Origin: Tubulanus polymorphus
Taxonomy: Eukaryota > Nemertea > Palaeonemertea > Tubulaniformes > Tubulanidae
Length of the DNA stretch: 64,000 nucleotides
Direction of reading: 5' to 3'
Assembly: GCF_964204645.1 (NCBI RefSeq)
Contig: NC_134035.1
Span: forward strand, 6,510,501-6,574,500
Below the pieces are notes generated by a model. That model saw only the letters and a program-made list of their open reading frames with translations, did no database searches and was not told the DNA's origin. Both the position numbers and the translations under genes were made by a program. Each line of letters opens with the position of its first letter. Within the stretch, counting starts at the first letter, position 1. Of the stretch, positions 1 through 64,000 are shown one piece after another.

Positions 1-280
1 CGCATATACAAGCAATAGCCCTTGCAGTAACTTCCCTGGATAGAGCTAATGAATGCAGCTACGGTATCTATACGCGAGAGCCTGGATGGCTATATTCTGT
101 TAGCATTACAATATTCCTTGACGGATTTACTTGAAACTTTCGTGAGATGTACGGAACACAGGTACCTCCAGGTAAGTCGAGGGGATCTTAGATCGTTCAC
201 CCACAAGGGGGTGTTTTACATTTGAAAGTTCTGACATCAAAAAGTAACTGTGTGAGAAAATTTTTTGTCTTTGACTTTTC
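1..280. other. Left-edge sequence, no gene recognised
   Basis: Moderately AT-rich sequence. The short reverse-strand open frame here (127-309) has no recognisable domain or compositional sign of coding. A pyrimidine-rich stretch ending in CAG lies at about 262-281 and could be a splice acceptor for the open frame that follows. Confidence 0.4.
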
Positions 281-281
281 A

Positions 282-477
282 GCTTCGGGTGAGCACGAAA
301 GTTGTTCATAACAGGCCGGAGGTTAAAAAAGTGAATGGCACGCCCTATCTGCGATTAATCGTTTGGGCTCTACGGGCTAGAAAATGGGCCCCCAAAATTT
401 TCAATGAGATTTTTGCTCCTAGCTCCTTAACCGTTGGAGATAGAATCGTGGTTGCAATGAGTGATCAGTACCCCTAG
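282..477 (+). CDS. Possible terminal exon of an unrecognised gene
   Basis: An open frame of about 65 codons follows a good acceptor-like tract (TTTTGTCTTTGACTTTTCAG, ending near 281) and stops with TAG at 475-477. The peptide is basic in its first half (VVHNRPEVKK, ALRARKW) and ends with TVGDRIVVAMSDQYP. I recognise no family. There is no in-frame ATG at the front, so if real it would be a downstream exon whose upstream exons lie outside the window. A chance frame next to a chance acceptor is just as possible. Confidence 0.2.
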
Positions 478-916
478 CGAAGACGCTTTTATTGATGTAT
501 GGTATAACTATGTAACTCATATGGTTCTCCAGTAGCGCCACCTATAAGACGCTGGAATACGCATTTTCATCTATATCGACTAAGGGTATCAATGGATTTC
601 TATAAAAATTGATACACATGTACCTGGTTACAAAACGAAGCGAACCCCTCATATGATTAGTTCCCATTTTAACCACTAGGGGGCGTAAATTTTGAAAAAT
701 CGATTTCAGCATCCATTTTTTCGCATTTAATGCGGTCTGTTTATTATGAAAATAACTACCGACCACTTGGGCATGGTCAAAGTACCGTATCTTCGTTATT
801 CTCGTTGTCATTTCCCCTTACCTTGGTACATTAGAACTTTTCGCGTAGTATCCCATGTGAATCAACATAGCCATGTTATCAGCTGACCCCTAGGTTGCGC
901 TCCTCGTCCAGCAAGG
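478..916. other. Intergenic, old repeat debris
   Basis: Contains the words AGTAGCGCCACC (about 531-542) and ACCACTAGGGGGCG (about 673-686). These resemble the CAGGGGGCG boxes of the repeat at 4.18-4.72 kb and of the islands inside the satellite, so this is probably a diverged relative. The 89-codon reverse frame (542-811) spans these boxes and is not convincing as a gene. Confidence 0.35.
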
Positions 917-1280
917 CAGAAACCCGTTATCGCTGCTTTGCAGCTATATTTATTATTTTTTTTCCCTTTTCCACACAGTTTTTGTTAAAAGTGTAAAGGC
1001 TTCCTTACCTTACCGCTGTCGCCGATACAATCCGCATGATATCCTTCAGCTCACTTCAATCTCCAGATACTGCATGGGAATGTTGATAGATCCACGTTAT
1101 AAAGGCACTGTCGAGCCGTAAACATCGTAAATTTGGCTCCGTTCAATTAGTAGCCATCTTGTGTTTTCGCTCCGAAATTTCTCTCTTCTTCATAAGGAAG
1201 AGCTATCGAATTATTCCCTCTCTTCTCCACAATCAATTTCAAAGTCAATTTTATGAATTTATTGCTCAGCGGGTCCGAGT
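917..1280 (+). repeat. Diverged third copy of the array-flanking repeat
   Basis: Begins CAGAAACCCGTTATCGCTGC, closely matching the starts of the two better copies at 8298 and 14790. It goes on with the same landmarks in the same order: TTCCACAC, CTTACCTTACCGCTGT, ATACAATCC, TTCAGCTCACT and GTCGAGCCGTAAACATCG. It is clearly more diverged than the other two, fades after about 1,150-1,280, and has no satellite downstream. Confidence 0.7.
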
Positions 1281-1300
1281 CCAAGAGTTTACGAGTCCGG

Positions 1301-1402
1301 CGCTGGTGTAAATGCTAGTTCCCCAGCCAGCCTGCCGATACAACAACCAGCCGGTTACAGATGGCGGAGAACCGGATTTACCTTCACAGATCGACGGTTA
1401 CA
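1301..1402 (+). repeat. 102-bp direct repeat, copy 1
   Basis: Starts CGCTGGTGTAAATGCTAGTT and ends TCGACGGTTACA. It recurs at 2645-2746 with only one difference seen by eye (GGCGG against GGTGG). An inner word, GGTTACAGATGG followed by GGAGAACC, also repeats just beyond the end of this copy. The class is unknown; it is likely a fragment of a dispersed element. Confidence 0.8.
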
Positions 1403-2236
1403 GATGGTGGAGAACCCAAATGTAAGTCCTCGTGACTTACACAAGTACAGATGAAGCTGTTAAACTATTGGTTGTGACTGGAACGTTGACCTCACGAGAA
1501 GATCGTATTCAACTACACCTGTGACGAGATGGCCGTACTGATCGTGAACATTGCTGCTGTTTCAGTGGGTACAATGCATTACGGTAACTTTTTGTCAGCC
1601 GAAGGTAATACAGTTGCTTCTTTGTCTCGAATTAGTGGTAAGATGAACATGATAGAAAATTATAGGAATTTGGATATAAGATACTACCGTACGATCAAAA
1701 AAAGTTATCGCCGGTTTAAATAGTATGATTCACAATTCTTTTTTTCTAGGCATCTAGTTCCAATCAGAATAAATCGATTTTAGTTTCATTTCGTACTATA
1801 AGTATTAGAATACGGAACACTTCTCAGGGGATATGTCTAAGCTTAATTAGTCAAATTCATCTACTTACAGTACAGTGCGTATCTATACTTTTTTTCGCAA
1901 CAAACTATTTCGACTATACTAAAGGTTTAATCGGCAATTTTCATTTTCATAGGTTCATATTTTTTGTTTGTTAGTATAACTAAAACATGAAGATGAATTG
2001 GTTGAATTTTTATGTGGACAAATATATAATCTCAGTTACACCTGGCCACTTATTTTGGATGATAATAATTTTTTCCTTTTGGTTGACAAAAGTTGTATTT
2101 GTGTTGTGCCATTGCCTGATGTCAAATGTTGCATGTTACTATCATTGTGTCACGAAGTTATTTCCAGTCAGTAATCGAAAGATCTTCAAAACAGAGAAAT
2201 GCGTACTACTTGCAACTTACATCAACAACTGATCTT
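1403..2236. other. AT-rich interval, one weak exon candidate
   Basis: An ATG at 1529 opens a 64-codon frame whose first residues are hydrophobic (MAVLIVNIAAVSVG) and which meets a donor-like GGTAAGAT near 1638, so it could be a first coding exon. Nothing else supports it. The 1987-2232 frame is AT-driven and rich in F, I, Y and C, as expected of random AT-rich DNA. Confidence 0.25.
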
Positions 2237-2644
2237 CGGGACGCTATAAATACACAACACGTCGCTACTTCTGTTCGTCGCGGAACCAACCAGAATTCGG
2301 GGATCCTCTGCAGATCATTCAAAATCACGGTTAACGTCTTATCGCATCGTCCATAAATAACTACAACATGTGACTCTTTCGTGAATGACTGAGAATCCGG
2401 CCGTTACTGTCCAGCGTTTGCACATTTTCGCGGGGTGAAAGTCAATCTTTCATGTCTTGCGATGGAAGGAGTTTTAATGAAGTTATAGCATCTGCGTTTT
2501 CCGAAATTTGGAGGACCAAATTTAATTGGACAAGGGGGCATCTGTCACCCTGACATAATTTCCATATTTCATAATCATATAGATCTACAATGTCATATCG
2601 AACAGTTCATAACATTTCATAGCTCTACTATTTCATAGCTCTAC
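2237..2644. other. Non-coding interval with a TATA-like word
   Basis: CTATAAATAC occurs at about 2243-2252, a fair TATA-box match, followed by GC-richer sequence. No convincing open frame follows, so I do not call a promoter. A short imprecise repeat built on the word CATAG lies at about 2,610-2,640, just before the second 102-bp repeat. Confidence 0.3.
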
Positions 2645-2746
2645 CGCTGGTGTAAATGCTAGTTCCCCAGCCAGCCTGCCGATACAACAACCAGCCGGTT
2701 ACAGATGGTGGAGAACCGGATTTACCTTCACAGATCGACGGTTACA
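2645..2746 (+). repeat. 102-bp direct repeat, copy 2
   Basis: Partner of 1301-1402, almost identical, same strand, 1,344 bp downstream. The flanks differ, so the edges probably mark the borders of a dispersed repeat or of a local duplication. Confidence 0.8.
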
Positions 2747-2792
2747 CTATATAGGCCTATTATATAGTACCCAATAGCATTTTAAGTACGTA

Positions 2793-2848
2793 GTTGTTAC
2801 CTGTACGTGACTGTACGGTGATCTCCACAGGTTAACCGTACGTGAGTT
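2793..2848 (+). repeat. Left arm of a 1.2-kb inverted-repeat pair
   Basis: The stretch from GTTGTTACCTGTACGTGACT to CCGTACGTGAGT is matched, reverse-complemented, at 3926-3980 with a few mismatches and a 1-bp length difference. The pair could be the terminal inverted repeats of a DNA element of about 1.19 kb. No target duplication was recognised because the exact outer ends are unclear. Confidence 0.6.
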
Positions 2849-3827
2849 CCCTACTAACGCCGTACGTGAGTTCCTATAATCTGCAAACAGGCGTGCGTAA
2901 AAGAATAGAGTTTGGGTTAGGTGAGGCTAGGCTATTTGTAAATCAAATTTCATCTAACCTGCAGTTACGTTCTGTGGTAGTCAGTAACCTGTCTGTGGTT
3001 TAGTTTCACAATCGGATATTTTCACAAACCACAGTCAGGAATGGGAAGGTCATTTTTGTATGAAATCTTCGTCAGCCAATTTGACTGACGAGTAATTTGC
3101 CTGGCATTTCATTGTCTCTTAGGCCTAAGATATCCGTCTAATTTTTGTTGTAATCGACGCACAACAGATTCGTAGTTTGTCTGATACCTATAACACCTCA
3201 CCTGACGATCTTAATCCATGTGCAAATCGGCCGTAAAGTGAGAGTAAATTTCCGTCGGGTCAACAGCTGCCATTTTGAAAATTACTGGAGGTGGTGGCAC
3301 CTGTGGACTGAGGCCAGGACAACAGCACAAACTAACGAAGCGAAACGACGAAATTGAAAAAAATTAAGAAATCAACACTTATTCACATTTTTCTTTTACC
3401 AGAATTTATTATTTCATAATTTAATATGGAAAACCTGAAGATTTGAAATATAAGTTGGAAAACCATCAAAAATAAAAATTGTCGTTTCGTCTTGGAAGTT
3501 TTATATAAATCCTTGTAGGTCCCCTTGTCTTATCATCCCACATGTGCAATACAGAGAAATGGCGGCCAATGGCGAAATTGGTGGAGAAATTAATTAATTT
3601 CTCAAAATAATGTTGATTAACCACTCGAAACATACATGAAATTGGATTATTTCGAAAGGTACATGTGTTAGATTGTGAATTAAGCCATTAATTTTGGACT
3701 GAAGTGAATATAAAGTATATTTTTGAAGTGTTACTTTTTTCAACCGTGTTTTGGTCCTTGTCATCCCTAACGTTGGTATAAGCCCATCCGATTATAAAAA
3801 GCTTACCACCAACGATTAGGTAACTAA
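2849..3827. other. Interior of the inverted-repeat element, no gene seen
   Basis: AT-rich and non-coding, with no open frame worth calling on either strand. It opens with a second copy of the word CCGTACGTGAGTTCC, next to the left arm. Confidence 0.4.
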
Positions 3828-3829
3828 CT

Positions 3830-3905
3830 AGTTCTGTGGCACAGTGGGTAACTCACTGGACTTCTACTGGATTTTTTTTTTCGTTTGGTTTCGAATCCCA
3901 ATATT
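3830..3905 (+). ncRNA. tRNA-derived SINE head or tRNA pseudogene
   Basis: GTGGCACAGTGGGTA (3836-3850) resembles a pol III A box, and GGTTTCGAATCCCA (3887-3900) is an excellent B box. Their spacing suits an internal pol III promoter of a tRNA-derived SINE. A T-run in the intervening part and the lack of a clean cloverleaf argue against a working tRNA. It sits just inside the right arm of the inverted-repeat pair. Confidence 0.6.
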
Positions 3906-3925
3906 GCATGTCTGAGCGTCAACGT

Positions 3926-3980
3926 ACTCACATATGGCTAACCTGTAGTAATCGCCGTACAGTCACGTACAGGTAACAAC
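3926..3980 (-). repeat. Right arm of the 1.2-kb inverted-repeat pair
   Basis: Reverse-complement partner of 2793-2848. It shares GTTGTTACCTGTACGTGACT and the neighbouring CACAGGTTA-type words, with small differences. Confidence 0.6.
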
Positions 3981-4176
3981 AGCGTTTTAAGTATTAAGTG
4001 AGTGCGACAAGCCTATACCATGCCTATGTGCTACAAACACAACTTTTCCCCTCTCGTCTGCCCTACAGTGATGTTACTAATAACTGGTGCCATTATAACA
4101 TGGATAGGATTTGGTCAGGACTAGCCTAAAGTCTAATTCAGTCTATGTACTAATTCACTCGATAGGCCTATTTTTA

Positions 4177-4714
4177 GCCCACTTGGGACTTTAGTCCCAG
4201 CGGGCTATTGTGTTCACTTTTCGTCCGTCGTCCATCCGTCCGTCCGTAGACGGAATCCAGTTATTTTGGGAAGTTTTGAAGAGGCTTCAATGTAATGTCT
4301 TGATATTTGGGTTACACATGTATCTACCCTAGACACATCTTCAGCCCAAAAACTGGCCCTGTCAGAATCAAGATGGCCGACTGGCAGCCATTGTTGTTCG
4401 CCAAAATCATGACAGCTCATGACATTATCTATGATTGTGGCAAGTTTTAAGGCCAATAGTTATTCTATGTGGTCACCAGGGGGCGTTGAATAGTAGAATA
4501 ACTTAGTATTTCCTTATTATATTGGTACCTCGGCATATTTTGTTACCATGATCAATTACAAAGTTATGGTTCGTGACATGTTCTATGATTGTGGTGAGTT
4601 TCAAGGTCAATGGGTTTTGAATATGGTCACCAGGGGGCGTTGAATATTGAAATTGTTAGATTGTTGAGCATTCGGAACCACTTCCCAAGTGGGCATGGTG
4701 TCCCTGGACCCCTA
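4177..4714 (+). mobile_element. Dispersed repeat with GCCCACTTGGGA ends
   Basis: The left end carries GCCCACTTGGGA (4177-4188) and the right part carries its exact reverse complement TCCCAAGTGGGC (4683-4694), ending CCCTGGACCCCTAGTT. Inside are a GTCCGTCC-rich stretch (about 4222-4252), the phrase AAGATGGCCG, and two units containing TCACCAGGGGGCGTTGAATA about 155 bp apart. The same family makes the islands at 16673-17556 and 33104-33987, where the same right end meets satellite. It appears to be non-autonomous; I see no coding capacity. Confidence 0.7.
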
Positions 4715-5305
4715 GTTAAAACAAAACAGTGAAGTATTCACACGCAGAAAGGCCAATTGATTTGAGCCATGTGATTAAATTTGGCCAGGCCTTCTCTGAC
4801 CTGCTGATATTAATAGTCAAACCTAGATCCAAAACGTTCATATGGTCACGGCTTGTATACCAGAAATCATTGTAGGTCTGTACATTTTGCTGTTCGTAGG
4901 TTTGGTATACCGATTTCTCCATTCTTGACTGTGTACGGTACAGCTGTACGCATTAGGCCTATACAATTGTTCCAATGGGAATAGGGCCTATTGATTGGGC
5001 TTATTATTTCCTGCTTTAGAATACTGAAATAAGCCTAACGTTCATTCAAATATCCAACATCGGTGAAATTTTGATTACTGTATACATGTACTGTAGGTTT
5101 TCATGTTGTATGAATATTTTGCAGTTCAAATGAGTATGATGCTGATTCCAATGTCAAACGCATGAAGTTAGATGGACAGTCAACACCAAGATATCTCTCT
5201 TCGACCGATGTTGCACCATAGAAGATCTGATTCTTTCAAACCAAGCAAAGTGATTCAACACGATCGACATAACACTGGAATAGGTTTGCAGTAACTAAAT
5301 GGTTC
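4715..5305. other. Intergenic, no gene recognised
   Basis: AT-rich sequence with scattered GGCCTA words. A 68-codon reverse frame (4716-4922) has no identifiable domain and is not called. The interval ends at the target-site duplication of the downstream transposon. Confidence 0.4.
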
Positions 5306-5312
5306 ATTTCAT
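5306..5312 (+). repeat. Target-site duplication, left
   Basis: ATTTCAT directly abuts the left inverted repeat and is repeated exactly at 7470-7476. Confidence 0.9.
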
Positions 5313-5345
5313 CAGGGAAGTGTGATGAGATGGAATACGGACGCT
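5313..5345 (+). repeat. Left terminal inverted repeat, 33 bp
   Basis: Starts CAGGGAAGTGTGATG and ends ACGGACGCT. Identical over 33 bp to the reverse complement of 7437-7469. Confidence 0.95.
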
Positions 5346-5514
5346 ATTGTGCAGCTCTTGTCGAATGTGCGTTGTAATTGCCCTAAAGCCGATAACGGTT
5401 CGTCGGCGAGCGCTTTGTTACGTAACGCGCCGATAAGCGATAACCAGCGAGATCGGGAATCTCCGTAATAATTCAGTTGTTTCCGAATATCGGTTTTTCA
5501 TCCCACAATAAACT

Positions 5515-5523
5515 TATATAAAA
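5515..5523 (+). promoter_or_regulatory. TATA-like box inside the transposon
   Basis: TATATAAAA lies about 410 bp upstream of the ATG of the three-exon candidate gene, on the same strand. It is a good TATA match, but no start site can be fixed from sequence alone, and the interval is AT-rich. Confidence 0.25.
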
Positions 5524-5930
5524 ATTCCTCTGTAAACTGGTTAAACTCAACACCTGATTTCCCCTCATCAATTTTAGTCGATCAACTTGTATTCACAATT
5601 GTCTTAAATTTAAGTGCCCCCTAGTTTGTCTCTTAACTGCTTCTCTTTAATCTGTTTTAGCGTGTAACTGTTTCTACGTTAATTTTCCTTTAGTTAGTAT
5701 CATCTCTGATTACTTGAATTAGTCTCTTTGTCTCTGGATTGTATATATCTCTCATAATTTCTGTATTATTCATTATTTCTGAAGATGACTATTAGGACAT
5801 AGACGAAACGTTGAATAAACTACTAACATTTTTGGACTTTTTCGTTATCATTGTGGGATTCTCTCTACATCGCTTCAGACGGATATAGTGTTTTATCAAT
5901 CGTGATATCGGTTCTTTCCACTGTATTAAA

Positions 5931-6546
5931 ATGGCAACGGTTGTCAACGAAATTATAAATGATGACGATTTTGACGATCTATTCTTTGATAGTGACGAAT
6001 TGGTTCAGATCGATACGGAAATATTACGGGAATCCTCTGGATCAGGATCAACTAATTCGGCCGATTCTAGTGAGTGTTATTCCTTTTGAATCAATGAAAT
6101 ATCGGAATAGTTTCCACCTAATTGCAGGCACTTTATTCTTTCCTTTTCTTTTTCATATAGGTACTTCTCAGGCTCAGCTGACCAGAGACTGCGATCTGAA
6201 CACGAGAAAACACACATACAGGTATTTTTTAAAATTTATTTTTATAATCAATACAATCCTTTTAGGTTATAAAATAATAAACGAATACAGAAAATAATAT
6301 ATAAACATAATATAAAAAATCCAGATAAGTACATGTTAAAATAATAATCATTATTATTATCTTCGCAGGAACACTATATATTTGGAAAAGGCTATGACTG
6401 AAGTGATTAACCATCGAGTATTTAAATTCAGTTCAAATGGAATGGCAGCAGTACATTATGGAAAATCGATCAATAAAATTTTGACTACAAATACGTCGCC
6501 GTCCAGACTTGGAATTGACCAGTGGTTTACATGTCCATTGTTTTAA
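5931..6546 (+). CDS. Transposon-borne three-exon gene, unknown acidic protein
   Basis: Proposed join: 5931-6069, 6161-6221, 6369-6546, giving 125 codons plus TAA. Exon 1 starts at an ATG in a good context (AAAATGG) and ends at a GTGAGT donor. Exon 2 is bounded by TTTTTCATATAG and a CAG/GTATTT donor. Exon 3 follows TCTTCGCAG. The phases (1, then 2) agree at both junctions and the frame stays open, which would be unlikely by chance. The N-terminal 30 residues are strongly acidic (NDDDFDDLFFDSDEL), followed by a Ser-rich stretch (SSGSGSTNSADSS); the C-terminal half is basic to neutral and ends WFTCPLF. I recognise no family. An acidic start could suit an activation or protein-contact segment, but that is a guess. 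The last exon overlaps the reverse zinc-finger frame by 114 bp. Confidence 0.5.
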
Positions 6547-6765
6547 TTTGATAGTCACAGGGACAGTTTTTTTAACGTTTTTGTTCTTACGCCATTTTTG
6601 TAATTTGACACGACACATATTACAGATATATATCGGGTACTGTTCAGTATCATCATCAAAATCAATGTTGAACAACTCCTTCACATGGCTTTTGAAATTA
6701 TTTTTATCGATAGGACGACGATCCGGAGGTTTCGCATTTTTTCCACACAATCGACAAACATCCAT
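6433..6765 (-). CDS. C2-C2 zinc-finger (ZAD-like) exon in the transposon
   Basis: Translation from the ATG at 6765 (reverse strand) gives 110 residues. Cysteines at 4 and 7 (VCRLCG) and at 48 and 51 (YICNMC) make a C-x2-C ... C-x2-C pattern about 40 residues apart. An acidic stretch (FDDDTEQ) precedes the second pair and a basic tail (LQKWRKNKN) follows it. This spacing and the CRLCG/ICxxC style resemble zinc-finger-associated (ZAD-like) and other transposase-type N-terminal zinc domains, which bind DNA or dimerise. A splice acceptor (CTTTTCTTGTTTTTAG on the reverse strand) sits just before the ATG, suggesting a 5' non-coding exon nearer the right end of the element. A donor-like GTAAAC near 6528 could end the exon early; otherwise the frame runs to the stop at 6433. 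Confidence 0.55.
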   Translation of the reverse strand: MDVCRLCGKNAKPPDRRPIDKNNFKSHVKELFNIDFDDDTEQYPIYICNMCRVKLQKWRKNKNVKKTVPVTIKLKQWTCKPLVNSKSGRRRICSQNFIDRFSIMYCCHSI

Positions 6766-7436
6766 GACTAAAAACAAGAAAAGGTTAATTAAATGAGATT
6801 GCTGATGCTATTTAGGCAACTTGGTTTATATGGGGGACAATAATTTGTAGGCCTAATGTAAGCGTTATTAAGTAACATTATTATGTAGTAAATACACATT
6901 TTAAAGATCATACTTCGTGTATATGTTTGTGTCGTAACATAGCAACATGACGTCAGAAACGAAAGCTGCGCGAGTCTGGGCCGAAATATTTGACATCTTC
7001 AAGGCCCAAATAACGCTAAACCCGGAATCGGAACGAACTGGCAAAAACATATGTTTAACACATAAAAACAGACTTTAATCACAATATAAATACTTAATGT
7101 TCCGATACCGGGTTTCGGAGATATAGAAGAATAAAAATACATACCTTTTTGGACAAATTTTACGAGAAATTGTTGAATTTCAACCGATTTTCTAAAGAAA
7201 AATATGTGTATACAGAGCCACTTCCACGTTGTTCAATGAGCTGCAGTGCGCATGCGTAGTATCGATCGCAGAACATTTATCGGGCTAAAACTATTGCGGG
7301 TTGTTCTGCGACCGAATCAAAGTTGATGTTGACTGGTGTTCAGCTGGTAACACACACTCGATAAGCGTAGCTTACTGCTGTTGCGGTAACCTTTGATGTA
7401 CGGGCTGAATTGAATAGCCTACATCCGGCAATTAAA

Positions 7437-7469
7437 AGCGTCCGTATTCCATCTCATCACACTTCCCTG
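7437..7469 (-). repeat. Right terminal inverted repeat, 33 bp
   Basis: Exact inverted partner of 5313-5345, ending ACACTTCCCTG against the ATTTCAT duplication. Confidence 0.95.
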
Positions 7470-7476
7470 ATTTCAT
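7470..7476 (+). repeat. Target-site duplication, right
   Basis: ATTTCAT, identical to 5306-5312 and directly adjoining the right inverted repeat. Confidence 0.9.
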
Positions 7477-8297
7477 TTAGTCTTATGTACTTTTTTTAGC
7501 CAATTTGAATTTTATTGTAATTGAAACTCTGGAACTGTTAACAAAAGACAAGTTAAAAAAACACAAGTTATGCCTGATTCTCATGTTCAAATTTAATTCA
7601 AATTCAAATTTATTTTATTACATCATATTTACAAAGCATATCATTGGTTCATACAGTAATCAAAATTAGGAAAGAACAAATATTATTACAGAATTTTTAA
7701 AAAAGCAATAAATTTCTATAACTAAATTAACATTATTTTTCTAATAACTCAGATCAAGAGTGACTCTCCCGTTTATTAGGAAACACACGCAACAAGTGGA
7801 ATAGGTTTGATTTACACACATGTTGCAGGTATCAATTGTTTATCACTATAGAATTTGTAATCCATAAAAGCCAAAATCAACATCAGCCGGAAACCCAGAC
7901 CAGATCTACACTACAATATATGTACATGTATTTATTCAAATATTTCAATAAAAACATTAACTTCTTCAATCTATTCTAAATCATAATACGTTGTTATCTG
8001 TAAATTCACTCAATCTTTCGACTCAGCAGGTGCTTAAGATAAGTTCTTAATAGGACAGATCCATTTTTAAGCATGGTGATAATACAGTAGTATCATGATG
8101 TTCGAATGCCAGAACAAATGCCTGGTCAAATAGATTAATATTTGTTGATTGTACGTCCGCGTATGTTCGGTTTCAAAGCTGAATCATATTTGACGTTTAC
8201 ACAGTGGTAGCATATTAGGTTCGAATCTGTCAATGCATTTTATTTTATGTATCGATATTTCAATTTACTACAATTCCCATCTTTCTGAATGGCTTTG
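7477..8297. other. AT-rich intergenic sequence, no gene
   Basis: No open frame of note. The stretch near 7,590-7,640, built on the word TTCAAATT and followed by AT-rich sequence, looks like the tail of an old retroelement but is too degenerate to classify. Confidence 0.4.
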
Positions 8298-9390
8298 CAG
8301 AAAACCCGTCATCGCTGCTTGGCAGCTATATTTAGGGTTTTCTGTTATTTCACAGAAAACCCTATTGATATCCGCGTGATTATTATTAGGGTTTTCTGTT
8401 ATTTCACAGAAAACCCTATTGATATCCGCGTGATTATTATTATTATTATTTTCTTCCACACTATTTTTACCAAAAGAACATAGGCTTTGTTACCTTACCG
8501 CTGTTTCATATACAATCCATATAATATCGTTCAGCTCACTGAGATCTACAAATAGCCCGCGTGTTTTTTCACGAATCATCGTTACAAAAGCGCTGTCGGG
8601 CCGTAAACATCGAAAAGTTAGCCCCATTCAATGGGGCGACATGTTTTTCGAGTCGTCATCCCGAAATCAACCCGCAGGCCGACTGTCACTTCGATTATCA
8701 ATTCAAGCATAAATGAACTAATTTATTGCCGCAGACTTCAAATTCAGTCGCGGTCTTCAAACAGTGATTTTAACAATAGCCCATTTTCCTCACCAAATCA
8801 TATTACCGATACACTTGAAATTTACTACTTTAGATTTTAAAAGCACTGTCGAGCCGTAAACATCGACAAATCGACGTGTGTTACTACATCGTCGTTCCGG
8901 GGATCAGCTGCGAGTTTCTCCTCATCATGAGAATCAAATCGAGTACAAATTAATTTATTAATACCAGTAATTTGGCTGCGGTTTCAAGGAGTTAGTATAA
9001 CAATACCTATTTTTCTTTACCGAATTAACCGAGTATTTACTAAGATAAATCTTTAGTGTACCGAGGAATCGTAGGCCTAAACTAAACACGCCGAAGAGAT
9101 ATAGCGGAGAAAAGCTGTTATGTCGACGAGGTATCAAAATAAAAGAATATATTACTTTATTCGGCCGCGGGCTTCAACCTCTATATCAATACCATCAATA
9201 CTCTATATTTCCTACAGAACATACCGATCATTGTCAAATGCACAAGGTATTTACTAAATACAAGTATAAAACACATAATCCTTTCCGTATGCTGGACTCA
9301 CACTTGACATTCGGAGTAAGCGTTCGCTGTGGGGGAAAGGGATCGTTCGCTGTGTCGCTTGAATTGTTTATCGAGTTTGACGCGGCTTTA
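8298..9390 (+). repeat. Array-flanking repeat, copy 1 (upstream of array 1)
   Basis: From about 8,443 to 9,390 this matches 14,823-15,760 with only scattered differences. Both copies start at CAGAAAACCCG plus a small hairpin (GCTGC/GCAGC). Copy 1 carries an extra tandem hairpin insert at 8334-8441. Inside, two diverged units of about 240 bp can be seen, each opening with a CTGTCG(G/A)GCCGTAAACATCG phrase (about 8,597 and 8,846). Short open frames here (for example 8631-8840) recur in copy 2 but have no recognised domain. The 31-bp satellite starts about 170 bp after the matching part ends, as it does at copy 2. Confidence 0.85.
8334..8441 (+). repeat. 54-bp tandem duplication with a 12-bp hairpin
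   Basis: The unit starting AGGGTTTTCTGTTATTTCAC occurs twice, at 8334 and 8388. Each unit contains the perfect inverted arms AGGGTTTTCTGT and ACAGAAAACCCT around a 6-base loop (8334-8363 and 8388-8417). The arm word CAGAAAACCC is also the start of the whole flanking repeat at 8298, suggesting nested insertion or copying of the element's own end. Confidence 0.85.
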
Positions 9391-9561
9391 GGCCTACCGG
9401 TACTGAGCTTTACTGTCTCAAACAAACACAGTACAATTGTTGCGTTTATTAACGGACTCATTGGATTGAACTTCAAAACAAAATTTACGATATTTAGGTG
9501 GGTTGTTGAATTCAATAGGCCTACGACCAATCTGTCCGGATGTTAGGCCTACGCATATACA
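9391..9561. other. Spacer between flanking repeat and array 1
   Basis: Unique-looking sequence with GGCCTA words. The matching short spacer at copy 2 (15,766-15,866) differs, so the flanking repeat and the satellite are not joined at a single conserved base. Confidence 0.4.
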
Positions 9562-12500
9562 TGACAATTCAATATTTTGGTTTTATCGCCCGCGACAATT
9601 CATTATTTTGGTTTTATCGTCCGCGACAATTCATTTTTTTGGTTTTATCGCCTGCGACAATTCATTAGTTTGGTTTTGTTGCCCGCGTCAATTCATAATT
9701 TTGGTTTTATCGTCCGCGACAATTCATTTTTTTGGTTTTATCGCCTGCGACAATTTATTATTTTGGTTTTATCGCCCGCGACAATTCATTAGTTTGGTTT
9801 TGTCGCCCGCGACAATTGAATATTTTGGTTTTGTTGCCCGCAACAATTCAAGATTTTGGTTTTTCTGCCGCGACAATTCATTTTTTGGATTTGTCGCCCG
9901 CGACAATTCAGTATTTTGGTTTTATCGCCCGCGACAATTCAGTATTTTGGTTTTATCGCCCGCGACAATTCATTATTTTGGTTTTATCGCCCGCGACAAT
10001 TCATTAATTTGGTTTTGTCACCCGCGACAAAACAATATTTTGGTTTTATCGCCCGCGACAATTCATTATTTTGGTTTTATCGCCCGGAACAATTCATTAT
10101 TTTGGTTTTGTCGCACGCGACAATGGCGACAATTCAAGATTTTGGTTTTATCGCCCGCGACAATTCATTTTTTGGATTTGGCGCCTACGACAATTCAATA
10201 TTTTGGTTTTATCGCCGGCGACAATTTTTTTTCTCTTTTTGTCGCGGTTTTATCGCCCGCGACGCTTCAATATTTTGGTTTTATCGTCCGCGACAATTCA
10301 TTTTTTTTGTTTTATCGCCTGCGACAATTTATTATTTTGGTTTTATCGCCCGCGACAATTCATTATTTTGGTTTTATCGCCCGCGACAATTCATTAATTT
10401 GGTTTTGTCACCCGCGACAAAACAATATTTTGGTTTTATCGCCCGCGACAATTCATTATTTTGGTTTTATCGCCCGGTACAATTCATTATTTTGGTTTTA
10501 TCGCCGGCGACAATTTTTTTTCTCTTTTTGTCGCGGTTTTATCGCCCGCGACGCTTCAATATTTTGGTTTTATCGCCCGCGACAATTCAGTATTTTGGTT
10601 TTATCGCCCGCGACAATTCAGTATTTTGGTTTTATCGCCCGCGACAATTCATTATTTTGGTTTTATCGCCCGCGACAATTCATTAATTTGGTTTTGTCAC
10701 CCGCGACAAAACAATATTTTGGTTTTATCGCCCGCGACAATTCATTATTTTGGTTTTATCGCCCGGAACAATTCATTATTTTGGTTTTGTCGCACGCGAC
10801 AATGGCGACAATTCAAGATTTTGGTTTAATCGCCCGCGACAATTCATTTTTTGGATTTGGCGCCTACGACAATTCAATATTTTGGTTTTATCGCCGGCGA
10901 CAATTTTTTTTCTCTTTTTGTCGCGGTTTTATCGCCCGCGACGCTTCAATATTTTGGTTTTATCGCCCGCGACAATTCATTATTTTGGCTTTATCGCCCG
11001 CGACCATTCATTAGTTTGGTTTTGTCGCCCGCGACAATTGAATATTTTGGTTTTGTCGCCCGCGACAATTGAATATTTTGGTTTTGTCGCCCGCGACAAT
11101 TCATGATTTTGGTTTTATCGTCCGCGACAATTCATTTTTTTGGTTTTATCACCTGCGACAATTTATTATTTTGGTTTTATCGCCCGCGACAATTCATTAG
11201 TTTGGTTTTGTTGCCCGCGTCAATTCATAATTTTGGTTTTCTCGTCCGCGACAATTCATTTTTTTGGTTTTATCGCCTGCGACAATTTATTATTTTGGTT
11301 TTATCGCCCGCGACAATTCATTAGTTTGGTTTTGTTGCCCGCGTCAATTCATAATTTTGGTTTTATCGTCCGCGACAATTCATTTTTTTGGTTTTATCGC
11401 CTGCGACAATTTATTATTTTGGTTTTATCGCCCGCGACAATTCATTAGTTTGGTTTTGTCGCCCGCGACAATTGAATATTTTGGTTTTGTTGCCCGCAAC
11501 AATTCAAGATTTTGGTTTTTCTGCCGCGACAATTCAGTATTTTGGTTTTATCGCCCGCGACAATTCAGTATTTTGGTTTTATCGCCCGCGACAATTCATT
11601 ATTTTGGTTTTATCGCCCGCGACAATTCATTAATTTGGTTTTGTCACCCGCGACAAAACAATATTTTGGTTTTATCGCCCGCGACAATTCATTATTTTGG
11701 TTTTATCGCCCGGAAAAATTCATTATTTTGGTTTTGTCGCACGCGACAATGGCGACAATTCAAGATTTTGGTTTTATCGCCCGCGACAATTCATTTTTTG
11801 GATTTGGCGCCTACGACAATTCAATATTTTGGTTTTATCGCCGGCGACAATTTTTTTTCTCTTTTTGTCGCGGTTTTATCGCCCGCGACGCTTCAATATT
11901 TTGGTTTTATCGTCCGCGACAATTCATTTTTTTGGTTTTATCGCCTGCGACAATTTATTATTTTGGTTTTATCGCCCGCGACAATTCATTAGTTTGGTTT
12001 TGTCGCCCGCGACAATTGAATATTTTGGTTTTGTTGCCCGCAACAATTCAGTATTTTGGTTTTATCGCCCGCGACAATTCAGTATTTTGGTTTTATCGCC
12101 CGCGACAATTCATTATTTTGGTTTTATCGCCCGCGACAATTCATTAATTTGGTTTTGTCACCCGCGACAAAACAATATTTTGGTTTTATCGCCCGCGACA
12201 ATTCAGTATTTTGGTTTTATCGCCCGCGACAATTCATTATTTTGGTTTTATCGCCCGCGACAATTCATTAATTTGGTTTTGTCACCCGCGACAAAACAAT
12301 ATTTTGGTTTTGTCGCCCACGACAATTCAATATTTTGGTTTTATCGCCCGCGACAATTCATTATTTTGGTTTTATCGCCCGCGACAATTCATTATTTTGG
12401 TTTTGTCGCACAACACAATGGCGACAATTCAAGATTTTGGTTTTATCGCCCGCGACAATTCATTTTTGGATTTTCCGCCCACGACAATTCAATTTTTTGG

Positions 12501-12967
12501 TTTTATCGCCCACGACAATTCATTATTTTGGTTTTATCGCCCGCGACAATTCATTATTTTGGTTTTATCGCCCAGAACAATTCATTATTTTGGTTTTGTT
12601 GCACGCGACAATGGCGACAATTCAAGATTTTGGTTTTATCGCCCGCGACAATTCATTTTTTTTGGATTTGGCGCCTACGACAATTCAATATTTTGGTTTT
12701 ATCGCCCGCGACAATTCATTATTTTGGTTTTATCGCCCGCGACAATTTTTTTCTCTTTTTGTCGCGGTTTTATCGCCCGCGACACTTCAATATTTTGGTT
12801 TTATCGCCCGCGACAATTCATTATTTTGGCTTTATCGCCCGCGACAATTCAATATTTTGGTTTTATCGCCAGCGACAATTGATTATTTTGGTTTTATCGC
12901 CCGCGACAATTGATTATTTTGGTTTTATCGCCCGCGACAATTAATTTTTTTGGTTTTGTCGCCCACA
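9562..12967 (+). repeat. 31-bp satellite, array 1 (3.4 kb)
   Basis: About 110 head-to-tail monomers, canonical ATTTTGGTTTTATCGC plus CCGCGACAATTCATT. Array 1 has private variants not seen in the big array: a T-rich monomer with TTTTCTCTTTTTGTCGCGG (near 10,225, 10,515, 10,915, 11,855 and 12,740), an ACAATGGCGACAATTC dimer join, and a TTTGGCGCCTACGAC monomer. These recur together, so array 1 has its own higher-order units. Its forward frames are open for up to about 500 codons only because the monomer lacks stops in all three frames. Confidence 0.98.
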
Positions 12968-13047
12968 TTATTAGCTTTTGAATAATTGGGCCAATTAATA
13001 ACGTAATAAAGACTTATGCTTTCGCCTTTTTTGAAGTCGATTAATCT
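12968..13047. other. Unique spacer after array 1
   Basis: Short AT-rich sequence between the last satellite monomer and the MITE target duplication. No feature seen. Confidence 0.4.
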
Positions 13048-13054
13048 GATATAG
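13048..13054 (+). repeat. MITE target-site duplication, left
   Basis: GATATAG abuts the left end of the foldback element and is repeated exactly at 13471-13477. Confidence 0.85.
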
Positions 13055-13470
13055 TACGGAAGCGATAAAGGGCCTCGAGTTGTCACGTTCAAACTCGACA
13101 AGTCACCATATTTATGTCGATATATCGCGATATATCGTGTCAAGTCTACATGAATATGTCTACATATCGTGACGTTTTCACGACAAATTTCGCTTATTTG
13201 CTCATTTTCCACGGGACAAGCCGTCATTTGAAGACATGTCTAAATGTAAGATGAGGACGCCAGTAATATGACGACTGAGTTTCAAGTCGTCATGAATATG
13301 TCGACTTGTCGCGAGGAAAATGGTTGAGAAAACGAAATATGTCGTCAAAACGTCACGATATATCGACATATTCATGTCGACTTGACGCGATACATCGCGG
13401 TATGTCGACAATAATATGGCGACTTGTCGAGTTGGAACGCGTCATCTCGAGGCCCCTTATCGCTTCCGTA
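13055..13470. mobile_element. 416-bp foldback MITE
   Basis: The ends are inverted repeats beginning TACGGAAGCGATAA and reading GGCCTCGAG by base 25, with one mismatch over 25 bp (AAAG against AAGG). The similarity goes on inwards imperfectly for well over 100 bp, so a single strand could fold back on most of its length. Perfect 7-bp duplications (GATATAG) flank it. It has no coding capacity. The ends are unrelated to those of the 5313-7469 transposon, but the duplication length is the same. Confidence 0.88.
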
Positions 13471-13477
13471 GATATAG
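13471..13477 (+). repeat. MITE target-site duplication, right
   Basis: GATATAG, identical to 13048-13054 and directly adjoining the right end. Confidence 0.85.
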
Positions 13478-13567
13478 TGTCGAATATTAAGGTCATTTTG
13501 GCAGATTCTTTTTTTTTAATAGTGATATTAAAGCGATCATTCAAGTGATCCTACTTAATGAAAGATC

Positions 13568-13725
13568 TACGGAAGCGATAAAGGGCCTCGAGTTGTTGCG
13601 TTCCAACTCGACAAGTCGCCATATCTATGTCGATATATCGCATCAATTCGACATGAATATGTCGACATATCGTGACGTTTTGACGACTTGAAACTCAGTC
13701 GTCATATCACTGGCGTCCTCATCTT
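13568..13725 (-). mobile_element. Rearranged, truncated second MITE copy
   Basis: Starts with the same TACGGAAGCGATAAAGGGCC end. It follows the reverse-complement version of the first element (GTTCCAACTCGACAAGTCGCC) down to GACGTTTTGACGA, then jumps to the phrase CTTGAAACTCAGTCGTCAT, which is the reverse complement of about 13,265-13,290. It is therefore an opposite-strand copy with an internal deletion and no far end, only about 100 bp from the intact copy. Confidence 0.7.
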
Positions 13726-13925
13726 TCAGCAACGCCAGTCACATGGAGTCGTAGGTTTTCTACTTTCTGCGACGCGACACGACTGTCACAACCAACAGAC
13801 GCGCTCTTGCGACTGGCAGAAACTAGTCGCACACAGTCGCTGACAATCGTATCGCAACCGACTTGCACCGAAACTTGCGATGCAACGCGAGGATCGCATC
13901 GTGTCACAAGAACAACCAAAGTCTG
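13726..13925. other. GC-richer unclassified repeat-like stretch
   Basis: Rich in GCGAC, GTCGC and CGCATC words, with no open frame that looks coding. Probably a transposon fragment; no ends could be defined. Confidence 0.35.
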
Positions 13926-13954
13926 GCTTTAAGTTACTGCGGAGCACCAGAAAT

Positions 13955-14485
13955 ATCTTTTTTTTCGTTCAAAAGACCTTTCCGTTGAAAATTCTTTCGT
14001 CGGAACAATATTTATTTCGTTCGAACCAATAATATTCTATATAATTGAACCAATTTGAAAAAATCGTTAGAACAAAGTTGAACAAACTTTTTTTTGTCCA
14101 AACGAAAGGTTTTTCGTTCGAACAATCATTCAATTGAACAGAATCGTTTTAATTTGAACAGAATTTTCTTGTCAGAACATTAAGTTTTTCGTTCGAATAA
14201 GTATATTGAAAAAAGTTTTTTCTCCGAACCGAAAGTATTAAGTATTTCGTTCAATCGAACATAATTTTTTTCATTCAAACATTCGTTCGAAAAAATTGTT
14301 TTCACTCAACCAAATTTTTCAATTCAACAATAACATAGCTTTTTATTCGAACACATTTTCTGTCAGAATGAAGAAAATTTTTGGTTCAAGCAAAAAGCGT
14401 ATTGTTCGATCAAACAGAATTATTTTCATTCGAACAAGATTTTCTGGTTGGAACATTAAGTTTTTTGGTCGAACAGCGCGTTAAG
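13955..14485. repeat. Degenerate TTCGTTCGAACA-type tandem repeat
   Basis: Words such as TTTCGTTCGAACAA, GTTCGAACA and TTGAACAGAAT recur every few tens of bases with heavy divergence. GTTCGAAC is a palindrome, so both strands look alike. It lies on the 3' side of a decayed reverse transcriptase fragment and could be the remains of that element's tail or an independent minisatellite. Confidence 0.55.
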
Positions 14486-14494
14486 TTCGATTTG

Positions 14495-14789
14495 GAAATT
14501 TGCTCGGTCTGGTATATGTTGGATAACTGTGTATGTCATTTGTCAGGACATTAAACAGAAGACAACTTAGGATACTACCTTGCGTGACTCCACTAGTTAG
14601 ACTGACTTATTCCAAGATGAGGCGTACCGTTGATTTCGGCTACAAGTTTTCGTTCAGAGATAACTGCTGAGCCATTTGAGTGACCTTTCATTAATGATGT
14701 TTCCTAATAGCCTGGTTAGTAATGCCTGATGTTGTGCCTTATCAAATGCTTTGTCGAAATCCACCGTTGAACTGGATTCTAAGACTGTG
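14495..14789 (-). pseudogene. Decayed LINE reverse transcriptase fragment
   Basis: Read on the reverse strand from 14789, one frame gives VDFDKAFDKAQHQALLTRL, the conserved (L/V)DFSKAFD...H..LL block of non-LTR reverse transcriptases. Further on, in other frames, come WLSSYL, then SERKLVAEINGTPHLG, and SGVTQGSILSCLLFNVLTND, which matches the SG(V)PQGS.L.P.LF...(I)ND block. At least two frameshifts and one or two stops lie between these blocks, and the catalytic YADD region is missing. It is dead. Its upstream part was cut off where the array-flanking repeat begins at 14790, suggesting that repeat inserted into, or recombined with, an older LINE copy. Confidence 0.85.
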
Positions 14790-15765
14790 CAGAAAACCCG
14801 TTATCGCTGCTTTGCAGCTATATTTAATATTATTTTCTTCCACACTATTTTTACCAAAAGAACATAGGCTTTGTTACCTTACCGCTGTTTCATATACAAT
14901 CCATATAATATCGTTCAGCTCACTGAGATCTACAAATAGCCCGCGTGTTTTTTCACGAATCATCGTTACAAAAGCGCTGTCGGGCCGTAAACATCGAAAA
15001 TTTAGCCCCATTCAATGGGGCGACATGTTTTTCGAGTCGTCATCCCGAAATCAACCCGCAGGCCGACTGTCACTTCGATTATCAATTCAAGTATAAATGA
15101 ACTAATTTATTGCCGCAGACTTCAAATTCAGTCGCGGTCTTCAAACAGTGATTTTAACAATAGCCCATTTTCCTCATCAAATCATATTACCGATACACTG
15201 GAAATTTACTACTTTAGATTTTAAAAGCACTGTCGAGCCGTAAACATCGACGAATCGACGTGTGTTACTACATCGTCGTTCAGGGGATCAGCTGCGAGTT
15301 TCTCCTCATCATGAGAATCAAATCGAGTACAAATTAATGTATTACTACCACTGATTTGGCTGCGGGTTTCAAGGAGTTGTATAACAATACCTATTTTTCT
15401 TTACCGAATTAACCGTGTATTTACTAAGATAAATCTTTAGTGTACCGGGGAATCGTCGGCCTTAACTAAACACGCCGAAGAGATATAGCGGAGAAAAGCT
15501 GTTATGTCGACGAGGTATCAAAATAAAAGAATATATTACTTTATTCGGCCGCGGGCTTCAACCATTTATCAATACTCTATATTTCCTACAGTTAATACCG
15601 ATCATTGTCAAATGCACAAGGTATTTACTAAATACAAGTATATAACACACTCCTATCCATATGCTGGACTCACACTTGACATTCGGAGTAAGCGTTCGCT
15701 GTGGGGGAAAGGAGATCGTTCGCTGTGTCGCTTGAAGTGTTTATCGAGTTTTACGCGACCTTAAG
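14790..15765 (+). repeat. Array-flanking repeat, copy 2 (upstream of array 2)
   Basis: Starts CAGAAAACCCGTTATCGC within the LINE remnant and matches copy 1 (8298-9390) from 14,823 on, nearly base for base. It lacks the 54-bp hairpin insert. It ends at the phrase CGCTTGAAGTGTTTATCGAG, the same internal position at which copy 1 fades. The satellite begins about 100 bp later. Confidence 0.88.
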
Positions 15766-15834
15766 GCTTAAGTATGGTGGCTGATACGATAAAAAAAACA
15801 CGAATATGCAAACGAGGGCGACATTACGACAAAA

Positions 15835-15881
15835 CGACAAAACTAAAATGACGCGAGAAAACAATGATTTTGATTTTGTCG
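15835..15881. repeat. Inverted satellite remnant at the array edge
   Basis: CGACAAAACTAAAAT (15835-15849) is a reverse-strand piece of the monomer, and ATTTTGATTTTGTCG (15867-15881) is the forward-strand piece that opens array 2. The two arms pair with two mismatches around a 17-base loop. This is the only reverse-oriented monomer piece I found. Confidence 0.65.
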
Positions 15882-16672
15882 CCCGCGACAATTCATTATT
15901 TTGGTTTTATCGCTTGCGACAATTCATTATTTTGGTTTTGTCGCCCGCGAAAATTCAATATTTTGGTTTTATCGCCCACGACAATTCACTACTTTGGTTT
16001 TATCGCCAGCGACAATTGATTATTTTCGTTTTGTCGCCCGCGACAATTTTTTTTTTGGTTTTGTCCCCCGCGACAATTCAATATTTTGGTTTTATCGCCT
16101 GCGACAATTCAATATTTTGGTTTTATCGCCCGCGATAATTCATTATTTTGGTTTTGTCGCCCGAGACAATTCATTATTTTGGTTTTGTCGCCCGCGACAA
16201 TTCATTATTTTGGTTTTGTTGCCCGCGACAATTCACCATTTTGGTTTTGTCACCCGCGACAATTCATTATTTTGGTTTTATCGCCTGCGACAATTCATTA
16301 CTTTGGTTTTATCTCCAGCGACAATTCATTATTTTGGTTTTGTCGCCCCAACAATTCTTTTTTTGGTTTTGTCGCCGGCGACAATTCATTAGTCTGGTTT
16401 TGTCGCCCGCGACAATTCAATTCTTTGGTTTTGTCGCCCGCGACAATTCAATATTTTGGTTTTTTCGCCTGCGACATTTCATTATTTTGGTTTTATCGCC
16501 CGCGATAATTCATTATTTTGGTTTTGTCCCGCGACAATTCATTATTTTGGTTTTGTCGCCCGAGACAATTCATCATTTTGGTTTTATCGCCCGCGACAAA
16601 ATCATTATTTTGGTTTTGTCGCCCGCGACAATTAACCATTTTAGTTTTGTCGCCTGGACAATTCACCATTTT
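15867..16672 (+). repeat. 31-bp satellite, array 2 segment 1
   Basis: Head-to-tail monomers in the same orientation as array 1, mixing TTTTATCGCC and TTTTGTCGCC types. From about 15,970 the sequence is repeated 16,431 bp downstream (about 32,401). It ends where a non-satellite island starts at CGATCTGACTC. Confidence 0.97.
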
Positions 16673-17948
16673 CGATCTGACTCAAGATGGCCTTCCTATG
16701 ACCTTTTTAGTGCCCAAAAATGTCAATTTTGGCCAGAATTCTAGGTCCTGTAGCTTCCTACTGGTTTGCCATTTCTCATTGCAATTGCTGATGGATATTC
16801 TTTAGAGAGGGATGTTTTATACCTGGGACAGGTATTTTTGATCAGCCAATTATGACGCAATTGGCGGCCATCTTGGTGTCATCAGTACTCATTCGTAGGT
16901 GGGAAAGTTTTTCCACAATTAATCGATACCTAAGCATATTGGATATTCAATTGGAAAGTTGTAGCCCATAACGTGTTCTATGATTTTGGTGAGTTTCAAG
17001 GTCATTGGTTTTTGTATGTGGCCATCAGGGGGCGTTGAATAATACAATAACTTAGTATCGCTATATTATATTTGTACCAAGGCATATTTTGTTACCATGA
17101 TCAATGGCAAAATTGTAGTTCATGACATCGTCTATGATTGTGGTGAGTTTTTAAGGACATTAGTTATTCCATATAGTCACCAGGGGGCGTTGAATAGTAG
17201 AAAAGCTTAGTTTTTCCTTATTAGATTGGTACCTAGGCATATTTTGTTACTATGATCAATTGCAAAGTTGTAGTTCATGACATCGTCTATGATTGTGGTG
17301 AGTTTTTAAGGACATTAGTTATTCCATATAGTCACCAGGGGGCGTTGAATAGTAGAATGGCTTAGTATTTCCATATTAAATTGGTAACGAGGCATATTTT
17401 GTTATCACAATCAATTACAAAATCAAAGCTGCTCACATGTTCTATGATTGTGGTGGCTTTCAATGTCATTGGTTTTTGTATATGGTCACTAGAGGGCGTT
17501 ATGTATTGAAATTGTTAGATTGTCCCAAGTGAGCACGGTGTCCCTGGACCCCTAGTTTGGTTTTGTCGCCCGCGACAATTCATTATTTTGGTTTTGTCGC
17601 ACGCAACAATTCAATATTTTGTTTTTGTCGTCCGCAACAATTCATTATTTTGGTTTTATCGCCTGCGACAATTCAATATTTTGGTTTTAACGCCCGCGTC
17701 AATTCATTATTGTGGTTTTACCGCCCGCAACAATTCATTATTACGGTTTTGTCGCCCGCGACAATTCATTATTTTGGTTTTATCGCCCGCGATTATTCAA
17801 TATTTTGGTTTTGTCGCCCGCGACAATTCATTATTTTTAGTTTTATCGCCTTCGACAATTCATTATTTTGGTTTTGTCGCGCCGACAATTCTTTTTTTGG
17901 TTTTGTCGCCCGCGACAATTCATTAGTTTGGTTTTGTCACCCGCGATA
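15970..17948 (+). repeat. Macro-duplication block 1, first copy
   Basis: Satellite plus island A plus satellite. It is matched by about 32,401-34,370 at an offset of 16,431 bp (16,422 bp after a 9-bp deletion just right of island A in the second copy). Only scattered substitutions separate the copies. Confidence 0.85.
16673..17556 (+). mobile_element. Non-satellite island A (CAGGGGGCG repeat)
   Basis: 884 bp containing AAGATGGCC and four units with a CAGGGGGCGTTGAATA-type box at about 17,031, 17,185, 17,341 and 17,493, about 155 bp apart; the last box is altered to TAGAGGGCG. It ends TCCCAAGTGAGC ... CCCTGGACCCCTAGTT, the same right end as the element at 4177-4714, directly against satellite. 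The left end is cut off by satellite. The copy at 33104-33987 appears to match over its full length. Confidence 0.8.
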
Positions 17949-20900
17949 ATTCATTATTTTGGTTTTATCTCCAGCGACAATTCATTAATTTGGTTTTGTC
18001 GCCTCGACAATTCTTTTTTTGGTTTTGTCGCCCGCGACGACAATTCATTAATTTGGTTTTGTCGCCTCGAGAATTCTTTTTTTGGTTTTGTCGCCCGCGA
18101 CGACAATTCATTAGTTTGGTTTTGTCGCCCGCGACAATTCAAGATTTTGGTTTTGTCGCCCGTGACAATTCATTATTTTGGTTTTATCGCCGACGATAAT
18201 TCATTATTTTGGTTTTGTCGCCTGGACAATTCACCATTTTGGTTTTGTCGCCCGCGACAATTCATTATTTTGGTTATGTCGCCCCGACAATTCTTTTTTT
18301 GGTTTTATCGCCCACGACAATTCTTTACTTTGGTTTTATCTCCAGCGACAATTCATTATTTTAGTTTTATCGCCCGTGACAATTCATTATTTTGGTTTTA
18401 TCGCCGGCGACAATGCATTATTTTGGTTTTGTCGCCCGCGAAAATTCATTATTTTGGTTTTGTCGCCCCGACAATTCTTTTTTTGGTTTTGTCGCCCGCG
18501 ACAATTCATTAGTTTGGTTTTGTCGCCCGCTACAATCAATATTTTGGTTTTATCGCCCACGACAATTCATTACTTTGGTTTTATCTCCAGCGACAATTCA
18601 TTAATTTGGTTTTGTCGCCTCGACAATTCTTTTTTTGGTTTTGTTGCCCGCGACTATCAATATTTTGGTTTTATCGCCCACGACAATTCTTTACTTTGGT
18701 TTTATCTCCAGCGACAATTCATTATTTTAGTTTTATCGCCCGTGACAATTCATTATTTTGGTTTTATCGCCGGCGACAATGCATTATTTTGGTTTTGTCG
18801 CCCGCGAAAATTCATTATTTTGGTTTTGTCGCCCCGACAATTCTTTTTTTGGTTTTGTCGCCCGCGACAATTCATTAGTTTGGTTTTGTCGCCCGCTACA
18901 ATCAATATTTTGGTTTTATCGCCCACGACAATTCATTACTTTGGTTCTATCTCCAGCGACAATTCATTAATTTGGTTTTGTCGCCTCGACAATTCTTTTT
19001 TTGGTTTTGTCGCCCGCGACAATTCATTATTTTGGTTTTATATTTATGTTTAGTCGCCCGCGACAATTATTTTTTGGTTTTGTCGCCCGCGACAATTCAA
19101 TACTTTGGTTTTGTCGCCCGCGACAATTCAATATTTTGGTTTTGTCGCCTGCGACAATTCATTACTTTGTTTTATCTCCAGCGACAATTCATTATTTTGC
19201 TTTAGTCGCCCACGACAATTCTTCTTTTTGGTTTTGTCGCCCACGACAATTCATTATTTTGGTTTTATATTTTGTTTTAGTCGCCCGCGACAATTTTTTT
19301 TGGGTTTTGTCGCCCGCGACAATTCAATATTTTGGTTTTATCGCCCGCGATAATTCATTATTTTGGTTTTTTCGCCCGCGACAATTCATTATTTTGGTTT
19401 TGTTGCCCGAGACAATTCATCATTTTGGTTTTATCGCCCGCGACAATTCATTATTTTGGTTTTGTCGCCCGCGACAATTCACATTTTGGTTTTGTCGCCT
19501 GGAAAATTCACCATTTTGGTTTTGTCACCCGCGACAATTCATTATTTTGGTTTTGTTGCCCCCACAATTCTTTTTTTGGTTTTGTCGCCCGCGTCAATTC
19601 ATTAGTTTGGTTTTATCGCCCGCGACAATTCATCATTTTGGTTTTATCGCCTGCGACAATTCACCATTTTGGTTTTTTCGCCTGGACAATTCACCATTTT
19701 GGTTTTGTCGCCCGCGACAATTCATTATTTTGGTTTTGTCGCTCCCACAATTCTTTTTTAGGTTTTGTCGCCCGCGACAATTCATTATTTTGGTTTTATC
19801 GCCGGAGACAATTCATTATTTTGGTTTTGTCGCCTGGACAATTCACCATTTTGGTTTTGTCGCCCGCGACAATTCATTATTTTGGTTTTGTCGCCCCGAC
19901 AATTCTTTTTTTGGTTTTGTCGCCCGCAAAAATTCATTAGTTTGGTTTTGTCGCCCGCGACAATCAATATTTTGGTTTTATCGCCCACGACAGTTCATTA
20001 CTTTGGTTTTATCTCCAGCGACAATTCATTATTTTAGTTTTATCGCCCGTGACAATTCATTATTTTGGTTTTATCGCCGGCGACAATTCATTATTTTGGT
20101 TTTGTCGCCTGGACAATTCACCATTTTTGTTTTGTCGCCCGCGACAATTCATTATTTTTGTTTTGTCGCCCCGACAATTCATTATTTTGGTTTTGTCGCC
20201 CGCGACAATTCATTATTTTTGTTTTGTCGCCCCGACAATTCTTTTTTTGGTTTTGTCGCCCACGACAATTCTTGTTTTTGGTTTTGTCGCCCGCGACAAT
20301 TCATTATTTTGGTTTTATCGCCCGCGACAATTCAATATTTTGTTTTTATCGTCCACGACAATTCATTATTTTGGTTTTGTCGCCCGAGACAATTCATTAT
20401 TTTGGTTTTATCGCCCGCGATAATTCATTATTTTGGTTTTGTCGCCCGCGACGATTCATTAATTTGGTTTTGTCGCCCGCGACAATTCATTAGTTTGGTT
20501 TTGTCACCCGCGACAATTCATTATTTTGGTTTTATCGCCCGCGACAATTCATTATTTTTAGTTTTATCGCCTTCGACAATTCATTATTTTGGTTTTGTCG
20601 CGCCGACAATTCTTTTTTTGGTTTTGTCGCCCGCGACAATTCATTAGTTTGGTTTTGTCACCCGCGATAATTCATTATTTTGGTTTTATCGCCCACAACA
20701 ATTCATTACTTTGGTTTTATGGCATTATTTTGGTTTTGTCGCCTGGACAATTCACCATTTTGGTTTTGTCGCCGGCGACAATTCATTATTTTGGTTTTGT
20801 CGCGCCGACAATTCTTTTTTTGGTTTTGTCGCCCGCGACAATTCATTAGTTTGGTTTTGTCACCCGCGACAATTCAATATTTTGGTTTTATCGCCCGCGA

Positions 20901-21451
20901 CAATTCATTATTTTTAGTTTTATCGCCTTCGACAATTCATTATTTTGGTTTTGTCGCGCCGACAATTCTTTTTTTGGTTTTGTCGCCCGCGATAATTCAT
21001 AAGTTTGGTTTTGTTACCCGCGATAATTCATTATTTTGGTTTTATCGCCCACGACAATTCATTACTTTGGTTTTATCTCCAACGACGATTCATTAATTTG
21101 GTTTTGTCGCCCGCGACAATTCATTAGTTTGGTTTTGTCACCTGCGATAATTCATTATTTTGGTTTTATCACCCGCGACAATTCATTATTTTGGTTTTAT
21201 CGCCCGTGACAATTCATTATTTTGGTTTGATCGCCGGCGACAATTCATCATTTTGGTTTTGTCGCCTGGACAATTCACCATTTTGGTTTTGTCGCCGGCG
21301 ACAATTCATTATTTTGGTTTTGTCGCCTCGACAATTCTTTTTTTGGTTTTGTCGCCCGCGACAATTCATTAGTTTGGTTTTATCGCCCACGACAATTCTT
21401 TACTTTGGTTTTATCTCCAGCGACAATTCATTATTTTTGTTTTGTCGCCCG
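17557..21451 (+). repeat. 31-bp satellite, array 2 segment 2
   Basis: Monomers with many variants, including 29-bp forms with GTCGCCTGGACAATTCACC, GTCGCCTCGACAATTC and GTCGCGCCGACAATTC. The monomer stretch at about 17,948-20,870 (2.9 kb) is absent from the otherwise matching second macro-copy at about 34,370. Includes the longest forward open frame of the window (19001-20647, 548 codons), which I treat as a by-product of the stop-free monomer. Confidence 0.97.
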
Positions 21452-24400
21452 AAAAAAATTTTGAAGACGCTTTGATCAATTACCTTGATCTTTCGTTTAT
21501 ATTTGAATCAGGGCCCATCAGCATAACAAAAATTGGGTCGATCTGACTCAAGATGGCCGCCCTATGACCTTTTTAGTGCCCAAAAATGTCAATTTTGGCC
21601 AGAATTCTAGGTCCTGTAGCTTCCTACTGGTTTGCCATTTCTCATTGCAATTGCTGATGGATATTCTTTAGAGAGGGATGTTTTATACCTGGGACAGGTA
21701 TTTTTGATCAGCCAATTATGACGCAATTGGCGGCCATCTTGGTGTCATCAGTACTCATTCGTAGGTGGGAAAAAGGATTAATTGATACCTAAGCATATTG
21801 TGTTGAATAATACAATAACATAGTATCGCTATATTATATTTGTAGGAAGGCATATTTTGTTACCATGATCAATGGCAAAGTTGTAGTTCATGACATCGTC
21901 TATGATTGTGGTGAGTTTTGAAGGACATTAGTTATTCCATATAGTCGCCTGGACAATTCACCATTTTGGTTTTGTCGCCCGCGACAATTCATTATTTTGG
22001 TTTTGTCGCCCGCGACAATTCATTATTTTGGTTTTGTCGCCCGAGACAATTCATTATTTTAGGTTTATCGCCCGTGACAATTCATTATTTTGGTTTTGTC
22101 GCCCGCGACAATTCATTATTTTGGTTTTGTCGCCCGAGACAATTCATTATTTTAGGTTTATCGCCCGTGACAATTCATTATTTTGGTTTTATCGCCGGCG
22201 ACAATTCATTATTTTGGTTTTGTCGCCTGGACAATTCACCATTTTGGTTTTGTCGCCCGCGACAATTCAATATTTTGGTTTTGTCGCCCGCGACAATTCA
22301 ATATTTTGGTTTTGTCGCCCGCGACAATTCATTATTTTTAGTTTTATCGCCCGCGACAATTCATTATTTTGGTTTTGTCGCGCCGACAATTCTTTTTTTG
22401 GTTTTGTCGCCCGCGACAATTCATTAGTTTGGTTTTGTCACCCGCGATAATGCATTATTTTGGTTTTATCGCCCGTAACAATTCTTTATTTTGGTTTTGT
22501 CGCCCGAGACAATTCATTAGTTTGGTTTTGTCGCCCGCGACAATTCATTATTTTGGTTTTGTCGCGCGAGACAATTCATTATTTTAGTTTTATCGCCCGT
22601 GACAATTCATTATTTTGGTTTTATCGCCGGCGACAATTCATTATTTTGGTTTTGTCGCTCGGACAATTCACCATTTTGGTTTTGTCGCCCGCGACAATTC
22701 ATTATTTTGGTTTTGTCGCACCGACAATTCTTTTTTTGGTTTTGTCGCCCGCGACAATTCATTAGTTTGGTTTTGTCACCCGCGATAATTCATTATTTGG
22801 TTTTATCGCCCGTGACAATTCTTTATTTTGGTTTTGTCGCCCGAGACAATTCATTATTTTGGTTTTATCGCCGGCGACAATTCATTATTTTGGTTTTGTC
22901 GCCTGGACAATTCACCATTTTGGTTTTGTCGCCCGCGACAATTCATTATTTTGGTTTTGTCGCCCCGACAATTCTTTTTCTGGTTTTGTCGCCCGCGACA
23001 ATTCATTAGTTTGGTTTTGTCGCCCGCGACATTCAATATTTTGGTTTTATCGCCCACGACAATTCATTACTTTGGTTTTATCTCCAGCGACAATTCATTA
23101 TTTTAGTTTTATCGCCCGTGACAATTCATTATTTTGGTTTTATCGCCGGCGACAATTCATTATTTTGGTTTTGTCGCCTGGACAATTCACCATTTTGGTT
23201 TTGTCGCCCGCGACAATTCATTATTTTGGTTTTGTCGCCCCGACAATTCTTTTTTTGGTTTTGTCGCCCGCGACAATTCATTAGTTTGGTTTTGTCGCCC
23301 GCGACAATCAATATTTTGGTTTTATCGCACACGACAATTCATTACTTTGGTTTTATCTCCAGCGACAATTCATTATTTTGGTTTTGTCGCCCACGACAAT
23401 TCTTTTTTTTTGGTTTTGTCGCCCGCGACGGTTCATTATTTTTGTTGTATCGCCCGCGACAATTCATTATTACGGTTTTATCGCCCGCGACAATTCATTA
23501 TTTTGGTTTTATCACCCGCGACAATTCAATATTTTGGTTTTGTCGCCCGCGACTATTCAATATTTTGGTTTTGTCGCCCGCGACAATTCATTATTTTCAG
23601 TTTTATCGCCTTCGACAATTCATTATTTTGGTTTTGTCGCGCCGACAATTCTTTTTTTGGTTTTGTCGTCCGCGACAATTCAAGATTTTGGTTTTGTCGC
23701 CCGTGACAATTCATTATTTTGGTTTTATCGCCGGCGATAATTCATTATTTTGGTTTTGTCGCCTGGACAATTCACCATTTTGGTTTTGTCGCCCGCGACA
23801 ATTCATTATTTTGGTTATGTCGCCCCGACAATTCTTTTTTTGGTTTTGTCGCCCGCGACAATTCATTAGTTTGGTTTTGTCGCCCGCGACAATCAATATT
23901 TTGGTTTTATCGCCCACGACAATTCATTACTTTGGTTTTATCTCCAGCGACAATTCATTATTTTGGTTTTGTCGCCCACGACAATTCTTTATTTTGGTTT
24001 TGTCGCCCGAGACAATTCATTATTTTGGTTTTATCGCCGGCGACAATTCATTATTTTGGTTTTGTCGCCTGGACAATTCACCATTTTGGTTTTGTCGCCC
24101 GCGACAATTCATTATTTTGGTTTTGTCGCCCCGACAATTCTTTTTTTGGTTTTGTCGCCCGCGACAATTCATTAGTTTGGTTTTGTCGCCCGCGACATTC
24201 AATATTTTGGTTTTATCGCCCACGACAATTCATTACTTTGGTTTTATCTCCAGCGACAATTCATTATTTTAGTTCTATCGCCCGTGACAATTCATTATTT
24301 TGGTTTTATCGCCGGCGACAATTCATTATTTTGGTTTTGTCGCCTGGACAATTCACCATTTTGGTTTTGTCGCCCGCGACAATTCATTATTTTGGTTTTG

Positions 24401-25505
24401 TCGCCCCGACAATTCTTTTTTTGGTTTTGTCGCCCGCGACAATTCATTAGTTTGGTTTTGTCGCCCGCGACAATCAATATTTTGGTTTTATCGCCCACGA
24501 CAATTCATTACTTTGGTTTTATCTCCAGCGACAATTCATTATTTTGGTTTTGTCGCCCACGACAATTCTTTTTTTTTGGTTTTGTCGCCCGCGACAATTC
24601 ATTATTTTGGTTTTATCGCCCGCGATAATTCATTATTTTGGTTTTGTCGCCTGAGAAAATTCATTATTTTTGTTGTATCGCCCGCGACAATTCATTATTA
24701 CGGTTTTATCGCCCGCGACAATTCATTATTTTGGTTTTATCACCCGCGACAATTCAATATTTTGGTTTTGTCGCCCGCGACTATTCAATATTTTGGTTTT
24801 GTCGCCCGCGACAATTCATTATTTTCAGTTTTATCGCCTTCGACAATTCATTATTTTGGTTTTGTCGCGCCGACAATTCTTTTTTTGGTTTCGTCGCCCG
24901 CGACAATTCAAGATTTTGGTTTTGTCGCCCGTGACAATTCATTATTTTGGTTTTATCGCCGGCGATATTTCATTATTTTGGTTTTGTCGCCTGGACAATT
25001 CACCATTTTGGTTTTGTCGCCCGCGACAATTCATTATTTTGGTTATGTCGCCCCGACAATTCTGTTTTTGGTTTTGTCGCCCGCGACAATTCATTAGTTT
25101 GGTATTGTCGCCCGCGACAATCAATATTTTGGTTTTATCGCCCACGACAATTCATTACTTTGGTTTTATCTCCAGCGACAATTCATTATTTTGGTTTTGT
25201 CGCCCACGACAATTCATTAATTTGGTTTTGTCGCCCGCGACAATCAATATTTTGGTTTTATCGCACACGACAATTCATTACTTTGGTTTTATCTCCAACG
25301 ACAATTCATTAATTTGTTTTTGTCGCCTCGACAATTTTTTTTTTGGTTTTGTCGCCCGCGACAATTCATTAGTTTGGTTTTGTCGCCCGCGACAATTCAA
25401 TATTTTGGTTTTGTCGCCCGCGACAATTCAATATTTTGGTTTTATCGCCCGCGACAATTCAATATTTTGGTTTTATCGCCCGCGACAATTCAATATTTTG
25501 GTTTT
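20871..25505 (+). repeat. Macro-duplication block 2, first copy
   Basis: Satellite, island B and 3.5 kb of satellite, matched at a constant offset of 13,499 bp by about 34,370-39,004. The constant offset over 4.6 kb with no net indel shows a recent copy. Adjacent to block 1 in the second copy, but separated by 2.9 kb here. Confidence 0.85.
21452..21944 (+). mobile_element. Non-satellite island B, copy 1
   Basis: 493 bp from GAAAAAAATTTTGAAGACGC to GTTATTCCATATAG. It shares the middle of island A (AAGATGGCCGCCCTATGACC onward) but extends further left, lacks three of the four 155-bp units and stops before any CAGGGGGCG box. Repeated at 34951-35443 and 50527-51018. Confidence 0.8.
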
Positions 25506-28500
25506 ATCGCTCGCGACAATTCATTATTTTGGTTTTGTCGCCCGCGACAATTCATTAGTTTGGTTTTGTCGCCCGCGACATTCAATATTTTGGTTTTATC
25601 GCCCACGACAATTCATTACTTTGGTTTTATCTCCAGCGACAATTCATTATTTTAGTTCTATCGCCTGTGACAATTCATTATTTTGGTTTTATCGCCGGCG
25701 ACAATTCATTATTTTGGTTTTGTCGCCTGGACAATTCACCATTTTGGTTTTGTCGCCCCGACAATTCTTTTTTTGGTTTTGTCGCCCGCGACAATTCATT
25801 AGTTTGGTTTTGTCGCCCGCGACAATCAATATTTTGGTTTTATCGCCCACAACAATTCATTACTTTGGTTTTATCTCCAGCGACAATTCATTATTTTGGT
25901 TTTGTCGCCCACGACAATTCTTTTTTTTTGGTTTTGTCGCCCGCGACAATTCATTATTTTGGTTTTATCGCCCGCGATAATTCATTATTTTGGTTTTGTC
26001 GCCTGAGAAAATTCATTATTTTTGTTGTATCGCCCGCGACAATTCATTATTACGGTTTTATCGCCCGCGACAATTCATTATTTTGGTTTTATCACCCGCG
26101 ACAATTCAATATTTTGGTTTTGTCGCCCGCGACTATTCAATATTTTGGTTTTGTCGCCCGCGACAATTCATTATTTTCAGTTTTATCGCCTTCGACAATT
26201 CATTATTTTGGTTTTGTCGCGCCGACAATTCTTTTTTTGGTTTTGTCGCCCGCGACAATTCAAGATTTTGGTTTTGTCGCCCGTGACAATTCATTATTTT
26301 GGTTTTATCGCTGGCGATATTTCATTATTTTGGTTTTGTCGCCTGGACAATTCACCATTTTGGTTTTGTCGCCCGCGACAATTCATTATTTTGGTTTTAT
26401 CGCTGGCGATATTTCATTATTTTGGTTTTGTCGCCTGGACAATTCACCATTTTGGTTTTGTCGCCCGCGACAATTCATTATTTTGGTTATGTCGCCCCGA
26501 CAATTCTGTTTTTGGTTTTGTCGCCCGCGACAATTCATTAGTTTGGTTTTGTCGCCCGCGACAATCAATATTTTGGTTTTATCGCCCACGACAATTCATT
26601 ACTTTGGTTTTATCTCCAGCGACAATTCATTATTTTGGTTTTGTCGCCCACGACAATTCATTAATTTGGTTTTGTCGCCCGCGACAATCAATATTTTGGT
26701 TTTATCGCACACGACAATTCATTACTTTGGTTTTATCTCCAACGACAATTCATTAATTTGTTTTTGTCGCCTCGACAATTTTTTTTTTGGTTTTGTCGCC
26801 CGCGACAATTAATTAGTTTGGTTTTCTCGCCCGCGACAATTCAATATTTTGGTTTTGTCGCCCGCGACAATTCAATATTTTGGTTTTATCGCCCGCGACA
26901 ATTCAATATTTTGGTTTTATCGCCCGCGACAATTCAATATTTTGGTTTTATCGCTCGCGACAATTCATTATTTTGGTTTTGTCGCCCGCGACGATTCATT
27001 ATTACGGTTTTGTCGCCCGCGACAATTCATTATTTTGGTTTTATCGCCCGCGACAATTCAATATTTTGGTTTTGTCGCCCGCGACTTTTCAATATTTTGG
27101 ATTTGTCGCCCGCGACAATTCATTATTTTTAGTTTTATTGCCTTCGACAATTCATTATTTTGGTTTTGTCGCGCCGACAATTCTTTTTTTGGTTTTGTCG
27201 CCCGCGACAATTCATTAGTTTGGTTTTGTCACCCGCGATAATTCATTATTTTGGTTTTATCTCCAGCGACAATTCATTAATTTGGTTTTGTCGCCTCGAC
27301 AATTCTTTTTTTGGTTTTGTCGCCCGCGACGACAATTCATTAGTTTGGTTTTGTCGCCCGCGACATTTCAAGATTTTGGTTTTGTCGCCCGTGACAATTC
27401 ATTATTTTGGTTTTATCGCCGGCGATAATTCATTATTTTTGTTTTGTCGCCTGGACAATTCACCATTTTGGTTTTGTCGCCCGCGACAATTCATTATTTT
27501 GGTTATGTCGCCCCGACAATTCTTTTTTTGGTTTTGTCGCCCGCGACAATTCATTAGTTTGGTTTTGTCGCCCGCGACAATCAATATTTTGGTTTTATCG
27601 CCCACGACAATTCATTACTTTGTTTTTATCTCCAGCGACAATTCATTATTTTGGTTTTGGCGCCCGCGACAATTCATTAGTTTGGTTTTGTCGCCCGCGA
27701 CAATCAATATTTTGGTTTTATCGCCCACGTCAATTCATTACTTTGGTTTTATCTCCACAGACAATTCATTAATTGGTTTTTGTCGCCTCGACAATTCTTT
27801 TTTTGGTTTTGTCGCCCGCGACAATTCATTAGTTTGGTTTTGTCGCACGCGACAATTCATTATTACGGTTTTATCGCTCGCGACAATTCATTAGTTTGGT
27901 TTTGTCGCCCGCGACAATCAATATTTTGGTTTTATCGCCCACGACAATTCATTACTTTGTTTTTATCTCCGCGACAATTCAATATTTTGGTTTTGTCGCC
28001 CGCGACTATTCAATATTTTGGTTTTGTCGCCCGCGACAATTCATTATTTTCAGTTTTATCGCCTTCGACAATTCATTATTTTGGTTTTGTCGCGCCGACA
28101 ATTCTTTTTTTGGTTTTGTCGCCCGCGACAATTCAAGATTTTGGTTTTGTCGCCCGTGACAATTCATTATTTTGGTTTTATCGCTGGCGATATTTCATTA
28201 TTTTGGTTTTGTCGCCTGGACAATTCACCATTTTGGTTTTGTCGCCCGCGACAATTCATTATTTTGGTTTTATCGCTGGCGATATTTCATTATTTTGGTT
28301 TTGTCGCCTGGACAATTCACCATTTTGGTTTTGTCGCCCGCGACAATTCATTATTTTGGTTATGTCGCCCCGACAATTCTGTTTTTGGTTTTGTCGCCCG
28401 CGACAATTCATTAGTTTGGTTTTGTCGCCCGCGACAATCAATATTTTGGTTTTATCGCCCACGACAATTCATTACTTTGGTTTTATCTCCAGCGACAATT

Positions 28501-30529
28501 CATTATTTTGGTTTTGTCGCCCACGACAATTCATTAATTTGGTTTTGTCGCCCGCGACAATCAATATTTTGGTTTTATCGCACACGACAATTCATTACTT
28601 TGGTTTTATCTCCAACGACAATTCATTAATTTGTTTTTGTCGCCTCGACAATTTTTTTTTTGGTTTTGTCGCCCGCGACAATTAATTAGTTTGGTTTTGT
28701 CGCCCGCGACAATTCAATATTTTGGTTTTGTCGCCCGCGACAATTCAATATTTTGGTTTTATCGCCCGCGACAATTCAATATTTTGGTTTTATCGCCCGC
28801 GACAATTCAATATTTTGGTTTTATCGCTCGCGACAATTCATTATTTTGGTTTTGTCGCCCGCGACGATTCATTATTACGGTTTTGTCGCCCGCGACAATT
28901 CATTATTTTGGTTTTATCGCCCGCGACAATTCAATATTTTGGTTTTGTCGCCCGCGACTTTTCAATATTTTGGATTTGTCGCCCGCGACAATTCATTATT
29001 TTTAGTTTTATTGCCTTCGACAATTCATTATTTTGGTTTTGTCGCGCCGACAATTCTTTTTTTGGTTTTGTCGCCCGCGACAATTCATTAGTTTGGTTTT
29101 GTCACCCGCGATAATTCATTATTTTGGTTTTATCTCCAGCGACAATTCATTAATTTGGTTTTGTCGCCTCGACAATTCTTTTTTTGGTTTTGTCGCCCGC
29201 GACGACAATTCATTAGTTTGGTTTTGTCGCCCGCGACATTTCAAGATTTTGGTTTTGTCGCCCGTGACAATTCATTATTTTGGTTTTATCGCCGGCGATA
29301 ATTCATTATTTTTGTTTTGTCGCCTGGACAATTCACCATTTTGGTTTTGTCGCCCGCGACAATTCATTATTTTGGTTATGTCGCCCCGACAATTCTTTTT
29401 TTGGTTTTGTCGCCCGCGACAATTCATTAGTTTGGTTTTGTCGCCCGCGACAATCAATATTTTGGTTTTATCGCCCACGACAATTCATTACTTTGTTTTT
29501 ATCTCCAGCGACAATTCATTATTTTGGTTTTGGCGCCCGAGACAATTCATTAGTTTGGTTTTGTCGCCCGCGACAATCAATATTTTGGTTTTATCGCCCA
29601 CGTCAATTCATTACTTTGGTTTTATCTCCACAGACAATTCATTAATTGGTTTTTGTCGCCTCGACAATTCTTTTTTTGGTTTTGTCGCCCGCGACAATTC
29701 ATTAGTTTGGTTTTGTCGCACGCGACAATTCATTATTACGGTTTTATCGCTCGCGACAATTCATTAGTTTGGTTTTGTCGCCCGCGACAATCAATATTTT
29801 GGTTTTATCGCCCACGACAATTCATTACTTTGTTTTTATCTCCAGCGACAATTCATTATTTTGGTTTTGGCGCCCGCGACAATTCATTAGTTTGGTTTTG
29901 TCGCCCGCCACAATCAATATTTTGGTTTTATCGCCCACGTCAATTCATTACTTTGGTTTTATCTCCACAGACAATTCATTAATTTGTTTTTGTCGCCTCG
30001 ACAATTCAATATTTTGGTTTTGTCGCCCGCGACAATTCAATATTTTGGTTTTATCGCCCGCGACAATTCATTATTACGGTTTTATCGCTCGCGACATTTC
30101 ATTATTTTGGTTTTGTCGCCCGCGACAATTCATTATTACGGTTTTGTCGCCCGCGACAATTCATTATTACGGTTTTGTCTCCCGGGACAATTCATTATTT
30201 TTAGTTTTATCGCCCGCAACAATTCATTAATTTGTTTTTGTCGCCTCGACAATTTTTTTTTTGGTTTTGTCGCCCGCGACAATTCATTAGTTTGGTTTTG
30301 TCGCCCGCGACAATTCAATATTTTGGTTTTGTCGCCCGCGACAATTCAATATTTTGGTTTTATCGCCCGCGACAATTCAATATTTTGGTTTTATCGCCCG
30401 CGACAATTCAATATTTTGTTTTTATCGTCCGCGACAATTCATTATTTTGGTTTTGTCGCCCGAGACAATTCATTATTTTGGTTTTATCGTCCGCGACAAT
30501 TCAATATTTTGGTTTTATCGCCCGCGACA

Positions 30530-32050
30530 ATTCATTATTTTGGTTTTGTCGCGCCGACAATTCTTTTTTTGGTTTTGTCGCCCACGACAATTCATTAGTT
30601 TGGTTTTGTCACCTGCGATAATTCATTATTTTGGTTTTATCGCCCGCGACAATTCATTATTTTGGTTTTATCGCCCGCGACAATTCATTATTTTGGTTTT
30701 GTCGCCTCGACAATTCATTATTTTTAGTTTTATCGCCCGCGAAAATTCATTATTTTGGTTTTGTCGCGCCGACAATTCTTTTTTTGGTTTTGTCGCCCGC
30801 GACAATTCATTAGTTTGGTTTTGTCACCCGCGATAATTCATTGTTTTGGTTTTATCGCCCGCGACAATTCATTATTTTGGTTATATCGCCCGCGACAATT
30901 CATTATTTTTGTTTTATCGCCCGCGACAATTCATTATTTTGGTTTTATCGCCCGCGACAATTCATTACTTTGGTTTTATCGCCCGCGACAATTCATTATT
31001 TTGGTTTTATCGCCCGCGACAATTCATTATTTTGGTTTTATCGCCCGCGACAATTCATTATTTTGGTTTTATCGCCCGCGACAATTCATTATTTTGGTTT
31101 TGTCGCCTCGACAATTCATTATTTTTAGTTTTATCGCCCGCGAAAATTCATTATTTTGGTTTTGTCGCGCCGACAATTCTTTTTTTGGTTTTGTCGCCCG
31201 CGACAATTCATTAGTTTGGTTTTGTCACCCGCGATAATTCATTATTTTGGTTTTATCGCCCGTGACAATTCTTTATTTTGGTTTTGTCGCGACAATTCAT
31301 TAGTCTGGTTTTGTCGCCCGCGACAATTCAATATTTTGGTTTTGTCGCCTGCGACAATTCATTACTTTGTTTTAACCCCAGCGACAATTCATTATTTTGC
31401 TTTTGTCGCCCACGACAATTCTTCTTTTTGGTTTTGTCGCCCGCGACAATTCATTATTTTGGTTTTATATTTTGTTTTAGTCGCCCACGACAATTTTTTT
31501 TTTGGTTTTGTTGCCCACGACAATTCAATATTTTGGTTTTATCGCCCGCGATAATTCATTATTTTGGTTTTTTCGCCCGCGACAATTCATTATTTTGGTT
31601 TTGTCGCCCAAGACAATTCATCATTTTGGTTTTATCGCCCGCGACAATTCATTATTTTGGTTTTGTCGCCCGCGACAATTCACATTTTGGTTTTGTCGCC
31701 TGGAAAATTCACCATTTTGGTTTTGTCACCCGCGACAATTCATTATTTTGGTTTTGTTGCCCCCACAATTCTTTTTTTGGTTTTGTCGCCCGCGACAATT
31801 CATTATTTTGGTTTTTCGCCTGCGACAATTCACCATTTTGGTTTTATCGCCTGGACAATTCACCATTTTGGTTTTGTCGCCCGCGACAATTCATTATTTT
31901 GGTTTTGTCGCTCCCACAATTCTTTTTTAGGTTTTGTCGCCCGCGACAATTCAATATTTTGGTTTTGTCGCCCGCGACAATTCATTATTTTGGTTTAATC
32001 GCCCGCGACAATTCATTATTTTTAGTTTTATCGCCCGCGATAATTCATTA
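30530..32050 (+). repeat. Macro-duplication block 3, first copy
   Basis: Matched by about 46,059-47,641 at an offset of 15,529 bp, rising to 15,591 bp after a 62-bp (two-monomer) difference near 31.8/47.35 kb. It contains the unusual GTTTTATATTTTGTTTTAGTCGCC monomer, which makes the match easy to see. Confidence 0.8.
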
Positions 32051-32063
32051 TTTTGGTTTTATC

Positions 32064-32404
32064 GCCCGCGACAATTCATTATTTTGGTTTTATCGCCCGC
32101 GACAATTCATTATTTTGGTTTTATCGCCCGCGACAATTCATTATTTTGGTTTTATCGCCCGCGACAATTCATTATTTTGGTTTTATCGCCCGCGACAATT
32201 CATTATTTTGGTTTTATCGCCCGCGACAATTCATTATTTTGGTTTTATCGCCCGCGACAATTCATTATTTTGGTTTTATCGCCCGCGACAATTCATTATT
32301 TTGGTTTTATCGCCCGCGACAATTCATTATTTTGGTTTTATCGCCCGCGACAATTCATTATTTTGGTTTTATCGCCCGCGACAATTCATTATTTTGGTTT
32401 TATC
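32064..32404 (+). repeat. Homogenised run of 11 identical monomers
   Basis: Eleven consecutive canonical 31-bp monomers without a single difference, unlike the variant-rich surroundings. A shorter, similar run lies at about 46,420-46,620. Such runs mark the most recent local amplification or conversion, or an assembly-collapsed spot. Confidence 0.85.
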
Positions 32405-33103
32405 GCCCACGACAATTCACTACTTTGGTTTTATCGCCAGCGACAATTGATTATTTTCGTTTTGTCGCCCGCGACAATTTTTTTTTTGGTTTTGTCCCCC
32501 GCGACAATTCAATATTTTGGTTTTATCGCCTGCGACAATTCAATATTTTGGTTTTATCGCCCGCGATAATTCATTATTTTGGTTTTGTCGCCCGAGACAA
32601 TTCATTATTTTGGTTTTGTCGCCCGAGACAATTCATTATTTTGGTTTTGTTGCCCGCGACAATTCACCATTTTGGTTTTGTCACCCGCGACAATTCATTA
32701 TTTTGGTTTTATCGCCTGCGACAATTCATTACTTTGGTTTTATCTCCAGCGACAATTCATTATTTTGGTTTTGTCGCCCCAACAATTCTTTTTTTGGTTT
32801 TGTCGCCGGCGACAATTCATTAGTCTGGTTTTGTCGCCCGCGACAATTCAATTCTTTGGTTTTGTCGCCCGCGACAATTCAATATTTTGGTTTTTTCGCC
32901 TGCGACATTTCATTATTTTGGTTTTATCGCCCGCGATAATTCATTATTTTGGTTTTGTCCCGCGACAATTCATTATTTTGGTTTTGTCGCCCGAGACAAT
33001 TCATCATTTTGGTTTTATCGCCCGCGACAAAATCATTATTTTGGTTTTGTCGCCCGCGACAATTCACCATTTTAGTTTTGTCGCCTGGACAATTCACCAT
33101 TTT

Positions 33104-33987
33104 CGATCTGACTCAAGATGGCCTTCCTATGACCTTTTTAGTGCCCAAAAATGTCAATTTTGGCCAGAATTCTAGGTCCTGTAGCTTCCTACTGGTTTGC
33201 CATTTCTCATTGCAATTGCTGATGGATATTCTTTAGAGAGGGATGTTTTATACCTGGGACAGGTATTTTTGATCAGCCAATTATGACGCAATTGGCGGCC
33301 ATCTTGGTGTCATCAGTACTCATTCGTAGGTGGGAAAGTTTTTCCACAATTAATCGATACCTAAGCATATTGGATATTCAATTGGAAAGTTGTAGCCCAT
33401 AACGTGTTCTATGATTTTGGTGAGTTTCAAGGTCATTGGTTTTTGTATGTGGCCATCAGGGGGCGTTGAATAATACAATAACTTAGTATCGCTATATTAT
33501 ATTTGTACCAAGGCATATTTTGTTACCATGATCAATGGCAAAATTGTAGTTCATGACATCGTCTATGATTGTGGTGAGTTTTTAAGGACATTAGTTATTC
33601 CATATAGTCACCAGGGGGCGTTGAATAGTAGAAAAGCTTAGTTTTTCCTTATTAGATTGGTACCTAGGCATATTTTGTTACTATGATCAATTGCAAAGTT
33701 GTAGTTCATGACATCGTCTATGATTGTGGTGAGTTTTTAAGGACATTAGTTATTCCATATAGTCACCAGGGGGCGTTGAATAGTAGAATGGCTTAGTATT
33801 TCCATATTAAATTGGTAACGAGGCATATTTTGTTATCACAATCAATTACAAAATCAAAGCTGCTCACATGTTCTATGATTGTGGTGGCTTTCAATGTCAT
33901 TGGTTTTTGTATATGGTCACTAGAGGGCGTTATGTATTGAAATTGTTAGATTGTCCCAAGTGAGCACGGTGTCCCTGGACCCCTAGT
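33104..33987 (+). mobile_element. Non-satellite island A, copy 2
   Basis: Same length and ends as 16673-17556, with the same four 155-bp units. Its right flank has lost 9 bp of the first satellite monomer compared with copy 1. Confidence 0.85.
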
Positions 33988-34950
33988 TTGGTTTTGTCAA
34001 TTCATTATTTTGGTTTTGTCGCACGCAACAATTCAATATTTTGTTTTTGTCGTCCGCAACAATTCCTTATTTTGGTTTTATCGCCTGCGACAATTCAATA
34101 TTTTGGTTTTAACGCCCGCGTCAATTCATTATTGTGGTTTTACCGCCCGCAACAATTCATTATTACGGTTTTGTCGCCCGCGACAATTCATTATTTTGGT
34201 TTTATCGCCCGCGATTATTCAATATTTTGGTTTTGTCGCCCGCGACAATTCATTATTTTTAGTTTTATCGCCTTCGACAATTCATTATTTTGGTTTTGTC
34301 GCGCCGACAATTCTTTTTTTGGTTTTGTCGCCCGCGACAATTCATTAGTTTGGTTTTGTCACCCGCGATAATTCAATATTTTGGTTTTATCGCCCGCGAC
34401 AATTCATTATTTTTAGTTTTATCGCCTTCGACAATTCATTATTTTGGTTTTGTCGCGCCGACAATTCTTTTTTTGGTTTTGTCGCCCGCGATAATTCATA
34501 AGTTTGGTTTTGTTACCCGCGATAATTCATTATTTTGGTTTTATCGCCCACGACAATTCATTACTTTGGTTTTATCTCCAACGACGATTCATTAATTTGG
34601 TTTTGTCGCCCGCGACAATTCATTAGTTTGGTTTTGTCACCTGCGATAATTCATTATTTTGGTTTTATCACCCGCGACAATTCATTATTTTGGTTTTATC
34701 GCCCGTGACAATTCATTATTTTGGTTTGATCGCCGGCGACAATTCATTATTTTGGTTTTGTCGCCTGGACAATTCACCATTTTGGTTTTGTCGCCGGCGA
34801 CAATTCATTATTTTGGTTTTGTCGCCTCGACAATTCTTTTTTTGGTTTTGTCGCCCGCGACAATTCATTAGTTTGGTTTTATCGCCCACGACAATTCTTT
34901 ACTTTGGTTTTATCTCCAGCGACAATTCATTATTTTTGTTTTGTCGCCCG
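33988..34950 (+). repeat. 31-bp satellite, array 2 segment 4
   Basis: Only 0.96 kb of satellite separates islands A and B here, against 3.9 kb in the first macro-copy. The join at about 34,370 fuses sequence equivalent to 17,948 with sequence equivalent to 20,871. Confidence 0.97.
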
Positions 34951-35443
34951 AAAAAAATTTTGAAGACGCTTTGATCAATTACCTTGATCTTTCGTTTATA
35001 TTTGAATCAGGGCCCATCAGCATAACAAAAATTGGGTCGATCTGACTCAAGATGGCCGCCCTATGACCTTTTTAGTGCCCAAAAATGTCAATTTTGGCCA
35101 GAATTCTAGGTCCTGTAGCTTCCTACTGGTTTGCCATTTCTCATTGCAATTGCTGATGGATATTCTTTAGAGAGGGATGTTTTATACCTGGGACAGGTAT
35201 TTTTGATCAGCCAATTATGACGCAATTGGCGGCCATCTTGGTGTCATCAGTACTCATTCGTAGGTGGGAAAAAGGATTAATTGATACCTAAGCATATTGT
35301 GTTGAATAATACAATAACATAGTATCGCTATATTATATTTGTAGGAAGGCATATTTTGTTACCATGATCAATGGCAAAGTTGTAGTTCATGACATCGTCT
35401 ATGATTGTGGTGAGTTTTGAAGGACATTAGTTATTCCATATAG
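34951..35443 (+). mobile_element. Non-satellite island B, copy 2
   Basis: Matches 21452-21944 with the same length and the same breakpoints, exactly 13,499 bp downstream. Confidence 0.85.
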
Positions 35444-38400
35444 TCGCCTGGACAATTCACCATTTTGGTTTTGTCGCCCGCGACAATTCATTATTTTGGT
35501 TTTGTCGCCCGCGACAATTCATTATTTTGGTTTTGTCGCCCGAGACAATTCATTATTTTAGGTTTATCGCCCGTGACAATTCATTATTTTGGTTTTGTCG
35601 CCCGCGACAATTCATTATTTTGGTTTTGTCGCCCGAGACAATTCATTATTTTAGGTTTATCGCCCGTGACAATTCATTATTTTGGTTTTATCGCCGGCGA
35701 CAATTCATTATTTTGGTTTTGTCGCCTGGACAATTCACCATTTTGGTTTTGTCGCCCGCGACAATTCAATATTTTGGTTTTGTCGCCCGCGACAATTCAA
35801 TATTTTGGTTTTGTCGCCCGCGACAATTCATTATTTTTAGTTTTATCGCCCGCGACAATTCATTATTTTGGTTTTGTCGCGCCGACAATTCTTTTTTTGG
35901 TTTTGTCGCCCGCGACAATTCATTAGTTTGGTTTTGTCACCCGCGATAATGCATTATTTTGGTTTTATCGCCCGTAACAATTCTTTATTTTGGTTTTGTC
36001 GCCCGAGACAATTCATTAGTTTGGTTTTGTCGCCCGCGACAATTCATTATTTTGGTTTTGTCGCGCGAGACAATTCATTATTTTAGTTTTATCGCCCGTG
36101 ACAATTCATTATTTTGGTTTTATCGCCGGCGACAATTCATTATTTTGGTTTTGTCGCTCGGACAATTCACCATTTTGGTTTTGTCGCCCGCGACAATTCA
36201 TTATTTTGGTTTTGTCGCACCGACAATTCTTTTTTTGGTTTTGTCGCCCGCGACAATTCATTAGTTTGGTTTTGTCACCCGCGATAATTCATTATTTGGT
36301 TTTATCGCCCGTGACAATTCTTTATTTTGGTTTTGTCGCCCGAGACAATTCATTATTTTGGTTTTATCGCCGGCGACAATTCATTATTTTGGTTTTGTCG
36401 CCTGGACAATTCACCATTTTGGTTTTGTCGCCCGCGACAATTCATTATTTTGGTTTTGTCGCCCCGACAATTCTTTTTTTGGTTTTGTCGCCCGCGACAA
36501 TTCATTAGTTTGGTTTTGTCGCCCGCGACATTCAATATTTTGGTTTTATCGCCCACGACAATTCATTACTTTGGTTTTATCTCCAGCGACAATTCATTAT
36601 TTTAGTTTTATCGCCCGTGACAATTCATTATTTTGGTTTTATCGCCGGCGACAATTCATTATTTTGGTTTTGTCGCCTGGACAATTCACCATTTTGGTTT
36701 TGTCGCCCGCGACAATTCATTATTTTGGTTTTGTCGCCCCGACAATTCTTTTTTTGGTTTTGTCGCCCGCGACAATTCATTAGTTTGGTTTTGTCGCCCG
36801 CGACAATCAATATTTTGGTTTTATCGCACACGACAATTCATTACTTTGGTTTTATCTCCAGCGACAATTCATTATTTTGGTTTTGTCGCCCACGACAATT
36901 CTTTTTTTTTGGTTTTGTCGCCCGCGACGGTTCATTATTTTTGTTGTATCGCCCGCGACAATTCATTATTACGGTTTTATCGCCCGCGACAATTCATTAT
37001 TTTGGTTTTATCACCCGCGACAATTCAATATTTTGGTTTTGTCGCCCGCGACTATTCAATATTTTGGTTTTGTCGCCCGCGACAATTCATTATTTTCAGT
37101 TTTATCGCCTTCGACAATTCATTATTTTGGTTTTGTCGCGCCGACAATTCTTTTTTTGGTTTTGTCGCCCGCGACAATTCAAGATTTTGGTTTTGTCGCC
37201 CGTGACAATTCATTATTTTGGTTTTATCGCCGGCGATAATTCATTATTTTGGTTTTGTCGCCTGGACAATTCACCATTTTGGTTTTGTCGCCCGCGACAA
37301 TTCATTATTTTGGTTATGTCGCCCCGACAATTCTTTTTTTGGTTTTGTCGCCCGCGACAATTCATTAGTTTGGTTTTGTCGCCCGCGACAATCAATATTT
37401 TGGTTTTATCGCCCACGACAATTCATTACTTTGGTTTTATCTCCAGCGACAATTCATTATTTTGGTTTTGTCGCCCACGACAATTCTTTATTTTGGTTTT
37501 GTCGCCCGAGACAATTCATTATTTTGGTTTTATCGCCGGCGACAATTCATTATTTTGGTTTTGTCGCCTGGACAATTCACCATTTTGGTTTTGTCGCCCG
37601 CGACAATTCATTATTTTGGTTTTGTCGCCCCGACAATTCTTTTTTTGGTTTTGTCGCCCGCGACAATTCATTAGTTTGGTTTTGTCGCCCGCGACATTCA
37701 ATATTTTGGTTTTATCGCCCACGACAATTCATTACTTTGGTTTTATCTCCAGCGACAATTCATTATTTTAGTTCTATCGCCCGTGACAATTCATTATTTT
37801 GGTTTTATCGCCGGCGACAATTCATTATTTTGGTTTTGTCGCCTGGACAATTCACCATTTTGGTTTTGTCGCCCGCGACAATTCATTATTTTGGTTTTGT
37901 CGCCCCGACAATTCTTTTTTTGGTTTTGTCGCCCGCGACAATTCATTAGTTTGGTTTTGTCGCCCGCGACAATCAATATTTTGGTTTTATCGCCCACGAC
38001 AATTCATTACTTTGGTTTTATCTCCAGCGACAATTCATTATTTTGGTTTTGTCGCCCACGACAATTCTTTTTTTTTGGTTTTGTCGCCCGCGACAATTCA
38101 TTATTTTGGTTTTATCGCCCGCGATAATTCATTATTTTGGTTTTGTCGCCTGAGAAAATTCATTATTTTTGTTGTATCGCCCGCGACAATTCATTATTAC
38201 GGTTTTATCGCCCGCGACAATTCATTATTTTGGTTTTATCACCCGCGACAATTCAATATTTTGGTTTTGTCGCCCGCGACTATTCAATATTTTGGTTTTG
38301 TCGCCCGCGACAATTCATTATTTTCAGTTTTATCGCCTTCGACAATTCATTATTTTGGTTTTGTCGCGCCGACAATTCTTTTTTTGGTTTCGTCGCCCGC

Positions 38401-41400
38401 GACAATTCAAGATTTTGGTTTTGTCGCCCGTGACAATTCATTATTTTGGTTTTATCGCCGGCGATATTTCATTATTTTGGTTTTGTCGCCTGGACAATTC
38501 ACCATTTTGGTTTTGTCGCCCGCGACAATTCATTATTTTGGTTATGTCGCCCCGACAATTCTGTTTTTGGTTTTGTCGCCCGCGACAATTCATTAGTTTG
38601 GTTTTGTCGCCCGCGACAATCAATATTTTGGTTTTATCGCCCACGACAATTCATTACTTTGGTTTTATCTCCAGCGACAATTCATTATTTTGGTTTTGTC
38701 GCCCACGACAATTCATTAATTTGGTTTTGTCGCCCGCGACAATCAATATTTTGGTTTTATCGCACACGACAATTCATTACTTTGGTTTTATCTCCAACGA
38801 CAATTCATTAATTTGTTTTTGTCGCCTCGACAATTTTTTTTTTGGTTTTGTCGCCCGCGACAATTCATTAGTTTGGTTTTGTCGCCCGCGACAATTCAAT
38901 ATTTTGGTTTTGTCGCCCGCGACAATTCAATATTTTGGTTTTATCGCCCGCGACAATTCAATATTTTGGTTTTATCGCCCGCGACAATTCAATATTTTGG
39001 TTTTATCGCCCACGACAATTCATTACTTTGGTTTTATCTCCAGCGACAATTCATTATTTTGGTTTTGTCGCCCACGACAATTCTTTATTTTGGTTTTGTC
39101 GCCCGAGACAATTCATTATTTTGGTTTTATCGCCGGCGACAATTCATTATTTTGGTTTTGTCGCCTGGACAATTCACCATTTTGGTTTTGTCGCCCGCGA
39201 CAATTCATTATTTTGGTTTTGTCGCCCCGACAATTCTTTTTTTGGTTTTGTCGCCCGCGACAATTCATTAGTTTGGTTTTGTCGCCCGCGACATTCAATA
39301 TTTTGGTTTTATCGCCCACGACAATTCATTACTTTGGTTTTATCTCCAGCGACAATTCATTATTTTAGTTCTATCGCCCGTGACAATTCATTATTTTGGT
39401 TTTATCGCCGGCGACAATTCATTATTTTGGTTTTGTCGCCCCGACAATTCTTTTTTTGGTTTTGTCGCCCGCGACAATTCATTAGTTTGGTTTTGTCGCC
39501 CGCGACAATCAATATTTTGGTTTTATCGCCCACGACAATTCATTACTTTGGTTTTATCTCCAGCGACAATTCATTATTTTGGTTTTGTCGCCCACGACAA
39601 TTCTTTTTTTTTGGTTTTGTCGCCCGCGACAATTCATTATCTTGGTTTTATCGCCCGCGATAATTCATTATTTTGGTTTTGTCGCCTGAGAAAATTCATT
39701 ATTTTTGTTGTATCGCCCGCGACAATTCATTATTACGGTTTTATCGCCCGCGACAATTCATTATTTTGGTTTTATCACCCGCGACAATTCAATATTTTGG
39801 TTTTGTCGCCCGCGACTATTCAATATTTTGGTTTTGTCGCCCGCGACAATTCATTATTTTCAGTTTTATCGCCTTCGACAATTCATTATTTTGGTTTTGT
39901 CGCGCCGACAATTCTTTTTTTGGTTTCGTCGCCCGCGACAATTCAAGATTTTGGTTTTGTCGCCCGTGACAATTCATTATTTTGGTTTTATCGCCGGCGA
40001 TATTTCATTATTTTGGTTTTGTCGCCTGGACAATTCACCATTTTGGTTTTGTCGCCCGCGACAATTCATTATTTTGGTTATGTCGCCCCGACAATTCTGT
40101 TTTTGGTTTTGTCGCCCGCGACAATTCATTAGTTTGGTTTTGTCGCCCGCGACAATCAATATTTTGGTTTTATCGCCCACGACAATTCATTACTTTGGTT
40201 TTATCTCCAGCGACAATTCATTATTTTGGTTTTGTCGCCCACGACAATTCATTAATTTGGTTTTGTCGCCCGCGACAATCAATATTTTGGTTTTATCGCA
40301 CACGACAATTCATTACTTTGGTTTTATCTCCAACGACAATTCATTAATTTGTTTTTGTCGCCTCGACAATTTTTTTTTTGGTTTTGTCGCCCGCGACAAT
40401 TCATTAGTTTGGTTTTGTCGCCCGCGACAATTCAATATTTTGGTTTTGTCGCCCGCGACAATTCAATATTTTGGTTTTATCGCCCGCGACAATTCAATAT
40501 TTTGGTTTTATCGCCCGCGACAATTCAATATTTTGGTTTTATTGCTCGCGACAATTCATTATTTTGGTTTTGTCGCCCGCGACAATTCATTAGTTTGGTT
40601 TTGTCGCCCGCGACATTCAATATTTTGGTTTTATCGCCCACGACAATTCATTACTTTGGTTTTATCTCCAGCGACAATTCATTATTTTAGTTCTATCGCC
40701 CGTGACAATTCATTATTTTGGTTTTATCGCCCGCGACAATTCAATATTTTGGTTTTATCGCTCGCGACAATTCATTATTTTGGTTTTGTCGCCCGCGACA
40801 ATTCATTAGTTTGGTTTTGTCGCCCGCGACATTCAATATTTTGGTTTTATCGCCCACGACAATTCATTACTTTGGTTTTATCTCCAGCGACAATTCATTA
40901 TTTTAGTTCTATCGCCCGTGACAATTCATTATTTTGGTTTTATCGCCGGCGACAATTCATTATTTTGGTTTTGTCGCCTGGACAATTCACCATTTTGGTT
41001 TTGTCGCCCGCGACAATTCATTATTTTGGTTTTGTCGCCCCGACAATTCTTTTTTTGGTTTTGTCGCCCGCGACAATTCATTAGTTTGGTTTTGTCGCCC
41101 GCGACAATCAATATTTTGGTTTTATCGCCCACAACAATTCATTACTTTGGTTTTATCTCCAGCGACAATTCATTATTTTGGTTTTGTCACCCACGACAAT
41201 TCATTAGTTTGGTTTTGTCGCCCGCGACAATCAATATTTTGGTTTTATCGCACACGACAATTCATTACTTTGGTTTTATCTCCAACGACAATTCATTAAT
41301 TTTGTTTTTGTCGCCTCGACAATTTTTTTTTTGGTTTTGTCGCCCGCGACAATTCATTAGTTTGGTTTTGTCGCCCGCGACAATTCATTATTTTGGTTTT

Positions 41401-44400
41401 GTCGCCCCGACAATTCTTTTTTTGGTTTTGTCGCCCGCGACAATTCATTAGTTTGGTTTTGTCGCCCGCGACAATCAATATTTTGGTTTTATCGCCCACA
41501 ACAATTCATTACTTTGGTTTTATCTCCAGCGACAATTCATTATTTTGGTTTTGTCGCCCACGACAATTCTTTTTTTTTGGTTTTGTCGCCCGCGACAATT
41601 CATTATTTTGGTTTTATCGCCCGCGATAATTCATTATTTTGGTTTTGTCGCCTGAGAAAATTCATTATTTTTGTTGTATCGCCCGCGACAATTCATTATT
41701 ACGGTTTTATCGCCCGCGACAATTCATTATTTTGGTTTTATCACCCGCGACAATTCAATATTTTGGTTTTGTCGCCCGCGACTATTCAATATTTTGGTTT
41801 TGTCGCCCGCGACAATTCATTATTTTCAGTTTTATCGCCTTCGACAATTCATTATTTTGGTTTTGTCGCGCCGACAATTCTTTTTTTGGTTTTGTCGCCC
41901 GCGACAATTCAAGATTTTGGTTTTGTCGCCCGTGACAATTCATTATTTTGGTTTTATCGCTGGCGATATTTCATTATTTTGGTTTTGTCGCCTGGACAAT
42001 TCACCATTTTGGTTTTGTCGCCCGCGACAATTCATTATTTTGGTTTTATCGCTGGCGATATTTCATTATTTTGGTTTTGTCGCCTGGACAATTCACCATT
42101 TTGGTTTTGTCGCCCGCGACAATTCATTATTTTGGTTATGTCGCCCCGACAATTCTGTTTTTGGTTTTGTTGCCCGCGACAATTCATTAGTTTGGTTTTG
42201 TCGCCCGCGACAATCAATATTTTGGTTTTATCGCCCACGACAATTCATTACTTTGGTTTTATCTCCAGCGACAATTCATTATTTTGGTTTTGTCGCCCAC
42301 GACAATTCATTAATTTGGTTTTGTCGCCCGCGATAATCAATATTTTGGTTTTATCGCACACGACAATTCATTACTTTGGTTTTATCTCCAACGACAATTC
42401 ATTAATTTGTTTTTGTCGCCTCGACAATTTTTTTTTTGGTTTTGTCGCCCGCGACAATTAATTAGTTTGGTTTTGTCGCCCGCGACAATTCAATATTTTG
42501 GTTTTGTCGCCCGCGACAATTCAATATTTTGGTTTTATCGCCCGCGACAATTCAATATTTTGGTTTTATCGCCCGCGACAATTCAATATTTTGGTTTTAT
42601 CGCTCGCGACAATTCATTATTTTGGTTTTGTCGCCCGCGACGATTCATTATTACGGTTTTGTCGCCCGCGACAATTCATTATTTTGGTTTTATCGCCCGC
42701 GACAATTCAATATTTTGGTTTTGTCGCCCGCGACTTTTCAATATTTTGGATTTGTCGCCCGCGACAATTCATTATTTTTAGTTTTATTGCCTTCGACAAT
42801 TCATTATTTTGGTTTTGTCGCGCCGACAATTCTTTTTTTGGTTTTGTCGCCCGCGACAATTCATTAGTTTGGTTTTGTCACCCGCGATAATTCATTATTT
42901 TGGTTTTATCTCCAGCGACAATTCATTAATTTGGTTTTGTCGCCTCGACAATTCTTTTTTTGGTTTTGTCGCCCGCGACGACAATTCATTAGTTTGGTTT
43001 TGTCGCCCGCGACATTTCAAGATTTTGGTTTTGTCGCCCGTGACAATTCATTATTTTGGTTTTATCGCCGGCGATAATTCATTATTTTTGTTTTGTCGCC
43101 TGGACAATTCACCATTTTGGTTTTGTCGCCCGCGACAATTCATTATTTTGGTTATGTCGCCCCGACAATTCTTTTTTTGGTTTTGTCGCCCGCGACAATT
43201 CATTAGTTTGGTTTTGTCGCCCGCGACAATCAATATTTTGGTTTTATCGCCCACGACAATTCATTACTTTGTTTTTATCTCCAGCGACAATTCATTATTT
43301 TGGTTTTGGCGCCCGCGACAATTCATTAGTTTGGTTTTGTCGCCCGCGACAATCAATATTTTGGTTTTATCGCCCACGTCAATTCATTACTTTGGTTTTA
43401 TCTCCACAGACAATTCATTAATTGGTTTTTGTCGCCTCGACAATTCTTTTTTTGGTTTTGTCGCCCGCGACAATTCATTAGTTTGGTTTTGTCGCACGCG
43501 ACAATTCATTATTACGGTTTTATCGCTCGCGACAATTCATTAGTTTGGTTTTGTCGCCCGCGACAATCAATACTTTGGTTTTATCGCCCACGACAATTCA
43601 TTACTTTGTTTTTATCTCCAGCGACAATTCATTATTTTGGTTTTGGCGCCCGCGACAATTCATTAGTTTGGTTTTGTCGCCCGCGACAATCAATATTTTG
43701 GTTTTATCGCCCACGTCAATTCATTACTTTGGTTTTATCTCCACAGACAATTCATTAATTTGTTTTTGTCGCCTCGACAATTCAATATTTTGGTTTTGTC
43801 GCCCGCGACAATTCAATATTTTGGTTTTATCGCCCGCGACAATTCATTATTACGGTTTTATCGCTCGCGACAATTCATTATTTTGGTTTTGTCGCCCGCG
43901 ACAATTCATTATTACGGTTTTGTCGCCCGCGACAATTCATTATTACGGTTTTGTCTCCCGGGACAATTCATTATTTTTAGTTTTATCGCCCGCAACAATT
44001 CATTATTTTGGTTTTGTCGCGCCGACAATTCTTTTTTTGGTTTTGTCGCCCGCGACAATTCATTAGTTTGGTTTTGTCACCCGCGATAATTCATTATTTT
44101 GGTTTTATCGCCCGCGACAATTCTTTATTTTGGTTTTGTCGCCCGCGACAATTCATTATTTTGGTTTTATCGCCCGCGACAATTCAATATTTTGTTTTTA
44201 TCGTCCGCGACAATTCATTATTTTGGTTTTGTCGCCCGAGACAATTCATTATTTTGGTTTTATCGTCCGCGACAATTCAATATTTTGGTTTTATCGCCCG
44301 CGACAATTCATTATTTTGGTTTTGTCGCGCCGACAATTCTTTTTTTGGTTTTGTCGCCCACGACAATTCATTAGTTTGGTTTTGTCGCCCGCGACAATCA

Positions 44401-47400
44401 ATATTTTGGTTTTATCGCCCACGACAATTCATTACTTTGGTTTTATCTCCAGCGACAATTCATTATTTTGGTTTTGTCGCCCACGACAATTCATTAATTT
44501 GGTTTTGTCGCCCGCGACAATCAATATTTTGGTTTTATCGCACACGACAATTCATTACTTTGGTTTTATCTCCAACGACAATTCATTAATTTGTTTTTGT
44601 CGCCTCGACAATTTTTTTTTTGGTTTTGTCGCCCGCGACAATTAATTAGTTTGGTTTTGTCGCCCGCGACAATTCAATATTTTGGTTTTGTCGCCCGCGA
44701 CAATTCAATATTTTGGTTTTATCGCCCGCGACAATTCAATATTTTGGTTTTATCGCCCGCGACAATTCAATATTTTGGTTTTATCGCTCGCGACAATTCA
44801 TTATTTTGGTATTGTCGCCCGCGACGATTCATTATTACGGTTTTGTCGCCCGCGACAATTCATTATTTTGGTTTTATCGCCCGCGACAATTCAATATTTT
44901 GGTTTTGTCGCCCGCGACTTTTCAATATTTTGGATTTGTCGCCCGCGACAATTCATTATTTTTAGTTTTATTGCCTTCGACAATTCATTATTTTGGTTTT
45001 GTCGCGCCGACAATTCTTTTTTTGGTTTTGTCGCCCGCGACAATTCATTAGTTTGGTTTTGTCACCCGCGATAATTCATTATTTTGGTTTTATCTCCAGC
45101 GACAATTCATTAATTTGGTTTTGTCGCCTCGACAATTCTTTTTTTGGTTTTGTCGCCCGCGACGACAATTCATTAGTTTGGTTTTGTCGCCCGCGACATT
45201 TCAAGATTTTGGTTTTGTCGCCCGTGACAATTCATTATTTTGGTTTTATCGCCGGCGATAATTCATTATTTTTGTTTTGTCGCCTGGACAATTCACCATT
45301 TTGGTTTTGTCGCCCGCGACAATTCATTATTTTGGTTATGTCGCCCCGACAATTCTTTTTTTGGTTTTATCGCTCGCGACAATTCATTAGTTTGGTTTTG
45401 TCGCCCGCGACAATCAATATTTTGGTTTTATCGCCCACGTCAATTCATTACTTTGGTTTTATCTCCACAGACAATTCATTAATTTGTTTTTGTCGCCTCG
45501 ACAATTCAATATTTTGGTTTTGTCGCCCGCGACAATTCAATATTTTGGTTTTATCGCCCGCGACAATTCATTATTACGGTTTTATCGCTCGCGACAATTC
45601 ATTATTTTGGTTTTGTCGCCCGCGACAATTCATTATTACGGTTTTGTCGCCCGCGACAATTCATTATTACGGTTTTGTCTCCCGGGACAATTCATTATTT
45701 TTAGTTTTATCGCCCGCAACAATTCATTATTTTGGTTTTGTCGCGCCGACAATTCTTTTTTTGGTTTTATCGCCCGCAACAATTCATTATTTTGGTTTTG
45801 TCGCGCCGACAATTCTTTTTTTGGTTTTGTCACCCGCGATAATTCATTATTTTGGTTTTATCGCCCGCGACAATTCTTTATTTTGGTTTTGTCGCCCGCG
45901 ACAATTCATTATTTTGGTTTTATCGCCCGCGACAATTCAATATTTTGTTTTTATCGTCCGCGACAATTCATTATTTTGGTTTTGTCGCCCGAGACAATTC
46001 ATTATTTTGGTTTTATCGTCCGCGACAATTCAATATTTTGGTTTTATCGCCCGCGACAATTCATTATTTTGGTTTTGTCGCGCCGACAATTCTTTTTTTG
46101 GTTTTGTCGCCCACGACAATTCATTAGTTTGGTTTTGTCACCCGCGATAATTCATTATTTTGGTTTTATCGCCCGCGACAATTCATTATTTTGGTTTTAT
46201 CGCCCGCGACAATTCATTATTTTGGTTTTGTCGCCTCGACAATTCATTATTTTTAGTTTTATCGCCCGCGAAAATTCATTATTTTGGTTTTGTCGCGCCG
46301 ACAATTCTTTTTTTGGTTTTGTCGCCCGCGACAATTCATTAGTTTGGTTTTGTCACCCGCGATAATTCATTGTTTTGGTTTTATCGCCCGCGACAATTCA
46401 TTATTTTGGTTATATCGCCCGCGACAATTCATTATTTTGGTTTTATCGCCCGCGACAATTCATTATTTTGGTTTTATCGCCCGCGACAATTCATTATTTT
46501 GGTTTTATCGCCCGCGACAATTCATTATTTTGGTTTTATCGCCCGCGACAATTCATTATTTTGGTTTTATCGCCCGCGACAATTCATTATTTTGGTTTTA
46601 TCGCCCGCGACAATTCATTATTTTGGTTTTGTCGCCTCGACAATTCATTATTTTTAGTTTTATCGCCCGCGAAAATTCATTATTTTGGTTTTGTCGCGCC
46701 GACAATTCTTTTTTTGGTTTTGTCGCCCGCGACAATTCATTAGTTTGGTTTTGTCACCCGCGATAATTCATTATTTTGGTTTTATCGCCCGTGACAATTC
46801 TTTATTTTGGTTTTGTCGCGACAATTCATTAGTCTGGTTTTGTCGCCCGCGACAATTCAATATTTTGGTTTTGTCGCCTGCGACAATTCATTACTTTGTT
46901 TTAACCCCAGCGACAATTCATTATTTTGCTTTTGTCGCCCACGACAATTCTTCTTTTTGGTTTTGTCGCCCGCGACAATTCATTATTTTGGTTTTATATT
47001 TTGTTTTAGTCGCCCACGACAATTTTTTTTTTGGTTTTGTTGCCCACGACAATTCAATATTTTGGTTTTATCGCCCGCGATAATTCATTATTTTGGTTTT
47101 TTCGCCCGCGACAATTCATTATTTTGGTTTTGTCGCCCAAGACAATTCATCATTTTGGTTTTATCGCCCGCGACAATTCATTATTTTGGTTTTGTCGCCC
47201 GCGACAATTCACATTTTGGTTTTGTCGCCTGGAAAATTCACCATTTTGGTTTTGTCACCCGCGACAATTCATTATTTTGGTTTTGTTGCCCCCACAATTC
47301 TTTTTTTGGTTTTGTCGCCCGCGTCAATTCATTAGTTTGGTTTTATCGCCCGCGACAATTCATCATTTTGGTTTTATCGCCCGCGACAATTCATTATTTT

Positions 47401-50400
47401 GGTTTTTCGCCTGCGACAATTCACCATTTTGGTTTTATCGCCTGGACAATTCACCATTTTGGTTTTGTCGCCCGCGACAATTCATTATTTTGGTTTTGTC
47501 GCTCCCACAATTCTTTTTTAGGTTTTGTCGCCCGCGACAATTCAATATTTTGGTTTTGTCGCCCGCGACAATTCATTATTTTGGTTTAATCGCCCGCGAC
47601 AATTCATTATTTTTAGTTTTATCGCCCGCGATAATTCATTATTTTGGTTTTATCGCCCGCGACAATTCATTATTTTGGTTTTGTCGCCTCGACAATTCAT
47701 TATTTTTAGTTTTATCGCCCGCGATAATTCATTATTTTGGTTTTATCGCCCGCGACAATTCATTATTTTGGTTTTGTCACCCGCGACAATTCATTATTTT
47801 GGTTTTGTCGCGCGAGACAATTCATTATTTTAGTTTTATCGCCCGTGACAATTCATTATTTTGGTTTTATCACCGGCGACAATTCTTTATTTTGGTTTTG
47901 TCGCCTGGACAATTCACCATTTTGGTTTTGTCGCCCGAGACAATTCATTATTTTAGGTTTATCGCCCGTGACAATTCATTATTTTGGTTTTATCGCCGGA
48001 GACAATTCATTATTTTGGTTTTGTCGCCTGGACAATTCACCATTTTGGTTTTGTCGCCCGCGACAATTCATTATTTTGGTTTTGTCGCCCGCGACAATTC
48101 ATTATTTTGGTTTTGTCGCCCGAGACAATTCATTATTTTAGGTTTATCGCCTGTGACAATTCATTATTTTGATTTTATCGCCGGCGACAATTCATTATTT
48201 TGGTTTTGTCGCCTGGACAATTCACCATTTTGGTTTTGTCGCCCGCGACAATTCATTATTTTGGTTTTGTCGCGCCGACAATTCTTTTTTTGGTTTTGTC
48301 GCCCGCGACAATTCATTATTTTGGTTTTGTCACCCGCGATAATTCATTATTTTGGTTTTATCGCCCACGACAATTCATTACTTTGGTTTTATCTCCAACG
48401 ACAATTCATTAATTTGGTTTTGTCGCCCGCGACAATTCATTAGTTTGGTTTTGTCACCTGCGATAATTCATTATTTTGGTTTTGTCACCTGCGATAATTC
48501 ATTATTTTGGTTTTATCGCCCGCGACAATTCATTATTTCGGTTTTATCGCCCGTGACAATTCATTATTTTGGTTTTATCGCCGGCGACAATTCATTATTT
48601 TGGTTTTATCGCCGGCGACAATTCATTATTTTGGTTTTGTCGCCTGGACAATTCACCATTTTGGTTTTGTCGCCGGCGACAATTCATTATTTTGGTTTTG
48701 TCGCCCGCGACAATTCATTAGTTTGGTTTTGTCACCCGCGACAATTCATTATTTTGGTTTTGTCGCGCCGACAATTCTTTTTTTGGTTTTGTCGCCCGCG
48801 ACAATTCATTAGTTTGGTTTTGTCACCCGCGATAATTCATTATTTTGGTTTTATCGCCCACGACAATTCATTACTTTGGTTTTATCTCCAACGACGATTC
48901 ATTAATTTGGTTTTGTCGCCCGCGACAATTCATTAGTTTGGTTTTGTCACCCGCGATAATTCATTATTTTGGTTTTATCGCCCGCGACAATTCATTATTT
49001 TGGTTTTATCGCCCGTGACAATTCATTATTTTGGTTTGATCGCCGGCGACAATTCATTATTTAGGTTTTGTCGCCTGGACAATTCACCATTTTGGTTTTG
49101 TCGCCCGCGACAATTCATGATTTTGGTTTTTGTCGTCCGAGACAATTCATTATTTTAGGTTTATCGCCCGTGACAATTCATTATTTTGGTTTTATCGCCG
49201 GCGACAATTCATTATTTTGGTTTTGTCGCCTGGACAATTCACCATTTTGGTTTTGTCGCCCGCGACAATTCATTATTTTGGTTTTGTCGCGCCGACAATT
49301 CTTTTTTTGGTTTTGTCGCCCGCGACAATTCATTAGTTTGGTTTTGTCACCCGCGATAATTCATTATTTTGGTTTTATCGCCCACGACAATTCATTACTT
49401 TGGTTTTATCTCCAACGACAATTCATTAATTTGGTTTTGTCGCCCGCGACAATTCATTAGTTTGGTTTTGTCACCTGCGATAATTCATTATTTTGGTTTT
49501 GTCACCTGCGATAATTCATTATTTTGGTTTTATCGCCCGCGACAATTCATTATTTTGGTTTTATGGCCCGTGACAATTCATTATTTTGGTTTTATCGCCG
49601 GCGACAATTCATTATTTTGGTTTTGTCGCCTGGACAATTCACCATTTTGGTTTTGTCGCCGGCGACAATTCATTATTTTGGTTTTGTCGCACCGACAATT
49701 CTTTTTTTGGTTTTGTCGCCCGCGACAATTCATTAGTTTGGTTTTGTCACCCGCGACAATTCATTATTTTGGTTTTATCGCCCGCGACAATTCAATATTT
49801 TGTTTTTATCGTCCACGACAATTCATTATTTTGGTTTTGTCGCCCGAGACAATTCATTATTTTGGTTTTATCGCCCGCGATAATTCATTATTTTGGTTTT
49901 GTCGCCCGCGACAATTCATTATTACGGTTTTATCGCCCGCGACAATTCATTATTACGGTTTTGTCGCCCGCGACAATTCATTATTTTGGTTTTATCGCCC
50001 GTGACAATTCATTATTTTTAGTTTTATCGCCTTCGACAATTCATTATTTTGGTTTTGTCGCGCCGACAATTCTTTTTTTGGTTTTGTCGCCCGCGACAAT
50101 TCATTAGTTTGGTTTTGTTACCCGCGATAATTCATTATTTTGGTTTTATCGCCCACGACAATTCATTACTTTGGTTTTATCTCCAACGACGATTCATTAA
50201 TTTGGTTTTGTCGCCCGCGACAATTCATTAGTTTGGTTTTGTCACCTGCGATAATTCATTATTTTGGTTTTATCGCCCGCGACAATTCATTATTTTGGTT
50301 TTATCGCCCGTGACAATTCATTATTTTGGTTTGATCGCCGGCGACAATTCATTATTTTGGTTTTGTCGCCTGGACAATTCACCATTTTGGTTTTGTCGCC

Positions 50401-50526
50401 GGCGACAATTCATTATTTTGGTTTTGTCGCCCGCGACAATTCATTAGTTTGGTTTTATCGCCCACGACAATTCTTTACTTTGGTTTTATCTCCAGCGACA
50501 ATTCATTATTTTTGTTTTGTCGCCCG
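35444..50526 (+). repeat. 31-bp satellite, array 2 segment 5 (15.1 kb)
   Basis: The longest uninterrupted stretch. To about 39.0 kb it copies 21.9-25.5 kb; about 41.6-43.8 kb copies 26.0-28.1 kb at an offset of 15,649 bp; about 44.6-45.2 kb copies 28.6-29.3 kb at 15,960 bp; about 46.06-47.6 kb copies 30.5-32.05 kb. The growing and shrinking offsets show insertions and deletions of whole monomers between long copies. Confidence 0.97.
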
Positions 50527-51018
50527 AAAAAAATTTTGAAGACGCTTTGATCAATTACCTTGATCTTTCGTTTATATTTGAATCAGGGCCCATCAGCATA
50601 ACAAAATTGGGTCGATCTGACTCAAGATGGCCGTCCTATGACCTTTTTAGTGCCCAAAAATGTCAATTTTGGCCAGAATTCTAGGTCCTGTAGCTTCCTA
50701 CTGGTTTGCCATTTCTCATTGCAATTGCTGATGGATATTCTTTAGAGAGGGATGTTTTATACCTGGGACAGGTATTTTTGATCAGCCAATTATGACGCAA
50801 TTGGCGGCCATCTTGGTGTCATCAGTACTCATTCGTAGGTGGGAAAAAGGATTAATTGATACCTAAGCATATTGTGTTGAATAATACAATAACATAGTAT
50901 CGCTATATTATATTTGTAGGAAGGCATATTTTGTTACCATGATCAATGGCAAAGTTGTAGTTCATGACATCGTCTATGATTGTGGTGAGTTTTGAAGGAC
51001 ATTAGTTATTCCATATAG
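50527..51018 (+). mobile_element. Non-satellite island B, copy 3
   Basis: Third copy with the same breakpoints as 21452-21944. Differences noted by eye are one A fewer in ACAAAATTGGG and GCCGTCC in place of GCCGCCC. It marks a third, partial macro-unit. Confidence 0.82.
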
Positions 51019-51346
51019 TCGCCTGGACAATTCACCATTTTGGTTTTGTCGCCCGCGACAATTCATTATTTTGGTTTTGTCGCCCGCGACAATTCATTAT
51101 TTTGGTTTTGTCGCCCGAGACAATTCATTATTTTAGGTTTATCGCCCGTGACAATTCATTATTTTGGTTTTGTCGCCCGCGACAATTCATTATTTTGGTT
51201 TTGTCGCCCGAGACAATTCATTATTTTAGGTTTATCGCCCGTGACAATTCATTATTTTGGTTTTGTCGCCCGCGACAATTCATTATTTTGGTTTTGTCGC
51301 GCGAGACAATTCATTATTTTAGTTTTATCGCCCGTGACAATTCATT
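51019..51346 (+). repeat. 31-bp satellite, array 2 segment 6
   Basis: About ten monomers of the TTTTGTCGCC and TTTAGGTTTATCGCC types between island B copy 3 and the retrotransposon fragment. The last monomer is cut after ACAATTCATT. Confidence 0.95.
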
Positions 51347-52396
51347 CGTGACGGCGGCTTGATGTGATGTTACTCAGATTTGAGTCACCAATCACCAGAA
51401 TGGGTCGCCGGGTTGGTGGCAGACTCCAATCCTGTTTCTTCCGACCCGTATTCGGATGACGGCGAACTTCCTGGGGCGCCATCGGTCTCGGTGTTGGCGT
51501 CGGACTTCGCGCTGGCAGTAGGCGCCCTGGTGACCTGTAATGAGACGGAGAGCTGGAAAGAGAAGAAGAGAGAGACGGCGTCGGACTGCTGGTTGGTGCG
51601 GTCGGCGTTCTCTGCGGCGGCGGCGTCGGGTTTCGAGGCGGCGGCGTCGGACTTCTCGGTGGCGTCGGACTTCTTGGTGGCGGCGGCGGCGTCGGCATCG
51701 GATTTCTCGGTGGTGGCGCCATTCTGGTTGGTGGCGTCCTGGTGACATCCGCGTAGCTTCTCGGTGACCTGGAATCAGAAAAAGAAGGAGGCGCTGTGGG
51801 CGCGGCGGGCGCGGCTGCGGTTGGTGCAGGCGTCCTCGGCGTCGTGGGCTTTCGAATCTTCCGGCTCGGTCTCGGCGGCGGACGAATCTTCGGCTCCGTG
51901 GGTGCCTCCTGGTGGTGTGACCTGAAATGAGAAGGGGAAGAAGGTGGGTTAGATAGGACATTTCTGAGTTTGTCAGACAGAGCCTGACCGCGGAATTTCG
52001 ACCGCAAATCCAGCGCGATGTTGAAAAGCCGGATCGTTCCGGGGCTCAGACGGGAGCCGAAATTCCTCCGGGCCCATGTCAGGGCGACATCCTGTGCTGA
52101 TAGACAGTCCGGCAGAGGATCACCCATTAGCTCAACAAATGTGGCAGCGTAATGGATGGTCAGCTCTTTCGAAACTGTCTCCATCCAGACGTCCGCGGCA
52201 GCGTGCAGCTGCACCGTTACTGCTTCGGTGCAAGCCGCCGGCCGCAGGAACATCTTCAGATGGTCCTTCTTCCTCCGAATCGCTTTCGGACCAGAGCTCA
52301 ACTGGGCAAGGTGGTGCGCCACTTGAAGAGCTCGATAGTAATTTTTCGGCGACATCCCGGGTTGCTGGTGTCGCTCAGGGCGTCCTCCGCCCTTGC
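51347..52396 (-). pseudogene. Retrotransposon ORF1/gag-like fragment with GDSN motif
   Basis: A GC-rich 1.05-kb island set in satellite. The reverse strand is open across the whole island (about 350 codons), and the frame even runs on into satellite at both ends. Order: an N-terminal, probably helical domain (about residues 20-165 of the 368-codon frame, with ALTWARRNFGSRLSPGTI), a long Pro/Ser/Thr/Arg-rich linker (about 175-330), then RRPILVIGDSNLSNI. GDSN after a beta-strand-like ILVI is the nucleophile block that opens SGNH/GDSL hydrolase domains, found after gag-like ORF1 regions of some LINEs. The sequence is cut 5 codons later by satellite, so the remaining esterase blocks are gone. The uninterrupted frame suggests recent capture. 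Reverse-strand tracts ending CAG/GTCAC at about 51,539, 51,771 and 51,918 look like splice acceptors but encode in-frame SxxRS-type repeats. Confidence 0.7.
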
Positions 52397-55300
52397 TGGT
52401 TTTGTCGCCCACGACAATTCTTGTTTTTGGTTTTGTCGCCCGCGACAATTCATTATTTTGGTTTTATCGCCCGCGACAATTCAATATTTTGTTTTTATCG
52501 TCCGCGACAATTCATTATTTTGGTTTTGTCGCCCGAGACAATTCATTATTTTGGTTTTGTCGCCTGAGAAAATTCATTATTTTTGTTTTATCGCCCGCGA
52601 CAATTCATTATTTTGGTTTTGTCGCCCGCGACAATTCATTATTACGGTTTTGTCGCCCGCGACAATTCATTATTTTGGTTTTATCGCCAGCGACAATTCA
52701 ATATTTTGGTTTTGTCGCCCGCGACTATTCAATATTTTGGATTTGTCGCCCGCGACAATTCATTATTTTTAGTTTTATCGCCTTCGACAATTCATTATTT
52801 TGGTTTTGTCGCGCCGACAATTCTTTTTTTTGGTTTTGTCGCCCGCGACAATTCATTAGTTTGGTTTTGTCACCCGCGATAATTCATTATTTTGGTTTTA
52901 TCTCCAGCGACAATTCATTAATTTGGTTTTGTCGCCCGCGACAATTCATTAGTTTGGTTTTGTCGCCCGCGACAATCAATATTTTGGTTTTATCGCACAC
53001 GACAATTCATTACTTTGGTTTTATCTCCAACGACAATTCATTAATTTGTTTTTGTCGCCTCGACAATTTTTTTTTTGGTTTTGTCGCCCGCGACAATTCA
53101 TTAGTTTGGTTTTGTTGCCCGCGACAATTCAATATTTTGGTTTTGTCGCCCGCGACAATTCAATATTTTGGTTTTATCGCCCGCGACAATTCAATATTTT
53201 GGTTTTATCGCCCGCGACAATTCAATATTTTGGTTTTATCGCTCGCGACAATTCATTATTTTGGTTTTGTCGCCCGCGACGATTCATTATTACGGTTTTG
53301 TCGCCCGCGACAATTCATTATTTTGGTTTTGTCGCCCACGACAATTCTTGTTTTTGGTTTTGTCGCCCGCGACAATTCATTATTTTGGTTTTATCGCCCG
53401 CGACAATTCAATATTTTGTTTTTATCGTCCGCGACAATTCATTATTTTGGTTTTGTCGCCCGAGACAATTCATTATTTTGGTTTTATCGCCCGCGATAAT
53501 TCATTATTTTGGTTTTGTCGCCTGAGAAAATTCATTATTTTTGTTTTATCGCCCGCGACAATTCATTATTTTGGTTTTGTCGCCCGCGACAATTCATTAT
53601 TACGGTTTTGTCGCTCGCGACAATTCATTATTTTGGTTTTATCGCCAGCGACAATTCAATATTTTGGTTTTGTCGCCCGCGACTATTCAATATTTTGGAT
53701 TTGTCGCCCGCGACAATTCATTATTTTTAGTTTTATCGCCTTCGACAATTCATTATTTTGGTTTTGTCGCGCCGACAATTCTTTTTTTGGTTTTGTCGCC
53801 CGCGACAATTCATTAGTTTGGTTTTGTCACCCGCGATAATTCATTATTTTGGTTTTATCTCCAGCGACAATTCATTAATTTGGTTTTGTCGCCCGCGACA
53901 TTTCAAGATTTTGGTTTTGTCGCCCGTGACAATTCATTATTTTGGTTTTATCGCCGGCGATAATTCATTATTTTGGTTTTGTCGCCTGGACAATTCACCA
54001 TTTTGGTTTTGTCGCCCGCGACAACTCATTATTTTGGTTATGTCGCCCCGACAATTCTTTTTTTGGTTTTGTCGCCCGCGACAATTCATTAGTTTGGTTT
54101 TGTCGCCCGCGACAATCAATATTTTGGTTTTATCGCCCGCGACAATTCATTACTTTGGTTTTATCTCCAGCGACAATTCATTATTTTGGTTTTGGCGCCC
54201 GCGACAATTCATTAGTTTGGTTTTGTCGCCCGCGACAATCAATATTTTGGTTTTATCGCCCGCGACAATTCAATATTTTGGTTTTATCGCCCGCGAAAAT
54301 TCATTATTACGGTTTTATCGCTCGCGACAATTCATTATTTTGGTTTTGTCGCCGGCGACAATTCATTATTACGGTTTTGTCGCCCGCGACAATTCATTAT
54401 TACGGTTTTGTCTCCCGGGACAATTCATTATTTTTAGTTTTATCGCCCGCAACAATTCATTATTTTGGTTTTGTCGCGCCGACAATTCTTTTTTTGGTTT
54501 TGTCGCCCGCGACAATTCAAGATTTTGGTTTTGTCGCCCGTGACAATTCATTATTTTGGTTTTGTCGCCCGCGACAATTCATTAGTTTGGTTTTGTCACC
54601 CGCGATAATTCATTATTTTGGTATTATCGCCCGCGACAATTCTTTATTTTGGTTTTGTCGCCCGCGACAATTCATTATTTTGGTTTTATCGCCCGCGACA
54701 ATTCAATATTTTGTTTTTATCGTCCGCGACAATTCATTATTATGGTTTTGTCGCCCGAGACAATTCATTATTTTCGTTTTATCGTCCGCGACAATTCAAT
54801 ATTTTGGTTTTATCGCCCGCGACAATTCATTATTTTGGTTTTGTCGCGCCGACAATTCTTTTTTTGGTTTTGTCGCCCGCGATAATTCATTAGTTTGGTT
54901 TTGTCACCCGCGATAATTCATTATTTTGGTTTTATCGCCCGCGACAATTCATTATTTTGGTTTTGTCGCGCCGACAATTCTTTTTTTTTGGTTTTGTCGC
55001 CCGCGACAATTCAAGATTTTAGTTTTGTCGCCCGTGACAATTCATTATTTTGGTTTTATCGCCGGCGATAATTCATTATTTTGGTTTTGTCGCCTGGACA
55101 ATTCACCATTTTGGTTTTGTCGCCCGCGACAATTCATTATTTTGGTTATGTCGCCCCGACAATTCTTTTTTTGGTTTTGTCGCCCGCGACAATTCATTAG
55201 TTTGGTTTTGTCGCCCGCGACAATCAATATTTTGGTTTTATCGCCCACGACAATTCATTACTTTGGTTTTATCTCCAGCGACAATTCATTATTTTGGTTT

Positions 55301-58300
55301 TGTCGCCTCGACAATTCTTTTTTTGGTTTTGTCGCCCGCGACCACAATTCATTAGTTTGGTTTTGTCGCCCGCGACATTTCAAGATTTTGGTTTTGTCGC
55401 CCGTGACAATTCATTATTTTGGTTTTATCGCCGGCGATAATTCATTATTTTGGTTTTGTCGCCTGGACAATTCACCATTTTGGTTTTGTCGCCCGCGACA
55501 ATTCATTATTTTGGTTATGTCGCCCCGACAATTCTTTTTTTGGTTTTGTCGCCCGCGACAATTCATTAGTTTGGTTTTGTCGCCCGCGACAATCAATATT
55601 TTGGTTTTATCGCCCACGACAATTCATTACTTTGGTTTTATCTCCAGCGACAATTCATTATTTTGGTGTTGGCGCCCGCGACAATTCATTAGTTTGGTTT
55701 TGTCGCCCGCGACAATCAATATTTTGGTTTTATCGCCCGCGACAATTCAATATTTTGGTTTTATCGCCCGCGAAAATTCATTATTACGGTTTTATCGCTC
55801 GCGACAATTCATTATTTTGGTTTTGTCGCCCGCGACAATTCATTATTACGGTTTTGTCGCCCGCGACAATTCATTATTACGGTTTTGTCTCCCGGGACAA
55901 TTCATTATTTTTAGTTTTATCGCCCGCAACAATTCATTATTTTGGTTTTGTCGCGCCGACAATTCTTTTTTTGGTTTTGTCGCCCGCGACAATTCATTAG
56001 TTTGGTTTTGTCACCCGCGATAATTCATTATTTTGGTTTTATCGCCCGCGACAATTCTTTATTTTGGTTTTGTCGCCCGCGACAATTCATTATTTTGGTT
56101 TTATCGCCCGCGACAATTCAATATTTTGTTTTTATCGTCCGCGACAATTCATTATTTTGGTTTTGTCGCCCGAGACAATTCATTATTTTCGTTTTATCGT
56201 CCGCGACAATTCAATATTTTGGTTTTATCGCCCGCGACAATTCATTATTTTGGTTTTGTCGCGCCGACAATTCTTTTTTTGGTTTTGTCGCCCGCGATAA
56301 TTCATTAGTTTGGTTTTGTCACCCGCGATAATTCATTATTTTGGTTTTATCGCCCGCGACAATTCATTATTTTGGTTTTGTCGCGCCGACAATTCTTTTT
56401 TTTTGGTTTTGTCGCCCGCGACAATTCAAGATTTTAGTTTTGTCGCCCGTGACAATTCATTATTTTGGTTTTATCGCCGGCGATAATTCATTATTTTGGT
56501 TTTGTCGCCTGGACAATTCACCATTTTGGTTTTGTCGCCCGCGACAATTCATTATTTTGGTTATGTCGCCCCGACAATTCTTTTTTTGGTTTTGTCGCCC
56601 GCGACAATTCATTAGTTTGGTTTTGTCGCCCGCGACAATCAATATTTTGGTTTTATCGCCCACGACAATTCATTACTTTGGTTTTATCTCCAGCGACAAT
56701 TCATTATTTTGGTTTTGGCACCCGCGACAATTCATTAGTTTGGTTTTGTCGCCCGCGACAATCAATATTTTGGTTTTATCGCCCACGTCAATTCATTACT
56801 TTGGTTTTATCTCCACAGACAATTCATTAATTTGTTTTTGTCGCCTCGACAATTCTTTTTTTGGTTTTGTCGCCCGCGACAATTCATTAGTTTGGTTTTG
56901 TCGCCCGCGACAATTCAATATTTTGGTTTTGTCGCCAGCGACAATTCAATATTTTGGTTTTATCGCCCGCGACAATTCATTATTACGGTTTTATCGCTCG
57001 CGACAATTCATTATTTTGGTTTTGTCGCCCGCGACAATTCATTATTACGGTTTTGTCGTCCGCGACAATTCATTATTACGGTTTTGTCTCCCGGGACAAT
57101 TCATTATTTTTAGTTTTATCGCCCGCAACAATTCATTATTTTGGTTTTGTCGCGCCGACAATTCTTTTTTTGGTTTTGTCGCCCGCGACAATTCATTAGT
57201 TTGGTTTTGTCACCCGCGATAATTCATTATTTTGGTTTTATCGCCCGCGACAATTCTTTATTTTGGTTTTGTCGCCCGCGACAATTCATTATTTTGGTTT
57301 TATCGCCCGCGACAATTCAATATTTTGTTTTTATCGTCCGCGACAATTCATTATTTTGGTTTTGTCGCCCGAGACAATTCATTATTTTGGTTATGTCGCC
57401 CCGACAATTCTTTTTTTGGTTTTGTCGCCCGCGACAATTCATTAGTTTGGTTTTGTCGCCCGCGACAATCAATATTTTGGTTTTATCGCCCACGACATTT
57501 CATTACTTTGGTTTTATCTCCAGCGACAATTCATTATTTTGGTTTTGGCACCCGCGACAATTCATTAGTTTGGTTTTGTCGCCCGCGACAATCAATATTT
57601 TGGTTTTATCGCCCACGTCAATTCATTACTTTGGTTTTATCTCCACAGACAATTCATTAATTTGTTTTTGTCGCCTCGACAATTCTTTTTTTGGTTTTGT
57701 CGCCCGCGACAATTCATTAGTTTGGTTTTGTCGCCCGCGACAATTCAATATTTTGGTTTTGTCGCCCGCGACAATTCAATATTTTGGTTTTATCGCCCGC
57801 GACAATTCATTATTACGGTTTTATCGCTCGCGACAATTCATTATTTTGGTTTTGTCGCCCGCGACAATTCATTATTACAGTTTTGTCGCCCGCGACAATT
57901 CATTATTACGGTTTTGTCTCCCGGGACAATTCATTATTTTTAGTTTTATCGCCTGCAACAATTCATTATTTTGGTTTTGTCGCGCCGACAATTCTTTTTT
58001 TGGTTTTGTCGCCCGCGACAATTCATTAGTTTGGTTTTGTCACACGCGATAATTCATTATTTTGGTTTTATCGCCCGCGACAATTCTTTATTTTGGTTTT
58101 GTCGCCCGCGATAATTCATTATTTTGGTTTTATCGCCCGCGACAATTCAATATTTTGTTTTTATCGTCCGCGACAATTCATTATTTTGGTTTTGTCGCCC
58201 GAGACAATTCATTATTTTGGTTTTATCGTCCGCGACAATTCAATATTTTGGTTTTATCGCCCGCGACAATTCATTATTTTGGTTTTGTCGCGCCGACAAT

Positions 58301-61300
58301 TCTTTTTTTGGTTTTGTCGCCCGCGACAATTCATTAGTTTGGTTTTGTCACCCGCGATAATTCATTATTTTGGTTTTATCGCCCGCGACAATTCATTATT
58401 TTGGTTTTATCTCCAGCGACAATTCATTATTTTGGTTTTGTCGCCCACGACAATTCTTTTTTTGGTTTTGTCGCCCGCGACAATTCATTATTTTGGTTTT
58501 GTCGCCTGAGAAAATTCATTATTTTTGTTTTATCGCCCGCGACAATTCATTAGTACGGTTTTATCGCCCGCGACAATTCATTATTTTGGTTTTATCGCCC
58601 GCGATAATTCATTATTTTGGTTTTGTCGCCTGAGAAAATTCATTATTTTTGTTGTATCGCCCGCGACAATTCATTATTACGGTTTTATCGCCCGCGACAA
58701 TTCATTATTTTGGTTTTATCGCCCGCGACAATTCAATATTTTGGTTTTGTCGCCCGCGACTATTCAATATTTTGGTTTTGTCGCCCGCGAATATTCATTA
58801 TTTTCAGTTTTATCGCCTTCGACAATTCATTATTTTGGTTTTGTCGCGCTGACAATTCTTTTTTTGGTTTTGTCGCCCGCGACAATTCAAGATTTTGGTT
58901 TTGTCGCCCGTGACAATTCATTATTTTGGTTTTATCGCCGGCGATAATTCATTATTTTGGTTTTGTCGCCTGGACAATTCACCATTTTGGTTTTGTCGCC
59001 CGCGACAATTCATTATTTTGGTTATGTCGCCCCGACAATTCTTTTTTTGGTTTTGTCGCCCGCGACAATTCATTAGTTTGGTTTTGTCGCCCGCGACAAT
59101 CAATATTTTGGTTTTATCGCCCACGACAATTCATTACTTTGGTTTTATCTCCAGCGACAATTCATTATTTTGGTTTTGTCGCCCACGACAATTCAATATT
59201 TTGGTTTTGTCGCCCGCGACTATTCAATATTTTGGTTTTGTCGCCTGCGACAATTCATTATTTTGGTTTTGTCGCGCCGACAATTCTTTTTTTTGGTTTT
59301 GTCGCCCGCGACAATTCAAGATTTTGGTTTTGTCGCCCGTGACAATTCATTATTTTGGTTTTATCGCCGGCGATAATTCATTATTTTGGTTTTGTCGCCT
59401 GGACAATTCATTATTTTGGTTATGTCGCCCCGACAATTCTTTTTTTGGTTTTGTCGCCCGAGACAATTCATTATTATAGTTTTATCGCCCGCGACAATTC
59501 ATTATTTTGGTTTTGTCGCCCGAGACAATTCATTATTTTAGTTTTATCGCCCGTGACAATTCATTATTTTTTTTTTATCGCCGGCGACAATTCATTATTT
59601 TGGTTTTGTCGCCTGGACAATTCACCATTTTGGTTTTGTCGCCCGCGACAATTCATTATTTTGGCTTTGTCGCCCCGACAATTCTTTTTTTGGTTTTGTC
59701 GCCCGCGACAATTCATTAGTTTGGTTTTATCTCCAGCGACAATTCATTATTTTGGTTTTGTCGCCCGCGACAATTCTTGTTTTTGGCTTTGTCGCCCGCG
59801 ACAATTCATTATTTTGGTTTTATCGCCCGCGATAATTCATTATTTTGGTTTTGTCGCCTGAGAAAATTCATTATTTTTGTTGTATCGCCCGCGACAATTC
59901 ATTATTACGGTTTTATCGCCCGCGACAATTCAATATTTTGGTTTTGTCGCCCGCGACTATTCAATATTTTGGTTTTGTCGCCCGCGACAATTCATTATTT
60001 TCAGTTTTATCGCCTTCGACAATTCATTATTTTGGTTTTGTCGCACCGACAATTCTTTTTTTTTGGTTTTGTCGCCCGCGACAATTCAAGATTTTGGTTT
60101 TGTCGCCCGTGACAATTCATTATTTTGGTTTTATCGCCGGCGATAATTCATTATTTTGGTTTTGTCGCCTGGACAATTCACCATTTTGGTTTTGTCGCCC
60201 GCGACAATTCATTATTTTGGTTATGTCGCCCCGACAATTCTTTTTTTGGTTTTGTCGCCCGCGACAATTCATTAGTTTGGTTTTGTCGCCCGCGACAATC
60301 AATATTTTGGTTTTATCGCCCACGACAATTCATTACTTTGGTTTTATCTCCAGCGACAATTCATTATTTTGGTTTTGTCCCCCACGACAATTCATTAGTT
60401 TGGTTTTGTCGCCCGCGACAATCAATATTTTGGTTTTATCGCACACGACAATTCATTACTTTGGTTTTATCTCCAACGACAATTCATTAATTTGTTTTTG
60501 TCGCCTCGACAATTTTTTTTTTGGTTTTGTCGCCCGCGACAATTCATTAGTTTGGTTTTGTCGCCCGCGACAATTCAATATTTTGGTTTTGTCGCCCGCG
60601 ACAATTCAATATTTTGGTTTTATCGCCCGCGACAATTCAATATTTTGGTTTTATCGCCCGCGACAATTCAATATTTTGGTTTTATCGCTCGCGACAATTC
60701 AATATTTTGTTTTTATCGTCCGCGACAATTCATTATTTTGGTTTTGTCGCCCGAGACAATTCATTATTTTGGTTTTATCGCCCGCGATAATTCATTATTT
60801 TGGTTTTGTCGCCTGAGAAAATTCATTATTTTTGTTTTATCGCCCGCGACAATTCATTATTTTGGTTTTGTCGCCCGCGACAATTCATTATTACGGTTTT
60901 GTCGCCCGCGACAATTCATTATTTTGGTTTTATCGCCCGCGACAATTCAATATTTTGGTTTTGTCGCCCGCGACTATTCAATATTTTGGATTTGTCGCCC
61001 GCGACAATTCATTATTTTTAGTTTTATCGCCTTCGACAATTCATTATTTTGGTTTTGTCGCGCCGACAATTCTTTTTTTGGTTTTGTCGCCCGCGACAAT
61101 TCATTAGTTTGGTTATGTCGCCCCGACAATTCTTTTTTTGGTTTTGTCGCCCGCGACAATTCATTAGTTTGGTTTTGTCGCCCGCGACAATCAATATTTT
61201 GGTTTTATCGCCCACGACATTTCATTACTTTGGTTTTATCTCCAGCGACAATTCATTATTTTGGTTTTGGCACCCGCGACAATTCATTAGTTTGGTTTTG

Positions 61301-64000
61301 TCGCCCGCGACAATCAATATTTTGGTTTTATCGCCCACGTCAATTCATTACTTTGGTTTTATCTCCACAGACAATTCATTAATTTGTTTTTGTCGCCTCG
61401 ACAATTCTTTTTTTGGTTTTGTCGCCCGCGACAATTCATTAGTTTGGTTTTGTCGCCCGCGACAATTCAATATTTTGGTTTTGTCGCCCGCGACAATTCA
61501 ATATTTTGGTTTTATCGCCCGCGACAATTCATTATTACGGTTTTATCGCTCGCGACAATTCATTATTTTGGTTTTGTCGCCCGCGACAATTCATTATTAC
61601 GGTTTTGTCGCCCGCGACAATTCATTATTACGGTTTTGTCTCCCGGGACAATTCATTATTTTTAGTTTTATCGCCCGCAACAATTCATTATTTTGGTTTT
61701 GTCGCGCCGACAATTCTTTTTTTGGTTTTGTCGCCCGCGACAATTCATTAGTTTGGTTTTGCCACCCGCGATAATTCATTATTTTGGTTTTATCGCCCGC
61801 GACAATTCTTTATTTTGGTTTTGTCGCCCGCGACAATTCATTATTTTGGTTTTATCGCCCGCGACAATTCAATATTTTGTTTTTATCGTCCGCGACAATT
61901 CATTATTTTGGTTTTGTCGCCCGAGACAATTCATTATTTTGGTTTTATCGTCCGCGACAATTCAATATTTTGGTTTTATCGCCCGCGACAATTCATTATT
62001 TTGGTTTTGTCGCGCCGACAATTCTTTTTTTGGTTTTGTCGCCCGCGACAATTCATTAGTTTGGTTTTGTCACCCGCGATAATTCATTATTTTGGTTTTA
62101 TCGCCCGCGACAATTCATTATTTTGGTTTTATCTCCAGCGACAATTCATTATTTTGGTTTTGTCGCCCACGACAATTCTTTTTTTGGTTTTGTCGCCCGC
62201 GACAATTCATTATTTTGGTTTTGTCGCCTGAGAAAATTCATTATTTTTGTTTTATCGCCCGCGACAATTCATTAGTACGGTTTTATCGCCCGCGACAATT
62301 CATTATTTTGGTTTTATCGCCCGCGATAATTCATTATTTTGGTTTTGTCGCCTGAGAAAATTCATTATTTTTGTTGTATCGCCCGCGACAATTCATTATT
62401 ACGGTTTTATCGCCTGCGACAATTCATTATTTTGGTTTTTGTCGTCCGCGACAATTCAATATTTTGGTTTTGTCGCCCGCGACTATTCAATATTTTGGTT
62501 TTGTCGCCCGCGAATATTCATTATTTTCAGTTTAATCGCCTTCGACAATTCATTATTTTGGTTTTGTCGCGCCGACAATTCATTATTTTGGTTTTATCGC
62601 CGGCGATAATTCATTATTTTGGTTTTGTCGCCTGGACAATTCACCATTTTGGTTTTGTCGCCCGCGACAATCAATATTTTGGTTTTATCGCCCACGACAA
62701 TTCATTACTTTGGTTTTATCTCCAGCGACAATTCATTATTTTGGTTTTATCGCCCACGTCAATTCATTACTTTGGTTTTATCTCCACAGACAATTCATTA
62801 ATTTGTTTTTGTCGCCTCGACAATTCTTTTTTTGGTTTTGTCGCCCGCGACAATTCATTAGTTTGGTTTTGTCGCCCGCGACAATTCAATATTTTGGTTT
62901 TGTCGCCCGCGACAATTCAATATTTTGGTTTTATCGCCCGCGACAATTCAATATTTTGGTTTTATCGCCCGCGACAATTCAATATTTTGGTTTTATCGCT
63001 CGCGACAATTCATTATTTTGGTTTTGTCGCCCGCGACGATTCATTATTACGGTTTTGTCGCCCGCGACGATTCATTATTTTGGTTTTGTCGCCCACGACA
63101 ATTCTTGTTTTTAGTTTTGTCGCCCGCGACAATTCATTATTTTGGTTTTATCGCCCGCGACAATTCAATATTTTGTTTTTATCGTCCGCGACAATTCATT
63201 ATTTTGGTTTTTTCGCCCGCGACAATTCAATATTTTGGTTTTGTCGCCCGCGACTATTCAATATTTTGGATTTGTTGCCTGCGACAATTCATTATTTTTA
63301 GTTTTATTATTCAATATTTTGGTTTTGTCGCCCGCGAATATTCATTATTTTCAGTTTAATCGCCTTCGACAATTCATTATTTTGGTTTTGTCGCGCCGAC
63401 AATTCATTATTTTGGTTTTATCGCCGGCGATAATTCATTATTTTGGTTTTGTCGCCTGGACAATTCACCATTTTGGTTTTGTCGCCCGCGACAATCAATA
63501 TTTTGGTTTTATCGCCCACGACAATTCATTACTTTGGTTTTATCTCCAGCGACAATTCATTATTTTGGTTTTATCGCCCACGTCAATTCATTACTTTGGT
63601 TTTATCTCCACAGACAATTCATTAATTTGTTTTTGTCGCCTCGACAATTCTTTTTTTGGTTTTGTCGCCCGCGACAATTCATTAGTTTGGTTTTGTCGCC
63701 CGCGACAATTCAATATTTTGGTTTTGTCGCCCGCGACAATTCAATATTTTGGTTTTATCGCCCGCGACAATTCAATATTTTGGTTTTATCGCCCGCGACA
63801 ATTCAATATTTTGGTTTTATCGCTCGCGACAATTCATTATTTTGGTTTTGTCGCCCACGACGATTCATTATTACGGTTTTGTCGCCCGCGACGATTCATT
63901 ATTTTGGTTTTGTCGCCCACGACAATTCTTGTTTTTGGTTTTGTCGCCCGCGACAATTCATTATTTTGGTTTTATCGCCCGCGACAATTCAATATTTTGT
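52397..64000 (+). repeat. 31-bp satellite, array 2 segment 7 (runs off the window)
   Basis: 11.6 kb of monomers to the last base of the window. It holds its own duplications: 1,415 bp (about 54.6/56.03 kb), 3,722 bp (about 57.8-58.9 kb against 61.5-62.6 kb), 369 bp (55,045/55,414) and 824 bp (62,619/63,443). Many variants (ATTACGGTTTT, TTTTCAGTTTTATCGCCTTCG, GTCTCCCGGGACAATTC) are shared with 23-30 kb and 36-46 kb, so all segments exchange sequence. Confidence 0.97.

Follow-up and report, generated by a model that had tools for sequence, protein, structure and literature searches.

The Drosophila P element codes for one protein, a transposase that starts with a THAP domain at its N-terminus and carries its C-terminal domain (CTD) in cis. 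Its terminal inverted repeats (TIRs) measure about 31 bp and its target site duplications (TSDs) 8 bp. The reaction of the P transposase is described as GTP-dependent, with 17-nt staggered cuts, and in the structure of the protein a disordered linker precedes the CTD (PMC7776569). Galileo, a Drosophila element of the same superfamily, produces 7-bp TSDs at the palindromic target GTANTAC; it is characterised by a THAP domain and very long TIRs, and the portion of its description considered here does not mention a second gene (PMC4168063). THAP9 and zebrafish Pdre2 are described with a THAP domain, 13-bp TIRs and 8-bp TSDs, and as P-like transposases with multiple internally deleted copies (PMC10983969). 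Two genes per transposon, together with zinc-binding domains on the transposase, are reported for RAG1-RAG2 and TransibVDJ; according to the sections of that source considered here, these systems have an unrelated Transib core, their partner is a Kelch-PHD protein containing no transposase piece, and the RAG gene pair lies head-to-head (PMC4411706). The zf-AD domain, finally, is known from the ZAD zinc-finger proteins of flies (PMC10547256).

Here we describe a transposon family of the nemertean Tubulanus polymorphus, starting from a single copy in a stretch of 64,000 nucleotides of contig NC_134035.1 (the window, i.e. the whole stretch of DNA that was analysed). The family labels A to F, as well as the terms "catalytic gene" and "second gene", were introduced for this report, with A denoting the family of the window copy. 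The likeness to the Drosophila P transposase (6p5a, 6pe2) comprises an RNase H core with DDE acids, a possible helix-turn-helix (HTH) and a GTP-binding-type insertion, the latter being weak in family A and clear in family D. Furthermore, profile comparison places the Drosophila CTD and the second proteins in the same family, and the TIRs of 33 bp found here are similar in length to those of the P element. On the other hand, the TSD has 7 instead of 8 bp, zf-AD is found instead of THAP, and two convergent genes apparently take the place of one; in view of these differences, we did not classify the window element as a canonical P element. With Galileo the family has in common the P-superfamily affiliation, the TSD of 7 bp and a palindromic target (about GTTNAAC here), but Galileo has THAP, and membership was rejected in view of TIRs of 33-38 bp versus the very long ones of Galileo. 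Like THAP9 and Pdre2, it has a transposase of the P-like kind and multiple copies with internal deletions. The RAG and TransibVDJ systems are similar in having two genes per transposon and zinc-binding domains on the transposase. The order of the two genes differs, being tail-to-tail here, and the PHD finger of the RAG partner has a counterpart in a weak PHD match confined to family C. Elements of the RAG/Transib group have a Transib-type core and 5-bp TSDs; as the core is P-type and the TSD 7 bp in the present case, this assignment was rejected.

The window copy and its longer relatives

The window copy extends from position 5313 to 7469 and is bounded by 33-bp inverted repeats without a single mismatch (5313-5345 on the plus strand, 7437-7469 on the minus strand), which can be extended past the perfect part to arms of 38 bp at 97% identity. 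It is flanked on both sides by the 7-bp duplication ATTTCAT (5306-5312 and 7470-7476). On the plus strand, three exons with GT..AG borders are predicted: exon 1 (5931-6069), which encodes an acidic N-terminus and has its start codon and frame as in the long copies L009 and L011, exon 2 (6161-6221, with predicted AG/GT borders), and exon 3 (6369-6546), which ends early, the part of the gene for the P-type CTD being missing. On the minus strand, the predicted first open reading frame (ORF) of a truncated catalytic gene (6433-6765, ATG at 6765) retains a zf-AD domain, whereas the HTH and the RNase H core are gone. The C2-C2 domain of this ORF (6433-6807 if taken as the whole frame of 124 amino acids) corresponds to Pfam zf-AD at residues 17-74 (6586-6759, minus strand; E = 2.1e-7, 31.5 bits, cut-off 28). 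A comparison of the zf-AD ORF with the PDB gave no hits, a single-sequence AlphaFold model of it reached a mean pLDDT of 43.9, and an Rfam search of the whole window returned no matches. The original prediction, made from the letters of the window, had pointed to perfect 33-bp inverted ends, the ATTTCAT duplication, a spliced acidic protein on the plus strand, a C2-C2 exon on the minus strand and the lack of a transposase core; the first four agree with our results, and the fifth is right for this copy.

The 33-bp end was found 58 times in forward and 58 times in reverse orientation in the genome of the window (267.8 Mb, 77 contigs, up to three mismatches), while the reversed pattern used as a control was found in neither orientation. 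A search with the whole element, for which the best 40 of 1258 candidates were scored, gave at least 23 full-length copies of 96-100% identity, including the window copy. Both ends were found for 38 copies, which combine best matches and selected end pairs and do not represent a random sample. A perfect 7-bp duplication flanks 36 of them, L010 and L042 being the two without a TSD, and an 8-bp duplication flanks none. Accordingly, the length of 7 bp is a property of the family rather than an accident of the window insertion. L030 is not among the 38, since its left end shows 4 mismatches in 20 positions where the rule allowed for three; with the left end accepted at four mismatches, a 7-bp duplication is present here as well. 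In the 36 copies with perfect TSDs, read in the orientation of the element with strands unpooled, the target resembles the near-palindrome TTR-GTTNAAC-YAA. At a distance of three bases from the duplication, T occurs before it and A after it, each at a frequency of 0.89. The original prediction had considered 7 bp unusual for an element with CAGGG ends, but duplications of this length are also made by Galileo from the same superfamily (PMC4168063). Neither of the two findings that it had named as refuting its reading, a lack of further genomic copies with these ends or a lack of target duplications in all copies, was encountered.

It had also suggested that the 33-bp end could lead to longer relatives encoding a transposase, and this proved correct. 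Among the matches listed, three long copies have identical ends, L009 with 5511 bp and L010 and L011 with 5910 bp each; their mutual identity is 99.7-99.8% over shared positions, and 7-bp duplications flank L009 and L011. The window copy can be aligned to the long copies in pieces at 92-99% identity, the inner ends of which join at element position 1219 (position 6531 of the window), so that compared with the 5.9-kb form it lacks about 3.7 kb. The C2-C2 ORF on its minus strand forms the beginning of a frame that has 627 residues in the long copy. The spliced ORF on its plus strand likewise forms the beginning of a gene, which in the long copies has a 345-residue frame as its final exon. By these alignments, the window copy is best described as an internal-deletion derivative, with both its ORFs representing stumps of two convergent parent genes, and its own parent was a related variant and none of the three long copies. 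Its designation as a non-autonomous derivative, one of two options in the original prediction, is supported, and the longer relatives do encode a transposase. None of the three long family A copies has both genes open: L009 has an open 627-residue frame and an open exon 4 combined with an interrupted second gene, L011 has a second gene that is open where checked and a broken catalytic frame, and in L010 both genes are damaged.

The catalytic gene

In the 627-residue frame of L010, the Pfam family TNP-like_RNaseH_N was detected over its cut-off (2.5e-26), and the Tnp_P_element HTH (6.2e-4) and zf-AD (5.8e-6) under theirs. The later exons of this copy gave matches to RNaseH_C (1.7e-4) and the GTP-binding insertion GBD (0.03), likewise under the cut-offs. 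When the frame was compared with the PDB, one structure was obtained at E <= 1, namely chain A of the P transposase 6p5a (1.9e-7). The HTH match (Tnp_P_element) of family B is under the cut-off as well (0.012), and in family D both RNaseH_N (2.4e-23) and GBD (5.1e-22) are over it. The ORFs contain the motifs FDEM, SDGATPN and DPLE, which we equated by eye with the catalytic acids D230, D303 and E531. Based on this transposase core, we assign the family of the window element to the P superfamily.

At the position where a THAP domain would be expected, families A, B and C have zf-AD, with a match over the cut-off in the window ORF and under it in the other proteins scanned. In a genome-wide search for zf-AD we obtained 36 matches, 35 of them over the cut-off, and all are located in family A copies according to their coordinates; those of families B and C do not appear in this list of matches. 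In family D, neither a zf-AD nor a THAP exon was recognised upstream upon inspection by eye. THAP was seen in a single one of the proteins scanned, encoded by L029, a THAP-type P gene (THAP 4.2e-5, RNaseH_N 1.6e-33) that was found once at full length and served as the one-piece comparison gene.

The catalytic frame stops 66-88 residues from QDPLE in nine out of ten loci of families A to C that have this motif, and in families A and B its end is marked by a run of basic residues. The exception is L019 with a stop at 34 residues, where the sequence departs from the shared one after QDPLEEHFSK. The gene of L029 continues for at least 135 residues past the same motif. In family D (L025 and L055) the catalytic frame is disrupted, diverging from the shared sequence a short way past DPLE.

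A second gene with likeness to the P transposase CTD

A convergent second gene was identified on the opposite strand, downstream of the catalytic gene, at 15 of 20 fetched catalytic-core loci (L009-L011, L019-L028, L053 and L055), a proportion that is biased by the inclusion of L019-L028, which had been picked for both genes already known to be close together. The arrangement is tail to tail in all 15 cases. No second gene was present at L029, L031 (fetched too short), L052, L054 and L056. Ends together with a 7-bp duplication were found at five loci of families B (ends CAGGGAGGTGGG), C (ends CTTGGAGTAATC) and D (ends CATGGACTC). A search for ends in families E and F gave none, nor were ends or TSDs found in L052-L056 or, by the criteria used for families B to D, in L020, L021, L026-L029 and L031.

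Comparisons of the second proteins between families gave 17-50% likeness, and they share a core that consists of a YxAGY motif, followed by NRGGL and by a further segment containing IR and a basic tail. Their N-termini differ from family to family, being acidic in family A and carrying a PHD-like finger in family C (L026 with 0.0013 and L024 with 0.018, both short of the Pfam cut-off) and a C2H2 finger in family D (2e-6, over the cut-off). Between families, silent differences are saturated or nearly so, and replacement differences amount to about 0.45-1.13 per site, a pattern consistent with the coding sequence of the second gene being kept under selection.

For the core-trimmed profile of families A to F, a comparison with 177,635 distinct PDB sequences yielded a single hit at E <= 10, chain B of 6p5a (6.6e-5), which is the CTD of the Drosophila P transposase and is listed under one molecule name with chain A. 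The match consists of two collinear stretches, MEYIAGYVIKKL and GGLIKPSEKF.... When the A-F profile was aligned by hhalign to a profile built from chain B and L029, the score was 28.7, a value reached by none of 300 column shuffles (maximum 21.9) and none of 32 real-protein decoys (maximum 16.0). Leave-one-out scores ranged from 21.9 to 29.3, the lowest one, level with the best shuffle, being that without F. Family F had first been spotted by its CTD likeness; it is also retrieved independently by the A-E profile, with 1.6e-6 among 2645 ORFs. This A-E profile, aligned by hhalign to a longer chain B stretch, scored 31.0 (E 2e-4; 0/300 shuffles, maximum 19.4), and by hmmsearch against the PDB it gave no hit at E <= 10, so that the PDB hit of the full profile depends on family F. 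An untrimmed second-protein profile (A1) retrieved nothing relevant from the PDB. The Pfam P-element C-terminal family was the sole family listed for the proteins of families D (0.045) and F (0.15), both under the cut-off, and had no match in four of six second-protein sequences scanned. A genome-wide search with PF12596 returned no candidates, and as the controls gave none either, this result carries no weight. Single sequences speak against the CTD assignment: the C-terminal piece of L029 alone, with a score of 14.2, did not stand out from the shuffles (maximum 20.1), and in per-sequence hmmsearch one shuffle exceeded the real Drosophila CTD and several exceeded the CTD of L029.

In our opinion, the window copy is very probably a non-autonomous, internally deleted member of the P superfamily, the long relatives of which would have their transposase split over two convergent genes. 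It also seems likely that at least six P-superfamily families in this genome form a branch with a zf-AD-led catalytic subunit and a CTD subunit encoded by convergent genes, with family-specific acidic, PHD-like or C2H2 additions, and that a RAG1/RAG2-like design of two subunits was thereby reached independently, through the division of one transposase. The two products would then assemble in trans. According to our proposal, the catalytic protein would pair through its zf-AD domain or a coiled part and would recognise the transposon ends, with zf-AD dimerising and/or binding the ends, and its RNase H domain would perform cutting and joining. The separately made CTD would be supplied in trans and would hold transposon and target DNA, similar to the Drosophila CTD. 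The window copy encodes neither the core nor the CTD and could be moved in trans only; for short copies of this kind, mobilisation would depend on the proteins of full-length copies and would produce 7-bp duplications at targets similar to TTR-GTTNAAC-YAA. One might speculate that the fingers of the partner steer insertion, perhaps by choosing a chromatin target.

We found no description of a zf-AD P element or of a split P transposase in the open-access literature, a scope that leaves aside Repbase Reports and most subscription journals, and a search for relatives in viral-contig and genome-contig collections confirmed none. What appears to be new here is the presence of zf-AD in the place of THAP, combined with a CTD apparently residing on a second, convergent gene. 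As an alternative to a non-autonomous derivative, the original prediction had considered a family with an unfamiliar transposase. This does not hold for the catalytic core, which is that of the P superfamily, and does hold for the domain layout, for which we found no description. If the proposal is correct, a eukaryotic cut-and-paste transposase would be divided near the position of the disordered linker of the Drosophila structure (PMC7776569), and the role of the CTD would become testable in trans, with the short copies as ready-made donors. Moreover, the family would provide an independent comparison for the origin of two-subunit recombinases like RAG1/RAG2 and would tie a zf-AD domain to a transposase.

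Alternative explanations and the short copies

An ordinary deletion derivative of the P superfamily would do without a split transposase if the second gene encoded an unrelated accessory protein, a regulator or a targeting factor, that resembles the CTD by chance or through shared helical composition. Eukaryotic transposons with two genes, one of them accessory, do exist (Harbinger, MuDR and RAG), the second proteins, taken one at a time, match nothing in Pfam or the PDB significantly, and the profile of families A to E alone had no PDB hit by hmmsearch. We nonetheless consider this distinctly unlikely: the A-F profile retrieves from the PDB solely the CTD of the very transposase matched by the catalytic gene, in two collinear motifs, and the hhalign result without F (E 2e-4, 0/300 shuffles) speaks against it as well. 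In addition, the catalytic frames of families A to C mostly stop about where the CTD would be expected to start, and the P-element C-terminal family is the only Pfam listing, albeit a weak one, for two members. Practically no credence can be given to an origin from hAT or another CAGGG-ended superfamily with an atypical duplication length. CAGGG termini are common among hAT elements, but these have a hAT catalytic domain and 8-bp TSDs. The core of the long copies is TNP-like_RNaseH (2.5e-26) and matches the structure of a P transposase, Pfam listed no hAT family, and of the 38 copies 36 have a duplication of 7 bp and not one has a duplication of 8 bp; membership in hAT was rejected on these grounds.

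Another possibility concerns the short copies themselves. The KP element of Drosophila, an internally deleted P element, gives rise to a repressor, and in analogy the truncated zf-AD protein might poison the dimers of the full transposase and be retained for this purpose. In line with this idea, 28 of 48 short-copy rows have no stop in the zf-AD frame, and across the first 66 zf-AD codons of 26 short copies, none had been turned into a stop by a single-base change. The remaining 20 of the 48 rows, however, have stops inside the match, and the 181-bp copies L012 and L013 share no more than the ends and a 148-bp part of one flank region. Codon and divergence tests covered 33 of the 38 copies, with the three long and the two 181-bp copies excluded. 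In the 26 short copies of the size class of the window copy, the ratio of amino-acid-changing to silent changes was 0.88 of the neutral expectation for the zf-AD frame and 1.25 for the stump of the second gene. Both values are close to neutral and do not support selection on the truncated ORFs, which makes a repressor function of the KP type unlikely. Nor is the suggestion of the original prediction that accessory or DNA-binding genes had been kept supported for the window copy, whose two ORFs are truncated ends of the parent genes.

The short copies fall into size classes. In the class of the window copy, the average divergence of the 26 copies from the column consensus built on them is 0.73%, which indicates a recent spread and agrees with the young insertion that had been proposed for the window copy. 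A second deletion class of 2221 bp has the 7-bp duplication in all seven copies examined; with 1 and 11 changes in the two frames, these copies (n = 7) hold too few changes for a judgement on selection. In the 181-bp class, the 7-bp duplication is present in two of two copies. Two wider end pairs, about 22 and 24 kb apart (C12 and C4, respectively), were also seen among the matches of the 33-bp end.

Short, partial and unduplicated copies of family A

Among the copies of family A, the P-superfamily transposon family with 33-bp inverted ends to which the element in the window belongs, two of only 181 bp (L012 and L013) have retained nothing but the ends and 148 bp from one side. Each carries its own 7-bp duplication, and both are very small mobile derivatives. 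A further copy of 3.1 kb (L030:2956-6066), one end of which has diverged, is flanked by the 7-bp duplication GTTATGT; it contains the second, convergent gene in part, and the profile search of the fetched loci gave no match there to the catalytic gene, i.e. the P-type RNase H transposase gene. Inspection of the flanks revealed no target duplication at two other loci (L010 and L042) despite their good ends, one possible cause being recombination between copies.

Second-protein relatives and a different partner

Three relatives of the second protein in the same genome (contig C2:12847179-12847718 and 13929187-13929726; contig C4:10890899-10891333) have no catalytic match nearby among the matches listed, for which 70 of the 129 candidates were scored. 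They could be decayed copies or genes adopted by the host. At a further P-like locus, L052 (contig C12:11.35 Mb), the catalytic exons are followed downstream by two ORFs of opposite orientation (4575-5339 and 3693-4067, both minus), one of which is cysteine-rich. The profile of the C-terminal domain (CTD), built from the second protein, matched neither of them at E <= 0.01. This locus may represent an additional two-gene layout with a different partner.

Related families and satellite repeats

The N-terminal zinc domain of family B (L019:5944-6375, minus) gave two Pfam matches below the cut-off, one to zf-AD (1e-5) and a weak one to the RAG1 importin-binding family (0.004); zf-AD may conceivably be linked to the zinc region at the N-terminus of RAG1. 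A family-C copy contains an ORF cluster (L026:5424-7114, minus) resembling reverse transcriptase by motifs judged by eye, which is probably a nested retrotransposon. Most of the window is occupied by a 31-bp satellite, which Tandem Repeats Finder places in one array of 46 kb (17556-63999); smaller arrays of a similar 31-bp unit are present at 9563-12964 and 15867-16672.
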